A stretch of DNA of 64,000 nucleotides, from positions 682,001 to 746,000 of the forward strand of contig NZ_JAUSZH010000001.1 of the NCBI RefSeq assembly GCF_030817355.1. Reading direction: 5' to 3'. Below are positions 1 to 64,000 of this stretch, in pieces. Source of the stretch: Streptomyces sp. V1I1 (GTDB lineage: Bacteria; Actinomycetota; Actinomycetes; Streptomycetales; Streptomycetaceae). The notes beneath the pieces were generated by a model, which saw nothing but the letters and a program-made list of their open reading frames with translations, searched no databases and was not told the DNA's origin. How positions within the stretch are numbered: the stretch's first letter is position 1; each line of letters starts with the position of its first letter. Position numbers and translations under genes: made by a program.

Positions 1-1141
1 CGATGAGGTTCGTCCACACCTGGTTGAGCTCCGCACCGTACGCCGGAATCGGCGGCAGGCCGCGGTCGTAATGCTTCACCACGTTCACGCCGGACGGGAT
101 CTTGGCCTGCAGCATCACCAGCGTGGCGTCGAGGAGTTCGTGGACGTCGACCGGCTGCTGGGCGGCGCGGTCGAGCTGCGAGTACTGGCGTGCCGCGTCG
201 ACGAGGCCCGAGATTCGGGTGACCGCGTCCTCGATCTCGCCCATCAGCAGCTCGGTGTCGATGGTGTAGGCGAGCCAGCGCACTGCCGATTCCTGATGCT
301 CCTCCCCCAACGCAGCAGTGGCCTCGGACAGCCATGTCGCGTCGATGCCGCCGGCGACGAGCGTGGGCGCGATGTCCCAGCCCTGGCGGATGCCGTGGTC
401 CTCGAGCCAGTCGGCGAGTTCGTCCTCGGCGTCGGACGCCTCGATGGCCGAGAGCGTACGGTCGGCGCTGGCGCGTGTGATGGCCGCGTCCTGCATGGCG
501 ACCAGTTGGTGCAGCTGGCTGCCGTCGAGGCGGCCGTCGGCGAGGAGGGCGAGCTTGTGGCGCATTCCTGTCACCCGGCTGCGCAAGGAGTCGGTGGCGC
601 GTACGGCCGCTGCCGCGGGGTTGTTGAGTTCGTGGGTGAGGCCCGCGGCGAGGGAGCCGAGCGCCACCAATCGCTCTCGTTCGGCGAGGATGGTGTTGGT
701 GGCGCGGGTGCCGAAGAAGAGGCCCTCGAGCAGGTGGAGGGCCATGGGGAACCACGTGCGGATGGCCTGGGCGAACTCGTCCGCGGGCAGGACGAACAGC
801 TCGACGTCGGTGATGGCTCGCAGCGTGTTGGGGTAGGCCTGGTCCACCCGGTCTCCTAGATAGGCCTGTGTGGCCCCGGCGTAGACGCCGATCTGGTCCG
901 TGCGGCTGACTTCGATGTCGTCGCCGTGAAGGCGGCGCAGGACGGCCACGGTGCCGCCGAGCAGTACGAAAAAGCAGGTCGCGGGCTCGCCCTCGGAGTA
1001 CACAGGAGCTCCGCCCTGCCGGGTCTCGACCCGGCCACGCTCAGCAAGCCATTCCAGCTGCGTGCTGTCGAGGGATTCGAAGAGAAACAACCCGCGCAGC
1101 TCGGCGGGGGTGAGCGTGGTGCGCTCGCTCTGAGCGTTCAT
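1..1141 (-). CDS. Cyclic-nucleotide-binding-domain sensor histidine kinase (partial, 3' end off window)
   Basis: About 380 N-terminal residues are visible. Residues about 15-140 form a cNMP-binding-like beta-roll (e.g. GGTVAVLRR, VELFVLPADEF). Then comes a HisKA-like helix with the H-box GLTHELNNPAAAA, placing the likely phospho-accepting His near residue 170. The ATP-binding domain begins around 'ELNQVWTNLI', where the window ends. There is no membrane segment, so it is probably a cytosolic kinase sensing a small ligand. The ATG at 1141-1139 overlaps the stop of the upstream response-regulator/flavoprotein gene (ATGA), so the two are translationally coupled and probably form a cognate pair. 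The ligand is unknown: the cNMP fold also serves haem and other ligands. Confidence 0.88.
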   Translation of the reverse strand, partial: MNAQSERTTLTPAELRGLFLFESLDSTQLEWLAERGRVETRQGGAPVYSEGEPATCFFVLLGGTVAVLRRLHGDDIEVSRTDQIGVYAGATQAYLGDRVDQAYPNTLRAITDVELFVLPADEFAQAIRTWFPMALHLLEGLFFGTRATNTILAERERLVALGSLAAGLTHELNNPAAAAVRATDSLRSRVTGMRHKLALLADGRLDGSQLHQLVAMQDAAITRASADRTLSAIEASDAEDELADWLEDHGIRQGWDIAPTLVAGGIDATWLSEATAALGEEHQESAVRWLAYTIDTELLMGEIEDAVTRISGLVDAARQYSQLDRAAQQPVDVHELLDATLVMLQAKIPSGVNVVKHYDRGLPPIPAYGAELNQVWTNLI

Positions 1142-2805
1142 TGCGCCTCCAGGTAGCGGTGTACCAAGGAGACGGCCATGGCACCCTCCCCCACGGCGGA
1201 GGCCACACGTTTGACCGACTCGGCGCGTACGTCTCCGGCGGCGAAAACGCCGGGCACGCTGGTTTCGAGGTGGTACGGATCCCGGGACAGCGGCCACCCG
1301 GCGGGACGGGCCCCACCGGACAGCAGGTCGGGGCCGGTCAGGACGAATCCCCGCGCGTCGCGGCAGATGACGCCGTCCAGCCATTGTGTGGGCGGTTCGG
1401 CTCCGATGAAGACGAACAGGTACGACGCGTGGACCGTGGTGAGGGCGTCCGTCCTGTTGTCACGCAGGATCAGGCGTTGCAGGTGCTTTTCGCCCTCGCT
1501 GCCCGCAACTTCGGTGTGCGAGTGGATCTCGATGTTAGCGAGGGCCTCGAGCTGCTGCACCAGGTAGTGGGACATGGACTGGGTCAGGCCGGATCCCCGG
1601 ATCAGGAGATGGACCTGCTTCGCGTAGCGGGAGAAGTACACCGCGGCCTGGCCCGCGGAGTTCGCTCCGCCCACGATGTAGACGTCCTGGTCCTGGCAAC
1701 TGGCCGCCTCGAAGGAAGCGGCGCCGTAGTAGACGCCCGCCCCGGTGAACTCCTCCAGTCCCGGACCGTCCAGCCGCCGGTAGGAAACCCCGGTGGCCAG
1801 CACGACGGTGTGGGCGCCGATCGATGTCCCGTCGCTGAACCGCAGTACGCGCCCCGCTCCCGCGGCTTCCAGGGACACCACCTCACGTGCGGTGAGGATC
1901 TCGGCGCCGAAGCGCATGGCCTGGCGGCGGGCACGGTCCGCCAGCTGGGCCCCCGACACTCCATCGGGAAACCCGAGATAGTTCTCGATCCGGCTGCTCT
2001 GGCCGGCCTGCCCACCCGTCGCGCTGCGTTCCACCAGTACAGTGCGCAGTCCCTCGGAAGCCGCGTAGACGGCGGCGCCGAGCCCGGCGGGGCCCGCACC
2101 GATCACGACGACGTCATAGAAGGCGGCGGCGGGGGTGGTGGTCAGCCCCACGTGCGCGGCGAGTTCGGGTTCGCTCGGCGCCTGCAGTGTCTCGCCGTCG
2201 GCAGTGATCACCAGCGGCACGTCGCCCGCGGTGAGCCCGGCCGCGTCCAGCAGCCTCATCCCCTCGGGCTCGTCCGCGGCGAGCCAGCGATAGGGGACGA
2301 GGTTGCGGGCGAGGAACTCCCTTACGGCGAAGGACGGTGCCGACCAACGGTGTCCCACAATCCGCGTCTCGCCGGCTTCCTCATGGGGCGCTGCCGCCCA
2401 CAGCTCCAGCAGCCCGTCCAGGACCGGGTAGAGGTTCTCCTCGGGCGGACTCCAGGGCTTGAGCAGGTAGTGATCGAGGTCGACGAGGTTGATGGCCTCG
2501 ATGGCCGCGCCCGTGTCGGCGTAGGCGGTCAGCAGCACACGCCTGGCCAGGGGGAAGAGGTCCATGGCCTCCTCGAGGAACTGCACTCCGTTCATCGTCG
2601 GCATGCGGTAGTCGGCGATCATCACGGCAAGCGGCTCGCCCCGCAGCTTGACCTCCCGCAGCGCCTCCAGAGCTTCTGCACCGGAAGGCGCGCGGAGCAC
2701 CCGATACCGGTCGCCGTACCGGCGCCGCAGGTCGCGGGCGATGGCTCGGGACACGCCCGGATCGTCATCGACGGTCAGGATCGTCGGCTTCGCCATGCCT
2801 TCCAT
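1138..2805 (-). CDS. Response regulator receiver domain fused to thioredoxin-reductase-like FAD oxidoreductase
   Basis: Residues about 8-130 are a CheY-like receiver (acidic pocket VDDDP, phospho-acceptor Asp about 65 in MIADYRMP, Lys in YLLKPW). A short linker region follows, which may be glutaredoxin-like. The rest is a class II pyridine-nucleotide-disulfide reductase with FAD motif GAGPAGLGAA, NADPH motif VGGANSAGQAA and C-terminal FAD motif GVFAAGDVR. The redox CxxC expected just before the NADPH motif is replaced by AASF, so disulfide reduction of the usual type is unlikely. The ATG at 2805 was chosen because GGTGGAG lies six bases upstream; a GTG at 2817 has no comparable site. It is coupled (ATGA) to the histidine kinase that follows. 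The role may be redox or flavin-dependent signalling; no DNA-binding domain is present. Confidence 0.9.
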   Translation of the reverse strand: MEGMAKPTILTVDDDPGVSRAIARDLRRRYGDRYRVLRAPSGAEALEALREVKLRGEPLAVMIADYRMPTMNGVQFLEEAMDLFPLARRVLLTAYADTGAAIEAINLVDLDHYLLKPWSPPEENLYPVLDGLLELWAAAPHEEAGETRIVGHRWSAPSFAVREFLARNLVPYRWLAADEPEGMRLLDAAGLTAGDVPLVITADGETLQAPSEPELAAHVGLTTTPAAAFYDVVVIGAGPAGLGAAVYAASEGLRTVLVERSATGGQAGQSSRIENYLGFPDGVSGAQLADRARRQAMRFGAEILTAREVVSLEAAGAGRVLRFSDGTSIGAHTVVLATGVSYRRLDGPGLEEFTGAGVYYGAASFEAASCQDQDVYIVGGANSAGQAAVYFSRYAKQVHLLIRGSGLTQSMSHYLVQQLEALANIEIHSHTEVAGSEGEKHLQRLILRDNRTDALTTVHASYLFVFIGAEPPTQWLDGVICRDARGFVLTGPDLLSGGARPAGWPLSRDPYHLETSVPGVFAAGDVRAESVKRVASAVGEGAMAVSLVHRYLEAQ

Positions 2806-2889
2806 CTTGCTCTCCACCGAGCACGCACGCGATGAGGCACCGAAGCGGCCTGTGGGGCTGCCTCCGACCAGGCTGCCGACGGGGACGAA

Positions 2890-3135
2890 CCTCTCACTGG
2901 TGTCGACTGTGCGCCGACCACGTCTTCTGACGGACCGCGTGCCTGTCTGTCCAGAAACTGCGAGCGTGCCGTTTCAAGGAGCTCGTGGGCCCCTTACCCC
3001 GCCCCGGTACAAGGCCGCACCGGTCGACAGCTTCCACAGAATCCCGTTGACGACCTGCCACCGGTCCCGGACGGGACGCCCCATCCTGGGCGGAACCAAC
3101 AACGGCTCGATCACGGCCCAAGCCTGGTCAGTCAC
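2890..3135 (-). pseudogene. IS5-family transposase remnant
   Basis: Reading from a GTG at 3135, the minus strand gives VTDQAWAVIEPLL, then GRPVRDRW and NGILWKLSTGAALYR. This is the recognisable N-terminal part of IS5/IS427-type transposases (DxxWxxxxPLLP, GRPxxxxR, DGIxWxxRTGxxWRD). The frame then closes, and weaker similarity resumes in another frame (ELLETARSQ, VVGAQSTPVR), as expected after small deletions. No terminal inverted repeats or target duplication could be recognised. It is a decayed insertion sequence, not functional. Confidence 0.6.
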
Positions 3136-3185
3136 TTCATGACAGCGCACCACGAACGGGACAACGAGCGACCGACTTTACGGAC

Positions 3186-4169
3186 CTAGGCCCAGACCAA
3201 CCGCGATCTGTGTGCCCAGTAGCCATCGGCGGGCTGAGTCAGCGCGGCGAGCCGTTCAAGCTGATCGGCCCTGAGGCGCAGGTCAGCCGCCGTGAGGTTG
3301 CTTGTGAGTTGATCGACCGTGGCCGCTCCCGACAGCACGACGTTCACCCAGGGTCGTGAGGTGACCATGGCGAGCGCAACGGCGTCGCAGGAGGCGCCTG
3401 TCTCCTGCGCGATCTCGCGCAGCACAGCCGTGTCCGGGCCAATGGCGTGGCGATCAGCCAGTCGACCGTTGGCCATCGCTTCCTTGACAATCACCGTCCG
3501 CCCGGCGGCATGCGCCTCGGCCAGGGCTTCACCCGCTGACGGCTCCAGTACGTTGTACGTGGCCTGCACGCTGCCGAACAGCGGCTCTCCGGCTACCGTG
3601 ACCGCCAGCGCTGCGCGGATAGCTTCCGCCTGGCCCGGTCCGCTGGTCGACAGTCCGATCGTCACGCCTTCGGCGGCAAGCGTGGCAAGTCGGTCGTGCA
3701 GCGCACGATCGGTCAGCGCCGGGCTGTCCTGGGTCACCGAGTGGATCTGGTAGAGGTCGAGCCGACTTCCGAGCAGCGCGCGCGTCTCGGCGAGCTGCCG
3801 GTCGTACGCGGACGTGCTGTGCTCCTTCACCTCGTGCACCTCGGCGTCGGTGCGCCAGTCGGCGGTGTAGGTGTAGCCCCACTTGCTGCCAATCACCACG
3901 TCGCGTGCATCGGGGCGCGTCCGCAGCCAGGTGGCCAGAAACTCCTCGGCCCGGCCGTAGGAGCGGGCAGCGTCGATGTACCTCACGCCCCTGTCGTAGG
4001 CGGTGTCCAGCAACTGGTGAGCACGCGCCCGCATCGTGTCGACCGAGCGGTCTGCGGGCAGGTCGGCTTTCCGGCCCACGTTGATGTAGCCGGGGCGCCC
4101 AACCGCGGCCAGGCCCAACCCGAAGCGAGCGATCGGCGAGGCGCTCGTATTCAGGCGTTGAAGGGGCAT
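3186..4169 (-). CDS. Aldo/keto reductase
   Basis: This 327-residue protein has the AKR (beta/alpha)8 fold and catalytic tetrad: Asp66 and Tyr71 in YIDAARSYGRAEEFL, Lys96 in VIGSKWGY and His in LYQIHSVTQ. It should reduce carbonyls with NADPH in the cytosol; the substrate is unknown. It resembles the AKR11/12-type (YghZ/oxidoreductase) branch common in Streptomyces. The ATG at 4169 was chosen over longer options because GGAGGAGG lies nine bases upstream. No partner gene is adjacent: an IS remnant follows and a gene-poor stretch precedes it. Confidence 0.9.
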   Translation of the reverse strand: MPLQRLNTSASPIARFGLGLAAVGRPGYINVGRKADLPADRSVDTMRARAHQLLDTAYDRGVRYIDAARSYGRAEEFLATWLRTRPDARDVVIGSKWGYTYTADWRTDAEVHEVKEHSTSAYDRQLAETRALLGSRLDLYQIHSVTQDSPALTDRALHDRLATLAAEGVTIGLSTSGPGQAEAIRAALAVTVAGEPLFGSVQATYNVLEPSAGEALAEAHAAGRTVIVKEAMANGRLADRHAIGPDTAVLREIAQETGASCDAVALAMVTSRPWVNVVLSGAATVDQLTSNLTAADLRLRADQLERLAALTQPADGYWAHRSRLVWA

Positions 4170-4754
4170 GCGAGGTGTCCTCCTCCGAGATCGACGGCGT
4201 GCAGTACCACCCAACCATGCGGTGCGGCTTTGACGACCATGCGGCCAGGGCAGTACATCCATCCGACAGCCACGGCAAGGCGTCCTACGCGGGGCGCAGC
4301 GCTCCGGGTGCTGACCGGCCATACGTCCTGAACCCAGGGGAATACGACTGACACAGCATCCCGATGCAGTCGACCCTGCGGCTGTCAGCCCTCAGCAGCG
4401 CCTGCCCACCCACCTACTCCGGGCGAGAACGACGCGTTCGGAGGGTGTTGCGGGTCGCCCGTCCGGCGCGAGGCCGCGACCGGACCCCCGTTCCGGTCGC
4501 GGCCTCGCTGGTGTGGTGGCCGTGTGTATGACTTTGGTCTGGCGTGCTGGATTGCCACTTCAGGCTGGACTACCGGCATGGCCGCGTCGACTCGTTTCGG
4601 TTTGGCCCGAAGGGAGGCCACTGCAAAAGAATCACAGTGTGGCACTGCGCATTCACTTCACTGCCCAGGACCTGGCCCGCAATCGCCTGGCCCCAGGCCC
4701 CCGTCCGCTGTTTGAGCTCGACATCTGGATCCGGCTGCTGCAGGAGAGATCACA
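4170..4754. other. Gene-poor stretch with one strong hairpin
   Basis: No open frame here has recognisable protein similarity. The only clear structure is the inverted repeat at 4470-4506, listed separately. The promoter of the aldo/keto reductase presumably lies at its left edge. The stretch borders an oxidase fragment that lacks its 5' half, so it may be the scar of a deletion. Confidence 0.5.
4470..4506. terminator. Perfect 14-bp inverted repeat, terminator-like
   Basis: GAGGCCGCGACCGG and its exact complement flank a nine-base loop. No run of T follows, but Streptomyces terminators often lack one. No intact gene ends here, so it is probably left over from a lost gene, or it insulates the aldo/keto reductase promoter. 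Confidence 0.5.
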
Positions 4755-5324
4755 GTGGGCTGGCTGGTCCGCCGTCATGGCTTGAGCAGCGACAACCTGG
4801 TCGCAGCCGACGTCGTCACAGCAGATGGCCGGCTCGTGCACGCCAGTACGGACGAGAACCCTGACCTGCTCTGTGCGCTCCGCGGCGGTGGCGGCAACTT
4901 CGGTGTCGTCACGTCCTTCGAGTACCAGCTGCACCCGGTGGGCCCACACGTGCCCGCGGGCCTGATCGTCTACCCCCTCGCCGAAGCACGGCAGGTGATC
5001 GCCAAGTGGCGTGACCTGACCGCCGAGATGCCCGACGAGCCGACGACGCTGGTCAACCTGACAACGGCGCCTCCCCTGCCCTTCCTGCCCGAAGACGTGC
5101 ACGGTACCCGGATCGTCGTCATCGCCAGCATGTACGCCAGCGCCATCGAGGCCGGGGAAGCGGCGGTCCGGCCACCGCGCCCGCTTGGTACCCCGATCGC
5201 CGACATCATGGGCCCGATGCCCTACGTCGCAATGCAGTCACCGGCGGGCCAGGGATTCCGCTCAACTCCGTTCCGTGATCAGGGATGCGCATACCGTGAT
5301 CGATGTGGCCTGAACCCTCCTTGA
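4755..5324 (+). pseudogene. Berberine-bridge-type FAD-linked oxidase fragment
   Basis: The readable protein starts in the middle of the FAD_binding_4 (PP-loop) domain: GWLVRRHGLSSDNLVAADVV, then DLLCALRGGGGNFGVVTSFEY. It continues into the substrate domain (PLAEARQVIAKWRDL) as far as about 5265, after which the sequence no longer matches the family. Intact members have about 450 residues with an N-terminal FAD-anchoring segment and a C-terminal BBE motif; both are absent. It is therefore a fragment truncated at both ends. The GTG at 4755 is only the first in-frame start. Confidence 0.75.
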
Positions 5325-5431
5325 GTCGGCCGGGGGAGCGGCAAGAGACTTCTCCTGTGCCAGAGACGGCCACGCGCCCCGCAGGGGCTCCGCGCACATC
5401 AGTCCTGCTCGCAATCTGAGGAGACCGCCAA

Positions 5432-5947
5432 ATGCCCGACGCCGGGCCTCGAAGTAGCGCACACCGGATCACGCTGACCGACGGCACTGCCACCCGGACT
5501 CGGGAGCTGGCCCACGCTGACCTCGGACCCATCCAGGCGCTGCACCACCGTTGCTCGCCGGGCAGTCGCGCCCTGCGCTATCACGCGGGCAAACCCGAGC
5601 TGTCTCGGGCCGGATGGAAGATGCTGTCCGACCCGGAGCGCGGCACCACCTTGGTCACCACCACCGCCCGGAACACGGACCGCATTATCGCCATGACCAA
5701 CGTCATGCGCACCGATCAGCAAGGGGTCGGCGAACTTGCCGTGCTGATCGAGGACGCCTGGCAGTCCAAGGGCCTGGGCACTGCGCTGGCCTCACACGCG
5801 GCCGATGTGGCCCGCCGGGCCGGCCACCACACCCTGACCGCGTCGGTCGTCGCGGTCAATACACCAATGCTCCACGTCCTGGAGAGTCTGGACGCGCCGC
5901 CCACTCGCGCGACAGGGCCCGTCCTCGACATCCACATCCCGCTGTAG
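5432..5947 (+). CDS. GNAT-family N-acetyltransferase
   Basis: This 171-residue protein has the acetyl-CoA pyrophosphate-binding signature QSKGLGTALA (Q-x-x-G-x-G/A) about two thirds along, preceded by the beta-strand ELAVLIEDAW and followed by GHHTLTASVVAVNTPMLHVLES. These features are typical of Gcn5-related acetyltransferases acting on amines. GAGGAG lies eight bases before the ATG. It resembles the stand-alone GNATs of Streptomyces that have an extended, weakly conserved N-terminus. The substrate is unknown. Both neighbours are gene fragments, so there is no operon context. Confidence 0.85.
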   Translation: MPDAGPRSSAHRITLTDGTATRTRELAHADLGPIQALHHRCSPGSRALRYHAGKPELSRAGWKMLSDPERGTTLVTTTARNTDRIIAMTNVMRTDQQGVGELAVLIEDAWQSKGLGTALASHAADVARRAGHHTLTASVVAVNTPMLHVLESLDAPPTRATGPVLDIHIPL

Positions 5948-6092
5948 CAGAGACCGGGCACCGGTTCGAGCCGGGCCTCCACATGGGCAGCCTCGGTGGC
6001 CGACTCGGCAACAATTTGCCTACCCGAGATCCTAGGCTGCGCTCCAACTCCGGCTCCGGCCCGCCCGCCTCCGGACACGCCTCCAGGGTGGG

Positions 6093-6380
6093 ATGCCGTA
6101 CCGAGGCCGAGCGGGCGCCCGCGCTCTCAACAGCGACGGATATCAGGCGGACTTCACGCCGGAAAGCCTGCGGGACATCGAGCGATTCATGGACGAGCAC
6201 AGCGACCACGGAGTGGCGGTGGCCGACGGGCTCCTCGCAACAGATCTGGGCCCACGGCTGTTCGCACTCGGCACCTACTTCGGCGAAATCGTCCGGCGCG
6301 GCCTCGGCGGGGTCTGGGAGACGGTCGACGAGAACCCGCTGATCGGCATGACGAGTCCGGCGGCACGGCCCAGCCGTTCG
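6093..6380 (+). pseudogene. Fragment of a conserved hypothetical protein
   Basis: About 80 residues look genuinely protein-coding: YQADFTPESLRDIERFMDEH, then LGTYFGEIVRRGLGGVWETV. This is a helix plus a GxYxGEVxRRxLGGxW-like element seen in small uncharacterised actinobacterial proteins. The segments before and after lose coding character, and no convincing ribosome site precedes the ATG at 6093. I read it as a truncated gene; a short intact gene is the alternative. Confidence 0.4.
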
Positions 6381-6495
6381 CAGGATGCGCGACGCCGTCC
6401 CTCGGGTGCTGTTCACCCCTCGCTCTCCTGGTGCGGGCCGCCAGTTCACGCCATGCCGGGACAGTGGACGGCCGTAGACCACAGGAGGATGTGCG

Positions 6496-7512
6496 ATGAG
6501 ACCGTGGCGCCGTGCCGCATCGGCGGCAATTGCCTTGAGTACGTTGGCCCTGGCTCTTTCGGCCGAGCCTGCGTCCGCCGGCCCCGAGGACCAGCCCTTC
6601 ACCTTCGCGGTGATCGGTGACATTCCGTACGGCGATGCCCAGGTCGCCGAGTTTCCGAAGGTCGTCGCTCAGATCAACGCCGACCCCGACGTTCAGCTCG
6701 TCGGACACCTCGGTGACATCAAGAGCGGTTCGTCCGTCTGCAGTGACGAGTACGTCCAGCTCATCAGGTCGGAGTTCGACAAATTCAAGGATCCGTTGGT
6801 CTACACCCCCGGCGACAACGAGTGGACCGACTGCCACCGGCCGAGCGCCGGACCGTACAACCCGCTGGAGCGACTGGCCGCGATCCGGAAGGTGTTCTTC
6901 CCGCGGCCCGGCTGGACACTCGGTCAGCACAGCGTCCGCGTGGCCTCGGGGGCCGGCACGGGCTACCCCGAGAACGTGACGTACCGGCGAGCCGGCGTAG
7001 CATTCGACGCCGTGCACATCGTGGGCAGCAACAATGGCATGGCGCCGTGGACCGGCAACACCGCACCCACCCCGGAGCAGGCCGCAGAGGTCAGGGGACG
7101 TACTGCCGCGGCCGTGCAGTCGATCCGTGACACCTTCGACAAGGCCCGCCGCAACCACAACAAGGCGGTCGCCCTGCTCACTCAGGCCGACATGTTCGAC
7201 CCGACAGTCACGGATCCCGCGTTCGCCGACTACGACGCCTTCCAGCCGATCGTCCGTACGATCACGGAGGAGTCGGCCAGGTTCGCTGGACCGGTGTACC
7301 TCTTCAATGGCGACAGCCACGTCTACAACAGCGACAAGCCGCTGGACACCGGCTCCAAATGGCTTTCCTTCTACGGCATCAGGACCGCAGCCCCGAACCT
7401 CTCCCGCGTCACCGTCGACGGGTCGAGCAACGGCACCAACTACCTGAAGGTGACCGTCCACCCAGGAAGCGAGCAAGTCCTGACCTGGACTCGGGTGCCG
7501 TTCGCATTCTGA
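6496..7512 (+). CDS. Secreted metallophosphoesterase-like protein
   Basis: This 338-residue protein starts with a signal peptide (two Arg, then a hydrophobic stretch, cleavage likely after ASA near residue 28). Calcineurin-like phosphoesterase motifs follow in order: AVIGDIPYGD, VGHLGDIKSG and YTPGDNEW; the last metal block is NGDSHVY. It should act outside the membrane on phosphate esters or as a related hydrolase; the substrate is unknown. AGGAGG lies seven bases before the ATG at 6496. It is monocistronic between pseudogenes. No Pho-box-like repeat is evident upstream. Confidence 0.87.
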   Translation: MRPWRRAASAAIALSTLALALSAEPASAGPEDQPFTFAVIGDIPYGDAQVAEFPKVVAQINADPDVQLVGHLGDIKSGSSVCSDEYVQLIRSEFDKFKDPLVYTPGDNEWTDCHRPSAGPYNPLERLAAIRKVFFPRPGWTLGQHSVRVASGAGTGYPENVTYRRAGVAFDAVHIVGSNNGMAPWTGNTAPTPEQAAEVRGRTAAAVQSIRDTFDKARRNHNKAVALLTQADMFDPTVTDPAFADYDAFQPIVRTITEESARFAGPVYLFNGDSHVYNSDKPLDTGSKWLSFYGIRTAAPNLSRVTVDGSSNGTNYLKVTVHPGSEQVLTWTRVPFAF

Positions 7513-7611
7513 GGGTTCTGCCGCGGCCCGGCACGTACGCAGCCGACCGGTCCAAGCGTCGGCGACAGCCCGCCGAGGGCGAACAGCTGAGCCTCGCCGG
7601 CTCGCCGTACT

Positions 7612-7978
7612 GGCCACGATCTCCGCGGGCGGGTCCCTGAGAACCTTGAACGGCAACAGCGTCGATGCCGCCATCAGCAGGCCCCTCCCACGGCTGTAGG
7701 TCATCCGGCTGATCGAGTTCACCAGAACCAGGCGCTCGATCCGCTCGGGATGGCCGAGGGCGAGGGTCTGCGCGATCATCCCGCCCATGGAGTGACCGAC
7801 GAGCACGAACCGGTCGACCTCGAGGTGGTCGAGGAGGGCGAGGACGTCCACGGCCAGCTCGGGGGACGTCGTACAGAGCGACGTCGTCGTATTGGCCGGT
7901 CTCGTTGTACGGCAGCGCGCAGATGCCCCGCCAGTCGAGCAGCCATGGCTCGTAGCCGTCATCGAGCAGGACGTGCAC
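7612..7978 (-). pseudogene. Frameshifted alpha/beta hydrolase (PHA synthetase/depolymerase-like) fragment
   Basis: The 5' part, in one frame from 7978 to about 7862, reads LLDDGYEPWLLDWRG and ALPYNETGQYDDVALYDVP. The continuation, in a second frame from about 7863 to 7612, reads DVLALLDHLEVDRFVLVGHSMGG with the nucleophile elbow GHSMGG, then LALGHPERIERLVLVNS. One frameshift near 7862 splits them. The N-terminal strands with the oxyanion motif and the C-terminal Asp/His region are missing. The fragment abuts an integrase fragment exactly at 7978. It is non-functional. Confidence 0.75.
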
Positions 7979-8145
7979 TCGCCGTGGTCAGTCCACTTCT
8001 TGCCGGAAGTAACGACGCCACCCGAGAGGTTGAGCATGCCCCACCCGGTCTTCGGCACGTGGCACTGCGAAAGCTGGAGGTGGATCACCTCGGCCGGTCT
8101 CGTGGCCGCGTAGTACCTGCATCCGAAGAACGCTTCGAGGTGGGG
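7978..8145 (-). pseudogene. Tyrosine-recombinase (integrase) catalytic-core fragment
   Basis: About 55 residues match the phage/ICE-type integrase core of actinomycetes: PHLEAFFGCRYYAATRPAEV contains the first catalytic-Arg region (R-P-A/G-E), followed by HLQLSQCHVP, then GWGMLNLSGG and GKKWTDHGE. The N-terminal arm-binding part and the C-terminal HxxR...Y region are missing. It fuses directly to the hydrolase remnant at 7978, so it looks like the junction left by an integration or deletion event. No intact integrase or attachment site is visible nearby. Confidence 0.65.
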
Positions 8146-8296
8146 ACCACACCTGGTTCGGATTGGGGACACACGACGGGTCAACCTCCCCATTGACGGC
8201 CGGGGCTGAACCCCGTGGGCATCCCGATCCTCGAACACACATATCCTTCTGGCTGGCGTCGCGAGCGAATGGCAGCAGGGGGAGGACCAACCTCAC

Positions 8297-10129
8297 ATGG
8301 AGTACCTGAATCCGGACGATCCGCAGGCGATCGGTGCGTACCGGCTGCTGCGCAGACTCGGTGCCGGAGGCATGGGACAGGTCTATCTGGCACGGTCTGC
8401 CGGCGGCCGTACCGTCGCGGTAAAACTGGTGCACAGAGAGCTCGCCGGCCAGGCGGAGTTCCGGCGGCGCTTCCAGCAGGAGGTGGAGGCCGCCCGGCGC
8501 GTGGGTGGCCAGTGGACCGCCCCCGTGCTCGACGCCGACACGAACGCCGCCACGCCGTGGGTGGCGACCGGCTACATCGCCGGACCGTCGCTCCAGGACG
8601 TCGTGGCCGACGTCAGCTATGGGCCGCTGCCCGAACGGTCCGTGCTCGTCCTGGCCAACGGACTGCTCGGCGCTCTCGCGGACATCCACCGTGCGGGACT
8701 CGTCCATCGTGACCTCAAGCCCTCCAATGTCCTGATCACCCTCGACGGTCCGCGCGTCATCGACTTCGGAATCGCCCGCGCCCTTGAACCGGTCGCGGAA
8801 GCCCCGGCCACCCGCACCGGTGCGGTGATCGGCTCTCCCGGCTTCATGTCACCCGAGCAGGTGCGGGGAGAGCGGGTCGGCACGGCGAGCGACGTGTTCT
8901 GCCTCGGCGCGGTCCTCGCGTACGCCATGACCGGGCGGGTGCCGTTCGGCGGGGTCGAGAGCGGCATCCACGCACTGCTCTTCCGTATCGCCCACGAGGA
9001 TCCGGACCTCTCGGCGCTCCCCGAGGGCCCCCTCCTCCGTCTGATCACCGCCTGTCTGGCCAAGAACCCCGAGGACCGGCCGACGGTCGCGCAGTTGCGG
9101 GAGTTCACCGAGCCGTACGTGCGGGAACAGGACGCGGGCGCATGGCTCCCTGCCGAGCTGACCGCGCACCTGGGGCGCCACGCGGCACGGCTGCTGGACG
9201 CCGACGTGGCGGGGCAGCCGCCGACGGTGGTGCCCGGCGGTCACATACCGAACGCCCCGACAGGCCAGTTCGGGGCCGCGTTGCCGTTCCCGCCCCACCC
9301 GACTCCCGGCATCCACGGACCGGTGCCACCACCGGTGTTCATGCCCGCGACACCGCCGCCGCGCCCGGCAGCCGACGGGCCGGTGCTGAAGTCGCCCAGG
9401 GGCCTGTCCAATGCGCTGGTCATTCTTCTGGGCGCCGGAATGCTCGTGTCCGTCATCGACCTCAACTACGACGCAAAGCTCGTCGGCGAACTGGCCGAGA
9501 TCCAAAGCACGGTGGATCTGACCGGATCGAATCCTTCCGACCTGCTCCAATCGCTCCAGTGGAGCTGGAAGGGCACCCCGGACGCGTTCCTGGGGCTCTG
9601 GTTCCTCATCCTGCTCGCGACCGTCGTGCTGTGGCTCATTTGGTTCCGGCGCGTACGGATCAACGCCGAACTGTTCGACCCACAGGCGCACAGGCTCGGG
9701 CGCGGATGGGCACTGGCCGCCTGGTTCGTGCCCGTGGCTCACCTGTGGGTGCCCAAGCAGGTCATCAACGACATCTGGACCGCCAGCACATCGCCGCCCG
9801 CCCCCGCGTCCTATGCCACCCAGCCCCAGCGGCCGGCGCCCTCACGCAGCGCACTGCACGCATGGTGGCTGTCGTTCGCCGGGAGCATCGGCCTGCTGTA
9901 CGTCTCCAAGGCCTGGCAGACCTGGGACGAGGCCAAGAACCTCGACGAAGCCCGGCTGTTCGCCCTGGGCAGCCTCTTCGAAGGCGCACTGACCCTGGCG
10001 TCGACGGTGCTGGCCGTCGTGGTCGTGCAGCAGGTGACGTCGATGCAGCAGCGCCGCGTCGCCGCCGCCCAACAACCGTCGGCGGGTGGCCTCGTGGGGG
10101 CCGGGGGAAGTCACACGACGCACAGGTGA
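8297..10129 (+). CDS. Ser/Thr protein kinase with C-terminal DUF4328-like membrane domain
   Basis: Residues 12-270 are a Hanks-type kinase: Gly-rich loop GAGGMGQVY, ATP-anchoring Lys43 in VAVKLV, catalytic HRDLKPSN (Asp139), DFG at 156-158, and activation loop ending GSPGFMSPEQ. A Pro-rich linker (about 300-370) follows. The C-terminal part has several hydrophobic segments, including ALVILLGAGMLVSVI and FLILLATVVLWLIW with FDPQAHRLGRGWALAAWFVP, which resembles DUF4328. The kinase therefore sits on the inner face of the membrane, with no PASTA repeats. A GGGGGAGGA tract precedes the ATG by about ten bases. Targets are unknown, and no phosphatase or FHA gene is adjacent. Confidence 0.92.
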   Translation: MEYLNPDDPQAIGAYRLLRRLGAGGMGQVYLARSAGGRTVAVKLVHRELAGQAEFRRRFQQEVEAARRVGGQWTAPVLDADTNAATPWVATGYIAGPSLQDVVADVSYGPLPERSVLVLANGLLGALADIHRAGLVHRDLKPSNVLITLDGPRVIDFGIARALEPVAEAPATRTGAVIGSPGFMSPEQVRGERVGTASDVFCLGAVLAYAMTGRVPFGGVESGIHALLFRIAHEDPDLSALPEGPLLRLITACLAKNPEDRPTVAQLREFTEPYVREQDAGAWLPAELTAHLGRHAARLLDADVAGQPPTVVPGGHIPNAPTGQFGAALPFPPHPTPGIHGPVPPPVFMPATPPPRPAADGPVLKSPRGLSNALVILLGAGMLVSVIDLNYDAKLVGELAEIQSTVDLTGSNPSDLLQSLQWSWKGTPDAFLGLWFLILLATVVLWLIWFRRVRINAELFDPQAHRLGRGWALAAWFVPVAHLWVPKQVINDIWTASTSPPAPASYATQPQRPAPSRSALHAWWLSFAGSIGLLYVSKAWQTWDEAKNLDEARLFALGSLFEGALTLASTVLAVVVVQQVTSMQQRRVAAAQQPSAGGLVGAGGSHTTHR

Positions 10130-10857
10130 GCGCGCCCGGGCAAAACTGGTGGGCGCGGTCCTGGGCCAACGACCCAACGACCTCGTGCATGTGCTCGCGG
10201 CGGCCGTGGTGGCGGGCGACGGATCGCCAGTCGCCTCGGCTCCCCCGGCCGTCATGCCGGGACCGGCTTGATCACCGGTCCGAGCAGACCGCCAGCATCT
10301 TGAGTCCGGTCTGAGTGACAGCCGAGAGTCACAGCCGACGAGCCCGGATGCGCTTGGATGCGCCGGATGCGCCGCGCACGAGTTCCCCGGGCCGTCCCTC
10401 ATCCGTCCACAACCTCGACACCGGCCGCGAGCACCCTCGCTTCTTCATCAACCCGCCCGGCCACCCAGCGCTGGACTTCCGGCGGGGAGTGACAAAGCTG
10501 CCGCAAGTGCTGTTCCCGGCCGCAGGCTTGGTGTCGACATTGCGAGTGCCCTCACAGGGAGCGAGTTCCTTTTCATCCACGCCGGGGCAGTCGATCGCGC
10601 ACCCGACCAGTCGAGGTCGAGTTGGAGACCGAGTTCCAACGGGGGCTGCGCCGGGCGTCCGCCCGATGACAGCTTCGCCTGTACCGCCGTCGGCTTGCCT
10701 GCGGTCGACGAGGTCCTGCGCGAGCTGGTGTCTACGCCTTCACCCCGGCGCATGGTCGAAAGGGCGTTGCGAGTCAGCTCGAACTCTGCGTCCGGGGCGC
10801 GGGGCGGTCCGGAAACGGGTGGCAGGCAGTCGCGTGCTCCGCATAGCTTGTGCGCTC
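10130..10857. other. Long stretch without recognisable genes
   Basis: All six frames were read. Several are open because of the high GC content, but none gives a recognisable domain, and the frame joined to the downstream transporter has atypical composition (Arg/Ser/Pro-rich). It may hold regulatory DNA for the MFS gene or fully decayed coding DNA. I see no repeat or hairpin worth listing. Confidence 0.5.
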
Positions 10858-12324
10858 GTGACTGATGATCCGGAGCGCTCATCGAGTGACTGGCCTGCTT
10901 CCACAGAACGGACCGTGCCGGCCTCCGACGAGTGGACAACGACAGCTGATCGCCCGCCGGCGCAATCCGAAACGCCTGAGGGATTGTTCTCCGGAACCTA
11001 CGCTGCCGCTACATCCTGTTTCACCGCGGTGATGTTCCTGACCGGGCTCGCCGCGCTGGCCGTGGTACCCACATTGCCGGCGGCCGCAGGGGACTTGGAC
11101 GGAGTGTCGCTCTACCCGCTGGTGGCGGGCTGCTTCGTGGCCGCGAGTCTGCTCGGCGGGGTGCTCGGCGGTCATTGGGCAGACCGTGTCGGGGCGCAGC
11201 GTCCGCTGGCGGCGGGCATGGTGCTGGCGGTAGTCACCCTGCTGGTCTCGGGCGCCAGCACGTCGATCTGGCAGCTGGCGGCCGGGCGCTTCCTGGACGG
11301 GCTGGCGGCCGGGATGGTCGCGGTGTCGATCAACACCGCCATCGGCCAGGCCTACCCTGACCGCCTGCGCCCGCGCGTTCTGGCGTTGATGAGTGCCTGC
11401 TGGATCGTCCCGTCGCTGGTCGGTCCCCCGCTGGCGGGGCTGGTGGCCGAGTGGTGGTCCTGGCGCGCGGTGTTCTTCGGTCTGGCCGCCCTCACCGTGC
11501 TGCCCGCGCTGGTAGTGGTGGCCCTGCTGCGCGGCCCTGCCTGGGCGGCCGCGCCCGCGCCGTCGGGAGACAGGCCGCCGCGCCCGGCGCTGATGGTCGC
11601 GACAGCGGTAAGCCTGGGGGCGGCGTTGGGGCAGTACGGCGTCTCCGGCTGGGACAGGCGCCACCTGCTGTTCGCGGCGGGCGGGCTCGCCCTGCTGGCG
11701 GCGTTCGCGCCGCGGCTGCTGCCGCCGGGCACTTTGCGTGCCGCGCGCGGCCTGTCGGCCACGGTCCTGCTGCGCGGCCTGGGCTCAGGCGTGTTCTTCA
11801 CGCTGGAGGCCTACGTGCCGCTGCTGCTGGTCACCGACCGGGACGCGCCTCCCGTGGTGATCGGCCTGGCCTTCACAGGTGCCGCCTTGGCCTGGGCCGG
11901 CTCCTCCTGGGTGCAGGGCCGTCTGCTTGAGCAATGCCCCCGCCACCGCCTGGTCGTCGCCGGTGCACTGGTGCAGGCGGCGGCGATCGCGCTCGCGGTC
12001 GCCGGGACGCTTCCTGTGACGCCTGCGTACACCGCCGCATCGGCCATGGTCGTCGCGGCCGTCGGCATGGGTATGTACGCCCCTTCCCTCACCGTCCTGT
12101 CACTCACCCACAGCCCGCCCGGTCGGCAGGGCTATGCCAGCAGCGCGATGCAGACCACCCAGAACCTGGGCCAGATAACAGTGTTGGGCGTCTCCTCTGC
12201 CCTGTTCAACGCCTGCCTGGGCGCCGGCTCGACCGACGCCGTCGGCTACGGCGCCGCCTTCGGGCTGCTGCTCGCACCGTGCGCCCTGGCCGCCCTGCTC
12301 GCCGCCCGCGCCCGCAGCGCGTGA
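10858..12324 (+). CDS. MFS transporter
   Basis: About 488 residues from the GTG at 10858. After a 45-residue hydrophilic N-terminus there are 12-14 hydrophobic segments. The MFS loop-2/3 signature is GGHWADRVGAQRPLAAG, and the following helices carry GRFLDGLAAGM and WIVPSLVGPPLAGLVAEWWSWR, typical of drug/proton antiporters (DHA type). The substrate is unknown. The start is uncertain: the frame is open far upstream, but that part is not transporter-like, and no strong ribosome site is visible. It stands alone, convergent with the hydrolase at 12379. Confidence 0.85.
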   Translation: MTDDPERSSSDWPASTERTVPASDEWTTTADRPPAQSETPEGLFSGTYAAATSCFTAVMFLTGLAALAVVPTLPAAAGDLDGVSLYPLVAGCFVAASLLGGVLGGHWADRVGAQRPLAAGMVLAVVTLLVSGASTSIWQLAAGRFLDGLAAGMVAVSINTAIGQAYPDRLRPRVLALMSACWIVPSLVGPPLAGLVAEWWSWRAVFFGLAALTVLPALVVVALLRGPAWAAAPAPSGDRPPRPALMVATAVSLGAALGQYGVSGWDRRHLLFAAGGLALLAAFAPRLLPPGTLRAARGLSATVLLRGLGSGVFFTLEAYVPLLLVTDRDAPPVVIGLAFTGAALAWAGSSWVQGRLLEQCPRHRLVVAGALVQAAAIALAVAGTLPVTPAYTAASAMVVAAVGMGMYAPSLTVLSLTHSPPGRQGYASSAMQTTQNLGQITVLGVSSALFNACLGAGSTDAVGYGAAFGLLLAPCALAALLAARARSA

Positions 12325-12378
12325 GCCGAACCGCTTCTTCTGGGTCGAACGCCCGAACCGCCGCCCATGAACAGACGC

Positions 12379-12939
12379 CTACTTGCGCGGCTCCCAAGCC
12401 GCAGCGAAGTCCACTTCGGACGCGGGCAGCACCCGGATGCTCCGCCCGGGGAAGTCGATGTGCCGGAAGATCTCGTTGTGATGCGCGATCGACTGCATCG
12501 GCGAGGCGTACTCGCCGGTGTCGGGCCGGTGGGACGTGGTGTGCCCGTCGGCGACCAGCACCAGGTCGTACCGGTGGCTCAGCGCCTGCCGTGCCGTGGT
12601 GTCCACGCAGATCTCAGTCGCGAACCCGGTGACGACCACCTCGGTGACTCCCAGCACCTTCAGGGTCTTGTCGAGATCGGTGTCGAGGAAGCTGTCCGCG
12701 CTGGTCTTGTGGACGACCGCCTCGTCGGCGCCGGGCGCGAGTTCGGGCACGATCCGCCAGCCCTCGGTACCCGCCTCCAGCCCGTCACCCTGATGCTGGA
12801 TCGTCACGACCGGTACACCCGCGGCTTTGGCTCGTTCGCGGAGCCCGGTGATCGCGGCGACAGTCTCGCCGGCCCGGTGCGCGATGGCCACCAGGGCGTT
12901 CTGCATGTCGATGACGAGGAGCGCGGAGGCGTGTGGCAT
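12379..12939 (-). CDS. Isochorismatase-family cysteine hydrolase
   Basis: This 186-residue protein has the Asp-Lys-Cys triad of the family: Asp11 in LLVIDMQN, Lys78 in VVHKTSADSF and Cys111 in GFATEICVDTTAR, with the cis-peptide region VVTGFATE. Members hydrolyse isochorismate, nicotinamide, N-carbamoyl compounds or related amides; the substrate is not readable here. The ATG at 12939 gives the usual family N-terminus. It lies 40 bases after the PLP-decarboxylase gene in the same direction, so it may be the last gene of the iron-regulated siderophore operon. That link is inferred from spacing only. Confidence 0.88.
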   Translation of the reverse strand: MPHASALLVIDMQNALVAIAHRAGETVAAITGLRERAKAAGVPVVTIQHQGDGLEAGTEGWRIVPELAPGADEAVVHKTSADSFLDTDLDKTLKVLGVTEVVVTGFATEICVDTTARQALSHRYDLVLVADGHTTSHRPDTGEYASPMQSIAHHNEIFRHIDFPGRSIRVLPASEVDFAAAWEPRK

Positions 12940-12979
12940 GGGCTCACGGTAGCGGCGCCACCGCACCACGCGCCTCGCC

Positions 12980-14188
12980 TCAGTCGTCGTGCATCCCCAA
13001 GAAGTGGAAGCCCGGCCGGGGGTGCATGAGGAAGTCGTGGTGGGAGATGTTCCACGCGTACGCGCCCGTCAGTGCGAACACCACGCGGTCCCCCGCCCGT
13101 AGGCCCGCCGCCGGGACCTGACGGGAGAGGACGTCCTTGGGGGTGCACAGCTGACCGGTGAAGGTGACCCGGTCCTGTTGCGCCACGGAGCGCGGCCAGG
13201 GGTGGGGCCAGGGCTGCCGCGCCGGAAGCACCGTGCAGGGCTGGTCGTGGCCCTTCGTCGCCGGGGTGCGGAGATGGTGGGTGCCACCCCGCACCACCGC
13301 GAACTCCTCGCCGTGGCTGTGCTTCACGTCCAGCACCTCCGTGGCATACCAGCCGCAATACGCGGTGAGGGCGCGGCCCGGTTCGATACGGAGCACAAGG
13401 TCGGGGTGGGCGTCGGTGAGGCGGCCGAGGCCCGCGCCGTACGTCGCCCAGTCGAAGCGGGAGTCCGGGGCGGCGTAGTCGACCGTCATGCCGCCGCCGA
13501 CGTTCACCTCGGCGAGAGGGATCCCGTGGCGCGCGGCCAGCGCAAGCGACCAGGTCACGATCGACTCGGCCACCGCGAGCTGTTCCGGGGCGTCCAGGCC
13601 GCTGGCCAGGTGGGCGTGGATGCCGCGCAGCTCCAACTGCGGGTACGTGCCGTCGGTGAGGAGGCGGACCACGTCGTCCGCCTGGGACGGGTCGAGGCCG
13701 AACGGGGTCGGCCGGCCCCCCATCGCCAGGGAACTGCCCTCCAGCGAGCCGGCGGACAGGGGGAGGTTGAAGCGGAGCAGGACGGCAATGCGCGCATCCG
13801 GGGCCATGCGGGTGGCCAGGCCGGCCAGCATGTGGAGTTCGTATTCGCTCTCCACATGGAAGCGCTCCACGCCCAGTTCGAGTGCGGCCGCGATTTCGGC
13901 CGGTGTCTTGCCCGGGCCGCCGAAGGCCAGCGGGCGGCCGGGCGCGGCTTTGCCGACGTGGGCCAACTCGCCGCCCGAGGAGACCTCGTAGCCGTCCACA
14001 TACGGGCCGAGCGCCGCCAGGATCTCCGGCTCCGGGTTTGCCTTGGCGGCGTAGTACAGCTCCACCCGCGGGGGGAGTGCTGCCCGTACGGCGGCCGAGT
14101 GGTCGCGCAGCGCAGACAGGTCGTACAGGTATGCCGGCAGCTCGTCCGAGGCGAGGGTGAGGGCGCGGTCGCGCACCAGCGCAGTCAT
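12980..14188 (-). CDS. Type III PLP-dependent decarboxylase, vibrioferrin PvsE position
   Basis: This 402-residue protein has the alanine-racemase-fold decarboxylase layout: Schiff-base Lys49 in LYYAAKANPEP, PLP-phosphate region VSSGGEL, VNVGGGMTVDY, ECLP-equivalent TGQLCTPKDVL, and C-terminal GAYAWNISHHDFL. Relatives include ornithine/diaminopimelate decarboxylases, SbnH, AcsE and PvsE. In vibrioferrin synthesis PvsE makes ethanolamine from serine; here the substrate is inferred from synteny only. Its ATG shares one base with the stop of the preceding NIS synthetase gene (TGATG), so it is translationally coupled in the siderophore operon. Confidence 0.88.
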   Translation of the reverse strand: MTALVRDRALTLASDELPAYLYDLSALRDHSAAVRAALPPRVELYYAAKANPEPEILAALGPYVDGYEVSSGGELAHVGKAAPGRPLAFGGPGKTPAEIAAALELGVERFHVESEYELHMLAGLATRMAPDARIAVLLRFNLPLSAGSLEGSSLAMGGRPTPFGLDPSQADDVVRLLTDGTYPQLELRGIHAHLASGLDAPEQLAVAESIVTWSLALAARHGIPLAEVNVGGGMTVDYAAPDSRFDWATYGAGLGRLTDAHPDLVLRIEPGRALTAYCGWYATEVLDVKHSHGEEFAVVRGGTHHLRTPATKGHDQPCTVLPARQPWPHPWPRSVAQQDRVTFTGQLCTPKDVLSRQVPAAGLRAGDRVVFALTGAYAWNISHHDFLMHPRPGFHFLGMHDD

Positions 14189-15954
14189 CAGGCGCTCCAG
14201 GAGTCGTCGTTGCGGGCGGCTTCGGTCAGCACGTGTTCGGCGAGCGGAAACGGGGAGGGGAGGCGGACGTAGCCGGCCTCGCGGTCGGCCTTCCGCTCCC
14301 AGCGGGTGAGCAGGTTCGCCTTGGCGGGCAGCGGTACGCCTGCCAGCAGGGCGCTGAGCCGCGGCGGGCAGCCGTGCTCGTCGGCGTACGCCTGGATCGT
14401 GGCGCGGACCTCGCCCCACAGCGGCGCCTCGGTCTCCGGGTACAGGTCGGCGAGGGCGGCGAGCATCTCGGCGACGTGGTTGATCAGCAGGCAGTAGACG
14501 ACCCGGTCCCAGCCTCGCTGCGCGTCGTACGTCATCGGGCCCGCGACTTCGGCGGGCAGAGCGGCCAGGGTGTCGGCGTGGTACTCGGGGACGAGCTTGG
14601 TGCCCTCCAGGTCGCGGAAGAGAACCTGGGCCGGCATGCCGTCGCCGTCGACGCAGACGAGGACGTTCTGAAGGTGTGGCTCCAGCACCAGGCCGTGGTC
14701 GAAGTACGCGGCGAGGACGGGCGGAAGGAGCAGCTTCAGGTAGGCCCGCCACCAGTCCAGGGCGGTCTGCGGGCCCGCGCCGTCCAGCAGCCGGGAAATG
14801 TGGCCGGGGCCGGTGGGGTACTCGTCGGCGACGGCGCCCGCGAGCAGCGGGGTCGTGCCCGGCAGCAGCCGGTGCGACAGGCCCTCGCGGACGATCACGC
14901 CGAAACCTTCGAGCAGTGCGAGGTCGGGGCGGCCGTCCGGCCCTGGCAGGGCCAGGCTGCGGTAAGCCGGCTCGCGGAGCATGGCGCTGCCGGGGAAACG
15001 GGCGGCCAGGTCGGTGAGGACCGGTTCGAGGACGCGGGTGAGGGCGACCGCGCCGGACAGCTCGTAACTGGAGTTTTTCCGGAGGCAGTTGGTGATGCGG
15101 ACGTTGAGGCTGAACTTCAGGAAGATGTCGCCGTCGTAGAGGGTCCGTACGGAAGCGGTGGCGGCGAAGGGCGCGGAACCGGTCCCCAGGTCGAGGATGT
15201 CGCCGCGCTCCAGGGCGGCACGCAGCTCAGGGTGTTCGTGCAGCAGTTCGTACTGCCAGGGGTGTGCGGGCAGCAGCCGGTAGCCCTCGGGCACCGGGTG
15301 CAGCCGGTCGAGCGGCGCGGCCGCGCCCGGCTCGGCGCTCTCCTCGGCGATGAGGTGCTCGCGTACGGCCAGGCAGCGCAGCGGGAAGACGGCACCGGCC
15401 TCGGGCGCGTACGCGGACCAAGAAGCCGGGTCGCCGCTGCGGGCCTTGGGGGTGGGATGGAAGCGGTGGCCGAGCAGCAGCGACTGCTCGGATTCGAGGT
15501 AGGTGGTTAGGCAGTCGTCCAACGGTTCCGGGGAGGGGGCCCCGGGCCGTGCGGCCAGAGCGGCACAGACCCCCTGGTAGCTGGAGACGATCTGCTCCAG
15601 GAACTCCTCGTTGCTGACGCCCGTACGGAGCGACAGCTCGGCGTGTGTGTACTCGGCGAGGCGCATCCAGCCCACCTCGGCCCAGTCCCCGCCCCCGTCG
15701 CGGTGCTCGGTCACCGGCCCGGTGAACCGGTGTGCGCCGAGCAGGGACGTACGACGCAGCGCAACCCGGAGCAGCACCCCACGGCGCGGCAGGCGCAGCA
15801 GCAGGTGGCCGTCGTCGACGGCGGTCTGGTGCTCGGGACCGGACACCTCCCGGAGGAGGCAGTTGAGGAGGGTGTGCGCCACAGCCAGGTCGGCCGTGGG
15901 CAGCCCGGTGGGGGCGGAGGAATGGGCAGGGGCAGTGCCGGTGGGCAGTGACAT
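14188..15954 (-). CDS. IucA/IucC-family NIS siderophore synthetase, PvsD position
   Basis: This 588-residue protein has the family's ATP and substrate motifs: GHRFHPTPKAR (residues about 160-172), HPWQYE, KFSLNVRITN followed by RKNSSYELSGA, HGLVLEPHLQN and RDLEG. These enzymes adenylate a carboxylate such as citrate and condense it with an amine or alcohol in the cytosol. The ATG at 15954 overlaps the MFS stop by one base (TGATG); an in-frame TTG just upstream is less likely. Between the MFS and PLP-decarboxylase genes it occupies the pvsD position. Confidence 0.92.
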   Translation of the reverse strand: MSLPTGTAPAHSSAPTGLPTADLAVAHTLLNCLLREVSGPEHQTAVDDGHLLLRLPRRGVLLRVALRRTSLLGAHRFTGPVTEHRDGGGDWAEVGWMRLAEYTHAELSLRTGVSNEEFLEQIVSSYQGVCAALAARPGAPSPEPLDDCLTTYLESEQSLLLGHRFHPTPKARSGDPASWSAYAPEAGAVFPLRCLAVREHLIAEESAEPGAAAPLDRLHPVPEGYRLLPAHPWQYELLHEHPELRAALERGDILDLGTGSAPFAATASVRTLYDGDIFLKFSLNVRITNCLRKNSSYELSGAVALTRVLEPVLTDLAARFPGSAMLREPAYRSLALPGPDGRPDLALLEGFGVIVREGLSHRLLPGTTPLLAGAVADEYPTGPGHISRLLDGAGPQTALDWWRAYLKLLLPPVLAAYFDHGLVLEPHLQNVLVCVDGDGMPAQVLFRDLEGTKLVPEYHADTLAALPAEVAGPMTYDAQRGWDRVVYCLLINHVAEMLAALADLYPETEAPLWGEVRATIQAYADEHGCPPRLSALLAGVPLPAKANLLTRWERKADREAGYVRLPSPFPLAEHVLTEAARNDDSWSA

Positions 15955-17201
15955 CAACGGCTCCAGCGGATGCGGGGTGAGCGGCGGAACAGGGCGGGAA
16001 GGGCGGCGGCCAGGACGGTCGCCAGGGCGACAGCGGTGCCCGTCAGCACGGGCGCGGCGGGGCCGAAGAAGCTGTTGCCTGCCGCGGCGGCCACGCCGGC
16101 GGCGACTGCCCCGGCCTTGGATACGAACTCCAGCGAGCCGAACATCCCGCCGGGCGGGCGGCCCTTGGCGCAGTCGGCGGCCAGCATGGACAGACAGACG
16201 AGGCCGAGGGTGAGGCCGGCGCCGAGCAGGAGGCGCACGGCGATGAAGGCGGCGAGCGAGTGGGCGACGCCGTGCCCGGCCAGGCCGAGTGCGATGAAGC
16301 CGAAGCCGAGCGCGATCCCGAGCCGCGGGCGGCTCTGGAATGCCTTGTGCACCTGCATCGCGAACACCAGGTAGGAGAGGTGCGGCAGGGCGAAGAGCAT
16401 GCCGGACGCGACTGGGGAGATGCCCGGTATTCGGTCCTCGATCAGGGAGATCAGATACGGGAAGGAGATGACCGTGGAGAAGACGAAGGCGAACTCGAAG
16501 GCGTAGAGCGCGTTCAAGGGGGTGGCCGGGGCTGCGGCCTGCGGCTCAGGGGACTCCGGTTCCTCGGGGACCGTCTTGTCGGGCGCAGGTGCCGTACGTG
16601 GCTCCGGGAGCGCGGTGAGCATCACGGCCGCAGCCAGCGGCAGTACGGCGAGCAGCGCGTACTGGCGGTGCGGCGACAGCCACGGCGACAGTGAGCCGAC
16701 GACGATCGGGGCGAAGACGAGTGCTGCCCGGGCGCTGCCCTGCATGAGGGTGAGCGCTTTGGACAGGCCGGGCCCTTCCAGCGCGGCGGCCAGATAGCCG
16801 TTGGACGCGGCGAACGTACCGCCGAGGATGCCCTGCAGCACCAGCGCCGCTGTGAAGGTGGCGAGGGAGTCCGCCCACCCGGCGAGCAGGAAGGAGACGG
16901 CGAGGCCCAGTTGCGCGCGCAGCAGCAGCCGCTTGCGGCCGAAGCGGTCGGCGATCCGGCCCCACAGTGGTGCTCCGAGTCCGCCGAAGACGGTGGGGAC
17001 GATGTACAGCAGTCCCGCCCACTGAGCGGTCTTGTCGCCGAGCTCCGGCAGGATCGCGGTGAGGTACGGGGGCAGGCCCAGGGCGGCGAAGGACGCCACG
17101 AAGTAGCAGGCGGCCACAGCGTGCACCTGGCGGCGGCCGAACTCCGGCCTGCTGCCAGCGCTGTTACCCGCCAGCCGGGCCTCGGACGTTGCGGTGGTCA
17201 T
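15954..17201 (-). CDS. MFS transporter, probable siderophore exporter (PvsC position)
   Basis: This 415-residue protein has 12 predicted membrane helices and the MFS signature GRIADRFGRKRLLL after helix 2. A hydrophilic loop rich in Pro/Glu (about 205-230) separates the two six-helix halves. Being embedded between two NIS synthetase genes, and coupled to the downstream one, points to export of the finished siderophore across the membrane, as PvsC does for vibrioferrin. Its start is six bases from the upstream NIS stop, with GGGGAG about 11 bases before the ATG. Confidence 0.9.
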   Translation of the reverse strand: MTTATSEARLAGNSAGSRPEFGRRQVHAVAACYFVASFAALGLPPYLTAILPELGDKTAQWAGLLYIVPTVFGGLGAPLWGRIADRFGRKRLLLRAQLGLAVSFLLAGWADSLATFTAALVLQGILGGTFAASNGYLAAALEGPGLSKALTLMQGSARAALVFAPIVVGSLSPWLSPHRQYALLAVLPLAAAVMLTALPEPRTAPAPDKTVPEEPESPEPQAAAPATPLNALYAFEFAFVFSTVISFPYLISLIEDRIPGISPVASGMLFALPHLSYLVFAMQVHKAFQSRPRLGIALGFGFIALGLAGHGVAHSLAAFIAVRLLLGAGLTLGLVCLSMLAADCAKGRPPGGMFGSLEFVSKAGAVAAGVAAAAGNSFFGPAAPVLTGTAVALATVLAAALPALFRRSPRIRWSR

Positions 17202-17207
17202 CGCCGG

Positions 17208-18980
17208 TCACGCTCCCCGCAGCAGGTAGTTGGGACCGGTGGTGTAGTGCTTGTTGATGTCGGCCGCGCCCGAGCGCTCCTTGGTGAGGAGAGTGCCCGC
17301 GGTGACCATTGCCTTCACCGGCAGCCGGTCCGCGTCCAACACGTACGCCTGCAGTACGGCGCCGGGCTCGCCCGGGCCCGTGCCCAGGCGCTCGACGGCC
17401 TCGGTGAGCCGGTCCCGTACGAGCCGCAGCAGCCGGTCCAGCGGGGCGCGGCCGTGCCGGGCGAGCCCGAAGGCGTACGCGCCCGCGCACAGGTGGACGG
17501 TGATGGTGGTGAACAGGTCGGCGACCGGCCGGTCGCTCTCACCGAAGATGCGGGAGTCGTCGAACTCGGCCGGGTCCGGGGCGTCCGCGCCGAGGGTCTC
17601 GCGCAGTCGGGCGGCGTTGATGCGCGGCCCGTCGTTGTCCTTCAGCAGCAGCCGGATGCGCGGGTTGCCCGCGTGCCCGTCCAGCACCAGCGAGATGTTC
17701 TGCTGGTGGGACTCCAGCGCGATGCCATAGCCGAAGAGCGCGGTCTGCCAGTCGAAGAGCAGAGTGAGGGCGGCGTCGAGGAGAGCGGCCGGGTCGCCGC
17801 CGTAGAAGCGGTCGGCGAGATGGTCGATCAGCAGCCGGCCACCGGGTGCCCGGCTCAGCAGCGCGGCCATCGGCACGACGACGGCATCGTCGAGACCCGC
17901 CGGGTAGCGGCGGCAGAGTGCGGCGAGGAGTTCGTGTCCGGCGTGCGCGAAGCGGCTCTCGTCGGCGTGCAGCACGGTGCCCCGGAAGCGGGGCTCGCGG
18001 GCGATCACCGTCTCCAGCAGGCGTTGGCCCGCCGCACCGTCGACCAGCGTTCCGGGCTTGATGGTTCGGCGGTTGCGAAGGCCCAGGGTGGCGGTGGCCA
18101 GCGGCAGTTTGAGGTGGAGGGCCGGGTCCGAGGCGAGAGCCACGGTCCGCATCGACAGGGTCGGTACGGCCTCCAGGTACGGTCGGTCGGACAGGACCGC
18201 GCGGTCCTCGAGGCCGGTGGCACGCAGCGCGTCCCGCAGTGGTGCCCCGAGAGTCAGCGGGTGGACGGGGAAGGCGATGTGGCTGCCGTCGAGTTCCGGC
18301 AGCCCGATCACAGCGGGCGAGGGCCACAGGCCGAACAGTTCCGCGTCGCCGTCCGGGCGGTGCATGGTGACCGCTTCCCGAGGCAGGGCGAGCCAGCGCA
18401 GCGCGAAGCGCGGGTGGAACTCGGGTGCGTACGAGCGCAGTTGGTCCCCGGTGAGGCCGGAGCGGCCGCGCGCGGTCGGGTAGACCGGGTGGTCGAGGTG
18501 GGCTGCGAGGGTGTCGTGCGCCAGGGCGCCGCCGAGACCGGTCCAGTCGGCGGGGTCGGTCCCGTATCTGGCGGTGAGCCGGGCGGTGACCTCGTCGTGC
18601 GACTCGGCGTGCAGCCGCATGGTGGCCAGGGTCTGCCTGCATTCCCCGGCGAAGGCGTCGAAGCCGCCGAGGTCGGCGGGGTCGGCGAGGGCGCTCAGCG
18701 CAGCCAGGGCCTCGTCCGGGCTGGTCAGTTCGGCCCCGTCGGACTCCCGCTCCAGCAGGGGCAGCCGTGCGGCGGACTCGCACTGGAATCCGTCTTCGCG
18801 AACCGGCATCAGCAGTGCGTCGCCGTCTCCGGTGTCCAGGCGCAGCCACGGCCCGTCGGGCCGCTCGACCTGTGTGCTGCGCGTGCGCAGGCCCACGACG
18901 TCCTCGCGCAGCAGCGCGCTGAGCACGCGCAGCAGCAGGTCGTCCGTCTCGGTGTCGAGGGCTGTGGTTGTCGCCGTCAC
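17208..18980 (-). CDS. IucA/IucC-family NIS siderophore synthetase, PvsB position
   Basis: This 590-residue protein is a divergent member of the NIS synthetase fold: HLKLPLATATLGLRNRRTIK replaces the usual KxSxxxxxTxxxR core, with GIALESHQQN (metal/ATP-binding) and LLKDNDGPRIN. The C-terminal NKHYTTGPNYLLRG resembles the FhuF-like end of IucC proteins. The GTG at 18980 overlaps the ATP-grasp stop (GTGA), so the two genes are coupled. It presumably performs the second condensation on the citrate scaffold; acceptor identity is not readable from sequence. Confidence 0.9.
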   Translation of the reverse strand: MTATTTALDTETDDLLLRVLSALLREDVVGLRTRSTQVERPDGPWLRLDTGDGDALLMPVREDGFQCESAARLPLLERESDGAELTSPDEALAALSALADPADLGGFDAFAGECRQTLATMRLHAESHDEVTARLTARYGTDPADWTGLGGALAHDTLAAHLDHPVYPTARGRSGLTGDQLRSYAPEFHPRFALRWLALPREAVTMHRPDGDAELFGLWPSPAVIGLPELDGSHIAFPVHPLTLGAPLRDALRATGLEDRAVLSDRPYLEAVPTLSMRTVALASDPALHLKLPLATATLGLRNRRTIKPGTLVDGAAGQRLLETVIAREPRFRGTVLHADESRFAHAGHELLAALCRRYPAGLDDAVVVPMAALLSRAPGGRLLIDHLADRFYGGDPAALLDAALTLLFDWQTALFGYGIALESHQQNISLVLDGHAGNPRIRLLLKDNDGPRINAARLRETLGADAPDPAEFDDSRIFGESDRPVADLFTTITVHLCAGAYAFGLARHGRAPLDRLLRLVRDRLTEAVERLGTGPGEPGAVLQAYVLDADRLPVKAMVTAGTLLTKERSGAADINKHYTTGPNYLLRGA

Positions 18981-20167
18981 GGGGCGATCTCCCAGCGCTG
19001 CGCGGCAAGGAAGTCGGCCACGACCCGGTCCACCGTCTCCTGGCCAGTGCCGGTGGCCCGAACGATGCCGACGTAGTCGCGGTTCGTGCCGTACAGCTCG
19101 TGCCGTTCGCCGACCTCGCGCAGCGGTCGGTACGTCAACGTGACGCCGTCCACCGTCAGATCGGCTGCGCCAGGGGCGACGCTGAGCGTCCCGGCTCGGT
19201 CGGCGCAGGGGTATTCGAGCAGGGCCCGGCCGTCGGTGCGCGCCCCGAGGTCCGCGGGCAGCGGCTCGCCCAGATGCGTACGGAGGATGTGCTCGAAGAG
19301 CGGAATGTCCAGCAGCTGCGCCAGCAGCAGATCGCACTGGTCGCCGATGGCGCGGTAGTTCACCTCGATGATGCGGGCGCGGCCGTCGTGCACCACGAAC
19401 TCGGTGTGGCAGGCGCCGAACCCGACTCCGAGCGCGTCGAGCTGCGCCAGCACCTGCTCGACAATCGGCTCCGGATGCGCGGGGACGAAGGTGAGGCGCT
19501 CCTCGATGAAGTACGGGGGCGGGGACAGCTTGGTGTGGAACCCGCCCAGCACATGGCGGATGCGGCCGTCACCGAGCGTCTCCAGCGTGTAGAGCTCGCC
19601 GGCGAGGTATTCCTCGACGACCAGCGCGGTCTGCGGCCGCCGCGCCTGAATCTCCTTGCAGCGCACCACGAGGTCCTCGGGGCCGTCGACCAGGACGACG
19701 TCCTCACTGGCCACACCCTCGCGCGGCTTGAGGACGCAGGGGTACGGCACGTCGAGGGCGATGAGCGAGCCCGGGTCCTGGCCGGCCGTGAGTTCGGTGG
19801 ACCACACGGTGTCGGCGCCCGCGGCGGCAAGGTGGCGCCGCATGTGCGCCTTGTCCTTGGCGCGCAGTGCGGCCTGCCAGTTCTTGGCGGGGAGGCCGAA
19901 GTAGTCGGCGGCCAGGGCTGTCTGGGTCTGCAGGTGGTCGCTGTTGGTGAAGACCGCGTCGGCGGTGTGGTGGGTCGCGATCCGAGTGATGACGGTGCGG
20001 AAGTCGCGTACGTCGCACTCCAGGATTTCGATGTCCGGGTAGACGCGCCGGTGGGCCTCGGGCTGGTCGGTGAGCACGGTGACGTCGAGGCCGAGCCGAG
20101 CGGCGGCGGGGAGGAAGCCTTCGGTGACCGAGTCGGTGGGGTTGAGGGCGAGCAGGTAGAGCCGCAT
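18977..20167 (-). CDS. ATP-grasp ligase, PvsA position
   Basis: This 396-residue protein has the ATP-grasp order: an N-terminal Rossmann-like part (LLALNPTDSVTEGFLPAAAR), the ATP-binding segment with YPCVLKPREGVASEDV and TALVVEEYLAGELY, and the metal-binding RARIIEVNYRAIGDQ. Such enzymes activate a carboxylate as acyl-phosphate and join it to an amine; in vibrioferrin PvsA attaches alanine. The ATG at 20167 follows GGAAGGGG by nine bases. A hairpin at 20215-20247 separates it from the transporter genes upstream, so expression of the biosynthetic half could be tuned by partial termination. Confidence 0.9.
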   Translation of the reverse strand: MRLYLLALNPTDSVTEGFLPAAARLGLDVTVLTDQPEAHRRVYPDIEILECDVRDFRTVITRIATHHTADAVFTNSDHLQTQTALAADYFGLPAKNWQAALRAKDKAHMRRHLAAAGADTVWSTELTAGQDPGSLIALDVPYPCVLKPREGVASEDVVLVDGPEDLVVRCKEIQARRPQTALVVEEYLAGELYTLETLGDGRIRHVLGGFHTKLSPPPYFIEERLTFVPAHPEPIVEQVLAQLDALGVGFGACHTEFVVHDGRARIIEVNYRAIGDQCDLLLAQLLDIPLFEHILRTHLGEPLPADLGARTDGRALLEYPCADRAGTLSVAPGAADLTVDGVTLTYRPLREVGERHELYGTNRDYVGIVRATGTGQETVDRVVADFLAAQRWEIAP

Positions 20168-20214
20168 GGGCAAAGGCCCCTTCCGAGCGAAGAGTTGCGG
20201 GGACGGCGAGCAGG

Positions 20215-20247
20215 GCGGGGGCGGGCCGGGCGGCGGTCCGCCCCCGC
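20215..20247 (-). terminator. GC-rich hairpin between transporter and biosynthesis halves
   Basis: GCGGGGGCGG pairs with CCGCCCCCGC around a 13-base loop, starting seven bases after the substrate-binding-protein stop. There is no T-run. It could be a partial terminator or an mRNA-stabilising 3' structure favouring high levels of the binding-protein transcript. Confidence 0.5.
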
Positions 20248-20253
20248 TGCGGA

Positions 20254-21273
20254 TCAGCTCTTGGGGAGCTCTACGCCGGTAGCCTTGGCCACGTCGGCGA
20301 GCATGTTCCCGGCGGCCTGGACGCCGATACCGGACATCCAGGTCTCGTCCGGCACGGTGAAGACCTTGTTGTCCTTGACGGCCTTCAGGTCCTTCCAGAC
20401 CGGGTTGGACGTGACGTCCTTCTGCTGGGTCTTCTCCGGGGAGTCGGCGACGGTGACGAAGATCAGGTCGGCCTCGGCCTTGTCGATCTGCTCCGGGCTG
20501 ACGTCCAGCATGGTCGTCTTGGGGTCGGCGGAGTTCTGCGACGCGGGGCGTACGAGGCCGATGTCGTTCAGCACGATGCCGCTGTACGCGGACTTCTGGT
20601 ACAGGCGGGTCGGCCCTGCGACGAAGCGGACGACCGAAGCAGACGGCATCTTCCCTGCGTACTTCTTCTTGATGGCCTCACCGAGGGCATTGGCGCGGGC
20701 CTCGTAGCTCTTCAGCGCGCCCGCGGCCTGCTTCTCCAGACCCAGGGCCTCGGCGTGAACCTTCAGGTTCTCCTTCCACGGCGCGCCGGTGGTCTCGGTG
20801 AAGACGGTCGGGGCGATGCCCTTGAGCTTGTCGTAGACCTTCTCGTGCCGGACCTTGGAGGAAAGGATCAGGTCGGGCTTGAGGGAAGCGATCAGCTCAA
20901 GGTTCGGCTCCTCCATCGGGCCGACGTCCTTGACGCCGTCGATCTTGCCCTTGAGGTAGTTCGGGAAGCCGCCCTCGGTCTTCATGTGCGGGGAGACCGC
21001 ACCGACCGGCTTGATGCCGAGCAGGGTGACATCGTCCAGTTCACCGGTGTCGAGAACGATGACGCGCTTGGGCTGGGTGGGAATCGGGGTACTGCCCATC
21101 GCGTGCTTGATGGTGCGCGGGAAGGCGGCGGAGTCCGCGCCGGCCTTGGCCTTGTCGTCCGTGGCGGACGACTTCTCGCCGCCGCAGGCCGCGAGCGCGG
21201 CGGTGCCGAGAACGACGGCGAGCAGCGCGGCGATGAGCCGGCTGATTCCGTGCAGGGGGGAGCTGGTGGTCAT
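20254..21273 (-). CDS. Iron-siderophore ABC transporter substrate-binding lipoprotein (FecB/FhuD type)
   Basis: This 339-residue protein begins with a lipoprotein signal: hydrophobic stretch, then LAAC with lipid-modified Cys30. The mature part is a class III (helical-backbone) binding protein: RVIVLDTGELDDVTLLGIKPVGA, NLELIASLKPDLILSS and the C-terminal lobe ending VFTVPDETW. It captures ferri-siderophore outside the cell and delivers it to the FecCD permease encoded upstream. Start at the ATG at 21273. It lies 48 bases after the ATPase gene in the same iron-boxed operon and just before the biosynthetic genes, so the substrate is probably the siderophore they make. Confidence 0.93.
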   Translation of the reverse strand: MTTSSPLHGISRLIAALLAVVLGTAALAACGGEKSSATDDKAKAGADSAAFPRTIKHAMGSTPIPTQPKRVIVLDTGELDDVTLLGIKPVGAVSPHMKTEGGFPNYLKGKIDGVKDVGPMEEPNLELIASLKPDLILSSKVRHEKVYDKLKGIAPTVFTETTGAPWKENLKVHAEALGLEKQAAGALKSYEARANALGEAIKKKYAGKMPSASVVRFVAGPTRLYQKSAYSGIVLNDIGLVRPASQNSADPKTTMLDVSPEQIDKAEADLIFVTVADSPEKTQQKDVTSNPVWKDLKAVKDNKVFTVPDETWMSGIGVQAAGNMLADVAKATGVELPKS

Positions 21274-21320
21274 GAGGGTTCGGTGTCCTTGCTGTGAGCG
21301 GGAGTTGGGGTAATGCGCGA

Positions 21321-22142
21321 TCAGGCGGGGACGGCGGTTTGCCGGGCCCCTCTGCCTCGGGGGACGACCAGCGGGGTGCCGGTCTCCGGGTCGGGGATCA
21401 CCCGGCATTCGACGTCGAACACGGACTTGACGAGCTCCGCGTCGAGTACCTCGGCCGGTGCTCCGGCCGCGGCCAACTGCCCGTCCTTGAGGACCACGAG
21501 GTGGTCGGCGTACCGGGCAGCCTGTCCAAGGTCGTGCAGCACCATCACCACGGTGCGCCCGGCCTCGGCGTGCAGCTCGGCGACCAGGTCGAGTACGTCG
21601 AGCTGGTGCCGGAGATCGAGGAAGGTGGTGGGCTCGTCGAGCAGCAGCAGGTCGGTGTCCTGAGCGAGGGCCAGGGCGATCCACGCGCGCTGCCGCTGCC
21701 CGCCGGAGAGCTGGTCCACCGGCTGATCGCGCAGCTGCGTGGTACCGGTGCGACGCAGGGCTTCCTCGACGGCCGCCTGGTCGGTGGCCGACCAGGCGCT
21801 GAGCAGCCGCTGGTGGGGGTAGCGGCCGAGACGGACCAGCGCCTCGACGGAGATGGCGTCGGGCGTGACGGGCTGCTGCGGCAGCAGTCCCATCCGGCGG
21901 GCGAGGGAGCGGGCCGTCATCCGGTGGATGTCAGCGCCGTCGAGCGCGACGGTGCCTTCCGACGGGGCCAGCAGCCGGGTGAGGCCGCGCAACAGGGTCG
22001 ACTTCCCGCAGGCGTTGGGGCCGACGATGGCGGTGACGGCGCCGCCGGGCAGCACCAGGTCGAGGCCGCCGACCACGAGCCGGTCGCCGTAGCGCAGGTC
22101 GAGTCCGTGGGTGGACAGCTGGTTCAGCTGCTGGGCGGTCAT
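21321..22142 (-). CDS. Siderophore ABC transporter ATP-binding protein (FecE/FepC type)
   Basis: This 273-residue protein has Walker A GPNACGKST, Q-loop region LLPQQPVTP, ABC signature LSGGQRQR, Walker B DLLLLDEP with the D-loop TFLDLRHQ, and switch His in VLHDLGQAARYADH. It powers uptake by the adjacent FecCD-type permeases. Its ATG overlaps the preceding permease stop (ATGA). Length and motif spacing are normal for the family. Confidence 0.95.
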   Translation of the reverse strand: MTAQQLNQLSTHGLDLRYGDRLVVGGLDLVLPGGAVTAIVGPNACGKSTLLRGLTRLLAPSEGTVALDGADIHRMTARSLARRMGLLPQQPVTPDAISVEALVRLGRYPHQRLLSAWSATDQAAVEEALRRTGTTQLRDQPVDQLSGGQRQRAWIALALAQDTDLLLLDEPTTFLDLRHQLDVLDLVAELHAEAGRTVVMVLHDLGQAARYADHLVVLKDGQLAAAGAPAEVLDAELVKSVFDVECRVIPDPETGTPLVVPRGRGARQTAVPA

Positions 22143-23203
22143 CCGAGACTCCTGTTGACGGGGCGGCTCTGACGGATCATCAGCACCAGTAGCCAGGGGG
22201 CGCCGAGCGTGGCGGTGACCACCCCGACCGGCAGTCCGCTCACCGGGAGCAGGTGCTGCACCACCAGGTCGGAGGCGAGTAGCAGTACGGCACCGGCCAG
22301 CCCGGTGAGCGCCAGGGTCCCGGCCGTCGGCGGCCCCGCGAGGAAGCGCACGACGTGGGGCACGGCGAGCGCCACGAAGGCGACAGGGCCGGTCAGCGCG
22401 GCGGCCAGCGAGGCCAGCGCGATGGCGGTCACGAGGAGTTGGAGCCGGGCAGCGGACGGGATCAGGCCCAGTGCGCCCGCGGAGTCATCGCCCAGGTCCA
22501 GCACGGCCAGCCGCCGGTGCAGGGCGAAGGCGCAGGCCAGGGCCAGAGCCACCGCACCGCCCGCGGCCCAGACCTCGATCCAGGTCCGTCCGTACAGCGA
22601 GCCGGTGGTCCACTGCAGCGCGGAGTTGGCCAGCTCGGCGGGGAAGCGCACCACCATGAGGTTCACGGCGGCGGCCAGCCCGGCCTGTACGGCGAGACCC
22701 ACGAGCACCAGTCGGGTGACGGCGAGTCCGGAGCGCCAGGCGAAGACCCCGAGCAGCAGTGCGGCGAGCATGCCGCCGCCCAGCGCGGCCACCGGGATGA
22801 GGGACGCGGAGACACCGGTGGCCAGCAGCACCACCGCGCCGAAGGAGGCGCCGCCGGTCACGCCCATGACATCCGGGGAGGCGAGCGGGTTGCGGAACAG
22901 TCGCTGCAGCATGGAACCCGCCACGGCGAGACCGGCTCCGGCGATGAGAGCGGCGACCATCCGCGGCGCACGGAACTCCTGCACGACCAGCACGTCGGCG
23001 GGGTCGCCGAACCCGAACAGCCCGCGCAGCGCGACGGACGGCGCCATCGGCATCTGGCCGGTGGTCACGGAGACGGTGACGAGCACGAAGAGCACGATCA
23101 GGGCGCAGCCGCCGAGCAGCAGGATGCGGCGCAGCTGCCTGGTCCGCGCACTGGCGGGCGACACCGATTCGGCGGCCTTCACGGTCCGTACGGTGTCGGT
23201 CAT
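22139..23203 (-). CDS. FecCD-family iron-siderophore permease (second subunit)
   Basis: This 354-residue protein has about nine or ten hydrophobic helices. Family features include RAPRMVAALIAGAGLAVAG, RNPLASPDVMGVTGGASFG (the NPLA-P-LG signature) and the ATPase-contact region GPVAFVALAVPHVVRFL. It forms the membrane channel as a heterodimer with the product of the preceding gene. Start and stop both overlap neighbours by ATGA, so it is tightly coupled. The N-terminus carries a hydrophilic 30-residue extension before the first helix. Confidence 0.94.
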   Translation of the reverse strand: MTDTVRTVKAAESVSPASARTRQLRRILLLGGCALIVLFVLVTVSVTTGQMPMAPSVALRGLFGFGDPADVLVVQEFRAPRMVAALIAGAGLAVAGSMLQRLFRNPLASPDVMGVTGGASFGAVVLLATGVSASLIPVAALGGGMLAALLLGVFAWRSGLAVTRLVLVGLAVQAGLAAAVNLMVVRFPAELANSALQWTTGSLYGRTWIEVWAAGGAVALALACAFALHRRLAVLDLGDDSAGALGLIPSAARLQLLVTAIALASLAAALTGPVAFVALAVPHVVRFLAGPPTAGTLALTGLAGAVLLLASDLVVQHLLPVSGLPVGVVTATLGAPWLLVLMIRQSRPVNRSLG

Positions 23204-24219
23204 CGGGCCACCTTCCGGGCCAGGACCGCCAGCAGCGGTGCGCCGAGGAAGGCGCTGACGATGCCGACCTCCAGCTCGGACGGGCGTACGACGAGCCGGC
23301 CGAGGACGTCGGCGGCGAGCAACAGCAGCGGTCCCGCCACCAGGCAGCCGGGCACCAGCAGACGATGGTCGGAGCCGAGGACGAGGCGGACCAGGTGCGG
23401 TGCGGCCAGGCCGATGAACGCGACGGGTCCCGCCACGGCGACCGCCGAACCCGCGAGCAGCACCACCGAGAGACCGCCGAGCAGCCGGATCCGCGCCACC
23501 GGCACGCCCAGCGCCTGGGCCGAATCGTCGCCCAGGGACAGGGCGTTGAGCGCGGGAGTAATGGCGAGCGCGAGAACCAGACCGATGACGAGCGTCGGCA
23601 GCACCGGCCAGAGCACGTCGAGGGTGCGTCCGGCCAGCGAACCGGCCAGCCAGAAGCGGGCCTCGTCCAGCGTCCGTTTGCTGGCGAGCATGACGGCCGA
23701 GGTCCAGGACATGAGAACGAGCTGGAGCACGGTGCCGCCGAGCGCGAGCCGTACCGGGTCCAGGTCACCGGAGCGCCGGGCGAGTGCCTGGGCGAACAGC
23801 GCCGCGGCCGCTGCTCCTGCGAACGCGAACCACAAGTATTCGACGGGGCGGGTGAGATGGAGCGCATAGATCGCGACGACTACGGCGAAGCCCGCGCCCG
23901 CGTTGATGCCGAGAGTGGTCGGCGAGGCGAGCGGATTGCGGGTGATGCCCTGGGCGACGGCCCCGGCGACTCCGAGCGCGGCGCCGACCGCCAGACCGAC
24001 GACGGTACGCGGCAGCCGGAGGCCGGTGACCACGATGGCGTCCCTGCCGTGCCCGTCGCTGAAGAGGGCGTCGACCACGGTGGACAGCGGCACCGATCGG
24101 GCACCCAGGGCAAGGCTCAGAGCGGCACACAGCGTCAACGCGCCGAGACCGGCGAGGAGTAGGGGGATCCGCCGTGCGGATGGGCCACTTGGGAGGGTGA
24201 CCGGCTCGTTTTTGGACAC
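23200..24219 (-). CDS. FecCD-family iron-siderophore permease (first subunit, operon leader)
   Basis: 339 residues from the GTG at 24219. Family signatures are LRLPRTVVGLAVGAALGVAG, RNPLASPTTLGINAGAGF and GPVAFIGLAAPHLVRL. It is the first gene of the operon. The iron box centre lies only about 20 bases upstream, and no ribosome site fits between, so the mRNA may be nearly leaderless. Reading upstream of the GTG would run through the iron box and is not membrane-like, which supports this start. Confidence 0.92.
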   Translation of the reverse strand: MSKNEPVTLPSGPSARRIPLLLAGLGALTLCAALSLALGARSVPLSTVVDALFSDGHGRDAIVVTGLRLPRTVVGLAVGAALGVAGAVAQGITRNPLASPTTLGINAGAGFAVVVAIYALHLTRPVEYLWFAFAGAAAAALFAQALARRSGDLDPVRLALGGTVLQLVLMSWTSAVMLASKRTLDEARFWLAGSLAGRTLDVLWPVLPTLVIGLVLALAITPALNALSLGDDSAQALGVPVARIRLLGGLSVVLLAGSAVAVAGPVAFIGLAAPHLVRLVLGSDHRLLVPGCLVAGPLLLLAADVLGRLVVRPSELEVGIVSAFLGAPLLAVLARKVAR

Positions 24220-24223
24220 GATC

Positions 24224-24256
24224 GACAAGCTTAGGTTAGCTATACCTAAGCTTGTC
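24224..24256. promoter_or_regulatory. DmdR/DtxR iron box with extended palindrome
   Basis: The core TTAGGTTAGCTATACCTAA (24231-24249) matches the actinobacterial iron-box consensus TTAGGTTAGGCTCACCTAA at nearly every conserved position. The symmetry extends to 13 perfect bases on each side (GACAAGCTTAGGT and its complement) around a seven-base centre. Iron-loaded DmdR1-type repressor should bind here and shut off the siderophore transport and synthesis operon reading left. Confidence 0.93.
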
Positions 24257-24309
24257 AACCTGGCGCCGCGCCGCGGGATGCGCTTGATTGCAGACCTGAT
24301 CCACATAGG

Positions 24310-24328
24310 TAAGGTGAGCCTTGCCTTC
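24310..24328. promoter_or_regulatory. Second, weaker iron box before the FhuF-type gene
   Basis: TAAGGTGAGCCTTGCCTTC agrees with about 12 of 19 consensus positions and keeps the AGGT and CCT half-site cores. It lies 35 bases before the ATG of the reductase reading right, a sensible place for a repressor site. Binding is inferred. Confidence 0.6.
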
Positions 24329-24362
24329 CCGTACCCCTGTCCGATGTGGTTAAGGAGTGTCG

Positions 24363-25226
24363 ATGACTCTGGCCCCGGCTTTTCCGGTGGTCGGACCCGC
24401 CGTGAGCGCCTCCGCTCTGCTCGCCGCGACCTACCGGCGCCTCTTCGTGCACTGCGAGTCGCTGCACATAGAGGTGGCCGCCCCCGGATCGGGGGTGGCC
24501 CAAGGCTGGGTCGACGGCGCGGAGCTGGCGGACTGTGCAGAACCGCTCGACGCCTTCATCGACGCCGAGGCCGCGCGCATCCTGGATCGTTACGAGCACA
24601 CCGCCCGTCCGGACGTCGCCGCATCCCGCGCGCTGCACAACTACCTCTGGTCCATCTGCCTGCTGATGAGCGGCGCCTGGTATCTGGAGCGGCGCGTGCC
24701 GCGGATTCGCCCGCGGGACGTACGGATCGACCTGGTGACCGGAGCGTTCGAGGTCGTCCCCGGCAGCTTCGCCTGCCTGCCCGACGACCCGGCGGCCCGG
24801 CTCCCCGGGGTGCGGGTGCTGGAGCACGAGGAGGCGCTGCGCGCCGAGCTGCGCGCCGTGGTCGCCGACCACGTACGGTCGCTGCTGGCCGCGATCGGCC
24901 CGCAACTGCGGCGCGGACCCCGGGCGTTGTGGGGCATGGTCGGCGACGACCTGATCTCCGGCATCTGGTACCTCGGCCGCACGCTCGGGCAGGAGGAACA
25001 GGCGATGCGGTCAGCCGGGGAGCTGCTGCCCGGCCCCATCCCGCCGTTCCCCGGCGGCGCCGACTTCCGGCAGCTGGCGGGCCGCGACGGACAGTCGTAC
25101 CCGACCCGTACCCGACTCGGCTGCTGCCTCTACTACACGATCCGGCCTGCCGAGGCGTGCATCACCTGCCCGCGGACCTGCGACGCCGAGCGGCTGCGCC
25201 GGCTGGAGGGCGACACGCCCGCATAG
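24363..25226 (+). CDS. FhuF-type (2Fe-2S) ferric-siderophore reductase
   Basis: This 287-residue protein ends with the FhuF cysteine pattern C-C-x10-C-x2-C (Cys254, Cys255, Cys266, Cys269), which holds the [2Fe-2S] cluster used to reduce and release iron from ferri-siderophores in the cytosol. The body is the helical IucA/FhuF-like domain (SACLLMSGAWYLE-type helix, LWGMVGDDLISGIWYLG). AAGGAG ends five bases before the ATG at 24363. It is divergent from the siderophore operon, with its own iron box, and presumably serves the siderophore that the operon imports. Confidence 0.9.
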   Translation: MTLAPAFPVVGPAVSASALLAATYRRLFVHCESLHIEVAAPGSGVAQGWVDGAELADCAEPLDAFIDAEAARILDRYEHTARPDVAASRALHNYLWSICLLMSGAWYLERRVPRIRPRDVRIDLVTGAFEVVPGSFACLPDDPAARLPGVRVLEHEEALRAELRAVVADHVRSLLAAIGPQLRRGPRALWGMVGDDLISGIWYLGRTLGQEEQAMRSAGELLPGPIPPFPGGADFRQLAGRDGQSYPTRTRLGCCLYYTIRPAEACITCPRTCDAERLRRLEGDTPA

Positions 25227-25750
25227 CCGTCGGCTCATTGTCGCAGGTGTCGTCGCCGGTCAACCGTGACCCGCGTTCAGCCATCCTCCGCGAGGAATTG
25301 GACCAGTCGGCCTCCGTACATGGGGAACGGCTCCGGATCATTCACGTCTACAGCCGATCAGAGGCCGGTGACGCCAAACTCCGTGGACGCCTGACCAAGG
25401 ACCTCGTCCGCAGTCTGGCCGCGCAGTATTTCTCTCGTAGGCCCCGCCCCCCGGCCCGGCGCTTCGGGGCAGCGCGACCTCGCCCAGAGGGCGGACGGCC
25501 GGCCTCAAGATCAGGCGGCATATGCATAGTTGGTGATTCTGAAAAGAGATCCCCGAAGCGCGTTCGAATTCACTGTTTCTTCACGGGTGTTAATGCGGGG
25601 CCTTCGGTGGAGCTGTCCGTTCTCACAGGGGAGACAGGTGTTGAGAGAGGGGTAATGCAACCCTCGATTAACTGACGTGTAGTGCCCGGGAATCGTCGCA
25701 CCGCTCCACTCCTTCGCATCGCAACTCATGTGACCACGACAGGAGTGCCC
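25227..25750. other. Intergenic stretch with a possible oxidoreductase remnant
   Basis: Positions 25280-25435 read AILREELDQSA, then RIIHVYSRSEAGD and LRGRLTKDL. This resembles the NAD-binding lobe of ferredoxin-reductase-type proteins (HVYSRP..GD..RGRL) but lacks any start or flavin motif, so it is at best a fossil. The rest, including the AT-richer 25515-25700, probably holds the promoter of the copper operon. No clear hairpin was seen. Confidence 0.35.
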
Positions 25751-26377
25751 ATGCCCTTCATTCCCAGGGCGTCATGGCCGGCGGATCACCGTGACGAGGT
25801 CGTTGCGGGGGTACTTGTCGCGGCGGTGGTCGTTGTCCTTGGATACGCCTCCGGCATCGGCGCTCCTGGGGCCGGCGCCGTGAACAGTGCTTCACCGCCG
25901 ACTACTTACCCGTCGGCGCCGCCGTCCGCCTCGCCGCCCGCCGCAGGCGCCTCCGAGGCGGATACCCCCGAAACAGATGTGCCCGGCACTGGTAGTGGGT
26001 GGCAAGGCGGGGGCGCAGCTGGGATGTTTCCGGTGACGGATGTGCCCGGCGGGGGATCCGCGCACGATCACGGTTCTGAACCTGGGGGCCACGCGGGCCA
26101 TCCGACTGGTCCCGGCGCGCCGGCGTCGCCCAGTCCCTCGCCGTCCGAGTCGCAGGCGTGCCAGGACGGCGAGGTGCACCTCGTGCAGCCCTTGCTCAAC
26201 GGTGTCGTCGGGCCCGTGAAGGGGTTGCTGAACAGCCTCCTTGTCCCCGGCACTCCCTCGCGCTCGCCCTCGCCTTCATCCGCAGCGGCGGCCTCGGCTC
26301 CGCCCGCGTGCACCGGCCTCATGTCCGGTGTCGTGTCCCCTGTTGTGCCGAGCGCCGGCGCGGAGGCGACGCCATGA
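25751..26377 (+). CDS. Pro/Ser/Gly-rich single-pass secreted protein of unknown function
   Basis: 208 residues. A hydrophilic start (HRDEVVAG) is followed by one hydrophobic segment, LVAAVVVVLGYASGIGA. Then comes a low-complexity extracellular tail rich in Pro, Ser, Gly and Thr with a few His (HDHG, HAGH). Two Cys flank a short helix-like part (EVHLVQPLLNGVVGPVKGLLNSLL), which might form a small disulfide-closed module. AGGAG lies five bases before the ATG. Its stop overlaps the start of the copper gene (ATGA), so it is expressed with the copper proteins; a role in extracytoplasmic copper handling is only inferred. Confidence 0.75.
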   Translation: MPFIPRASWPADHRDEVVAGVLVAAVVVVLGYASGIGAPGAGAVNSASPPTTYPSAPPSASPPAAGASEADTPETDVPGTGSGWQGGGAAGMFPVTDVPGGGSAHDHGSEPGGHAGHPTGPGAPASPSPSPSESQACQDGEVHLVQPLLNGVVGPVKGLLNSLLVPGTPSRSPSPSSAAAASAPPACTGLMSGVVSPVVPSAGAEATP

Positions 26378-27693
26378 CAGTCCGCCGAGCGAGCGCCGTC
26401 CTTCTCGCCCTCATCGCTGTGCTGCTGTGCGCGCCCGAGGCCTCCGCCCACACCGAACTCACCTCCTCCAACCCCAAGGACGGCGCCCGGCTCGACCACG
26501 CCCCGAGCGCCGTGCAGCTCACCTTCAGTGAGCCCGTCGATCCGGCGGAAGTGCGGGTGACGGCAGGTGGCAAGAAGCTGGCAGTCACCCGGCCCGATGC
26601 CCGCCGCCCTCAAGCCGTCGCAGTCGCCGTCCCGGATTCCGTTGGCGCCGCGGGCAAGGGGCTGACCCTGGTGTGGCGGGTGGCCGACGAGCACGACGGC
26701 CACGCCACCGCAGGAAAGGTCTCCTTCCAGATACGCGCCGCTGCCCCCGCGGATCGTGGCGGCGAGGATGCTGTCCCGACGCCCTCCTCCGCACTGCGGG
26801 ACTCCGTCACCGCCGCACGCTGGGTCGAATACCTCGCCCTCGCGCTGTTCGTCGGCAGCCTCGGATTCCTTACCTTGCTATGGCCGCAGGGCAGCGAGGT
26901 CCGCCGGGCCCGCACCGTCCTCACCCTGGCCTGGGTGTGCGGGCTCGCCACAACGGTGGCCGGCACCGGGCTGCAGGGCGCGTACGCCGCCATGGGATCG
27001 CTCGGTGACGCCCTCGAGCCGGCGACATACGCCGACGCGCTGGCCGGCGAGGCCGGGATCGCAAGGGCCGCGCGGGCACTGCTCTGGCTGCTGGCCGCCG
27101 TCGTACTGGCCGCCGTGCTGCAGGGCGGCGAGCGGACCGCACGCTCGCCCGGCTGGCGGGTGGGCGCGGCCGTCGTCTGCCTGGGCCTGCTGCGCACGGT
27201 CGGTATGTCCGGGCACGCAACAGAGGGCAACCACCCCGGCTGGGGTGCGGTCGCCGATCTGGTGCACCTGTTGGGCATATCGCTGTGGATCGGCGGTCTC
27301 GTAGTGCTGCTGGTCGGCGTACTGCCGCGGCGCCGGCCGGACGAGCTGGCCGAGGTCGTACACCGCTACTCCACGCTCGCAGGGGTGTCGGTGGCGGCCG
27401 TCGCGGCAGCCGGAGTCGTGCTGTCCTGGCAGGTCCTCGGGTCCTTCGGGGCGCTGTTCGACACCTCGTACGGGCGGCTGCTGCTGGTCAAGGTCGCGCT
27501 GCTGGCCACCGTGCTGCTCGTCGCGCAGCGCAGCCGGAGCTGGGTGCGCACCCGGCTCGACATCGCCGTACTGCTGCGGGGCGACAGCGCCACCGTACGG
27601 CCCTTCGTCTACTCGGTTGCTGCGGAGACGGGCCTCGTCCTGGCCGTCCTCGGCGCGGCGAGTCTGCTCGTCACGACCGCCCCCGGTCGCTGA
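26374..27693 (+). CDS. CopC-CopD fusion copper resistance/transport protein
   Basis: 439 residues. A signal peptide ends at ASA, leaving His26 as the mature N-terminus (HTELTSSNPKDG), the copper-binding arrangement of CopC. The CopC beta-sandwich follows (VQLTFSEPVDPAEV, VWRVADEHDGHATAGKVSF). From about residue 145, eight membrane helices form the CopD domain (ARWVEYLALALFVGSLGF, LVHLLGISLWIGGLVVLL). This is the YcnJ-like layout: copper is bound outside and passed through the membrane. It is coupled by ATGA to the preceding gene and followed 37 bases later by a cupredoxin gene. Confidence 0.92.
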   Translation: MTVRRASAVLLALIAVLLCAPEASAHTELTSSNPKDGARLDHAPSAVQLTFSEPVDPAEVRVTAGGKKLAVTRPDARRPQAVAVAVPDSVGAAGKGLTLVWRVADEHDGHATAGKVSFQIRAAAPADRGGEDAVPTPSSALRDSVTAARWVEYLALALFVGSLGFLTLLWPQGSEVRRARTVLTLAWVCGLATTVAGTGLQGAYAAMGSLGDALEPATYADALAGEAGIARAARALLWLLAAVVLAAVLQGGERTARSPGWRVGAAVVCLGLLRTVGMSGHATEGNHPGWGAVADLVHLLGISLWIGGLVVLLVGVLPRRRPDELAEVVHRYSTLAGVSVAAVAAAGVVLSWQVLGSFGALFDTSYGRLLLVKVALLATVLLVAQRSRSWVRTRLDIAVLLRGDSATVRPFVYSVAAETGLVLAVLGAASLLVTTAPGR

Positions 27694-27730
27694 CAGTCCC
27701 AACTGTCCCCCCTTACAAGGAGTGCTCATC

Positions 27731-28756
27731 ATGCAGGATGAAGAAACCCGGCGCCGCAGAGCGCCATCCCGGCGGGGCAATCGCGCGCTACTGATCGGTG
27801 GACTGGCCGCCGCGGTCACCGCCGTGGCATGTCTGGCGCTGCTCCAGTCGGCAAGTGGGGCCCCGGCGGGAGACACCGCCGCCCCCGCCGCGGCACATGA
27901 GGCACACCCCGCGGCCGCGTCGGACAAGGCAGCCGATCACACCATCGTGATCAAGAACATGGCCTATGCACAACCGAAGTTGACGGTCTCCGTCGGCGAG
28001 ACCGTGAAGTGGGTCAACGAGGACTCCGCGCCGCACACGGTCACGACCACCAGCGGCCCGGAGGAGTTCGACTCCGGCAACCTGGAGAAGGGCGAGAGCT
28101 GGTCATTCACCTTCACCAAGCCCGGCACGTACTCGTACTACTGTGCCGTGCACCCGGACATGAAGGCGCAGATCACCGTCGTAGACGACAACTCCGGCGG
28201 CAGTTCGGGCGGATCGGGCACAGGTGGCTCCGGATCCGGGGGTTCGACCTCCGGCGGCGGGTCGACCGGCGGAAGCAGTACGGGCGGTTCATCTGGTGGC
28301 CACACCGGTGGTACGTCGGGCGGCTCCCACTCCGGCGGCGCGAACTCGGGAGGTGCGACGGGTGGCGGTGGCTCGACGGGTGGCGGCGGTGGTTCCGACG
28401 AGCAGTGCCACAGCGTCCAGCAGGTCCTGCTGCCGATCCTTCAACACCTCAAGTCCGCTCATCTGGAGGAGTCGCCGGGCGAGCAGATCCAGGACGCGCT
28501 GAAGCTCGACAGCTACATCAGGATGCACACGGTCTGGCTCGAATCGATCCTCACGCCCGCGGTCGACGGCGGCGGCGCCACCGCCGACGGGACGCTGAGC
28601 GTGCTGCTGCAGCACGTCAAGTCCGCCCACCTGGAGGAGTCGCCCGGCCAGCAGATCCAGGACATCCTCAACCCCGACGCGTACGTGAAGACGCACACCG
28701 TATGGGCCGAGCACCTGCTCGGTCCCACCGAGAAGTACCTCACGGAGTCCTGCTGA
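27731..28756 (+). CDS. Membrane-anchored cupredoxin with Gly/Ser linker and C-terminal tandem repeat
   Basis: 341 residues. An N-terminal membrane anchor (about 19-42) is followed by a plastocyanin-like domain (about 68-152) with copper ligands His102 (APHT), Cys138, His141 (CAVHPDMK) and Met144. A linker of about 70 residues is almost entirely Gly/Ser/Thr. The C-terminal module has two copies of a 43-residue repeat (about 232-274 and 288-330) sharing KSAHLEESPG, QIQD and HTVW, bracketed by Cys226 and Cys341. I do not recognise the repeat. AAGGAG precedes the ATG. The two domains probably act outside the cell, near CopC-CopD. Confidence 0.88.
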   Translation: MQDEETRRRRAPSRRGNRALLIGGLAAAVTAVACLALLQSASGAPAGDTAAPAAAHEAHPAAASDKAADHTIVIKNMAYAQPKLTVSVGETVKWVNEDSAPHTVTTTSGPEEFDSGNLEKGESWSFTFTKPGTYSYYCAVHPDMKAQITVVDDNSGGSSGGSGTGGSGSGGSTSGGGSTGGSSTGGSSGGHTGGTSGGSHSGGANSGGATGGGGSTGGGGGSDEQCHSVQQVLLPILQHLKSAHLEESPGEQIQDALKLDSYIRMHTVWLESILTPAVDGGGATADGTLSVLLQHVKSAHLEESPGQQIQDILNPDAYVKTHTVWAEHLLGPTEKYLTESC

Positions 28757-28816
28757 GGGTCACCGACCCCCGCTGAGGACCGCCGGGTCCTGCCGAGGAC
28801 CACGTAGGTACGACGA

Positions 28817-28855
28817 GTGGCGGGCCGGCCGAGTCACAGTCGGCCGGCCCGCCAC
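28817..28855. terminator. Perfect 16-bp hairpin terminator
   Basis: GTGGCGGGCCGGCCGA and its exact complement flank the seven-base loop GTCACAG, 60 bases after the cupredoxin stop. This is the strongest hairpin in the window. It separates the CopCD-cupredoxin unit from the YceI-like/cupredoxin pair. Confidence 0.85.
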
Positions 28856-28894
28856 CCCCGCCATTGTCCCTCCGCCGCCTACAGAGGTGCCCGG

Positions 28895-29401
28895 ATGACG
28901 ACCGAAACCCTGCCCCTGCCCCCAGTTCCGCAGTCCGCCGACGGCCCGCGCCGGCTTCCCCGCCCCGGCACCTACACCGCCGAGACCGATCGCTGCATCG
29001 TCGAACTCACCGCCTGCTACGGCCCGTTCGTCACCATGCGCCGCCGCCTCACCGCATCCGACGCCACCCTGACCGTGCCCGCCGACGCCGACGGCTGCGC
29101 CCTACGCCTGGAGCTCACCGGCGGACCGCTGCGGCGCTCCGTACTCGTCTTCGAAAGCGACCACTGCGAACCGGCCGACGACGGGTCCCGACTCGTCTGC
29201 CCCGGCCGGCTGACACTGCGGGACAAGCCCCTCCCCACCGACCTCCCGCTGCGCGTCGTCGAGTGCATCGCCGAGCGGCTGCTGGTCACCGGCTCCACAC
29301 AGGTGCCCTACCGCCTCCTGCGCGCCGCCACTGGTTTCGCGCTGCCTCGTACCCGTCCCGCAGACCGGCTGCGTCTGCTCGTCGCCGCGGAGTTCACGTG
29401 A
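28895..29401 (+). CDS. YceI-like domain protein (divergent)
   Basis: 168 residues with no signal peptide. PGTYTAETDRCIVELTACYG, then TMRRRLTASDATLTVPADAD, follow the pattern of YceI lipid-binding beta-barrels (GTYxxDxxHSxVEFxxRH...GxxxVD), but the His is replaced by Cys and similarity is weak. The C-terminal part ends RPADRLRLLVAAEFT. It overlaps the next cupredoxin gene by GTGA and is therefore co-translated. Another all-beta fold is possible. Confidence 0.6.
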   Translation: MTTETLPLPPVPQSADGPRRLPRPGTYTAETDRCIVELTACYGPFVTMRRRLTASDATLTVPADADGCALRLELTGGPLRRSVLVFESDHCEPADDGSRLVCPGRLTLRDKPLPTDLPLRVVECIAERLLVTGSTQVPYRLLRAATGFALPRTRPADRLRLLVAAEFT

Positions 29402-30105
29402 CCGCCACCCCCACGACCACCATCCTGCTGCGCGCCCTTGCGGCCGGCATGCTCCTGGTGGCGACGGCCCTCATCGGCCTCCCGTCCACCGCAGCCCACG
29501 CCGCAGGCCAGTACCAAGTCCGCATGTCCGGCTACGCGTTTACCCCGCGCGCCCTCACCATCACCGCTGGGTCCACCGTCACCTGGACCAACCAGGACAC
29601 CGCACCGCACGACGTCAAGTCCACGTCCGGTCCGCACTCGCTCCACTCCCCGATGCTCGACAAGGGAGGCAGCTGGAGCCACACCTTCACCAGCCCTGGC
29701 ACGTACCGCTACCTCTGCACGGTCCACCCCGACATGACGGGACAGCTCATCGTGAAGGCGGCCGCTGCTCCGAGCCCGTCGGCCGCCCCGTCGCACACGC
29801 ACGAGCACGAGCCCACCGCGCGGCACCAGCACGCCGAGAGGTCCGCCGCCGCACCGCCCGCCACACCCCGCAGCAGCACCCGTCCGCCCTCGCCGTCCGC
29901 AGCCTCCCCGACGCCCTCCGCCGCCTCATCCGCACCCGCCCAGGCGCAGGCCGCCACCGACACCCAGCCCGCCGCCACCGCCGCCCCCCTACAGCCCCTG
30001 CTGCTCCTCACTGGAGCCGTCGCCGGAGTCGCGGTGCTGTGCCTGCTCCTGGTGGGCTCCCGCTCGGCCGCCGCACGCCGGACGGAAGGGAGCGAAGACG
30101 TGTGA
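29398..30105 (+). CDS. Secreted cupredoxin with C-terminal membrane anchor
   Basis: 235 residues from GTG: signal peptide to about residue 36 (TAAHAA), then a plastocyanin-like domain with ligands His71 (APHD), Cys107, His110 (CTVHPDM) and Met113. A Pro/Ser/Ala-rich spacer holds a His cluster (HTHEHEPTARHQHAE) that could bind extra metal. A C-terminal membrane helix (LLLLTGAVAGVAVLCLLLV) and a basic tail complete it. It is a second membrane-tethered copper protein, facing outward and opposite in anchoring to the one encoded at 27731. Electron transfer or copper storage are both possible. Confidence 0.88.
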   Translation: MTATPTTTILLRALAAGMLLVATALIGLPSTAAHAAGQYQVRMSGYAFTPRALTITAGSTVTWTNQDTAPHDVKSTSGPHSLHSPMLDKGGSWSHTFTSPGTYRYLCTVHPDMTGQLIVKAAAAPSPSAAPSHTHEHEPTARHQHAERSAAAPPATPRSSTRPPSPSAASPTPSAASSAPAQAQAATDTQPAATAAPLQPLLLLTGAVAGVAVLCLLLVGSRSAAARRTEGSEDV

Positions 30106-30426
30106 GCCACCTGGTGGTCGTTGCCATTCGGGGGGTGAAGTAGGCACCCTCTGCGTGCGCCGGGATGACCCGAACACAGCGCCGCCGGAAATGCTGCTCT
30201 CCTCGCCCGTCCAGTCGTCCGCTGACGTTGCCACCAGCGTTGCCGTCAAAGACCGGGCGCCAACGAAGGGTGGCGCGGTACGACCGGGCGCGCGAGGCCC
30301 TCAAGAAGCCGAGGGCGGGGACTCCCCGGCAGGATTGTTCCTGCCATGTGATCCAACTCCAGGCTTGCGTATGGCAGTCAAGGGGAATAACCCTTGCTTC
30401 TCAGGGGGAACAAGGGGGGCCTGCTC
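30106..30426. other. Intergenic, no gene seen
   Basis: About 320 bases separate the copper genes from the receptor-like gene. No frame gives a recognisable domain. GGGGGAAC...GGGGGG just before 30427 supplies the ribosome site of the next gene, so its promoter should lie here. Confidence 0.5.
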
Positions 30427-33189
30427 ATGACTGCGGGGGATCCACAAAGCCGTATTCCGGCATATCCGGGCGTCGAGCGCTTCATCGACGCGTTCGACAA
30501 ACTGGTCGTACAGCCGCGGCGCAGCCGCAGCAGAGTGCCGGTCGTCCTGCTCAGTGAGCCGGGCGGCGGCAATGCGGGACGCCAGATCGTCACGGGGCTC
30601 CGCTCACGGATGCGCGGCCGCAGCGAGGTCCTCGCCCCGCACGCGTACATCCCACAGATCCCGGACGGGACCGACCCGCCGCCGCTCGAGCTCTTCGAGC
30701 ATCTGACGCTTCAGCTCGCCGAGACCATGCCGCCCGGCACTGGTGAACTACGGCTGCACAGCTACCGGTTGCTGCGCTCCGTCGTCACCGCGCCCGCCAT
30801 CGAAGGACTCATGGAGCGCCGCCACGCCGAGCTGCGCAACCACTGCTACGCGGAGCACCGCAACTGGTCCCGTACCGCCCAGACCCTGTGGTGGCTCGGC
30901 GGCCGCGACCAGGCCAGCGGCGGCACGCTGCTCGAGCTGCTGTGGAACTTCATCGCAGGCCCGCTCTTCCAGCGGCTGCCGCGCGCCTTCTACGGCTGGC
31001 GCGCCAACCGCCGCATGCTCGGACGGGCCCGCAGCCGCAGCTGGTACGCGGAGTGGGTGCGCCGTCAGCACGGCAGCCCGCCCACCGACTTCTTCCGCTC
31101 CGCGCTCGACCTCGTACACGGCGAGCCCGCCAATGAGCCGGAGCGCATGGACCGAGTGCTCATGCACGCTCTGCTCGCCGATCTCGACCAGGCGTGCCGG
31201 GCCCGTCTCTTCAACCCCTGGCGGCGACGCCGCACCTCCCGCTTCGTGCTTCTCTTCGACGAGGCAGGGCCCGCCGACTCGCGCGTCCAGCGCTTCCTGC
31301 GTGAACTCCGCTCCGCCATGGAGGACTTGCGCTGTACCTCGGTGTTCGCAGTGGCAGGCGGCGTCCGCTCGCTGGCCTCGCGCATCCCCGACATCGAAGC
31401 ATCGGGCCTCGCCCTCGCCGGCGCCGAGCTGATCAACATCGAGCGGCGCGGGATGGAGCCGGGCCAGCCGACCGGCATCGTCGTGCCGGTGGCCGAGGGA
31501 CCCGAGGACGACCAGGCGGCGGTCTACTGGCTCGGCCGCTGGCCTACGCTGGTGACGCCGTCGCCGCGCTGGGGTCCGGGCGCCGAGGTGGCCGGAGTGC
31601 TCGGCATCGGAACGCTCACGCTCGCACTCGCCGCCGGCCTCGTCCTCGTACCGGACATCATGAGCCGCGAAAAGGACGACCCCTGCCAGGGCTCCACCTT
31701 CCTGGGCACCGACGGGCAGTGCGTCGGCGTCGCCGAAGGCGCGGCCGGCTTCGGCAAGGAGCCCAGGGAGCAGGCCGTACGGGCCGTGCTCCAGCAGATC
31801 GAGCGGCAGAACGAGGAGGTCGACAAGGAGCTCGCGGGCCGGCCCGGCGACGACCCGCGCCCCGGTCGCCGCACCATCGTCTACTTCGGCCCCCTCACCG
31901 GCGGCAAGTACGCCGAAGACCCGGTGCGCGGCGGCACGTTGGCGGAGCTGCGCGGCATCGCGCTGGCACAGCAGCACATCAACGCCCAGGCGCTGCGTTC
32001 CGGCGAGCGCGTCCCGCTGCGGGTGCTCGCCGCCAACGCGGGTGACCGCTTCAAGGACGCACCCGCCGTCGCCGACCGGATCGCGGAGCTCGCCGCGAGC
32101 GATCCGTCCATCGCGGGCGTCGTCGGTTTCGGGCAGAGCCGCCGCAATACGTACGACGCGATACGCACCCTCGACAAGGCCGGCATCCCGATGGTCGGCA
32201 CCTCGGGCACCGCCGATGAACTCCTTCGCCAGGGCGAGCACTACTACCAGACGGCCCCCACCGATGCGCGGGCCGCCGAGCTGATGGCAGCGTTCGCTTC
32301 GAGCGCCGGGATGACCACGGGCGGCCAGAAGGCGCGCCGGGTGAGTCTCGTCGCCGACGCCACCGACGCCTACAGCAACAGCCTTGCCGCGTCCTTCCGT
32401 GCCTCGTACGGGCCGGGGCGCACCGACGTACTCCTCTACACCCCCACCGACGCACCAGAACCGGGACCCGTGCCGGGTGCGCTCGGCGGGCGGCCCGTGC
32501 CGACCGTGGAGGACCTGGCCCGCGAGGTCTGCCGTGCCGTGAGTGAGGAGCCGCGGACGGCGGTGGTGTGGTCGGCGCGGGCAAGCCAGTTCCAGCTGTT
32601 CCTGGCCGAGATCGCCCGTATCTCCGGCGACTGCCCAAAGATCAGCGTCCTCGGTGGCGACGACGTCACCAACACGCTGACGGAAGAGCGGCGCCCCTGG
32701 GACGACTTCAAGGGCCTCACCCTCTTCTACGTCTCGCACGGCTACGCCCCCACGCTGGCGGCACGGAGCCCGGAGGCCGCGGCCTTCCTCGCCGCGTACG
32801 ACCGTGCGTACGGCGGCGACCACAGCGCCAGGACGAAAGCCATGCGCGAGGACGGCCATGTCGCGCTCGCCTGGGACGCGTTGCGCTATCTCGCCGAAGG
32901 CATCGACCAGGCCTGGCGCACCACCGGCGGCCATGACGACCGCCTCGACCGCGGGCTGCTGCAAGGCGTGCTCTACCAGGGCCTGGGCGGCGGGGGCTTC
33001 GACGGCGCCACCGGCCGTATCGACGCGCACGGCGCGGCGGGCGGGGGACGGCTGACGGAGGACAAGCTGCTTGCGGTCCTGCGGGGCAGCAGCCACGAGC
33101 CGGCGACCGCGCTGCTGTGCGGCACGGTGGCGCGCGGCGATGAACGCACCAAGTGGGGGCCGAAGGGCGAGGAGCACCCGTGTCCGTAA
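30427..33189 (+). CDS. NTPase-like domain fused through a membrane helix to a periplasmic-binding-protein (type I) domain
   Basis: 920 residues. The first 400 look like a cytosolic P-loop/STAND-like domain: VPVVLLSEPGGGNAGRQIV sits where a Walker A would be but lacks GK[ST], and RFVLLFDEAGPAD resembles Walker B. One membrane helix follows (GIGTLTLALAAGLVLVP). The outer half, from about residue 490, is a Leu/Ile/Val-binding-type ligand domain: TIVYFGPLTGG, IALAQQHINAQ, GVVGFGQSRRNTYD, GIPMVGTSGTADEL, YYQTAPTDARAAELMA. The architecture is that of a transmembrane receptor rather than of an ABC importer, and no ABC genes are nearby. The ligand is unknown. Confidence 0.85.
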   Translation: MTAGDPQSRIPAYPGVERFIDAFDKLVVQPRRSRSRVPVVLLSEPGGGNAGRQIVTGLRSRMRGRSEVLAPHAYIPQIPDGTDPPPLELFEHLTLQLAETMPPGTGELRLHSYRLLRSVVTAPAIEGLMERRHAELRNHCYAEHRNWSRTAQTLWWLGGRDQASGGTLLELLWNFIAGPLFQRLPRAFYGWRANRRMLGRARSRSWYAEWVRRQHGSPPTDFFRSALDLVHGEPANEPERMDRVLMHALLADLDQACRARLFNPWRRRRTSRFVLLFDEAGPADSRVQRFLRELRSAMEDLRCTSVFAVAGGVRSLASRIPDIEASGLALAGAELINIERRGMEPGQPTGIVVPVAEGPEDDQAAVYWLGRWPTLVTPSPRWGPGAEVAGVLGIGTLTLALAAGLVLVPDIMSREKDDPCQGSTFLGTDGQCVGVAEGAAGFGKEPREQAVRAVLQQIERQNEEVDKELAGRPGDDPRPGRRTIVYFGPLTGGKYAEDPVRGGTLAELRGIALAQQHINAQALRSGERVPLRVLAANAGDRFKDAPAVADRIAELAASDPSIAGVVGFGQSRRNTYDAIRTLDKAGIPMVGTSGTADELLRQGEHYYQTAPTDARAAELMAAFASSAGMTTGGQKARRVSLVADATDAYSNSLAASFRASYGPGRTDVLLYTPTDAPEPGPVPGALGGRPVPTVEDLAREVCRAVSEEPRTAVVWSARASQFQLFLAEIARISGDCPKISVLGGDDVTNTLTEERRPWDDFKGLTLFYVSHGYAPTLAARSPEAAAFLAAYDRAYGGDHSARTKAMREDGHVALAWDALRYLAEGIDQAWRTTGGHDDRLDRGLLQGVLYQGLGGGGFDGATGRIDAHGAAGGGRLTEDKLLAVLRGSSHEPATALLCGTVARGDERTKWGPKGEEHPCP

Positions 33190-33277
33190 CCGCGTCGGCT
33201 TACGCGCAAACGCGCGAGCTTGGCTCGAGGGGAGAGACACAATGCCGGTCCCGGCCGCCGTATGGCGGGCGTCTCGC

Positions 33278-34558
33278 TCACAGGTCGCCGAACAGCCGCC
33301 CTGCGTTGCGCAGCGCGTGGGTCGCGACGCGCTTGCCGAGGGCAAGGCCCGCCTTGTCGGCGAAGCGGGTGTGGATCCCCGAGAAGACTCGGGCATCCTC
33401 GTTCTCCTTCGACAGACTGCTCCAGGCCGTGTATGTGCGTGTCACTCCGGGTGCTGTGGGGCTCGTCAGCTCGAACGGGGCCGTGCGAGGTCCGGTCAGC
33501 GCCGAGAGAACGGCCTCCGCAGCACCCGAGTAGGTGTTGTGGCCGCTGGGGTAGTCCGGGTGGGCAGGCGTGGCGTGCAGCGGCGTCCACGCGGTGTCCG
33601 GGTCGATCGTGCCGGTGCGGATGGCCGTGACCGGGCGCCAGCTCTGATACGTGTACTTGCTGTCGGACGTGGCGATCTGCGTGTCCACCAGTGCCACGTG
33701 GAACAGCGCCACCAGCCCCGCCCGTTCGGCGAGGGACTGCGGCGACCGCGACAGGGCGACCCGCAACGGCTCGGTGTACAGCGTCAGCGAGGAACCGAAC
33801 CAGAAGTCGGCGGTCTCAGTCTGGTGCGTTGTGCGTACGGCGCTGTTCACGGCACCGTACGCACGCACCTCCGTCAGATCGGCACGATAGCGCGCGGAGT
33901 CGAGGGCGGGAGGGGCGGGCAGCCGGTACTGGTCGGCACTGTCCAGCAGGAACGGCCTGGCCAGCCGGTTGCCGTACTGCGCGGCCGGAGCGTAGGCGGG
34001 CGGAGTCGGCTGCCACACGCCCGGGGCCGCCGGCGGCACGGTGAACGGCGCGTTCACCGAAGCCGGGTCGAGGCCATCGCCGTCACGTGATGCGAGCACC
34101 AGCCGGGCCTGGCGGGCGCCGACCGCTACGCCCCGCGATTCGGCAGGTCCGTCCGGGATGCGGTCGAGCGTCGTGCGCAGCGCGGCGTCCAGCGCCTCAG
34201 CGCGAGACGGAACGAGCACTACGAGGGAGTCGTGCACCGCAGATGCGAGGGCCGCGTCCTGGAAGTCCTGCCGGTCGACGGCCGGCGGCACCTTCCGCAC
34301 GGCCCGCGCCGCCGCGAGCCAGCTGATGGCCCAGGTCCGGCTGTTGGTGATCTGAGTCGCGGCGCCGCCCGCCGCTACGGTCGCGGCCGTCGTGTCGTAC
34401 CAGCCGAGCGCCACGGAAGCGGGCGCCTGCCTCTCCTCCGCCGCGGCAGCCGCCGCTGACGGGACGGTGACGGAGCCGGCCAGGAGGGCGACCGAGCCCA
34501 GCGCCACCAGGGCGGTGCGGGCGTGATGGACGATGCGGCGGGTTCTGAGCGGATTCAC
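33278..34558 (-). CDS. Secreted vanadium-haloperoxidase/PAP2-superfamily protein
   Basis: 426 residues from the GTG at 34558 (GAAGGAG five bases upstream). The signal peptide is VALGSVALLAGSVTV, ending in an Ala run near residue 40. The C-terminal half has the vanadate/phosphate pocket motifs of vanadium-dependent haloperoxidases and PAP2 phosphatases: KYTYQSWRP, PDYPSGHNTYSGAA and ARVFSGIHTRFAD. Many secreted Streptomyces members have this layout, and haloperoxidase, bromoperoxidase or phosphatase activity cannot be told apart from sequence. A leader peptide and hairpin precede the gene, suggesting attenuation. Confidence 0.88.
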   Translation of the reverse strand: MNPLRTRRIVHHARTALVALGSVALLAGSVTVPSAAAAAAEERQAPASVALGWYDTTAATVAAGGAATQITNSRTWAISWLAAARAVRKVPPAVDRQDFQDAALASAVHDSLVVLVPSRAEALDAALRTTLDRIPDGPAESRGVAVGARQARLVLASRDGDGLDPASVNAPFTVPPAAPGVWQPTPPAYAPAAQYGNRLARPFLLDSADQYRLPAPPALDSARYRADLTEVRAYGAVNSAVRTTHQTETADFWFGSSLTLYTEPLRVALSRSPQSLAERAGLVALFHVALVDTQIATSDSKYTYQSWRPVTAIRTGTIDPDTAWTPLHATPAHPDYPSGHNTYSGAAEAVLSALTGPRTAPFELTSPTAPGVTRTYTAWSSLSKENEDARVFSGIHTRFADKAGLALGKRVATHALRNAGRLFGDL

Positions 34559-34626
34559 GCGTACTCCTTCGCGGGGGCTCTCTGATGAGTGCTGAGGGCA
34601 CGCACACGCACGCACCACAAGAAGGA

Positions 34627-34642
34627 CCGCCCGACGGGGCGG
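34627..34642 (-). promoter_or_regulatory. Attenuator-like hairpin between leader peptide and haloperoxidase gene
   Basis: On the minus strand CCGCCC-CGTC-GGGCGG forms a short, very stable stem, followed by the pyrimidine-rich TCCTTCTTG. It starts 42 bases after the leader-peptide stop and ends 68 bases before the haloperoxidase start. A role as an attenuator is inferred. Confidence 0.45.
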
Positions 34643-34684
34643 CGGTACGTGCGGATGGCTGCGGCATGCGGCATGCGGCGCCGG

Positions 34685-34759
34685 TCAGCTACACAGCGCG
34701 GCGGCGACACGCATCATGTCGACGGCACGCCGCCGGGTGAACCGCGAGGAGATCCACAT
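34685..34759 (-). CDS. Putative regulatory leader peptide (RRRAVDMMRVAAALC type)
   Basis: A 24-codon ORF ends FTRRRAVDMMRVAAALCS. This matches the widespread actinobacterial leader peptides with the pattern LTxRRxVDxxRVAxALC, which end in one or two Cys and precede sulfur and thiol-related genes. The ATG at 34759 lacks an obvious ribosome site, and an in-frame GTG six codons upstream is an alternative start. Ribosome stalling at the Cys codon could couple transcription of the downstream secreted protein to cysteine supply. Confidence 0.6.
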   Translation of the reverse strand: MWISSRFTRRRAVDMMRVAAALCS

Positions 34760-35164
34760 GCCGGTGAAGCTATCCACGCACCGATCCCCGGTCAACAGGA
34801 GGCAGTTGGCAGACCCACATCTGCAACGACAGCTTCGCATCGCCGCCATGCGACCGTCACGGGACCATCTCCGGTTCACCGATGAATGCCGGTGCTGTGC
34901 GTCCCAGCGGCGTACGGTTCCGCCGTACCCGCCGCCTGCGAGCCATGTTGCTGTCGGGAGCGACGGCGGTGACGGTGGCCGGCAGCGGACTGGCCAACTT
35001 TCGGAGAGTCGCCATCCGATGCGGATGCCCGGGCCCAAGCTGGGCATGCCCGACTGGAACGTCCGTCGGCACATCCGTGCGGAGGGGCAACCGGACGAGA
35101 CGCGACCGACAAGCGATCATGACTCGTGCACTGATCGCACCGACCGATGCGAAGGAGTGGACGG
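34760..35164. other. Divergent intergenic region
   Basis: This region lies between the leader peptide and phosphoglucomutase and contains no recognisable protein. It should hold the promoters for both directions. GAAGGAG at its right edge is the ribosome site of the mutase gene. Confidence 0.5.
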
Positions 35165-36805
35165 ATGCCGAACGAGCGCGCGGGACAGCCGGCGCGGCCG
35201 GAAGACCTCATCGATGTGCCTCGGCTGGTGACCGCGTACTACGCCTTGCACCCCGATCCGGCCGAACCCGCCCAGCGTGTCGCCTTCGGCACGTCGGGAC
35301 ACCGAGGATCCTCGCTCGCCACCGCCTTCAACGAGGACCACATCGCCGCGACCAGCCAGGCGATCTGCGAGTACCGGGCTCAGCAGGGAACCGACGGGCC
35401 TCTGTTCCTCGGCGCCGACACCCATGCGCTGTCCGAACCCGCCCGGGTGACCGCCCTGGAGGTCTTCGCCGCGAACGGCGTCACCGTGCTCATCGACACC
35501 GCCGACGGCTACACCCCCACCCCGGCCGTGTCGCACGCCATCCTCACCCACAACCGAGAGCGCACCTCCGGCCTGGCCGACGGCGTGGTGGTCACGCCCT
35601 CGCACAATCCGCCGGCCGACGGCGGCTTCAAGTACAACCCGCCGAACGGCGGACCCGCCGGTTCCGAGGCGACCGGCTGGATCCAGGAGCGCGCCAACGA
35701 GATCATCACGGGCGGCCTGAAGGATGTACGGCGGCTGCCTTACGCCAGGGCGCTGGCCGCGCCGACCACTGGACGGTACGACTTCCTCGGCGCCTACGTG
35801 CGAGATCTGCCGTCCGTACTCGACCTGGACGCGGTCCGCGCCGCGGGTGTGCGCATCGGCGCCGATCCGCTGGGGGGCGCGTCCGTCGCGTACTGGGGCC
35901 GCATCGCCGAGGAGCACCGCCTCGACCTGACGGTCGTCAACCCGTACACCGATCCCACGTGGCGGTTCATGACGCTGGACTGGGACGGCAAGATCCGGAT
36001 GGACTGCTCCTCCCCCTACGCGATGGCGTCGCTGATCGAGGGCCGCGACCGCTTCCAGATCGCCACCGGCAACGACGCCGACGCCGACCGGCACGGCATC
36101 GTGACCCCCGACGGCGGACTGATGAACCCCAATCACTATCTCGCCACCGCCATCGCCTACCTCTACACCCACCGCGACCAGTGGCCCGACGATGCCGGTG
36201 TCGGCAAGACACTGGTGTCGTCGAGCATGATCGACCGGGTGGCGGCCGACCTGGGCCGCGAGCTGATCGAAGTGCCGGTCGGTTTCAAGTGGTTCGTGGA
36301 CGGGCTGGCCGACGGCACCCTCGGCTTCGGCGGTGAGGAGTCCGCCGGGGCCTCCTTCCTGCGCCGTGACGGCTCGGTGTGGACCACCGACAAGGACGGC
36401 ATCATCCTGGCCCTGCTCGCGTCCGAGATTCTGGCCGTGACGGCGCAGACGCCGAGCGAGCACTACGCGTCGCTCACCGCCCGGTTCGGCGAACCGGCCT
36501 ACGCCCGTGTCGACGCCCCCGCGACCCGCGAGGAGAAGGCCGTACTGAGCCGTCTCTCCCCCGACCAGGTGACGGCAGACACCCTTGCCGGGGAACCGAT
36601 CACCTCTGTGCTCACACAGGCTCCGGGCAACGGGGCGGCCATCGGTGGCATCAAGGTGACCACCGCCAACGCCTGGTTCGCCGCCCGCCCTTCGGGTACC
36701 GAGGACGTCTACAAGGTGTACGCCGAGTCCTTCCTCGGACCCGACCACCTGACGCGCGTACAGGAGGAGGCCCGGTCCGTCGTGGCGGCGGCATTGAACA
36801 GCTGA
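35165..36805 (+). CDS. pgm: Phosphoglucomutase (alpha-D-glucose phosphate-specific)
   Basis: This 546-residue protein interconverts glucose 1- and 6-phosphate for glycogen, trehalose and cell-wall sugar nucleotides. Visible motifs are the N-terminal FGTSGHRG, catalytic phospho-serine Ser146 in [13 protein letters not shown], metal-binding [10 protein letters not shown], sugar-binding [11 protein letters not shown] and phosphate-binding [16 protein letters not shown]. Length is normal for the bacterial Pgm family. GAAGGAG lies seven bases before the chosen ATG; an in-frame start six codons earlier is less well placed. It is monocistronic. Confidence 0.96.
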
Positions 36806-36876
36806 CCCTGCCCAGTTCTCGTACAGCTACGGCCAGGTGACGTGTAGCTCTGTACGACCGGTGGGCTCGCTGCCGG

Positions 36877-37293
36877 TTACGGCACCATGCGGTCGGTGTG
36901 CCCGCATTCGTCCTTGATGGTTTCCATGGTGATCGACGCTCGCGGGTATCCGATGCAGTCGGCCAGCAGGGCGGTCAGCGCGGTGAGTGCGTCTTGGTCA
37001 AGTCCGTGGGGCATACCCAGCCGAACGTGGGTACGCAGGCACTTGTCGGCGACACCCTGGCAGGCCAGGGCCGTGATGATGGCGATGCTGCGGTCCCGTG
37101 CGGTGAGCGCCGGGTGCCACCATCCGGCCCCACCGGCGGCCTGGAGAGCCTCCTCGGCGAATTCCGGTCCGACGAGTTCGGCGAAGGCCGCGGGCACATC
37201 CTGCCCGGGCAGGGCGAATATCCTGGCGTAGGCCGCGATGCCGCGGTCGCGCCTGCTCACGGTGGGTGGCGTATATCGCCCAGCCCGCACCAC
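36877..37293 (-). CDS. Carboxymuconolactone decarboxylase-like (AhpD-fold) protein
   Basis: 138 residues with the CMD/AhpD helical fold: SIAIITALACQGVADKCLRTHVRLGMPHGL, followed by ALTALLADCIGYPRAS, resembles the 4-carboxymuconolactone decarboxylase core. The AhpD CxxC pair is not present (single Cys in each helix), so a peroxidase-reductant role is unlikely. The start is uncertain: GTG at 37293 or GTG at 37260. No aromatic-degradation genes are nearby. Function is unknown beyond the fold. Confidence 0.75.
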   Translation of the reverse strand: MVRAGRYTPPTVSRRDRGIAAYARIFALPGQDVPAAFAELVGPEFAEEALQAAGGAGWWHPALTARDRSIAIITALACQGVADKCLRTHVRLGMPHGLDQDALTALTALLADCIGYPRASITMETIKDECGHTDRMVP

Positions 37294-37454
37294 GCCGGCC
37301 CCGTAGCAGCGCGGCCAGGCCCTCGTCTCACTTCAGCTTGACGGTCATTCGGCCGACCACCCCACGCTGAGCGCCGTCGCTGCCAAGAGCCTGCTCGGAC
37401 CGACACGTCCGCGGGTGGAGGCTGCCCGGAATCCACGGGTGAGCGACGCCGAGG

Positions 37455-38216
37455 CTACGACCGGCGGCGAGGTTTGCCGCGCTTACCGCCCTTGGGGCCG
37501 CCGGAACCGCTCCGTGGGCTCTTGCCGCTCGACTTGCCGGCTGCGGGCTTCCGCTGTGCGCCGCCTGTATCGGAGCGCTTGCGCTTCGGCTGTGCCGGGG
37601 TCGGGGGGCGACCCCGTGTGCTGTTGACGGTCCGCCCGCGGACGATCCCGATGAATTGCTCCACCAGGTCGGTGGTTTCGTCCTGCGGCCACGACAGTGC
37701 GATGCGCGACTCGGGGGCGTCCGAGACCGGCCGATACGTGAGGTCCTTACGGTGGTGCAGGCGGGCGAGTGACTGTGGGACGACGAGCAGTCCCACTCCT
37801 GCCGCCACCAGTTCGATGGCATCCGCCGTCGTGGCGGGGCGCTCGATCGCGGGCCGTCCCGGCAGACGCTCCCAGTCGAGGACGTCGTCGAGGGGATGCA
37901 GCACGACTTCGTCGGCGAGATCCTCAGCGGACACCTGGTCGACCGCCGCCACGACGTGGTCTTTCGGGACCACGACCACCGTCGCCTCGGTGTACAGGGG
38001 GATCGCGCTGAGGTCCGTCCGGTCGATAGGCAACCGCACGAAACCCGCGTCGGCGCCGCCGCTCCGCAGCACGTCGAAGACCTCAGCGGCGGGTACCGCG
38101 ATGAGGTTCAGTGGGACTTCGGGCAGCCGCTCGTTCCAGATCCGCACCCACTTCGTGGGCGTCACTCCCGGGACGTACGCAAGCCGGAACGAAGGGGATA
38201 CTTCCGAGCCTGTCAC
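37455..38216 (-). CDS. LysR-type substrate-binding domain protein without HTH
   Basis: 253 residues. The first 190 form the periplasmic-binding-like effector domain of LysR regulators (LAYVPGVTPTKWVRIWNER, DAGFVRLPID, VAAGVGLLVVPQSLARLHH), but no N-terminal winged helix precedes it. The C-terminus is a long Lys/Arg/Ser/Gly-rich tail that could bind nucleic acid nonspecifically. The GTG start is 60 bases from the divergent DUF5997 gene, an arrangement seen repeatedly in Streptomyces. The ligand is unknown. Confidence 0.85.
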   Translation of the reverse strand: MTGSEVSPSFRLAYVPGVTPTKWVRIWNERLPEVPLNLIAVPAAEVFDVLRSGGADAGFVRLPIDRTDLSAIPLYTEATVVVVPKDHVVAAVDQVSAEDLADEVVLHPLDDVLDWERLPGRPAIERPATTADAIELVAAGVGLLVVPQSLARLHHRKDLTYRPVSDAPESRIALSWPQDETTDLVEQFIGIVRGRTVNSTRGRPPTPAQPKRKRSDTGGAQRKPAAGKSSGKSPRSGSGGPKGGKRGKPRRRS

Positions 38217-38275
38217 TCGGCCAGGTTACCGGTCGTGGTCGGAGGTAGCGCACACGCTCGAATACCCTTGACACC
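38217..38275. promoter_or_regulatory. Divergent promoter region, DUF5997 / LysR-like pair
   Basis: TACCCT at about 38263-38268 fits an actinobacterial -10 (TANNNT) and would start transcription at or very near the ATG of the rightward gene. This suggests a leaderless mRNA, since no ribosome site lies close to that ATG. Confidence 0.4.
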
Positions 38276-38680
38276 ATGATGTCGCACCAGACCGCCCAGA
38301 CGATGAAGCCCGCAACCGCGGCAAAGAAGCTGGGTGTGTACCTCGAGGCCACCCCCGCCGAGTTCCAGGAGGGTGTCGTCTCGCGCACCGAGTTGAACGC
38401 GCTGCAGGCCGATCCGCCCGAGTGGCTGCTGGAACTGCGACGCAACGGCCCGCATCCGCGGCCGGTGGTCGCGGCGAAGCTGGGCATCTCCATCTCAGGT
38501 CTCGCGCGTGGCGGAATCACAGACGCCCTCACCACGGAGCAGATCGACGCGTTGAAGCGGGACCTTCCCGAGTGGCTGCAGAAGGAACGTGCCACCCAGG
38601 CCGAGGTCCGGAAAGAAGCGGCGCGGATCAAGGAGAAGGACTCGGCGCGCGGCGATCAACCCCGCCGGCCGCGCTCCTGA
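38276..38680 (+). CDS. DUF5997 family protein
   Basis: 134 residues, recognised from its conserved form: QTMKPATAAKKLGVYLEATP, then PAEFQEGVVSRTELNALQ, PEWLLELRRNGPHPRPVVAAKLG and ARGGITDALTTEQIDAL. The two PEWL(x)ELR-type segments look like a duplicated small helical module, and the tail is highly charged. Function is unknown. The gene is consistently paired with the divergent HTH-less LysR-like gene, so the two may work together. Either of two adjacent ATG codons may be the start. Confidence 0.85.
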   Translation: MMSHQTAQTMKPATAAKKLGVYLEATPAEFQEGVVSRTELNALQADPPEWLLELRRNGPHPRPVVAAKLGISISGLARGGITDALTTEQIDALKRDLPEWLQKERATQAEVRKEAARIKEKDSARGDQPRRPRS

Positions 38681-38751
38681 CCTTCCTCCCTCGCGTGGAC
38701 GGGTTCGACAGGGGCAGCCCGAACCGTCTTGCTCGTTCCAGGAGCGACGAA

Positions 38752-38789
38752 GAGGCGCCTGACTGGGACTGATGCCCGTCAGGCGCCTC
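38752..38789 (+). terminator. Hairpin terminator after the DUF5997 gene
   Basis: GAGGCGCCTGAC and its exact complement lie around a 14-base loop, 71 bases after the stop. It also insulates the damaged NRPS region that follows. Confidence 0.75.
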
Positions 38790-38981
38790 CCTTACAGGCG
38801 CCGCCTCCTCATCTGGCGACCGATGGGCTCTGACGCTCGCGGATGAGGACAGTTGCGCGGACCTGAACTCCGGCGCCGCTCTCGTCGCAAGCGCTCGGGT
38901 GCTCGGTTCACCGCCGGCGCACCGGCCGAAATTCGACCATGGAGTACCGGCCACCGGCCGGGCGGCGCAGATCGCGGTTAG

Positions 38982-41900
38982 GTCGTCGGCGATCCCGAAG
39001 GGCTGATCGAGGCCATCACCGAGTACGGGGTCACCACGCTGCAGTGCGTGCCGACAGTGCTGCAGGCACTGGTGGACACGGAGGAGCTGGACCGGTGCAC
39101 TTCGCTCAGGCAGGTTTTCAGCGGGGGCGAGGCGCTGTCCAGGAATCTGGCGGTGCAGGTGCTGGACACGCTTCCGGGCTGTGACCTGATCAATCTGTAC
39201 GGGCCGACCGAATGCACCATCAACGCGTCCGCCTTCACCGTGGACCGGGCCGGGGTCGGTGAGGGCCCCAACGCCGTGTCGATCGGCTCGCCTGTCCACA
39301 ACACCCGCTACTACATACTCGACGAAACACTGTCGCCGGTGGCCGTGGGCGAGATCGGTGAGCTGTACATCGCCGGCGTGCAGCTGGCACGGGGGTACCT
39401 CCACCGACCGGAGCTGACCGCGGAACGGTTTGTCGACAACCCGTCCGGCCGGGACACCGGGGACACCAGGCTGTACCGGACCGGAGACCTGGCCTAGTGG
39501 AATTCCGATGGAACCGTGCAGTTCACCGGCCGCGTGGACAATCAGGTCAAGCTGCGGGGCTTCCGGGTCGAGCCGGACGAGATCAGGCTGGCGATCGAGA
39601 CCCATGACTGGGTCAAGAACACGGCGGTGATCGTCAAGGAAGACCCTCGCACCGGCTTCCAGAACCTCATCGCCTGCATCGAGCTGAGTCCGAAGGAAGC
39701 AGCGCTGATGGACCAGGGCAATCACGGCGCCCACCATCAGTCGAAGGAGAGCAAGCTCCAGGTCAGGGCGCAGCTGTCGAACGCGGGCTGCCGCGACACC
39801 GCGGAGATCGCCGGCCGGACGGTTGTGGACCTTCCCGGCAAGGAGCCGACCCCGGAACAGCGGCGGCGCGTGTTCGCGCGTAAGACGTACCGTTCCTTCG
39901 AGGACGGTGACGTCACCAGGGCCGACATTCTCCGGCTCCTCGACCGCACACGTACCGCCGACGCGCGGCCCCGGAGTCTGGCGGAGCTGACCCTCGCCGA
40001 ACTCGGGGAGATCCTGCGGTACTTCGGCCAGTTCCTCAGCGAGGAGCGGCTGCTGCCGAAGTACGGATACGCGTCGCCGGGCTCGCTCTACGCGACGCAG
40101 ATGTACCTGGAACTGAGCGGGACCGGTGGGCTGCCACCGGGGCACTACTACTACCACCCCGTGCACCACCAGTTGGTGCTGATCCGGGAGACGCCCGATG
40201 CCGGACCAGCGGACGAGGCACGGCTCACGTTCCATTTCGTGGGCAAGAAGCGGGCGATCGAGCCGGTCTACAAGAACAACATCCAGGAAGTCCTGCACAT
40301 CGAGACCGGCCATATGGTGGGCCTTTTCGATGAGGTTCTCCCCGCGTACGGACTGAGCATCAGGGAGCTGGAGCTCACTCCTGAGGCAAAGGACCTCCTG
40401 GAGTGCGCCGACGAGGACTACTACCTCGGCACTTTCGAGGCGGTTCCGTTCACGGGGCAGCGGCAGGACGACACACTCGACATATGTGTGCATGCGCACC
40501 CGGGGAAGATCGTCGACCTGTCGGCGGGCCAGTACCGGTACCGGGACGGTGAACTGGAGCGCATATCAGGCGAACTCGTCCGCAAGAAGGACGTCATCGC
40601 CATCAACCAGCGGGTCTACGAGCGGTCGAGTTTCGGGATCACGGTGCTGAGCAGGCCCGAGCGTGGCTGGCAGGGCTACGTCGATCTGGGCCGCAAGCTG
40701 CAACGCCTGCAGATGAACGACCTGGGCCTGGGATTCATGTCCTCCGGCTACAGCTCGGAGACCGGTAGTGACCTGCCCTCAGCGAAGCGGATCGCAGGCA
40801 TCCTGGGAGCCCGCGGCGAACGTACGGGCCCCTCCTACTTCTTCGTCTGCGGCCGGGTGAGTGCCGAGCAGGTCCGCAGCGAGGGCATGAAGGAGGACAT
40901 GGTCCATATGCAGGGTCCGGCGGAGATGATCAAGGAGGACCTGGTCAACTTCCTGCCGGACTACATGGTGCCGAACAGGGTCGTCATCCTGGACCGGCTG
41001 CCTCTCACCGCCAGCGGAAAGATCGACGTCAAGGCGCTGGAGGCGTCGGACAAGACCGACATGGATTTCGCCGACCGCCCCTTCGTCCCGCCACGCACGA
41101 GGACGGAGAAGCGGATCGGGGACATCTGGAAGATGCTGATGAAGCGTGACGCCGTCTCGGTGCGGGACGACTTCTTCGCGTCCGGCGGTAATTCGCTCAT
41201 CGCGGTCGCGCTCATCAACAGGGTCAACAAGACGTTCAGGAGTGCGCTCCCGCTCCAGGCGCTCTTCGATTCACCGACGGTCGAGAAGCTCGCGCGCCGG
41301 ATCGACGGCGACCATGCCGGCACCACCTCGCGGCTGATACGGCTGCGAGGCTCCGGCTCCGGGAATCCTGTCTACTGCTGGCCCGGACTCGGGGGTTACC
41401 CCATGAACCTGCGCCTGCTCGCCGACAAGCTGGACATGGAACGTCCCTTCTACGGCGTTCAGGCGTACGGCATCAACCCGCTGGAGACGCCGTATCCCAC
41501 CATCCGGGACATGGCCGCAGAGGACATCAGGGCCATCAGACGCGTACAGCCCACGGGTCCATACACGCTCTGGGGTTACTCCTTCGGTGCCCGGGTGGCC
41601 TTCGAAGCGGCTCATCAGCTGGAGCAGGCCGGGGAACAGGTGGAGAACCTGGTGCTGATCGCACCGGGGTCACCCAAGGTCCGGGCCGACGACGCAGTGG
41701 TTCACGGCAACGAGCCGACGTACCGCAACAGGGCGTTCGTGACGATCCTCTTCTCCGTGTTCGCGGGCGGCATCAGCGGTCCCCTGCTGGAGGAGTACCT
41801 GCGGCAGGCCGCGGACGACGAGACCTTCGCGACGTTCATCACCACGGTGTTCAGGGGCCTCGACCGCGAACTGGTGCAGAGAATCGTCCGGATCGTCCGT

Positions 41901-42176
41901 CAGACGTACGAGTTCACCTACACCTTCCGTGAACTGGCGGAACACCGGATCGAGGCCCCGGTGACCATCTTCAAGGCGCGGGGCGACGACTACTCGTTCA
42001 TCGAGAACCGCAGCGGCTACTCCGCAGAGTCGCCGACCGTCATCGCCCTCCAGGCAGACCACTACAGCCTGCTGCGCGATCCCGACATCGACGAGCTGGT
42101 CCAGACGATCCGTCGCCGGCTACGTGGCCGGCAGCCGGGGCTGGAACAAGGACAGGAAAAGAAGGAGGAGTTCACC
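38982..42176 (+). pseudogene. indC: Indigoidine/minimycin-type NRPS (A-Ox-T-TE) with truncated A domain and amber codon
   Basis: The order matches the single-module glutamine-cyclising synthetases BpsA/IndC/MinA: adenylation C-part (VTTLQCVPTVLQALVD, FSGGEALS, NLYGPTECTINAS, YRTGDLA), TAG at 39495, then VQFTGRVDNQVKLRGFRVEP in the same frame. An FMN nitroreductase-like oxidase inserted in the A domain follows (RKTYRSFEDGD, LPKYGYASPGSLYATQMY, LGFMSSGYSSETG), then the A10 Lys in PLTASGKIDVKAL, a carrier domain (DDFFASGGNSL) and a thioesterase (LWGYSFGARVAFEAAHQ, catalytic His in QADHYSLL). About 200 N-terminal residues with the A1-A3 ATP-binding motifs are missing; a faint trace reaches back to about 38925. 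A shorter product could restart at the GTG at 39516. Confidence 0.9.
39495..39497 (+). other. In-frame amber codon inside the adenylation domain
   Basis: TAG sits exactly where relatives have Gln in GDL-x-QW-N-x-DG: the frame reads GDLA, stop, WNSDGTVQFTG. A single C-to-T change of CAG explains it. The frame is unchanged on both sides. Confidence 0.9.
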
Positions 42177-42401
42177 TTGCCTCACGTCAATATCAAGCAC
42201 TTCCCCGTCGCGCTCAGCGAGGAGCAGGAGTCCGAGCTGGTCGCCGCGGTGGCCAAGGCGGTGCAGTCGGCCTTCGAGTGCGACGAGGGGGTCATATCCA
42301 TCGCGCTCGAACCGGTCGATCAGGACGCCTGGAACGAGCAGGTCTACGTCCCGGAGCTGGTGGAGCGCAAGGAACTGCTGCGCAAAACCCCCAACTACTG
42401 A
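42177..42401 (+). CDS. 4-oxalocrotonate-tautomerase-family protein (TTG start, Pro-1)
   Basis: 74 residues from a TTG at 42177 that is preceded six bases upstream by AAGGAGGAG. Initiation there gives Met-Pro-His-Val-Asn-Ile-Lys; after Met removal, Pro becomes the N-terminal catalytic base that defines this superfamily. The rest (FPVALSEEQESELVAAVAKAV, then GVISIALEPVDQDAWNEQVY) fits the beta-alpha-beta tautomerase fold. The frame is continuous with the NRPS upstream, so an inert C-terminal fusion is the alternative reading. In the pathway it might tautomerise the aminated pyridinedione made from glutamine; that is inference. Confidence 0.75.
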   Translation: MPHVNIKHFPVALSEEQESELVAAVAKAVQSAFECDEGVISIALEPVDQDAWNEQVYVPELVERKELLRKTPNY

Positions 42402-42446
42402 AGACGCCATATCGCAACATCGAAGTACGACAAGGATCGGAGACGC

Positions 42447-43427
42447 ATGACGACGCGCCGCCACCCCGGCGACATCCCCCTGGTGTTCAGCGAGGAGGTC
42501 TCGGAGGCACTCCACTCCGGTGCACCGGTCGTGGCACTGGAGTCCAATGTCATCACGCACGGCCTTCCCTACCCTGACAACGCTGCCACCGCCCGGAAGG
42601 TGGAGGCGGCCGTCCGCGCCGGTGGCGCGGTCCCGGCCACGATCGGCATCGAGAACGGCGGCATCCTCGTCGGGATGACGGATGCGGACATCGAACGCTT
42701 CGCATCGACACCCGGCATCCCCAAGGTCAGCAGCAGGGACATGCCTGTCGTCCTGGCCCGGGGCGGCATGGGCGCCACCACCGTGGCCTCCTCCGTGGTC
42801 GCGGCGGAGCTGGCGGACATCCCGTTCTTCGCCTCCGCCGGTATCGGCGGAGTGCACCGTGGTGCGGAGACCACCATGGACATCTCCTCCGACCTGATCC
42901 AGTTCACCCGGTCCAAGGTGGCGGTGGTCTGCGCCGGTGCGAAGAGCATTCTGGACCTCGGCCTGACCATGGAGTTCCTGGAGACGCACTGTGTGCCGCT
43001 GGTCTCCTACCGGTTCGACGACTTCCCGGCCTTCTACTGCCGCACCAGCGGCATTCGCAGCCCGCACCGGCTGGACGATGAGGCGGTGATCGCCCGGGCC
43101 ATCGAAACCCACTGGGCGCTCGGCAACCGCAGTTCCTTCCTCGTCGCCACACCCATCAAGGAAGCGGACGCGATCGACAGCCGGGAAGTCGACGCCGCGA
43201 TCGCCGACGCGATGGTCGCCGCCGAACGCGACGGCGTCAGGGGCAATGGCCTCACCAAGTACCTGATGCGCGCCGTCGACAAGGTGACCGAGGGCCGCTC
43301 CGCCAAGGCGAACATGTCCGTCCTCATCAGCACGGCCGAACTGGCGGGCCGGCTCGCCCTGGCGCACGCCCGGCTCCGCGCCGAGGGCCTGCCGGCCGGT
43401 ACGCCCGCGCCGGAAGGAGGGCGATGA
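42447..43427 (+). CDS. indA: Pseudouridine-5'-phosphate glycosidase family C-glycosidase (IndA/MinB type)
   Basis: 326 residues. PsuG-family motifs are [32 protein letters not shown], and [15 protein letters not shown], with Lys166 at the position of the ribose-attacking Lys of E. coli Psu[13 protein letters not shown] and a C-terminal NxxLxxxNA-like segment follow. The housekeeping reaction splits pseudouridine 5'-phosphate to uracil and ribose 5-phosphate. In C-nucleoside clusters the reverse reaction joins the heterocycle to ribose 5-phosphate. GGATCGGAG precedes the ATG. It overlaps the HAD gene by ATGA. Confidence 0.93.
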
Positions 43428-44095
43428 CCGCCGTAGCCGTCTTCGACCTCGACGGAACACTCATCGACACACCACGCGGGATCGTGGACACGTTCACGGC
43501 CGCTTTCGCGGCCATGGGCCTCGACACCCCTGACCCCGCGGAGGTCCGCGCGACGATCGGCCTCCCCCTGGAGCAGGCGTTCGGCAAGCTCATGGGTGTC
43601 ACACCCGACGACGAGCGGGTGGTCGAAGGAATACGCCAGTACCAGAGGAAGTTCCGCGACATCGTGCTGCCCAGGGCGGTGGAACTGCTCTTCCCCGGCG
43701 TCGCGGACGGCCTCGCGGCTCTGCGCGACCAGGGGATGCCCCTCGCCGTGGCGACGAGCAAGTTCTACGCCAGCGCTGACGCACTGCTCACGGCGGCGGC
43801 GCTGCGGGACCTGTTCGATGTCGTGGTCGGCGCCGACCAGGTCACCCACCCCAAGCCCCACCCGGAGTCCGGCCAGATGGTCCTGCGCGAGCTGGGGGTA
43901 CCGGCCGAGCGGGCGGTGATGGTCGGGGACACCACCCACGACCTGCTGATGGCGAGGGCCTGCGGTATGCGGTCGATCGCCGTGACGTACGGCGTGCACA
44001 GTGTGCACGAACTGCGGACGGCCGACCCCACGTGGCTGGTGGACACCTTCGACGACGTCCTGGCGCGCCTCACAGCCGCATCGGCGCAGAGCTGA
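43424..44095 (+). CDS. indB: HAD-superfamily phosphatase (IndB/MinC type)
   Basis: 223 residues with HAD motif [11 protein letters not shown] (Asp8, Asp10), motif II VATSKF, motif III Lys in [10 protein letters not shown] and motif [16 protein letters not shown]. The cap helices are of the phosphoglycolate-phosphatase type. It most likely removes the 5'-phosphate from the C-nucleotide made by the preceding glycosidase, to which it is coupled by an ATGA overlap. In the minimycin cluster a HAD domain is, as I recall, fused to DUF4243; here the two are separate genes. Confidence 0.92.
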
Positions 44096-44098
44096 CGG

Positions 44099-44581
44099 GT
44101 GGTCACCGTGTTCGGACGTTCGACCGACTGGCTGCTGGGCATCGCGGGAGGTGTACTTCTCGCGCTGATGATCCACTACAACAGTCTTCTGGCGAAGTAC
44201 ACGACGCCCACGTTTGCGTCGTGGGTGGCCCACGGCCTCGGCGCGGTGGTAGCTGTGCTGCTCGTGATGCTGGCGGCCTCTCGGCTGTTCCGCCGGACGC
44301 GTGCGGGTGAGGAGCCGGAGCGGGTGAAGGCGCCACTCTGGTTCTATCTGGGCGGCATCCCGGGCGCGTTCACGGTGATACTGGCCGCGATCACCGTGAA
44401 CGGAAGTCTGTCGCTGTCCGGCACGATCGCACTCATGCTCGTGGGTCAGATCGTCTTCGGACTCGTGTCGGACCACTTCGGGCTGTTCAACACCCCGAAA
44501 CGGCGCCTCGTGGCCATGGACGCCGTCGTGGCGCTCTGTGTTCTCACCGGCAGCGCTCTCATCATCTTCGGCGGAGCGTGA
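44099..44581 (+). CDS. YdcZ/DUF606-like DMT-superfamily transporter, subunit 1
   Basis: 160 residues with five hydrophobic helices, including LLGIAGGVLLALMIHYN, GLGAVVAVLLVMLAA, and LWFYLGGIPGAFTVILAAIT. The pattern is that of half-size DMT exporters of the YdcZ/DUF606 family. It starts with GTG three bases after the HAD stop, and its stop overlaps the second subunit (GTGA). It probably pairs with the next protein to export the pathway product. Confidence 0.82.
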   Translation: MVTVFGRSTDWLLGIAGGVLLALMIHYNSLLAKYTTPTFASWVAHGLGAVVAVLLVMLAASRLFRRTRAGEEPERVKAPLWFYLGGIPGAFTVILAAITVNGSLSLSGTIALMLVGQIVFGLVSDHFGLFNTPKRRLVAMDAVVALCVLTGSALIIFGGA

Positions 44582-45027
44582 CCGTGATCCTCTACGTACT
44601 CCTCGCCTTTCTCAACGGCGCGGTCATCGGAACCAGCCGCGCGATCAACGGGCGGCTCAGTGCGACGATCGGTCCTTTCCGGGCATCGTTGTGGAACCAC
44701 GTCGTGGGTTTTCTCCTCCTCACCGTGATTCTCGCAGCCCTCGGCCAATGGGAGTTCGGCTCCTCCCCGCCCCTGGCCGCCTATCTGGGCGGTTTCTTCG
44801 GCGCTTTGTTCGTGGCCGTCAGCAGCTATGTGTTCCCCCGGCTCGGCGCGATGAACGCCGCTCTTATGGTGATCAGCGGCCAGATGATCTCCGCCGTCCT
44901 GATCGACTGGCAGAGCAAGGGAATGACCCCCAATGGACTGCGGTGTCTTGGGGTGGTCATCGTGCTTCTGGGCATCTACCTGTCCAGGTTGTCACAGTCA
45001 CACCGCGAGAAGGAAAAAGTGCAGTGA
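44578..45027 (+). CDS. YdcZ/DUF606-like DMT-superfamily transporter, subunit 2
   Basis: 149 residues with five helices (ILYVLLAFLNGAVIGTSRAING, VVGFLLLTVILAALGQW, FFGALFVAVSSYVFPRLGAM, ALMVISGQMISAVLIDW, GVVIVLLGIYLSRL). NGRLSATIGPFRASLWNH is typical of the family. It is the partner of the preceding half-size transporter, with which it shares four bases. Its end overlaps the DUF4243 gene by GTGA, so transport is co-translated with biosynthesis. Confidence 0.82.
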   Translation: MTVILYVLLAFLNGAVIGTSRAINGRLSATIGPFRASLWNHVVGFLLLTVILAALGQWEFGSSPPLAAYLGGFFGALFVAVSSYVFPRLGAMNAALMVISGQMISAVLIDWQSKGMTPNGLRCLGVVIVLLGIYLSRLSQSHREKEKVQ

Positions 45028-46214
45028 TTAGTTCACCGGTGATCGAGCAACTGTTGGACGACCGGAGTTACCACATCGAGTTCAACGGGCATCTCAGCAA
45101 TCACTCCAAACACGCAGTGGTCGCGCTGGCTCTGCTCGGGGCGTCTCCGGATCGAATCAAGGAGTACTACGACAACTATGCGAAGCTGACGACGTACGGA
45201 TACGGCCTGGAACCGCCCAGGCCGTCCAAGTACGTCATTACGGAGGAGAACTGGAAGGAGTTCTTCGGCCGGCGCACCAGCTTCTCGTCCTACTGCGAGT
45301 TCTTCGACCGCAAGGAGCGGGAACTCGGCATGGACGAGGTGCTGCGGCGCTATGTGCCGACGCTGCTTCCGGGCTGGGTCGGTGCCTTCACACACGCCAC
45401 CATTCACCTGGGGTGGGCCCTGGAGGCAGGCAGCCGGTGGATGACCATCGAGGGTCTCGCGTACATGGCGTTCTCGTACGTGTCCTGTCACCCGGAACGG
45501 ACGTCCTCCGCGGACGCCGGCGCGTCGGCCGTTGATTCCCTGCTGCGTATCGCAGGCGCCTGGGACAACGATCGCGAGCAGCTCCGCAAGTGGGCGCAGG
45601 AGCTCGGCACCGTCCCAGAATCGGGCGTGCCGGAGGGCATTCACCCTGAACTCGCCCGGTCCGGGCTGCAGTACCGCAACGCCAGGATGCTTGCGGAGGG
45701 CCATCCTCTGATCTACGACACGCCGTCCTGGATCGCCGACCAGGACGTCCCGACGAGCTGGGAACAGCTGTACTACACGGCCACGCTGCTGTATCTCTCC
45801 CGCCCGGGAGATTTCGTGCTGCTGCATCTGATCACGTCCCTCCACGCGATGGAACAGATCGCCGCACGCCTGCCCGAGGACATGCACCGGTACGTCATCA
45901 CCTGTTACTGGACGGCAATGCTCGGCGTTGTATTCGCCCTCGCCGACTTCCCGAAGCGGGCGAAGCTGGCGGCCCTGCACTCCGCGTTCGAGGACACGGC
46001 CGACGCGGGCGGCAGCGAGACGTGGCGCCCGGACTGGGAGCTGACCGTCGCCCGGTCCTTCGAGGAAGAGGAAGAGCACAATCCCAAGCTCGTCCATGTC
46101 ATGCGCAGGATGTGGGAGCGAACGGGAGGTCGGTCCATCTACCGGACAGCGGCCGCCCAGTTCACAGCCACGCCTGCACTGCCCCCGTCCTTCGAACAAC
46201 CGCCGAACGAGTGA
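45024..46214 (+). CDS. DUF4243 / questin-oxidase-like oxygenase (MinN-type)
   Basis: 396 residues from GTG. The N-terminus YHIEFNGHLSNHSKHAVVAL, then LGASPDRIKEYYDNYAK, is the DUF4243 signature (EFNGxLSNHxxHAxxAL). His-rich helices follow (FTHATIHLGWALEAGSRWM, LLHLITSLHAMEQIA). Questin oxidase performs a Baeyer-Villiger-like cleavage; in minimycin synthesis a DUF4243 domain is reported to divert the indigoidine precursor toward the oxazine C-nucleoside. AAGGA lies nine bases before the start. It is complete and coupled to the exporter, the best pointer that this cluster was for a C-nucleoside rather than indigoidine. Confidence 0.85.
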   Translation: MISSPVIEQLLDDRSYHIEFNGHLSNHSKHAVVALALLGASPDRIKEYYDNYAKLTTYGYGLEPPRPSKYVITEENWKEFFGRRTSFSSYCEFFDRKERELGMDEVLRRYVPTLLPGWVGAFTHATIHLGWALEAGSRWMTIEGLAYMAFSYVSCHPERTSSADAGASAVDSLLRIAGAWDNDREQLRKWAQELGTVPESGVPEGIHPELARSGLQYRNARMLAEGHPLIYDTPSWIADQDVPTSWEQLYYTATLLYLSRPGDFVLLHLITSLHAMEQIAARLPEDMHRYVITCYWTAMLGVVFALADFPKRAKLAALHSAFEDTADAGGSETWRPDWELTVARSFEEEEEHNPKLVHVMRRMWERTGGRSIYRTAAAQFTATPALPPSFEQPPNE

Positions 46215-46241
46215 CTTCGAGCGTTGGGAGACCTGAACACC

Positions 46242-46841
46242 ATGCTGAGCGCGAAATTACCGTCGACCGAGGAATATCTCGGCAGTCTCACGTCGGAACG
46301 CATCATTCGGATGCTGATTGAAGCCGGCCTCAATCTCCTGCCATTGGAGAAGTGCGAGGTCACCACGCCGGTCGGCGAGACCTACGAGGGCCTGCGTCTT
46401 CCCTCGCGCATCTGCGGGGTGTCCGTGGTCCGCGCCGGCGAGAGCATGGAGGGGCCGCTGCGTGCCATCTGCCCATCCATTCGTATCGGCAAGATACTCA
46501 TGCAGCGGGACAAGAAGACGAAACTCCCACACCTTTACTACACATCGCTTCCCAGCGATATCGCCGAGAGTCATGTGCTGCTCCTCGAGCCCATGCTGGC
46601 CACTGGCGGAACCGCGGTCGCCACGATTCAGCTCCTGCTCGACAAGGGCGTCGCGGAGGAGAACATCGTCTTCGTCAACCTGATCACCGTGCCGGAGGGC
46701 ATCAACGCGGTCTGCCGGCGCTATCCGAAGGTGCGGATCGTCACGTTCACGTCCTCCATCGAGGAGCGGCTCAACGAGAACGCCTACATGGTCCCCGGCA
46801 TCGGTGACTTCGGCGACCGGTTCTTCGGCACGGACATATGA
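46242..46841 (+). CDS. Uracil phosphoribosyltransferase, cluster-linked copy
   Basis: 199 residues, type I phosphoribosyltransferase. Motifs include ICGVSVVRAGESMEG, the PRPP loop VLLLEPMLATGGTA (about 112-125) and the uracil-binding C-terminus YMVPGIGDFGDRFFGTD. It converts uracil and PRPP to UMP. It is somewhat divergent from housekeeping Upp and sits directly after the DUF4243 gene, as in minimycin-type clusters. Roles may be base salvage or protection from uracil-like intermediates. The ATG at 46242 follows GGGAG by about 12 bases. Confidence 0.9.
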   Translation: MLSAKLPSTEEYLGSLTSERIIRMLIEAGLNLLPLEKCEVTTPVGETYEGLRLPSRICGVSVVRAGESMEGPLRAICPSIRIGKILMQRDKKTKLPHLYYTSLPSDIAESHVLLLEPMLATGGTAVATIQLLLDKGVAEENIVFVNLITVPEGINAVCRRYPKVRIVTFTSSIEERLNENAYMVPGIGDFGDRFFGTDI

Positions 46842-47245
46842 CCGAGGTGATCGAGAAGGTGGCGTGGGTCCGGCTGGAGAACGGCCGGATTCTCGTCGTC
46901 CGATCCCGGGGAAAGGACGCCTATTACCTTCCCGGTGGCAAGCCGGAGCCCGGTGAGGGCGCTCATGAGAGCCTGATCCGGGAGGCGCGGGAGGAACTGG
47001 GCGTCGAACTGCTTCCCGGGAGCATCACCCCGACGGTCACCGTCCAGGCCCCGGCCCATGGCGAGCCGGCAGGAACCATCGTCCGTATCGCCTGCCACAC
47101 CGCCGACTACCGAGGGGTGCCGGCACCACACAGCGAGACCGCCGAGCTCGCCTGGCTCACCCATGGCGACCGCCATCGGGTGAGCCAGGCGGCCCGAATC
47201 GTCCTGGACCTGCTCGCCGCGGACGGTCGGCTGCGCGGCGGCTGA
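46838..47245 (+). CDS. NUDIX hydrolase
   Basis: 135 residues with a complete Nudix box from Gly34 to Val56 (G-x5-E-x7-R-E-x2-E-E-x-G-V; REAREELGVEL visible). It hydrolyses nucleoside diphosphates linked to another group; the specific substrate is unknown. The ATGA overlap with the uracil phosphoribosyltransferase places it at the end of the C-nucleoside operon, so cleaning up toxic nucleotide analogues is a reasonable inference. Confidence 0.92.
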   Translation: MTEVIEKVAWVRLENGRILVVRSRGKDAYYLPGGKPEPGEGAHESLIREAREELGVELLPGSITPTVTVQAPAHGEPAGTIVRIACHTADYRGVPAPHSETAELAWLTHGDRHRVSQAARIVLDLLAADGRLRGG

Positions 47246-47330
47246 GCGGACGTCCCGTCAATTCAATGGTGGTGGCCAGGGACGCCGGGCACACGCCCGT
47301 GCCCGACACCTGGTGATGCCATCGACGCGG

Positions 47331-47951
47331 CTACTCGAACCGCGTGGTGTCGCCTGCACCTCGGCGTACGATCTCGACTTCGCCGCCGGAGAAGTCGATG
47401 ACCGTGGTCGGCTCGGTGCCACAGTCGCCCGAGTCGACCACGGCATCCACCACGTGGTCGAGCCGTTCCTTGATCTCCCAGCCCTGTGTCAGCGGCTCGT
47501 CCTCGTCGGGCAGGAGCAGGGTGCTGGAGAGCAGCGGCTCGCCGAGGTCGGCGACCAGAGCCTGAGCTACGGCATGGTCAGGAATCCGGACTCCGACCGT
47601 CTTCTTCTTCGGGTGCAGCAGCTGGCGCGGCACCTCCTTCGTCGCGGGGAGGATGAAGGTGTAACTGCCGGGCGTCGCTGCCTTGATCGCGCGGAACACG
47701 TCGTTGTCGACGTGTACGAACTGACCGAGCTGCGCGAAGTTCTGGCACACAAGGGTGAAGTGGTGACGATCGTCGAGGTTCCGGATCGACCGGATCCGGC
47801 TGATGCCGTCACGACTGCCCAGCTGGCATCCCAATGCGTAGCAGGAGTCCGTCGGGTACGCGACGAGCGCGCCGGAACGGATACTGTCAGCCACATTGCT
47901 GATGGTGCGCCGCTGAGGATTCTCGGGGTGCACGTCGAAATACTTCGCCAT
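47331..47951 (-). CDS. Sua5/YciO/YrdC-family protein (threonylcarbamoyl-AMP synthase-like)
   Basis: 206 residues, YrdC fold: GALVAYPTDSCYALGCQLGSRDG, the basic RNA/nucleotide-binding segment IRSIRNLDDRHHFTLVCQNF, PGSYTFILPATKEVPRQL and KKTVGVRIPDH. Relatives make the threonylcarbamoyl-AMP used for t6A in tRNA, but this short form resembles the YciO branch, whose substrate is less clear. It is convergent with the C-nucleoside operon. The ATG at 47951 has no strong ribosome site. Confidence 0.88.
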   Translation of the reverse strand: MAKYFDVHPENPQRRTISNVADSIRSGALVAYPTDSCYALGCQLGSRDGISRIRSIRNLDDRHHFTLVCQNFAQLGQFVHVDNDVFRAIKAATPGSYTFILPATKEVPRQLLHPKKKTVGVRIPDHAVAQALVADLGEPLLSSTLLLPDEDEPLTQGWEIKERLDHVVDAVVDSGDCGTEPTTVIDFSGGEVEIVRRGAGDTTRFE

Positions 47952-48247
47952 TCGCCGAGTCTAGGTGATCAGGACATCCGCGCTCGGATGGCCAGGACGG
48001 CGCCGCGGGCCGAGAGCGTCCCGAGGAGACGGATCGGCTCAGTCGGGCCCGGGCGGTGGCCGGCCAGCAGGTGACGCGTGAGGCCCCTGGGGCGGCACGG
48101 CACTGGGAGCCGGTCCACCTGGGCATCCACCCCGCGTCAAGAGGCGCGCCTGTGCGTCATCCCCTGTCGAACAGGGAAGCCATCTACCGAGCCCGAGTCC
48201 ACGTGCGAAATCGACCCGTCCGCGGGGTAGTTGAGGGAGTATCAGTA

Positions 48248-49579
48248 ATGGGGACGATGACGGACGGCAATGGCCAAACGGGGCGAATACGGCCCGATGG
48301 GATCAGCCGATGGAGGGTCCGGAGAGGCCGCCCCTCATCCGTCGGCGAAGTGGGCAGCGCCGTGCCACGCAGGATATTCCGGCAGGCGGCCAAGTGGATC
48401 CCCGCCCCATGGGTGGCAGCCCTCACGCAGCAAGTCCGTCACGACCACCCCGGACCGGAAAAGCAGACGTCTGTTCCGTTAACGCCCCAACACGCCGCCG
48501 GGAAGGCCCGAACGTCGGCTTCGGATGACGTCCCACCATCGACAGCGACGATGTATGAGTTTCACCTGCCGCACCTACCAAGCCGACTTCCCGCGCGCTA
48601 CCATCCCCAGTCCCCAGAGTTGCAGAAGAACTCCGGAAGCTGGTCCCGCGCGCATCTCCCGTTCGCCGGAGCCGAGGAGCGGCAGCGATTCCTCGAGTAC
48701 GCCTGCCTCTTCCCGTGTCTGGTGTGGCCACAAGCCACCTATGACAGGATGCGCGACCTGTGCGACCTGTCCGCGGTGATCTCCCGCATCGATGATGTTT
48801 TGCCCAACCCGCACGATGCCGGCCGAAGTGAAGCACGCGCCGCGGAATTCGCCCGGGAGCTGGACGCCGTTCTGCGGGGCGAGCCAGTGCCATCCGCTGA
48901 GGGGCCCGGTTACGCGTCCGCTCTTTCGGACGTCTGGGGCCGTATCACGGCCAAGGCGGCTCCCGGCGTGCGGCAGCGTCTGTTCGCGTCGCTCCAAATC
49001 CTCTTTCGCAGCTTCGTGGCAGAGGTGGCCTCACGGCACGGGGGCGGGTTCACCGATCTCCCCAGCTATTTGGAGCTACGTGCCCACAGCGTGGGTGCCG
49101 ACCTGTGCAGCGCGATGGCCGAGTACGGAGTGGGCGTCGACCTGCCCGAGGCCCTCTTCGCCGAGCCGGAACTCCGGGATCTTCAGAGGGAGGTCGCGGA
49201 ACACCTCACCTTCGTCAATGACTTGTTCACCTTCGCCTACGAACAGCACAGGGGCGAGACCATGAACGCCGTCCTCATCCTGTGCGACAGAGGCGGCGTG
49301 GCTCTGCAGGAGGCCGTTGACCGGATATGCCGGAGGATCGAGGAGGCAGAGCGCCGATTCCTATTCCTGCGGGACCACCTGCTCGCCAGCACCGCTCGGA
49401 CTGCGGAAGTCCACGCGTACCTGGATGCCCTGGAAAACATGCTCGCCGGCAACTGGCACTGGTCGTGCACCAGTCCCCGCTACCACGGATCCGCCTTCGT
49501 CTGGAACCCGGTGACCACGGGAACCGTCACCCTGCGCCCTGGTGGCCCGACGTCGTTCACCGCTTCCCCCAGCACGTAA
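48248..49579 (+). CDS. Terpene synthase family protein with N-terminal extension
   Basis: 443 residues from the ATG at 48248, preceded by GAGGGAG. The terpene-cyclase core starts near residue 102 (MYEFHLPHLPSRLPARYHP); the first 100 residues are a basic, Ser/Pro-containing extension. The metal-binding NSE-type triad is visible as NDLFTFAYE (324-332), with the effector Arg in RAHSVGADL. The first Asp-rich motif is only IDDVLPNP (residues 181-188), lacking the usual third acid. The C-terminal WSCTSPRYHG matches the family RY pair. The product is unknown. An internal start at 48551 would give a standard-length cyclase. Confidence 0.82.
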   Translation: MGTMTDGNGQTGRIRPDGISRWRVRRGRPSSVGEVGSAVPRRIFRQAAKWIPAPWVAALTQQVRHDHPGPEKQTSVPLTPQHAAGKARTSASDDVPPSTATMYEFHLPHLPSRLPARYHPQSPELQKNSGSWSRAHLPFAGAEERQRFLEYACLFPCLVWPQATYDRMRDLCDLSAVISRIDDVLPNPHDAGRSEARAAEFARELDAVLRGEPVPSAEGPGYASALSDVWGRITAKAAPGVRQRLFASLQILFRSFVAEVASRHGGGFTDLPSYLELRAHSVGADLCSAMAEYGVGVDLPEALFAEPELRDLQREVAEHLTFVNDLFTFAYEQHRGETMNAVLILCDRGGVALQEAVDRICRRIEEAERRFLFLRDHLLASTARTAEVHAYLDALENMLAGNWHWSCTSPRYHGSAFVWNPVTTGTVTLRPGGPTSFTASPST

Positions 49580-49617
49580 CCCGCCAGGGGTGATGTCAAT
49601 TCTTGGGGAGCCGGACA

Positions 49618-52600
49618 CTACCCTTCCCCTCGCTTGCCCGCCCCCGGCCCGAAGGCCTGCGGGCCGGCCGGATCCGCGCGAGACGGAACAAGGCTCAGCG
49701 ATCTGGGTGCCGGCAGCCGCAGCGCCCGTCGCAGGCCCGCCCTGTCCGTCCCGACCTTTCTGTACACGGAGGACAACAACCGGGCCACCTGCGTATCGTC
49801 CATCCGCAGTTCCTCCGCGATCAGTTCGTTGGAACTGCCCAGCGCGGCCCGCTCGGCGGCCTTCCGCTCCTCCTGGTTCAGCGACTCCGCCGCCGTGTCG
49901 CCGCGCAGCCGTCGCGGTCGCAGCCCGAGGCCGGCAAGCTCGCGACTGGCCGTCGTAGCCAGCGCCTCGGCTCCGCACTGCGCCGCCAGATCCATCGCCA
50001 GATACAGCTGCTCCGCGCATTCCTCGATCCGCCCGGCACGCCGCAGAGCTGAGCCCTGATCCGCCAGTGCCCGTGCGTACTCATAGGCTGCCGGCGACTG
50101 CTCGAGGCAGGCTACGGCCCGTTCCAGCAGGCGCAGGCCTTCCGGACCTTCGGTGAGGCTTGCCGCGACGCGCAGGGCCATCCCCACCTGTGAGGCGATG
50201 CCCGCACGCTCGGCGCGGTCAGCCTCCTGCAGGGCCAGATCCCGTGCTTTTTCGAGGTCTTCCTCGGCTTCGGCCAGCGCCAGATGGCCGAGCCAGGGGC
50301 TCAAGGTTGGGTTGATCATCTCTCGCGCTGTGAGCCTCCGCCCCGCCGCCGCGAGGTCCATCGCCGCTTCCCTGGTGCGGCCCTGGGCGAGGCGCAGCTC
50401 CCCGTGCACCGCCTGCGGTGGCGGGAACATCATCGCCCTCGGGAAGTCATCTCCGAAGGCATGGCTCTCGGCCAGTTCCTGTGCGGCGGCGATCTCGCCT
50501 TTGGCCAGCAGCACCTCGATGAGGATGGCCACGGCATTGCACCGCGCGCTCACGCCCTCCCCCACCCGTTCGGCGACGTCCAGCCCCTTCCTGGCGAAGT
50601 CCTCCGCCTCGGCGAGCCTGCCCCGTCGGTAGCGGACGTAGCCCAGCAGTGCGTAGCCGTAGGACAAGTGCGCGCCGCGCCACCCTGCGGCCTCGAACTC
50701 CGCGATACCCGCGGCGAACAGCTCCTCCGTGCGGTGTGGCCGGTCACAGTACATAAACGTCAGTGCCACCAGGACCGGCACCTCGAAGCCCCAGTCCGGG
50801 TCGGTCCAGCTCATCCCGTCACGCAGGGCACGCTCGGCATAGTCCACGACGTTGTCCGCCCGCTCACCGCGAACCATGGCGTCCCATGCCCGCAGGCCCA
50901 GAATATAACGTTCCGTCAGATCTCGGCCGGTCAGTCGATCGGCAAGGCGGGCCAGGCGACGAGAGCGCGCGGCAGAGTCCGGCTCGTCGACACGGAAGGC
51001 GGACCAGATGAAATGCCAGGCCTGCATCCGCAGCCGGGCCCGAGAATCGACCGCCTCGCGCGCCTCCTTGGCGACCGTCTCGGCCGCCTCCGCGAGCCGG
51101 TCGGTGTGTGCCAGAACCTGGGCCAGGCGCAGGGTGATCCCCTCACGCAGGGCAGGTGTCACCTGCGGCTCCTCCAACGCCGACTGCAAATGATTGACCG
51201 TGGCTACGGGCGAGTGCAGCAGCGATGAGCAGCCCAACTCGTAGAGCACGGCAGCGCGCACATCGGCCGGGGGAGGCTCCTGCAAAGCCCTTCCCAGGCA
51301 GCGGCGGGCTGCATCCGGCGCACCGGCCCGCAGATAGGCCCGTGCGGCGTCACGCAAGTGTTTCACCACCGCCGGGTCCCGCTCCGGCTGTGTCTCCAGC
51401 AGGTGACGGGCCGCCGCGACAGGGCCTTGACCGGCGTCGAGGAGCGCCCAGGCGGCCTGGCCGTGCATGGCAACCCGCACCGCTCCCGGGATCGCCCGGT
51501 AGACCGCGGTGGCGATCAGCGGGTGGACGAACTCCAGGGTGTCGCTGCCGGTGAGAATGCGTCCCGCCCGCAGCCGGTCGGCGGCGTCGGTCACTTCCGC
51601 CGGGCCCAGGCTCGCGATGTTCGCGGCCAGTTGGGGTGGTGCCTCGGTGCCCAGCAAGGCCACCGCCCAGGCGAGCCGCACAGCCGTCGGGCCCATCCGC
51701 CGCAGACGGGCGACCAGACCACTGCCTTTGACAGCAGCGGCCAGATCGTGCAGCAAAGGGCTGTTCTCCTCGGTCGGCAGGATGCCGCGCTCCAGTACCT
51801 TGGCGGTCAGCTCCACCGCCTCGTACGGGTTGCCACCGGTGACGACCCAGCACTCGCGGCAGAACCCGTACTCGGCATCCTCGCCGAGTTCCCGGCGCAA
51901 CAGTTCGGCGACCGCTTCCTGGGTGAGCGCGGCCAGGCCAAGCGGCCGCACGCCGTTCCTCCCGGCCATCCGGCGGAGTCCTTCGGCCTCTTCGGAAAGC
52001 TGGTCGGGCCGGTAGGCCAGCACCATCAGCAGCGGCAGGTCCTCAACCTTGGAAACGAAAGAGGCCAGCCAGGCCAGCGACTCGCCGTCGGCCCAGTGCG
52101 CGTCGTCCACAATCAGCACGAGCGGCGCGTCGCGCATCGCCAGACGGGTCACCACCCAGTCGAGACCGTCCCGCACTCCCTGCGGGTCGGGCAGCGCGGC
52201 TTTCTCGCCGTCCTTCCCATGCGCCACATCATCCGGAGCCGCGAACAGCCCCAGCGCCGGGCCGACGATCTCGTACCACGCGCCCAGGAGTTCACGGCGT
52301 TCCACTTCGGACAGCGCGGCCAACGCAGGCTGGAGCAGGCGGCGGACCACGTGGAAGGCAAGACCCTCCTCCTGTTCGCCGCCCCTGGCGAACAGGGCCC
52401 CGCAGCCGCGCTCCAGGGCGATGCGCCGTACTTCCGCGAGCATGCTGGTCTTGCCGAGCCCGGCCGCCCCGGTGAACACCACCAGCCCGCCGCCGTTGCT
52501 TCTCGCGGCCTTCTGGCCACAAAGGTTGGCCAAGGCGTCGGTGACGGCATGCAGTTCGCTCTCACGTTCCAGCAGCAGCCCAGATCCAGGCCCCCGACCC

Positions 52601-52656
52601 CGGTGCCATCCAACAGCGTCGCTGCCCCGATGGGCTCCCCTGTCTCGTTCCTTCAC
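49618..52656 (-). CDS. Large ATP-binding LuxR-family (LAL) regulator
   Basis: 1012 residues from the GTG at 52656 (GGAGG seven bases upstream). The N-terminal AAA/STAND ATPase has Walker A GAAGLGKT (63-70), Walker B LVLIVDDAHWADGES and sensor-like PLLMVLAYRP. A long TPR-like helical middle follows (e.g. RRGRLAEAEDFARKGLDVAERVG). The C-terminus aligns with a LuxR helix-turn-helix (SSNELIAEELRMDDTQVARLLSSVYRKVGTD), but several conserved residues are replaced. It is convergent with the terpene synthase gene 38 bases away and is a candidate regulator of it. Confidence 0.9.
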   Translation of the reverse strand: MKERDRGAHRGSDAVGWHRGRGPGSGLLLERESELHAVTDALANLCGQKAARSNGGGLVVFTGAAGLGKTSMLAEVRRIALERGCGALFARGGEQEEGLAFHVVRRLLQPALAALSEVERRELLGAWYEIVGPALGLFAAPDDVAHGKDGEKAALPDPQGVRDGLDWVVTRLAMRDAPLVLIVDDAHWADGESLAWLASFVSKVEDLPLLMVLAYRPDQLSEEAEGLRRMAGRNGVRPLGLAALTQEAVAELLRRELGEDAEYGFCRECWVVTGGNPYEAVELTAKVLERGILPTEENSPLLHDLAAAVKGSGLVARLRRMGPTAVRLAWAVALLGTEAPPQLAANIASLGPAEVTDAADRLRAGRILTGSDTLEFVHPLIATAVYRAIPGAVRVAMHGQAAWALLDAGQGPVAAARHLLETQPERDPAVVKHLRDAARAYLRAGAPDAARRCLGRALQEPPPADVRAAVLYELGCSSLLHSPVATVNHLQSALEEPQVTPALREGITLRLAQVLAHTDRLAEAAETVAKEAREAVDSRARLRMQAWHFIWSAFRVDEPDSAARSRRLARLADRLTGRDLTERYILGLRAWDAMVRGERADNVVDYAERALRDGMSWTDPDWGFEVPVLVALTFMYCDRPHRTEELFAAGIAEFEAAGWRGAHLSYGYALLGYVRYRRGRLAEAEDFARKGLDVAERVGEGVSARCNAVAILIEVLLAKGEIAAAQELAESHAFGDDFPRAMMFPPPQAVHGELRLAQGRTREAAMDLAAAGRRLTAREMINPTLSPWLGHLALAEAEEDLEKARDLALQEADRAERAGIASQVGMALRVAASLTEGPEGLRLLERAVACLEQSPAAYEYARALADQGSALRRAGRIEECAEQLYLAMDLAAQCGAEALATTASRELAGLGLRPRRLRGDTAAESLNQEERKAAERAALGSSNELIAEELRMDDTQVARLLSSVYRKVGTDRAGLRRALRLPAPRSLSLVPSRADPAGPQAFGPGAGKRGEG

Positions 52657-53122
52657 GCACGCACCTCCGCACACTCCCTCGGCACCGATTCAGGGCCCGG
52701 AACCGGCCCGTCACCAGCGAAGCACTACCCACTGGGCGACGGTACTGGCATGACGTCCCATCAGGTGCAAGATCGACGGTCTTGTCATCCGAAGGGTGGG
52801 ATTGCAGGCACACGTCCTGTGGTGGCGGCTTCCTGGGTGTGGTCGAGGAAGGGTGCCGCCACTGACCAGCCGACTCTGCCCGTCGGGGGTGATGTGTTGC
52901 CGCGTCCATGGCTGCTCACAGATGCCGCTGCTGTGATGGAGGCCTTCCAGGATCCGGCGATCCAGCGCTGGCATGTGCGGAGCTGGTGACGCGCTGGGCG
53001 AAGAACTGCCCCTGGGACGTTGGGGGTTATGCCGTACCGCCCGCGCGTGCGATTCTGGCGGACGGTCCGGCCTCGACCGGTCACCGTCACGTTTCGCACT
53101 GAGTCGAGAGGAAGAAGAGCAG
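52657..53122. other. Intergenic with a GNAT fragment
   Basis: The regulator's promoter should lie in the left part. Apart from the short acetyltransferase remnant at 52897-52989, no coding signal was seen. Confidence 0.5.
52897..52989 (+). pseudogene. GNAT acetyltransferase N-terminal fragment
   Basis: LPRPWLLTDAAAVMEAFQDP, then IQRWHVRSW, matches the first strand and helix of RimJ/RimL-type GNATs (LRPW..DDAxAVLEAFxDPxIxRWH). A stop follows, and no acetyl-CoA-binding part is present downstream. Confidence 0.6.
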
Positions 53123-53968
53123 GTGGGACACACGTCCGGAAGCCTCTTGGGCATCAGTGACCTCCACATCTCCTACCCGGAGAACCGCAAGATCGTCGCC
53201 GATCTGCGCCCCGAGTCGGAGGACGACTGGCTCCTTGTCGCGGGAGACATCGGCGAGATGTCGGAGGACATCGCCTGGGCGCTGCGCACCCTCGCCTCGA
53301 ATTTCGCCAAGGTCGTCTGGGCACCTGGCAACCACGAACTGTGGACCCCGCGCGAGGACCCGCTCCAGCTGCGCGGCGTCGCGCGCTACGAGTATCTGGT
53401 CGAGCTCTGCCGAAGCCTGGGCGTCGTCACCCCCGAGGACACCTACCCGGTCTGGCCCGGCCCCCAGGGTCCAGTGGCAGTGGCCCCGCTCTTCCTGCTG
53501 TACGACTACACGTTCCGCACCAGCCCCGGGCTGAGCAGGGAGGAGGCGCTCGCGGCGGCCTACGAGCAGGGCGTGGTGTGCACGGACGAGTTCCTGCTGC
53601 ATCCCGATCCGTACGAGAGCCGGGAGGCATGGTGCGAGGCCAGAGTGAAGGACACCGAGGTACGACTGGCCGCCCTGGACCCGGCGATACCCGTCGTGCT
53701 GGTCAACCACCACCCGTTGGTCCGTGAACCGACGCGCGTGCTGCACCACCCCGAATTCGCCCTGTGGTGCGGTACGGAGCGGACCGCCGACTGGCACCGC
53801 CGATTCAATGTCGCGGCGATGGTCTACGGCCACCTGCACATCCCCCGGTCGACGGTGTACGACGGGGTCCGCTTCGAGGAGGTCTCGGTCGGCTACCCGC
53901 GCGAGTGGCGCCGGCCCGGCCACCCACGCACGGTGCCGCCCCGCCGAATCCTTCCGGTCTCGCGCTGA
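53123..53968 (+). CDS. Cytosolic metallophosphoesterase
   Basis: 281 residues with calcineurin-like motifs in order: LGISDLHISYP, LLVAGDIGEM, WAPGNHELW, VLVNHHPL and VYGHLHIPR. All metal ligands are present. There is no signal peptide. The GTG at 53123 gives the usual start of this Streptomyces group (GHTSGSLLGISDLH). Relatives usually lie just before a phosphopantetheinyl transferase gene, which is absent here apart from a possible trace of its first codons. The substrate is unknown. Confidence 0.9.
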   Translation: MGHTSGSLLGISDLHISYPENRKIVADLRPESEDDWLLVAGDIGEMSEDIAWALRTLASNFAKVVWAPGNHELWTPREDPLQLRGVARYEYLVELCRSLGVVTPEDTYPVWPGPQGPVAVAPLFLLYDYTFRTSPGLSREEALAAAYEQGVVCTDEFLLHPDPYESREAWCEARVKDTEVRLAALDPAIPVVLVNHHPLVREPTRVLHHPEFALWCGTERTADWHRRFNVAAMVYGHLHIPRSTVYDGVRFEEVSVGYPREWRRPGHPRTVPPRRILPVSR

Positions 53969-54360
53969 GGCGGACAGTGCCGGACGGTGTCGTCGCCGCC
54001 GAGTCGACAGAATTTGGCGGCATGCGCCATCAGACGGTGAACGCCGCGAACGCATGGGCGCGGGTGCGGAAGTCACCCGAGCTGGCCGGGCGAGACTTCG
54101 ACGACTGCCCCCGCGGCGGCCTCCGCCTCTGGGGAAAGCAACCCGCGACCTTCCGAGATCCCTGCTCACCCCTCGTTCACATGAGTGACCGCGACGGCTG
54201 AGCCGGGCCGTGACAAAGCGAGGCTCCTGGCCGCTGCGCCCGGGGTCTCCACTGTCACGGCCTCGGCCGCGCCGTACGCCTTACAGGCTCTCGCTGGGCA
54301 CCCCTCGCATACCAGGCATAGGCTGGCAGAAAATGACGGATACGACATATGGAGGCCGTC
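53969..54360. other. Intergenic; possible trace of a lost phosphopantetheinyl transferase
   Basis: Just after the phosphoesterase stop, the codons from about 53977 read VPDGVVAAEST, like the start of Sfp-type transferases (LPDxVVAAE). Nothing further matches. The rest shows no gene. The cupin gene's ribosome site GGAGG is at 54352. Confidence 0.35.
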
Positions 54361-54867
54361 ATGGGGGCTCTCCGCTTCGTAATCGAACCGGCCGAGGGCA
54401 AGTCGATCTGGCTCGCCGGCATAGGAGTCGACTTCAAGATCTGGGGGGAGGAGACCGGCAACCAGTTCTCGGTCGTCGAGCACCCGATCGAGCCGGGTCG
54501 TCTCGTACCGCCGCACGTACACAGCCGCGAGGACGAGTTCTCATACGTCCTTCAGGGCCACGTCGGTGCGCGGGTGGGTGACCAGGAGGCCACGGCAGGC
54601 CCTGGCTCGTACATCCTCAAGCCGCGAGGGATCCTGCACACCTTCTGGAATGCCGGACCGGAACCGGCGAGGATTCTGGAGATCCTCTCCCCGGCCGGCT
54701 TCGAGCGGTTCTTCGAAGAGATGGGCACGGTCGCCGAGACGGCGGCCGATCCTGCCGAGTTCGTCCAGCGGCGCGCCGAGCTGGGCGAGAAGTACGGTCT
54801 CGGGTTCTCGGACGAGTGGGTCGCCGAACTGACCGAAAGGTACCGGCTCAAACTTGTCGGCGAGTAG
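54361..54867 (+). CDS. Cupin-domain protein
   Basis: 168 residues. Cupin motif 1, PPHVHSREDEFSYVLQG, and motif 2, GSYILKPRGILHTFWNAG, supply the His/Glu metal ligands. The C-terminal helix region (PAEFVQRRAELGEKYGL) resembles quercetin-dioxygenase-like single-domain cupins. GGAGG lies five bases before the ATG at 54361; an ATG four codons earlier would place that site inside the gene. The substrate is unknown. Confidence 0.88.
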   Translation: MGALRFVIEPAEGKSIWLAGIGVDFKIWGEETGNQFSVVEHPIEPGRLVPPHVHSREDEFSYVLQGHVGARVGDQEATAGPGSYILKPRGILHTFWNAGPEPARILEILSPAGFERFFEEMGTVAETAADPAEFVQRRAELGEKYGLGFSDEWVAELTERYRLKLVGE

Positions 54868-54968
54868 CTGCCCCGACCCGGCACGGTGACACGGCACAGC
54901 ACGGCCGGCGCTGAGCCGAGGCCGCGCGCCGCGAGCGGAGCGAGCCGCCGGCCCAGAAGGCGCCCACA

Positions 54969-55002
54969 GGCCTTGGACGGCCCGCCTGCCGGTCCAAGGG
55001 CC
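54969..55002. terminator. Imperfect hairpin between convergent genes
   Basis: GGCCTTGGAC pairs with GTCCAAGGGCC (one bulged G) in the gap between the cupin and the deazaflavin oxidoreductase genes, a suitable place for a bidirectional terminator. Confidence 0.5.
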
Positions 55003-55026
55003 GCTCTCCGTCGTCCGTCCTGCGGC

Positions 55027-55473
55027 TCAGTGCTCCTCGGCCGTCGGCTCCACCACGAAGACCGGGATCTCGCGGTCCGTCTTCTTCTGGTAGTCCGCGT
55101 AGTCGGGGTAGGCCGCGACCGCGCGCTCCCACCACAGGGCCTTCTCGTCCCCCGTCACCTCACGGGCCTTCATGTCCTTGCGGACCGGGCCGTCCTGCAG
55201 TTCCACCCGTGGGTCGGCGACGACGTTGTGGTACCAGACCGGGTGCTTGGGCGCACCGCCCAGCGAGGCGACCACCGCGTACCTGCCCTCGTGTTCCACG
55301 CGCATCAGTGGGGACTTGCGGATCTTGCCGCTCTTGGCGCCGCGGGTGGTCAGGATGATGACGGGCATGCCCCGCATCGTCGTGCCCTTGGTGCCGCCGG
55401 AGCTCTCGTACGTCTCTACCTGGTCGCGTACCCACTTCTCCGGGCTCGGCTCGTACTCACCCTCAAGCGGCAT
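55027..55473 (-). CDS. F420-dependent (Ddn-type) nitroreductase family oxidoreductase
   Basis: 148 residues, deazaflavin-dependent oxidoreductase fold: [20 protein letters not shown], the phosphate-binding basic segment [37 protein letters not shown] and the C-terminal [19 protein letters not shown]. It should use reduced cofactor F420 to reduce quinones or similar compounds. The ATG at 55473 matches the common family start; longer starts exist in frame. It lies 60 bases after the DHFR-like gene in the same direction. Confidence 0.9.
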
Positions 55474-55533
55474 GCCATCCATCCCATCGTCGAAGACTTC
55501 TCGTGGCAGGCTGAACGCCCTGGAGCCAGGCAA

Positions 55534-56100
55534 TCATCCCTGGGGGCGTTCGTAGCGGAGCAGCACCGTCCGCGAGTCGAACGAACGCGAATCGACGAGC
55601 TGGAGGGTCAGTCGCTCCTTCGGCTTGCGGAACAGCGGCCTGCCGCCGCCGAGGACCACAGGGTGTACGACGATGTGGTACTCGTCGATCAGGCCGAGCT
55701 CCGTGAGAGCGCCCGCCAGGGTCGAACCGCCCGTGAGCAGCAGGTCCTTGCCCGGGCTCTGCTTCAGGGCGGTGACCTCTTCGGCAAGGTTGCCGTCGAT
55801 CACGCGGACGTTCCCCTCGGGCTGTTGCAGCGTTTTGGAGAAGACAATTTTCGGGGTGCGCCGCCAGACGGGGGCGAAGGCGAGGTCGTGCGGGTCGTTC
55901 GACATCGATTCCGCGTTGGGCCAGAAGCCGGACATCATCTCCCAGACCACGCGGCCGTAGAGGAAGGTGTCGACGCGCTCGTTGAGGGCGTCGCCGTAGG
56001 CGGCGAGGTCCGGTCCGAGGACGGGCCAGTCGAAGGCTCCGCCGGGGCCGTCGATGTGTCCGTCGAGCGAGGTGTGAACCCAGTAGATGATCTTCCGCAT
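55534..56100 (-). CDS. Dihydrofolate-reductase-like (RibD C-terminal domain) protein
   Basis: 188 residues: MRKIIYWVHTSLDGHIDGPG, FLYGRVVWEMMSGFWP, PKIVFSKTLQ, LLTGGSTLAGALTELGLIDEY and PVVLGGGRPLF. These are the NADPH-binding and substrate-region motifs of the RibD-C/DHFR-like family widespread in actinobacteria, where most members are uncharacterised. GGAGG lies seven bases before the ATG. It is probably co-transcribed with the F420-type oxidoreductase. Confidence 0.92.
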   Translation of the reverse strand: MRKIIYWVHTSLDGHIDGPGGAFDWPVLGPDLAAYGDALNERVDTFLYGRVVWEMMSGFWPNAESMSNDPHDLAFAPVWRRTPKIVFSKTLQQPEGNVRVIDGNLAEEVTALKQSPGKDLLLTGGSTLAGALTELGLIDEYHIVVHPVVLGGGRPLFRKPKERLTLQLVDSRSFDSRTVLLRYERPQG

Positions 56101-56249
56101 GGCCGTTCCTCCGCGTGCCTGGCGCGCCCCCACGGGCGCTTTCACAGGTATGTCGAACGGGATCGCGCGCAATCGACATCCCCGAGGAGAAATCCTCCGC
56201 GAACGGGCCCGCAACGGCATTGCAACCTCGCCGGTGCTCTGCTGGGCGG

Positions 56250-56606
56250 ATGACACAGTCCCCGCGCGTGGAGCTGACCCCCGCAGCCGCCGGTCTGTTG
56301 CGGCGGCTGCGGGCCGCCCACGGTCCGCTGATGTTCCACCAGTCGGGCGGCTGCTGCGACGGCAGCGCGCCCATGTGCTACCCGGACGGGGAATTCCGTA
56401 CGGGCGAGTCCGACGTCCTCCTGGAGACCCTCCGGGTGGAGGGCGTCGAGGAGCCGGTCTCGTTCTGGATCTCCAGAAGTCAGTACGAGGTGTGGAGCCA
56501 CACCCGGCTCGTCGTCGATGTCGTCGAGGGCCGGGGCAGCGGCTTCTCGCTCGAGGCACCGGAGGGGGTGCGGTTCCTGATCCGGTCGCATGTGGTGGAG
56601 GGCTGA
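56250..56606 (+). CDS. DUF779 family protein
   Basis: 118 residues: LRRLRAAHGPLMFHQSGGCC, then DGSAPMCYPDGEF and FWISRSQYEVWSHTRLVVDV, the conserved DUF779 core with a CC pair and a later Cys that may bind metal. Members usually accompany aldehyde dehydrogenase genes, but none is adjacent here. Function is unknown. Start at the ATG at 56250, with only a weak ribosome site. Confidence 0.88.
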   Translation: MTQSPRVELTPAAAGLLRRLRAAHGPLMFHQSGGCCDGSAPMCYPDGEFRTGESDVLLETLRVEGVEEPVSFWISRSQYEVWSHTRLVVDVVEGRGSGFSLEAPEGVRFLIRSHVVEG

Positions 56607-56726
56607 GCCTCGGCTGCGGCCCGAGTGCCCTTCCCGGTCCCGTACCGCCACGATGATGTCGAAGACCTCGGCATAGGCGCCGCGCTGGCCGATGGTGAAG
56701 TCGACGGCGGCCGCGCGCCGGCTGAC

Positions 56727-57155
56727 ATGCTGGGAGACGTGAACGCCCCCACTCGCGGCGCATGGCTGCGCGCCGGAATCAGCCGCAACGATGGACCGCT
56801 GCAGGAGAACGAGCACGTGGTCTGGCTCCAGATCGACGCCTATTACGCGGACAGCCGCGGCTTCGCCGGCATCACCACGTACGACGGCGAACAGGTCCAC
56901 TTCCACCATGACATCGGGGAGCCGGGCGAGGATGCGGGAACGCTGGAGCGGTCGGGCGACCGGATGATCGAGACGGGTGTGAACCCCGACGGCAGTACGT
57001 TCCTCGAGGTGTGGACGCCACTGCCGGACAGTGAAGGAGCGTGCGGCTCCTGGCGGGTGGGGCCGGCGCAGATCGTCCGCGTCGGCAGGCATGTGGTGCA
57101 CGTGGACGACGTCCGCGGCAGCTACTTCGAGCTGCCGGCGGACGTCACGGCCTGA
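56727..57155 (+). CDS. Conserved hypothetical protein
   Basis: About 142 residues, not recognised. The composition is acidic and soluble, with no membrane segment: GAWLRAGISRNDGPLQENEH, DGEQVHFHHDIGEPGED and WRVGPAQIVRVGRHVVHVDD suggest a small all-beta protein with a His cluster. Coding bias is normal. The start is uncertain (ATG 56727 or GTG 56739). Its 3' end overlaps the convergent small membrane-protein gene by 11 bases. Confidence 0.65.
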   Translation: MLGDVNAPTRGAWLRAGISRNDGPLQENEHVVWLQIDAYYADSRGFAGITTYDGEQVHFHHDIGEPGEDAGTLERSGDRMIETGVNPDGSTFLEVWTPLPDSEGACGSWRVGPAQIVRVGRHVVHVDDVRGSYFELPADVTA

Positions 57156-57339
57156 GGCTGCCGACCACGTTGGCGGTGGCCGCGATGCCGTCCTGGATGG
57201 TCGGCGCCATGCTCGTGCCCGCGAGGAAGAACCCGAGCAGAGCGCAGACAATCGCGTGGGAGAGCTTCAGCCCGCCGTTGCGCAGAAAGATCACTGCGAG
57301 CACCAGCAGAAGCAGCACCATCGAGATCGAAATGGCCAT
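57145..57339 (-). CDS. Small two-helix membrane protein
   Basis: 64 residues: ISISMVLLLLVLAVIFLRNGG and LSHAIVCALLGFFLAG form two membrane helices joined by a short basic turn, with a soluble C-terminal tail (TIQDGIAATANVVGS). GGAGGAGG lies six bases before the ATG, which strongly supports expression. Similar proteins are common in Streptomyces, with no known function. Confidence 0.8.
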   Translation of the reverse strand: MAISISMVLLLLVLAVIFLRNGGLKLSHAIVCALLGFFLAGTSMAPTIQDGIAATANVVGSLRP

Positions 57340-57467
57340 CGCCAACCTCCTCCGCCGCGCGGAATTGCGGCATTCGGCGGTCAGTCTGGCGCAGCGGAGG
57401 GCCCATACGGCCGACTGGCGTGTCCGCGTACGGGTGATGTGTGGCGGGGATTGGGGCGGCCTCCCGC

Positions 57468-58322
57468 CTACTGGCCGCGGGCGCGGAGGAAGCGCTCCAG
57501 GCCGGCCAGGTCGTCCGTGTTGATGTGGTCGACGCGGGCGGCGAGCAGTTCGGTCCACAGAGCGTCGCGCTCCGGGCCGGCGACGTCGGGGGTGGCCCAG
57601 AAGCGGACGCGCTGACCGCGGTCGTGGGCGGCGGCGACGATCGCGTGCAGCTTCTCCCGCTCGGCGGCGGGAAATTGGCCGACGCCGAGCCAGCTGAAGC
57701 TCTGCGTCCAGTTGCTGGAGATCAGCGGGATGAAGGAGGCGGGAGCGGCGCTGCCGAGGTCGTCGAGCCGGCCGTCGTAGAAGGCGTACCGGACACGCTG
57801 GGCCTCCATGGGCACGCGGGCCGCACGGTCGCCGGAGATGACGGGGGTGACGGCGCCGAGGCGGACGTGGCCGTGGGAGTAGCTGCTCAGCATCCGCCGG
57901 TAGTGCCGCAGCTGACGGTCGAGTTCGAGATAGGCGGCGACGCCGTCCGTCTTGATGTCGATCAGCAGCTGGACGGGTCGGTGGTAACCGCGGTACACGG
58001 AGCCGTGGTTGGCCTTCACACGCGCGAGCAGCGGGTCGAGGTAGAGCGAGCGCAGCGTGCGGGTCGGGTCGAGGTCCGCGGGGTCGTGGGCGACGAGCAG
58101 ATCCCCGTCGACCAGGAAGATGTCGGCCTCGACGCTGGTGAAGCCGTGCGACAGGGCGTCGTGGAGGGGCTGTTGGTGGAGATAGTCGTTGTGGGCGTGG
58201 GCTCGGCGGAGGGGGCCGTGTCCCCTGCTCTCGGCCGCGTGGGCGTACGCGGGTGCGGCGACGGTTCCTGCCAGGGCCGTGGCGAGGATGGTGACGGCTC
58301 TGCGGCGGGTGGTGAGCGGCAT
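57468..58322 (-). CDS. Secreted glycerophosphodiester phosphodiesterase/PI-PLC-like protein
   Basis: 284 residues. The signal peptide has an RRR start (TTRRRAVTILATALAG), so Tat export is possible; cleavage is near AHA. The catalytic region follows the GDPD/PLC TIM-barrel: RAHAHNDYLHQ, FTSVEADIFLVDGDLLVAHD (Glu65, Asp67, His79), VQLLIDIKTDG and RVRFWATPD. CGGAG lies five bases before the ATG at 58322. It hydrolyses phosphodiesters outside the cell; the substrate is not clear. Confidence 0.88.
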   Translation of the reverse strand: MPLTTRRRAVTILATALAGTVAAPAYAHAAESRGHGPLRRAHAHNDYLHQQPLHDALSHGFTSVEADIFLVDGDLLVAHDPADLDPTRTLRSLYLDPLLARVKANHGSVYRGYHRPVQLLIDIKTDGVAAYLELDRQLRHYRRMLSSYSHGHVRLGAVTPVISGDRAARVPMEAQRVRYAFYDGRLDDLGSAAPASFIPLISSNWTQSFSWLGVGQFPAAEREKLHAIVAAAHDRGQRVRFWATPDVAGPERDALWTELLAARVDHINTDDLAGLERFLRARGQ

Positions 58323-58454
58323 CGTGACTCCGGGCGGGACGGTGGGACGGGACACCGTGGAGTATGCGTGCCGGGGCCGCCAAGGGGCGGAGTCCGGGGA
58401 AGAGTTCGGCCATCTGTCACCGGGGCGTCAGCGGGGGCCGCCGGGAGGGCGAGT

Positions 58455-58760
58455 CGTAGGGGCGCACGCGGCCCGGCGGCAGGCGAGGAGTTCGTCGGTG
58501 AGGCCGACCGGCCTGCATCAACTCGCTTTCGCGTAAGGCGGTTTCGGCTTCGGCGATACTCGCGCGCAGCGGCTCTGCGATCAGCTCGCGCAGCGGCGGC
58601 CGCGGGTCGGCGGCGAGCCTCGGCTGCTGGAATACGACGCCGATGGCTGTGCGCTGAGACCGGGCCCGGTGCCGCCGGCCGTGGGCCGGGGCGCCGTCGA
58701 CGACGACGCGGCCCGGCGTCCGGCCGATGGTGTCGGGCTCGTACGGGTCCTCGGGCTCGT
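58455..58760 (-). pseudogene. Peptide/nickel-type ABC transporter ATPase fragment
   Basis: The minus strand reads EPDTIGRTPGRVVVDGAPAH, then TAIGVVFQQPRLAADPR and LRELIAEPLRASIAEAETAL. This is the Q-loop stretch of DppF/OppF-like ATPases. It then continues in another frame as VGLTDELLAC. Walker A, the signature and Walker B are absent. It is a broken internal fragment. Confidence 0.6.
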
Positions 58761-58826
58761 ACGCGACGCGACGACAGCCGAGTCCCTCGCGCCCCTACCG
58801 CCTGCCGTGCCGCTCCCGGGTTTGGG

Positions 58827-58861
58827 CAGGCCGCCGCGCCGGTGGTCAGCGCGGCGGCCTG
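58827..58861 (-). terminator. Perfect 13-bp hairpin after the acyl-CoA dehydrogenase operon
   Basis: CAGGCCGCCGCGC and its exact complement lie around a nine-base loop, starting 25 bases beyond the stop of the last operon gene. Confidence 0.75.
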
Positions 58862-58885
58862 AAAGGGTGCGACTGCCTCCGGCCC

Positions 58886-59965
58886 CTACGGAGCCTGGAG
58901 GTCGATCAGTTCGGCCAGCGCCTCCTTGTGACGTCCCGGCGTGCCGAGGGCGATCTCGTCGGCCTTGGCACGCTTGAGGTAGAGATGCGCGGGATGCTCC
59001 CAGGTCATGCCGATTCCGGCGTGCAGTTGAACGCACTCCTCCGCGGCGTGCACGGAGACCCGGGAGCTGTACGCCTGCGCGACGGCCACCGCCAGAGGGG
59101 CCTCTGGGCTGCCGGTGGCAAGGGCGTCGGCGGCGTTGCGCGCCGCGGCGCGGGCCGAGACGACCTCGAGCCACATCTGCGCCATACGGTGCTTGAGCGC
59201 CTGGAAGGACCCGATCGGACGGTTGAACTGGTGCCGCTCTCGGGTGTGACGGACCGTCTCCTCCAGACACCACTCGGCGAGTCCCAGCTGCTCGGAGGCG
59301 AGCAGTCCGGCCCCGGCAAGCAGGCCGCGGCGTACTGCCTGCTCGGCGGTTGCCGCGTCCGCGAGGCGCGTTGCCTGCGCGGTGTCGCCGACGGTGACGG
59401 CGGCGAGCGGACGGGTCAGGTCGAGCGGGGTCTGCGCCTCGACGGTGACGCTCGCCTTGTCGACCGCGTACAGCCCGTCGGACTTCAGTACGAGCAGCAC
59501 ATCGGCGACGGCGGCGTCCGCGACCCCGGTGATCCTGGGTGCGTCGACGGGAAGCGGCCCGTGCGGAGAGGCCGACAGCGGCACGGCAAGTACGGCAGAC
59601 TTGCGGCCGGTCGCCAACTCCTCGATCAGGCCGCCCACTTCGGGGGCCTGAACGTCAAGGGCGAGCAGCGTCTCGGTCGCGATCACCGAGCTGGTGAGGT
59701 ACGGCGCGGGCGCGACGCTACGGCCCAACTCCTCCAGAACCACCGCGGCCTCCCGGTGCGAGGCGCCCTGCCCGCCGAGCTTCTCCGGTACGAGAAGGCC
59801 CGCCGCGCCTATGTCACCGGCGAGCGCCTTCCACAGTTCGGCGTCGTACGGCGCGCCCGCCTCGGCGCGCACCAGCACCGACGCGGTGTCGCCGCGGTCG
59901 GCGAGCAGGGAGCGTACGGCGGCGCGCAGGTCGTCCTCGGCCTCGGAGTACAGCAGATCGGTCAT
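58886..59965 (-). CDS. Acyl-CoA dehydrogenase (small-subunit type)
   Basis: 359 residues: LYSEAEDDLRAAVRSLLADR, FAD/substrate region GLLVPEKLGGQGASHREAAV, ERHQFNRPIGSFQALKHRMAQM and the C-terminal VQLHAGIGMTWEHPAHLYLKR. The usual catalytic Glu is not evident at the expected site. Such proteins often form a heteromeric pair with a full dehydrogenase, as with the FadE-type pairs of sterol or branched acyl-CoA catabolism. It overlaps the preceding dehydrogenase gene by ATGA, which supports a heterotetramer. Confidence 0.9.
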   Translation of the reverse strand: MTDLLYSEAEDDLRAAVRSLLADRGDTASVLVRAEAGAPYDAELWKALAGDIGAAGLLVPEKLGGQGASHREAAVVLEELGRSVAPAPYLTSSVIATETLLALDVQAPEVGGLIEELATGRKSAVLAVPLSASPHGPLPVDAPRITGVADAAVADVLLVLKSDGLYAVDKASVTVEAQTPLDLTRPLAAVTVGDTAQATRLADAATAEQAVRRGLLAGAGLLASEQLGLAEWCLEETVRHTRERHQFNRPIGSFQALKHRMAQMWLEVVSARAAARNAADALATGSPEAPLAVAVAQAYSSRVSVHAAEECVQLHAGIGMTWEHPAHLYLKRAKADEIALGTPGRHKEALAELIDLQAP

Positions 59966-61179
59966 CGAGCCAGGTCCTTCCAGGCGACGTCCTTGTCGTT
60001 GCGCGGCTCGGAGGGCAGACCGAGTACGCGTTCCGCGACGATGTTCAGCAGCACCTCGCTGGTGCCGCCCTCGATGGAGTTGCCCTTGGAACGCAGATAG
60101 CGGTAGCCGGCGTCGCGCCCGGTGAAGTCGACGAATTCGGGGCGGCGCATGGTCCAGTCTTCGTACAACAGGCCCTCTTCGCCGAGGAGTTCCACCTCCA
60201 GACCGCTGATCTCCTGGTTGAGGCGGGCGAAGGCGAGCTTCATTCCGCTGCCCTCGGGGCCGGGCTGTCCGGCGGCGAGCTGCTGGCGCAGCCGTTCCCC
60301 GGCCAGCCGGGCGACCTCGGCCTCCACCCACAGGGTCAGCAGCCGCTGGTGCACATCGTGCGTGCGCAGCTCGGGGCGTTCGCGCCAGGTCTGCGCGATC
60401 GGGCCGATCATGCCGCCCTCGCGCGGGATACGACTGCCGCCGATCGAGACGCGCTCGTTCATCAGGGTGGTCTGGGCGACCTTCCAGCCCTCGCCGACCT
60501 CGCCGAGCCGGTGCGCGTCGGGTATCCGCACGTCCGTGAGGAAGACCTCGTTGAACTCCGCCTCACCCGTGATCTGGCGCAGCGGCCGCACCTCGACGCC
60601 GGGGTCGGTCATGTCGCAGATGAAGTACGTGATGCCGCGGTGCTTGGGCAGATCGGGGTCGGTGCGGGCGATGAGGATCGCCCAGCGGGCCACGTGGGCG
60701 CTGGACGTCCACACCTTCTGCCCGTTGACCACCCAGTCTCCCCCACTCTCGGCTTCGCTCGAGCGGGAGGTGCCCCCATCCTCTCGTACCGCGCGGGTGC
60801 CGAGCGCGGCCAGGTCCGACCCCGCGCCGGGCTCGCTGAAGAGCTGGCACCACACTTCCTCGCCGACCCACAGCGGCCGCAGGAAGCGCTGCTTCAGCTC
60901 TTCGGAGCCGTACTTGAGGATGGTCGGCGCGGCCATGCCGAGGCCGATGCCGATACGGCCCGGGTCATTGTCAGGCGCGCCCGCGGCCGTCAACTCGGCG
61001 TCCACGACGGCCTGCAGGGCGCGCGGGGCGTCGAGTCCGCCCAGCCCCTTCGGGTAGTGCACCCAGGCGAGGCCCGCGTCGAAGCGTGCCTTCAGGAAGT
61101 CCGTACGGTCCGTGTCGGCCGGAGGGTGTGCGGCGAGCAGCTCCTTGGTACGGCTGCGCAGTTCGGAGGCGTCCGTCAT
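59962..61179 (-). CDS. Acyl-CoA dehydrogenase
   Basis: 405 residues: WVHYPKGLGGLDAPRALQAV, FAD-binding WCQLFSEPGAGSDLA, VVNGQKVWTSSAHVA, YFICDMTDPGVEVRPLRQI, and C-terminal GNSIEGGTSEVLLNIVAERVLGLP. It oxidises an acyl-CoA to the enoyl-CoA with FAD. The chain type is unknown. ATGA overlaps with both neighbours make a three-gene unit with the quinone oxidoreductase upstream and the second dehydrogenase downstream. Confidence 0.94.
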   Translation of the reverse strand: MTDASELRSRTKELLAAHPPADTDRTDFLKARFDAGLAWVHYPKGLGGLDAPRALQAVVDAELTAAGAPDNDPGRIGIGLGMAAPTILKYGSEELKQRFLRPLWVGEEVWCQLFSEPGAGSDLAALGTRAVREDGGTSRSSEAESGGDWVVNGQKVWTSSAHVARWAILIARTDPDLPKHRGITYFICDMTDPGVEVRPLRQITGEAEFNEVFLTDVRIPDAHRLGEVGEGWKVAQTTLMNERVSIGGSRIPREGGMIGPIAQTWRERPELRTHDVHQRLLTLWVEAEVARLAGERLRQQLAAGQPGPEGSGMKLAFARLNQEISGLEVELLGEEGLLYEDWTMRRPEFVDFTGRDAGYRYLRSKGNSIEGGTSEVLLNIVAERVLGLPSEPRNDKDVAWKDLAR

Positions 61180-62144
61180 CGGCTCTCTCCTTCCGGGATG
61201 ACGACCAGGCGGCCGGTGGTGGTGCCGTCGGCGACCCGCTGGACGGCGTCGGCCGCGTCCTTCATGGCGACGCGTCCGCTGATCAGCGGCTTGATGGCAC
61301 CCTCGGTGGCGAGCTTGGTCAGCTCTTCGTGACAGCCGAGGATCGCCGCCGGATCCATCTGGTTGTACAGCCCCCAGTGGAGGCCGACGATCGAGTAGTT
61401 CTTCACCAGGGCGTGGTTGAGGCCTGGGCTGGGGATGGTGCCGCTGGCGAAGCCGACGATCACGATCCGGCCCTCGAAGGCAATGCACTTCACGGACTTG
61501 GCGTAGGCGTCGCCGCCGACCGGGTCGTAGACGACGTCCGCGCCGCGGCCGCCGGTGGCCTCCTTGACCGCGGCGACGATGTCGTCCTCGCGGCGGTCGA
61601 TGACGACGTCGCAGCCGAGCTCCCGTGCGGTGCGCGCCTTGTCCGCGCCGCCGACGACGCCGATGACGCGCGCGCCGGCCGCCTTGCCCAGCTGGACGGC
61701 CGCGCTGCCGACGCCGCCCGCCGCCGCGTGCACCAGCAGGGTCTCGCCCTCCTGGAGGTGGGCGCGGCGGTGCAGACCGAACCAGCCGGTCTGGTAGCCG
61801 ATGTGCAGGGCTGCCGCCTCGGCGTCGTCGAGTGCATCGGGTGCGGGCAGCACGGCCGCGGCGTCGGCGACGACATAGTCGGCGAGTCCGCCGTTCGGCA
61901 GCGCGGGGTTGGCGATCACGCGGCGGCCGTCCTCGGTTTCGCCGCAGATCTCCACGCCCGGCGTGAACGGCAGCGGCGGCCGGATCTGGTACTGGCCGCG
62001 GCAGAGCAGCGCATCGGGGAAGTTGATGTTCGCGGCACGGACCCTCAGCAGCAACTGCCCCTCGCCCGGCGTGGGCCGCTCCACCTCTTCGAGCCGCATC
62101 ACCTCGCTCGGCTCGCCGTTCCGGTGCACTCGCCATGCCTGCAT
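61176..62144 (-). CDS. NADPH:quinone oxidoreductase family (MDR) protein
   Basis: 322 residues, medium-chain dehydrogenase/reductase without structural zinc: MQAWRVHRNGEPSEVMRLEE, RAANINFPDALLCRGQYQ, LVHAAAGGVGSAAVQLGKAAGA (NADPH Rossmann motif AAAGGVGSAA) and GRVAMKDAADAVQRVADGTTTGRLVV. It reduces quinones or enones with NADPH. GGAGG lies eight bases before the ATG at 62144. It is the first gene of the acyl-CoA dehydrogenase operon. A cupin-type XRE regulator lies upstream in the same orientation, 82 bases away. Confidence 0.93.
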   Translation of the reverse strand: MQAWRVHRNGEPSEVMRLEEVERPTPGEGQLLLRVRAANINFPDALLCRGQYQIRPPLPFTPGVEICGETEDGRRVIANPALPNGGLADYVVADAAAVLPAPDALDDAEAAALHIGYQTGWFGLHRRAHLQEGETLLVHAAAGGVGSAAVQLGKAAGARVIGVVGGADKARTARELGCDVVIDRREDDIVAAVKEATGGRGADVVYDPVGGDAYAKSVKCIAFEGRIVIVGFASGTIPSPGLNHALVKNYSIVGLHWGLYNQMDPAAILGCHEELTKLATEGAIKPLISGRVAMKDAADAVQRVADGTTTGRLVVIPEGESR

Positions 62145-62226
62145 TTCGGGGCCCTCCACAAACCGTAGGCAGTACCACGCTCAGTCGCATACTAAGCGGT
62201 CGCTTGCCTGCTCGGGAAGACCTCTC

Positions 62227-62811
62227 TCAGCCACGTTTGGGCCTGGCCCGCACATGCATCCGTTCGCCCTGCGGGCCGAACAGGCTCAGAAACTCCACCG
62301 GCCCCTCGTCCGTCGGGCCGAACCAGTGCGGCACACGGGTGTCGAACTCCGCCGCCTCGCCGGCGCCGAGCACCACATCGTGGTCGCCGAGCAGCAGCCG
62401 CAGCCGGCCGGACAGGACGTACAGCCATTCGTACCCCTCGTGCGTGCGCGGCTCCGGCTCGCCACTGCCGGGTTGCTGCACCACCTTGTACGCCTGGAGG
62501 CCGCCCGGCTGCCGGGTGAGCGGCAGCATCGTCCTGCCGTGCCGGACGATCGGCTTCGACCGCACCCGCGGATCACCGACCGGCGGCGCGCCGACCAGCT
62601 CGTCGAGCGGCACCTGGTGAGCCCGGGCAATGGGCAGCAGCAGTTCCAGGCTCGGCTTGCGCCGCCCCGACTCCAGCCGGGACAGGGTGCTCACGGAGAT
62701 CCCGGTCACCTCCGAGAGCGCACCGAGCGTGGCTCCGCGCTCCCTTCTGATTCTGCGGAGCCGCGGCCCCACCTCGTCCAGTACGGCGTCCAGCCGTGCG
62801 TCGTCGTCCAT
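62227..62811 (-). CDS. XRE-family regulator with C-terminal cupin domain
   Basis: 194 residues. The helix-turn-helix spans about 15-72 (RRIRRERGATLGALSEVTGI, then SVSTLSRLESGRRKPSLELLLPIA). The cupin domain spans about 110-185 (HEGYEWLYVLSGRLRLLLGD, FDTRVPHWFGPTDEGPVEFLSLF). Such proteins repress neighbouring, often divergent, oxidoreductase genes and sense small molecules through the cupin. No ribosome site precedes the ATG. An inverted repeat just upstream may be its operator. The divergent partner is dead, so it may now control only itself and perhaps the downstream operon. Confidence 0.92.
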   Translation of the reverse strand: MDDDARLDAVLDEVGPRLRRIRRERGATLGALSEVTGISVSTLSRLESGRRKPSLELLLPIARAHQVPLDELVGAPPVGDPRVRSKPIVRHGRTMLPLTRQPGGLQAYKVVQQPGSGEPEPRTHEGYEWLYVLSGRLRLLLGDHDVVLGAGEAAEFDTRVPHWFGPTDEGPVEFLSLFGPQGERMHVRARPKRG

Positions 62812-62819
62812 GGATCTAT

Positions 62820-62834
62820 TTGCCTAAACGGCAA
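62820..62834. promoter_or_regulatory. Inverted repeat TTGCC-N5-GGCAA, probable operator of the XRE-cupin regulator
   Basis: A perfect five-base inverted repeat around TAAAC starts nine bases before the regulator's ATG, in the gap shared with the divergent oxidoreductase remnant. The site size and position suit autoregulation. Confidence 0.55.
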
Positions 62835-62891
62835 CGTGGTTTGTCAATCCCGCCGGCCCGGAGCGGCGGTCGGTGTCGGAGGTGGTCACAG

Positions 62892-63075
62892 ATGTACGAC
62901 GTAGTGGTGATCGGCGGCTGAACCGCGGGCCTGAGCGCGGCACTGATTCCGGGGCGCTCGCGACGCCGCGTCCTGGTGGTGGACGCGGGCGAGCCCCGCA
63001 ACCCGCCGACCGCGCACACGCACGGCTATCTGTCGCGGGACGGGATTGGCCCGGCGGTGCGCGGCGCGGGGGCGT
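62892..63075 (+). pseudogene. NAD(P)/FAD-dependent oxidoreductase remnant
   Basis: GGAGGTGG precedes an ATG that reads MYDVVVIGG, then TGA at 62919-62921 where the family has the third Gly of GGGPAGL. The frame continues as TAGLSAALIPGRSRRRVLVV, then DAGEPRNPPTAHTHGYLSRDG, the thioredoxin-reductase-like family normally divergent from XRE-cupin regulators. After about 63055 similarity ends in a GC-rich run and a stop. It is dead by both a nonsense change and loss of the 3' three quarters. Confidence 0.8.
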
Positions 63076-63158
63076 GAGGGGTGTGCGGCGCGGGGCCGCC
63101 GGGCGCGGGCCGGTGCCGCGGGTGCGGGGCGTGCAGCGTCGCGCGGCCGACGGCCCGC

Positions 63159-64000
63159 TCAGGCGTCCCCGCGGGCGAGGGCGAGCAGCCGGTCCAGCAC
63201 GCGGGAACCGCTCGCCCGCACCCCGTCGTGCTCGTACTCGTCGGTGACCCAGGTGCGCAGTCCGCGGATGGTGCGGGCGGTGCGCAGCGAGTGCTCCGTG
63301 TCGACGTACATGTCGTCGTGGTAGACGGCCGCGGCGACCGGAACCTCGTTGGCGGCGAGCCTGGCGGGGTCGTACAGCGGGGTCCAGTCGGTGCGGGCGG
63401 CCAGCAGTTCAGCGATCTCGCGCAGCGGACGCAGCACGGGGTCCACCTCGAAGTGCCAGGGGTGGACGGTCTCCCCGGTGAACAGCAGCGGCCCGTCGCC
63501 AGCCAACGTCTTCGCCGCGTCGAACTGCGGGAATTCGGCGCGTACCCGCTCGGCGGCCCAGGCGGTCGGCTGTGCGCCCTGGGCGTAGATCGCCTCGTGC
63601 AGCACGGCGTACAGCGGGTGTGCCGCGTGCGAGAGGGTGGCGAGCATGCCCTGCTGGAAGGCGTCGGAGAGTTCGTGGCCCTGTCCCGTACGGACGAAGG
63701 CGTCTTCGAGCAGATAGTGCAGCTGGTGGCTGCCGTCGCCGCCGCCGAGCAGGATCCCGAGGGACTGGAAGGCCTCGGGCGTGAGGGTGTAGCCGCCGGG
63801 CAGCACGGGCCGGTACTCGGCGAGGTGCTCGGCGATGCGGCGGGCCCGTCGCACATCCTGCGGATAGCGGTCGTAGTGCGCCTCGACCTTGCGCTGAATG
63901 CGGGGGTACGCGGCCCGGTAGACGTCATCGGCGGGGGCGTCCAGGGCGGGCAGACCGCCGGTGACGATCACCGTGCGCAGTCCCTCGGGGGCGGTGGAGA
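63159..64000 (-). CDS. Alpha/beta-fold hydrolase, proline iminopeptidase-like (partial, 5' end off window)
   Basis: The visible C-terminal 280 residues belong to the prolyl aminopeptidase (S33) group. They comprise the helical cap (VYRAAYPRIQRKVEAHYDRYPQDVRRARRI, split over several helices), LTPEAFQSLGILLGGGDGSHQLHYLLED and GPLLFTGETVHPWHFEVDP, then the catalytic-Asp region AAVYHDDMYVDTE and the final loop LRTWVTDEYEHDGVRASGSRVL with the likely catalytic His. The nucleophile Ser lies outside the window. It removes N-terminal Pro or a similar residue from peptides. Confidence 0.85.
   Translation of the reverse strand, partial: STAPEGLRTVIVTGGLPALDAPADDVYRAAYPRIQRKVEAHYDRYPQDVRRARRIAEHLAEYRPVLPGGYTLTPEAFQSLGILLGGGDGSHQLHYLLEDAFVRTGQGHELSDAFQQGMLATLSHAAHPLYAVLHEAIYAQGAQPTAWAAERVRAEFPQFDAAKTLAGDGPLLFTGETVHPWHFEVDPVLRPLREIAELLAARTDWTPLYDPARLAANEVPVAAAVYHDDMYVDTEHSLRTARTIRGLRTWVTDEYEHDGVRASGSRVLDRLLALARGDA

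Follow-up and report, generated by a model that had tools for sequence, protein, structure and literature searches.

The window analysed here is a stretch of 64,000 nucleotides from Streptomyces sp. V1I1, a soil bacterium. The region from 38982 to 47245 is a minimycin (oxazinomycin)/indigoidine-type C-nucleoside cluster, and Pfam searches confirm the gene order and identities that a first-pass annotation had assigned to it. All of its genes lie on the forward strand. A remnant of the adenylation (A) domain of a non-ribosomal peptide synthetase (NRPS) occupies 38991..39494 (PF00501) and is the counterpart of residue 247 onward of P0002, an intact public protein of 1382 aa. An in-frame TAG stop codon (39495..39497) splits this remnant from the remaining NRPS frame of 961 aa (39516..42401), which encodes the end of the A domain and the Ox, carrier, thioesterase and tautomerase parts. 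The tautomerase had been listed as a gene of its own; instead, it is fused to the C-terminus of the NRPS (residues 888-961). The next gene encodes a full-length MinB/IndA-type pseudouridine-5'-phosphate glycosidase (C-glycosynthase) of 326 aa (42447..43427; PF04227). It is followed by a HAD phosphatase of 223 aa (43424..44095; Pfam), which corresponds to the N-terminal half of MinC, by the two halves of a YdcZ-type exporter (160 aa, 44099..44581, and 149 aa, 44578..45027; both PF04657) and by a full-length DUF4243/questin-oxidase-like protein of 396 aa (45024..46214; PF14027), which corresponds to the C-terminal half of MinC. A MinD-type uracil phosphoribosyltransferase of 199 aa (46242..46841; Pfam and alignments) and a NUDIX hydrolase of 135 aa (46838..47245; PF00293) complete the cluster. 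A scan for promoters and terminators found nothing and is uninformative for organisms of this kind.

About 246 codons are missing from the 5' end of the NRPS gene. The match to PF00501 (AMP-binding) covers only positions 264-384 of the 384 in the profile, and DNA homology to the intact clusters of Streptomyces griseocarneus JCM 4580 (L009), S. triculaminicus (L010) and Streptomyces sp. I05A-00742 (L018) starts at 38991, which is 741 bp past the NRPS start codon of L009. These two observations confirm the earlier statement that the ATP-binding front of the A domain is lacking. Consistently, residues 1-246 of P0002 have no counterpart in the window NRPS when the two are aligned. The in-frame TAG, which had gone unmentioned, further breaks up the remnant, and together with the missing front it supports the description of a dead first enzyme. 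The Ox, carrier and thioesterase domains had all been reported as kept. Pfam recognises the carrier (residues 533-596 of the 961-aa frame) and the thioesterase (618 onward), whereas the Ox domain is traced by alignment to intact relatives and by a SagB-type match at residues 159-226 that stays below threshold (37.6 bits; cut-off 78.4). The protein belongs by descent to the A-Ox-T-TE-Tau NRPSs that activate L-glutamine, but it is an incomplete member.

An uninterrupted NRPS frame is present in 15 of 15 relatives (L009-L023; 54-77% identical), which are 15 of the 23 loci found, the other 8 being distant NRPSs that were excluded. NRPS matches occur at 65 places in 61 of 392 genomes of the genus, and at the 64 besides that of the window the open frame is 1274 aa or longer; the window frame measures 967 aa in this count. 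A protein of Streptomyces klenkii (P0030, 936 aa) begins inside the A domain in the protein alignment; it may be a second independent truncation, but a contig end or the choice of start site could explain it instead. Stand-alone NRPS parts are known in showdomycin biosynthesis (PMC8724604, section 5), and the 961-aa frame could likewise be part of a split NRPS that is loaded in trans by another A domain. However, it is the A domain itself that is cut, with the TAG just upstream, the cluster genes include no A-domain-only partner, and all 64 other matching places in the 392 genomes are long single frames, which makes a split enzyme extremely unlikely. The first-pass annotation had called for a search for a second BpsA/MinA in the rest of the genome. 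This search found no second indigoidine-type NRPS, and a query of 247 aa with the lost front reached 40% at best in the same genome and had no counterpart elsewhere. Thus, neither a translocated front nor a replacement NRPS is found in the genome.

The NRPS remnant now adjoins a two-gene block from outside the cluster (37448..38682). Its genes, named by eye, are the C-terminal part of a LysR-like gene on the reverse strand and a small helix-turn-helix-like gene on the forward strand (38276-38680). A DNA query with the flank (37400-38990) finds matches, some of them weak, in 278 of 295 genomes of the genus. The best of these end between about 38640 and 38700, and four fetched examples end at 38638-38682. 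DNA comparisons delimit a junction stretch (38683..38990) where the NRPS front and the DNA preceding it would be expected, and it has no convincing match in seven loci, namely the three intact clusters and the four fetched flanks. In another genome (G258), about 30 kb of a single contig separates the flank block from the cluster. This layout raised the idea of a simple inversion, which is not supported, as a counterpart of the lost front was not found in the genome of the window and the compared stretches show no further synteny. A misjoin at 38990/38991 in an NRPS gene that is really intact would also account for the unmatched stretch, and the junction is judged from assembled sequence without reads, which by itself leaves room for such an error. 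However, the assembly consists of 2 contigs with a completeness of 99.71%, and the missing front has no counterpart in it. Furthermore, an assembly error at the junction would leave the TAG and the transferase indels, which are separate lesions, unexplained. An artefact is therefore highly improbable.

All genes downstream of the NRPS had been described as keeping full motifs. This holds for the frames other than the transferase, which are full length. The transferase lacks an internal segment of 29 residues that is kept in 119 of 119 other listed homologues and carries an insertion of 2 residues, so that an intact MinD is absent. Its Pfam match spans only positions 27-206 of the profile. The gap corresponds to residues 16-44 of P0242, and the segment was counted over residues 17-45 with unchanged outcome. 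A stretch seen by eye, which we take to be the PRPP-binding motif, is still present. The damaged protein is probably non-functional; some activity may remain because both indels leave the reading frame intact and the presumed motif is retained. Another full-length uracil phosphoribosyltransferase is encoded at C1:4245316, and hence the cluster gene is not retained as a sole copy. In minimycin producers, the phosphatase part of MinC, MinD and MinT are described as a joint self-resistance system (PMC8724604). The remnant could accordingly be kept for immunity, with the exporter, HAD phosphatase and transferase guarding against minimycin made by neighbours, and neither the exporter frames nor the HAD frame is shortened. 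However, one of these three safeguards, the MinD-type gene, is the very downstream gene that is damaged, and the genome has the other full-length transferase. Retention for immunity is therefore improbable.

The MinB-type protein spans positions 1-290 of the 291 in PF04227 and matches both PsuG (4gij) and AlnA (4ex8) by sequence, the latter being the best solved match. A homologue matches in all of the loci L009-L023 except L013 and L014 (13 of 15). A second full-length gene of the Indigoidine_A family at C1:6390222 argues against retention of the MinB-type gene in place of a missing housekeeping pseudouridine glycosidase. The HAD phosphatase is equal in length in L009, L010 and L018, and the DUF4243 protein is 98.7% identical to P0121 without gaps. 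The two MinC functions are thus present as separate genes; a fused HAD and DUF4243 protein is found in L017, P0173 and P0196.

A recent loss of the NRPS, one of two alternatives given in the first-pass annotation, is supported because P0002 is an intact protein that is 98% identical to the window NRPS (19 of 1135 residues differ) and because dN/dS is not elevated in the dead NRPS. The remnant gives 0.28-0.32 against three relatives, compared with 0.28-0.29 among those relatives, and its window-branch value is 0.19 (0.14-0.27). Window-derived changes are more numerous, though not significantly so, for the NRPS (9 versus 4, p = 0.27) and for the NRPS and transferase together (13 versus 5, p = 0.096). 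The long downstream frames are open, with window-branch dN/dS of 0.07-0.22; the transferase value was set aside, since the underlying alignment misplaced N-terminal residues. Open, conserved-looking frames could also mean present selection, which would speak against decay. However, the dN/dS check that had been proposed for the downstream genes yields low values that are no proof of such selection, since those of the dead NRPS are about as low.

The other alternative suggested was that the surviving genes use a precursor from another source. A heterocycle from the same cell or from neighbours would then be converted to a C-nucleoside, in keeping with the full-length MinB-type, HAD, exporter, DUF4243 and NUDIX frames and the low window-branch dN/dS. 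However, the genome has no second indigoidine-type NRPS, the lost front is not found elsewhere, the dN/dS values do not demonstrate present selection and the transferase is damaged. Moreover, the DUF4243 protein occurs in 6 of 392 genomes of the genus, including that of the window, and in all five others it has a full-length NRPS at most 5 kb away on its contig. This suggestion is therefore unsupported and unlikely. It is very unlikely that the C-glycosynthase, phosphatase, exporter and DUF4243 genes were kept after the NRPS loss to C-ribosylate and modify a heterocycle from the surroundings or another enzyme into a different C-nucleoside.

Very probably, the cluster has been recently inactivated in this lineage and is decaying. 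A dying antibiotic pathway, at an early stage of an ordinary type of gene loss, is the most likely reading because the starting enzyme has lost its front and a protective gene is damaged. A rearrangement or deletion would have removed the first ~246 NRPS codons and the DNA upstream, leaving the remnant beside a widely conserved chromosomal block, and a nonsense codon would have been acquired as well. An A domain that lacks its ATP-binding part would not activate L-glutamine, and neither the indigoidine intermediate nor a C-nucleoside is expected. Selection on the other genes would consequently relax; the MinD-type transferase already has two indels, and the remaining genes may have had too little time to decay. 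The cluster thus offers an example of early antibiotic-cluster decay, with a dead starter enzyme, damage to a gene described as conferring self-resistance and whole tailoring enzymes, the order of damage that would be expected when the toxic product goes first. Cluster-finding software would probably still predict production of a C-nucleoside or indigoidine from this region, which most likely does not take place.

The cluster is of a known kind, of which the window holds a decaying member. The minimycin cluster of Streptomyces hygroscopicus JCM 4712 (minA-D, minT; MK122964), compared here through its description in a review (PMC8724604) rather than by sequence, shares the A-Ox-T-TE-Tau type of NRPS, the MinB C-glycosynthase, the HAD and DUF4243 functions, the uracil phosphoribosyltransferase and a transporter. 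The YdcZ-type pair is set beside MinT by description, not by sequence. Unlike the JCM 4712 cluster, that of the window has a truncated and interrupted NRPS and a damaged transferase; the parts of the single MinC are two genes with the exporter pair between them, and the NUDIX gene is not among the five min genes given in the review. The intact clusters L009, L010 and L018 have the same eight-gene order as the window, including the exporter pair and the NUDIX gene, and are 75-77% identical to it in the NRPS remnant and 87-90% in the MinB-type protein. In contrast to the window, none of the three has an interrupted NRPS frame. Indigoidine clusters (bpsA/indC with indA and indB) likewise pair an Indigoidine_A protein with an A-Ox-T-TE NRPS that cyclises glutamine, and indigoidine-type NRPSs occur in many more genomes than the DUF4243 protein (61 versus 6 of 392 at the thresholds used). 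C-glycosylation in showdomycin and alnumycin biosynthesis (SdmA/AlnA with SdmB/AlnB) pairs a YeiN-like C-glycosidase with a phosphatase, as in the window, whereas showdomycin relies on separate NRPS parts and not on a single glutamine-cyclising NRPS (section 5 of PMC8724604).

The NRPS is broken at two points: its front is missing, and an in-frame TAG (39495-39497) interrupts what is left. The remnant of the adenylation domain runs from 38991 on the forward strand, and the TAG separates it from the rest of the NRPS, a 961-aa frame at 39516-42401 on the same strand. Carrier, thioesterase and tautomerase parts are recognisable in this frame, and the oxidase part is known through alignment with intact relatives and a sub-threshold SagB-type match. 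Residues 1-246 of the closest intact protein (P0002, 1382 aa, from public data) are absent from the window. Consistently, alignment with DNA of the intact clusters of Streptomyces griseocarneus JCM 4580 (L009), S. triculaminicus (L010) and Streptomyces sp. I05A-00742 (L018) begins at 38991, which is 741 bp past the NRPS start codon in L009, and there is none before it. The remnant is separated by 308 bp, without a convincing match in the seven loci compared, from an upstream block (37448-38682) lying within a stretch matched by DNA search in 278 of 295 genus genomes, some weakly. By eye, this block adjoining the remnant consists of two genes, a LysR-like part and a small helix-turn-helix-like gene, and its neighbours in four fetched flanks are unlike those in the window.

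The frame across the lesion region is uninterrupted in all 15 relatives compared (L009-L023), a set that excludes eight further loci as distant NRPSs. In a sample of 392 genomes from the genus, the remnant matches 65 places in 61 genomes at E <= 1e-200, a threshold that strongly decayed copies would escape. The open frame is at least 1274 aa at all 64 non-window places and 967 aa in the window; at two of the 64 (G358 and G378) the alignment starts only at query residue 228-237. Some matches hold one stop, and one (G202) holds two; these stops presumably fall between NRPS and tautomerase in clusters that encode the tautomerase separately. In indigoidine clusters, according to excerpts of a paper on myxobacteria, the tautomerase is fused in some and separate in others (PMC12766979). 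Among the best 120 of 1170 NRPS homologues, those shorter than 1270 aa are P0030 (936 aa), P0102 (857 aa) and P0111 (1175 aa). Because its start residue is missing, P0102 is probably cut by a contig end. P0030, from Streptomyces klenkii, starts within the A domain and is possibly a second truncated copy, or else a contig-end or start-site effect.

The loss is recent, as one of two alternatives in the first-pass annotation had it. P0002 is 98% identical across the entire 961-aa frame, and 19 of 1135 aligned residues differ. The window has the derived residue at 9 of these and P0002 at 4, with 6 undecided; the imbalance of 9 to 4 falls short of significance (p = 0.27). When the remnant is paired with L009, L010 and L018, dN/dS comes to 0.28-0.32, near the 0.28-0.29 among these intact copies. 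Sixteen of 410 NRPS positions that do not vary among seven relatives differ in the window, compared with 0-8 in six relatives and 85 in the more distant L017; 14 of the 16 are common to P0002 and therefore older than the window/P0002 split, and 2 are window-only. On the window branch (sister L009, outgroup L012, NUDIX left out), NRPS dN/dS is 0.19 (bootstrap range 0.14-0.27) by a coarse method that gives higher values on the sister branches (0.52 and 0.47). The suggested dN/dS check on the downstream genes did return low values (0.07-0.22). Because the dead NRPS falls within this spread, they tell little about selection since the loss.

Downstream of the NRPS, a MinB/IndA-type glycosidase, a HAD phosphatase, a pair of YdcZ exporter halves, a DUF4243/questin-oxidase-like protein, a uracil phosphoribosyltransferase and a NUDIX hydrolase follow in this order on the forward strand to 47245. 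All had been described as intact, which does not hold for the transferase. Its Pfam profile is matched from position 27 only, and that of the other copy in the genome (C1:4245316) from position 1. The window's transferase is identical to P0242 (Streptomyces sp. NPDC019443) at 189 of 197 aligned residues, but relative to it lacks an internal 29-residue segment and carries 2 inserted residues. Of the best 120 of 815 homologues, 119 retain 26 or more of these 29 residues, the exception (P0241) being the window's own protein, and P0242, segment included, aligns over its length to the solved transferase 7rh8. The window's transferase is presumably inactive; both indels are in-frame, and by eye the presumed PRPP motif is still present. 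The glycosidase, HAD, exporter and NUDIX genes are similar in length to their counterparts in L009, L010 and L018, and vary only in frame, by 1-3 residues at single sites. The DUF4243 protein aligns without gaps to P0121, whose cluster may contain the protein of the window itself, and differs from it at 5 of 396 positions, one of them the start residue. The NUDIX gene (46838-47245) is common to the window, L009, L010 and L018, and has no match above the comparison's cut-off in L012, L015, L016 and L017. Beyond the cluster, 48056-52674 holds, by eye, a terpene-synthase-like frame on the forward strand and a large LuxR/LAL-type regulator frame on the reverse strand.

The other alternative was that the remaining genes still act on a precursor made elsewhere. 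Later genes that serve another precursor would be expected to occur without an NRPS in some genomes. In the same sample, 6 of 392 genomes have the DUF4243 protein (E <= 1e-90, weaker relatives lying outside the count), and all five besides the window's, a small number, have an NRPS frame of 1358-1487 aa no more than 5 kb away on the contig that carries it, which argues against this reading. The search for a second BpsA/MinA in the genome (two contigs, completeness 99.71%) found none: the 15 other NRPS matches are 28-55% identical, and none of them covers the oxidase part (query residues 75-468). The lost front (247 residues) matches 36 places in the genome, the best at 40% identity inside a 3215-aa frame, so that no replacement was found. 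The glycosidase is not the genome's sole one, a second full-length family member lying at C1:6390222. The cluster might also be kept for immunity; against this, the uracil phosphoribosyltransferase is damaged. In minimycin producers, a review assigns cell protection to the phosphatase part of MinC together with MinD and MinT (PMC8724604).

The inactivation is real and recent and concerns a cluster of a known type, in which the first-pass annotation overlooked a second damaged gene. Single biosynthetic clusters are well known to decay in Streptomyces, and the case is informative on the order of decay, yet unsurprising. Among the titles listed in the minimycin, indigoidine and oxazinomycin literature searched, most subscription-journal papers lying outside it, none concerns a broken minimycin cluster, and the portions available of PMC3937824 and PMC9120177 contain no such case.

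The cluster is minimycin-type by descent and defective by state. According to the review, L-glutamine is activated and cyclised by MinA, whose tautomerase part yields the form that MinB C-ribosylates, and the two parts of MinC complete the ring and remove the phosphate (PMC8724604). For each of these components, and for MinD and MinT, the window holds a candidate counterpart. The first-pass view of a minimycin-kind cluster with a dead first enzyme is borne out for descent and for MinA, which is not intact here, and has to be widened, since MinD is not intact either. An intact MinA and an intact MinD both count among the features that define the type. The minimycin cluster has a single MinC, whereas in the window MinC is split into two genes with the exporter pair between them.
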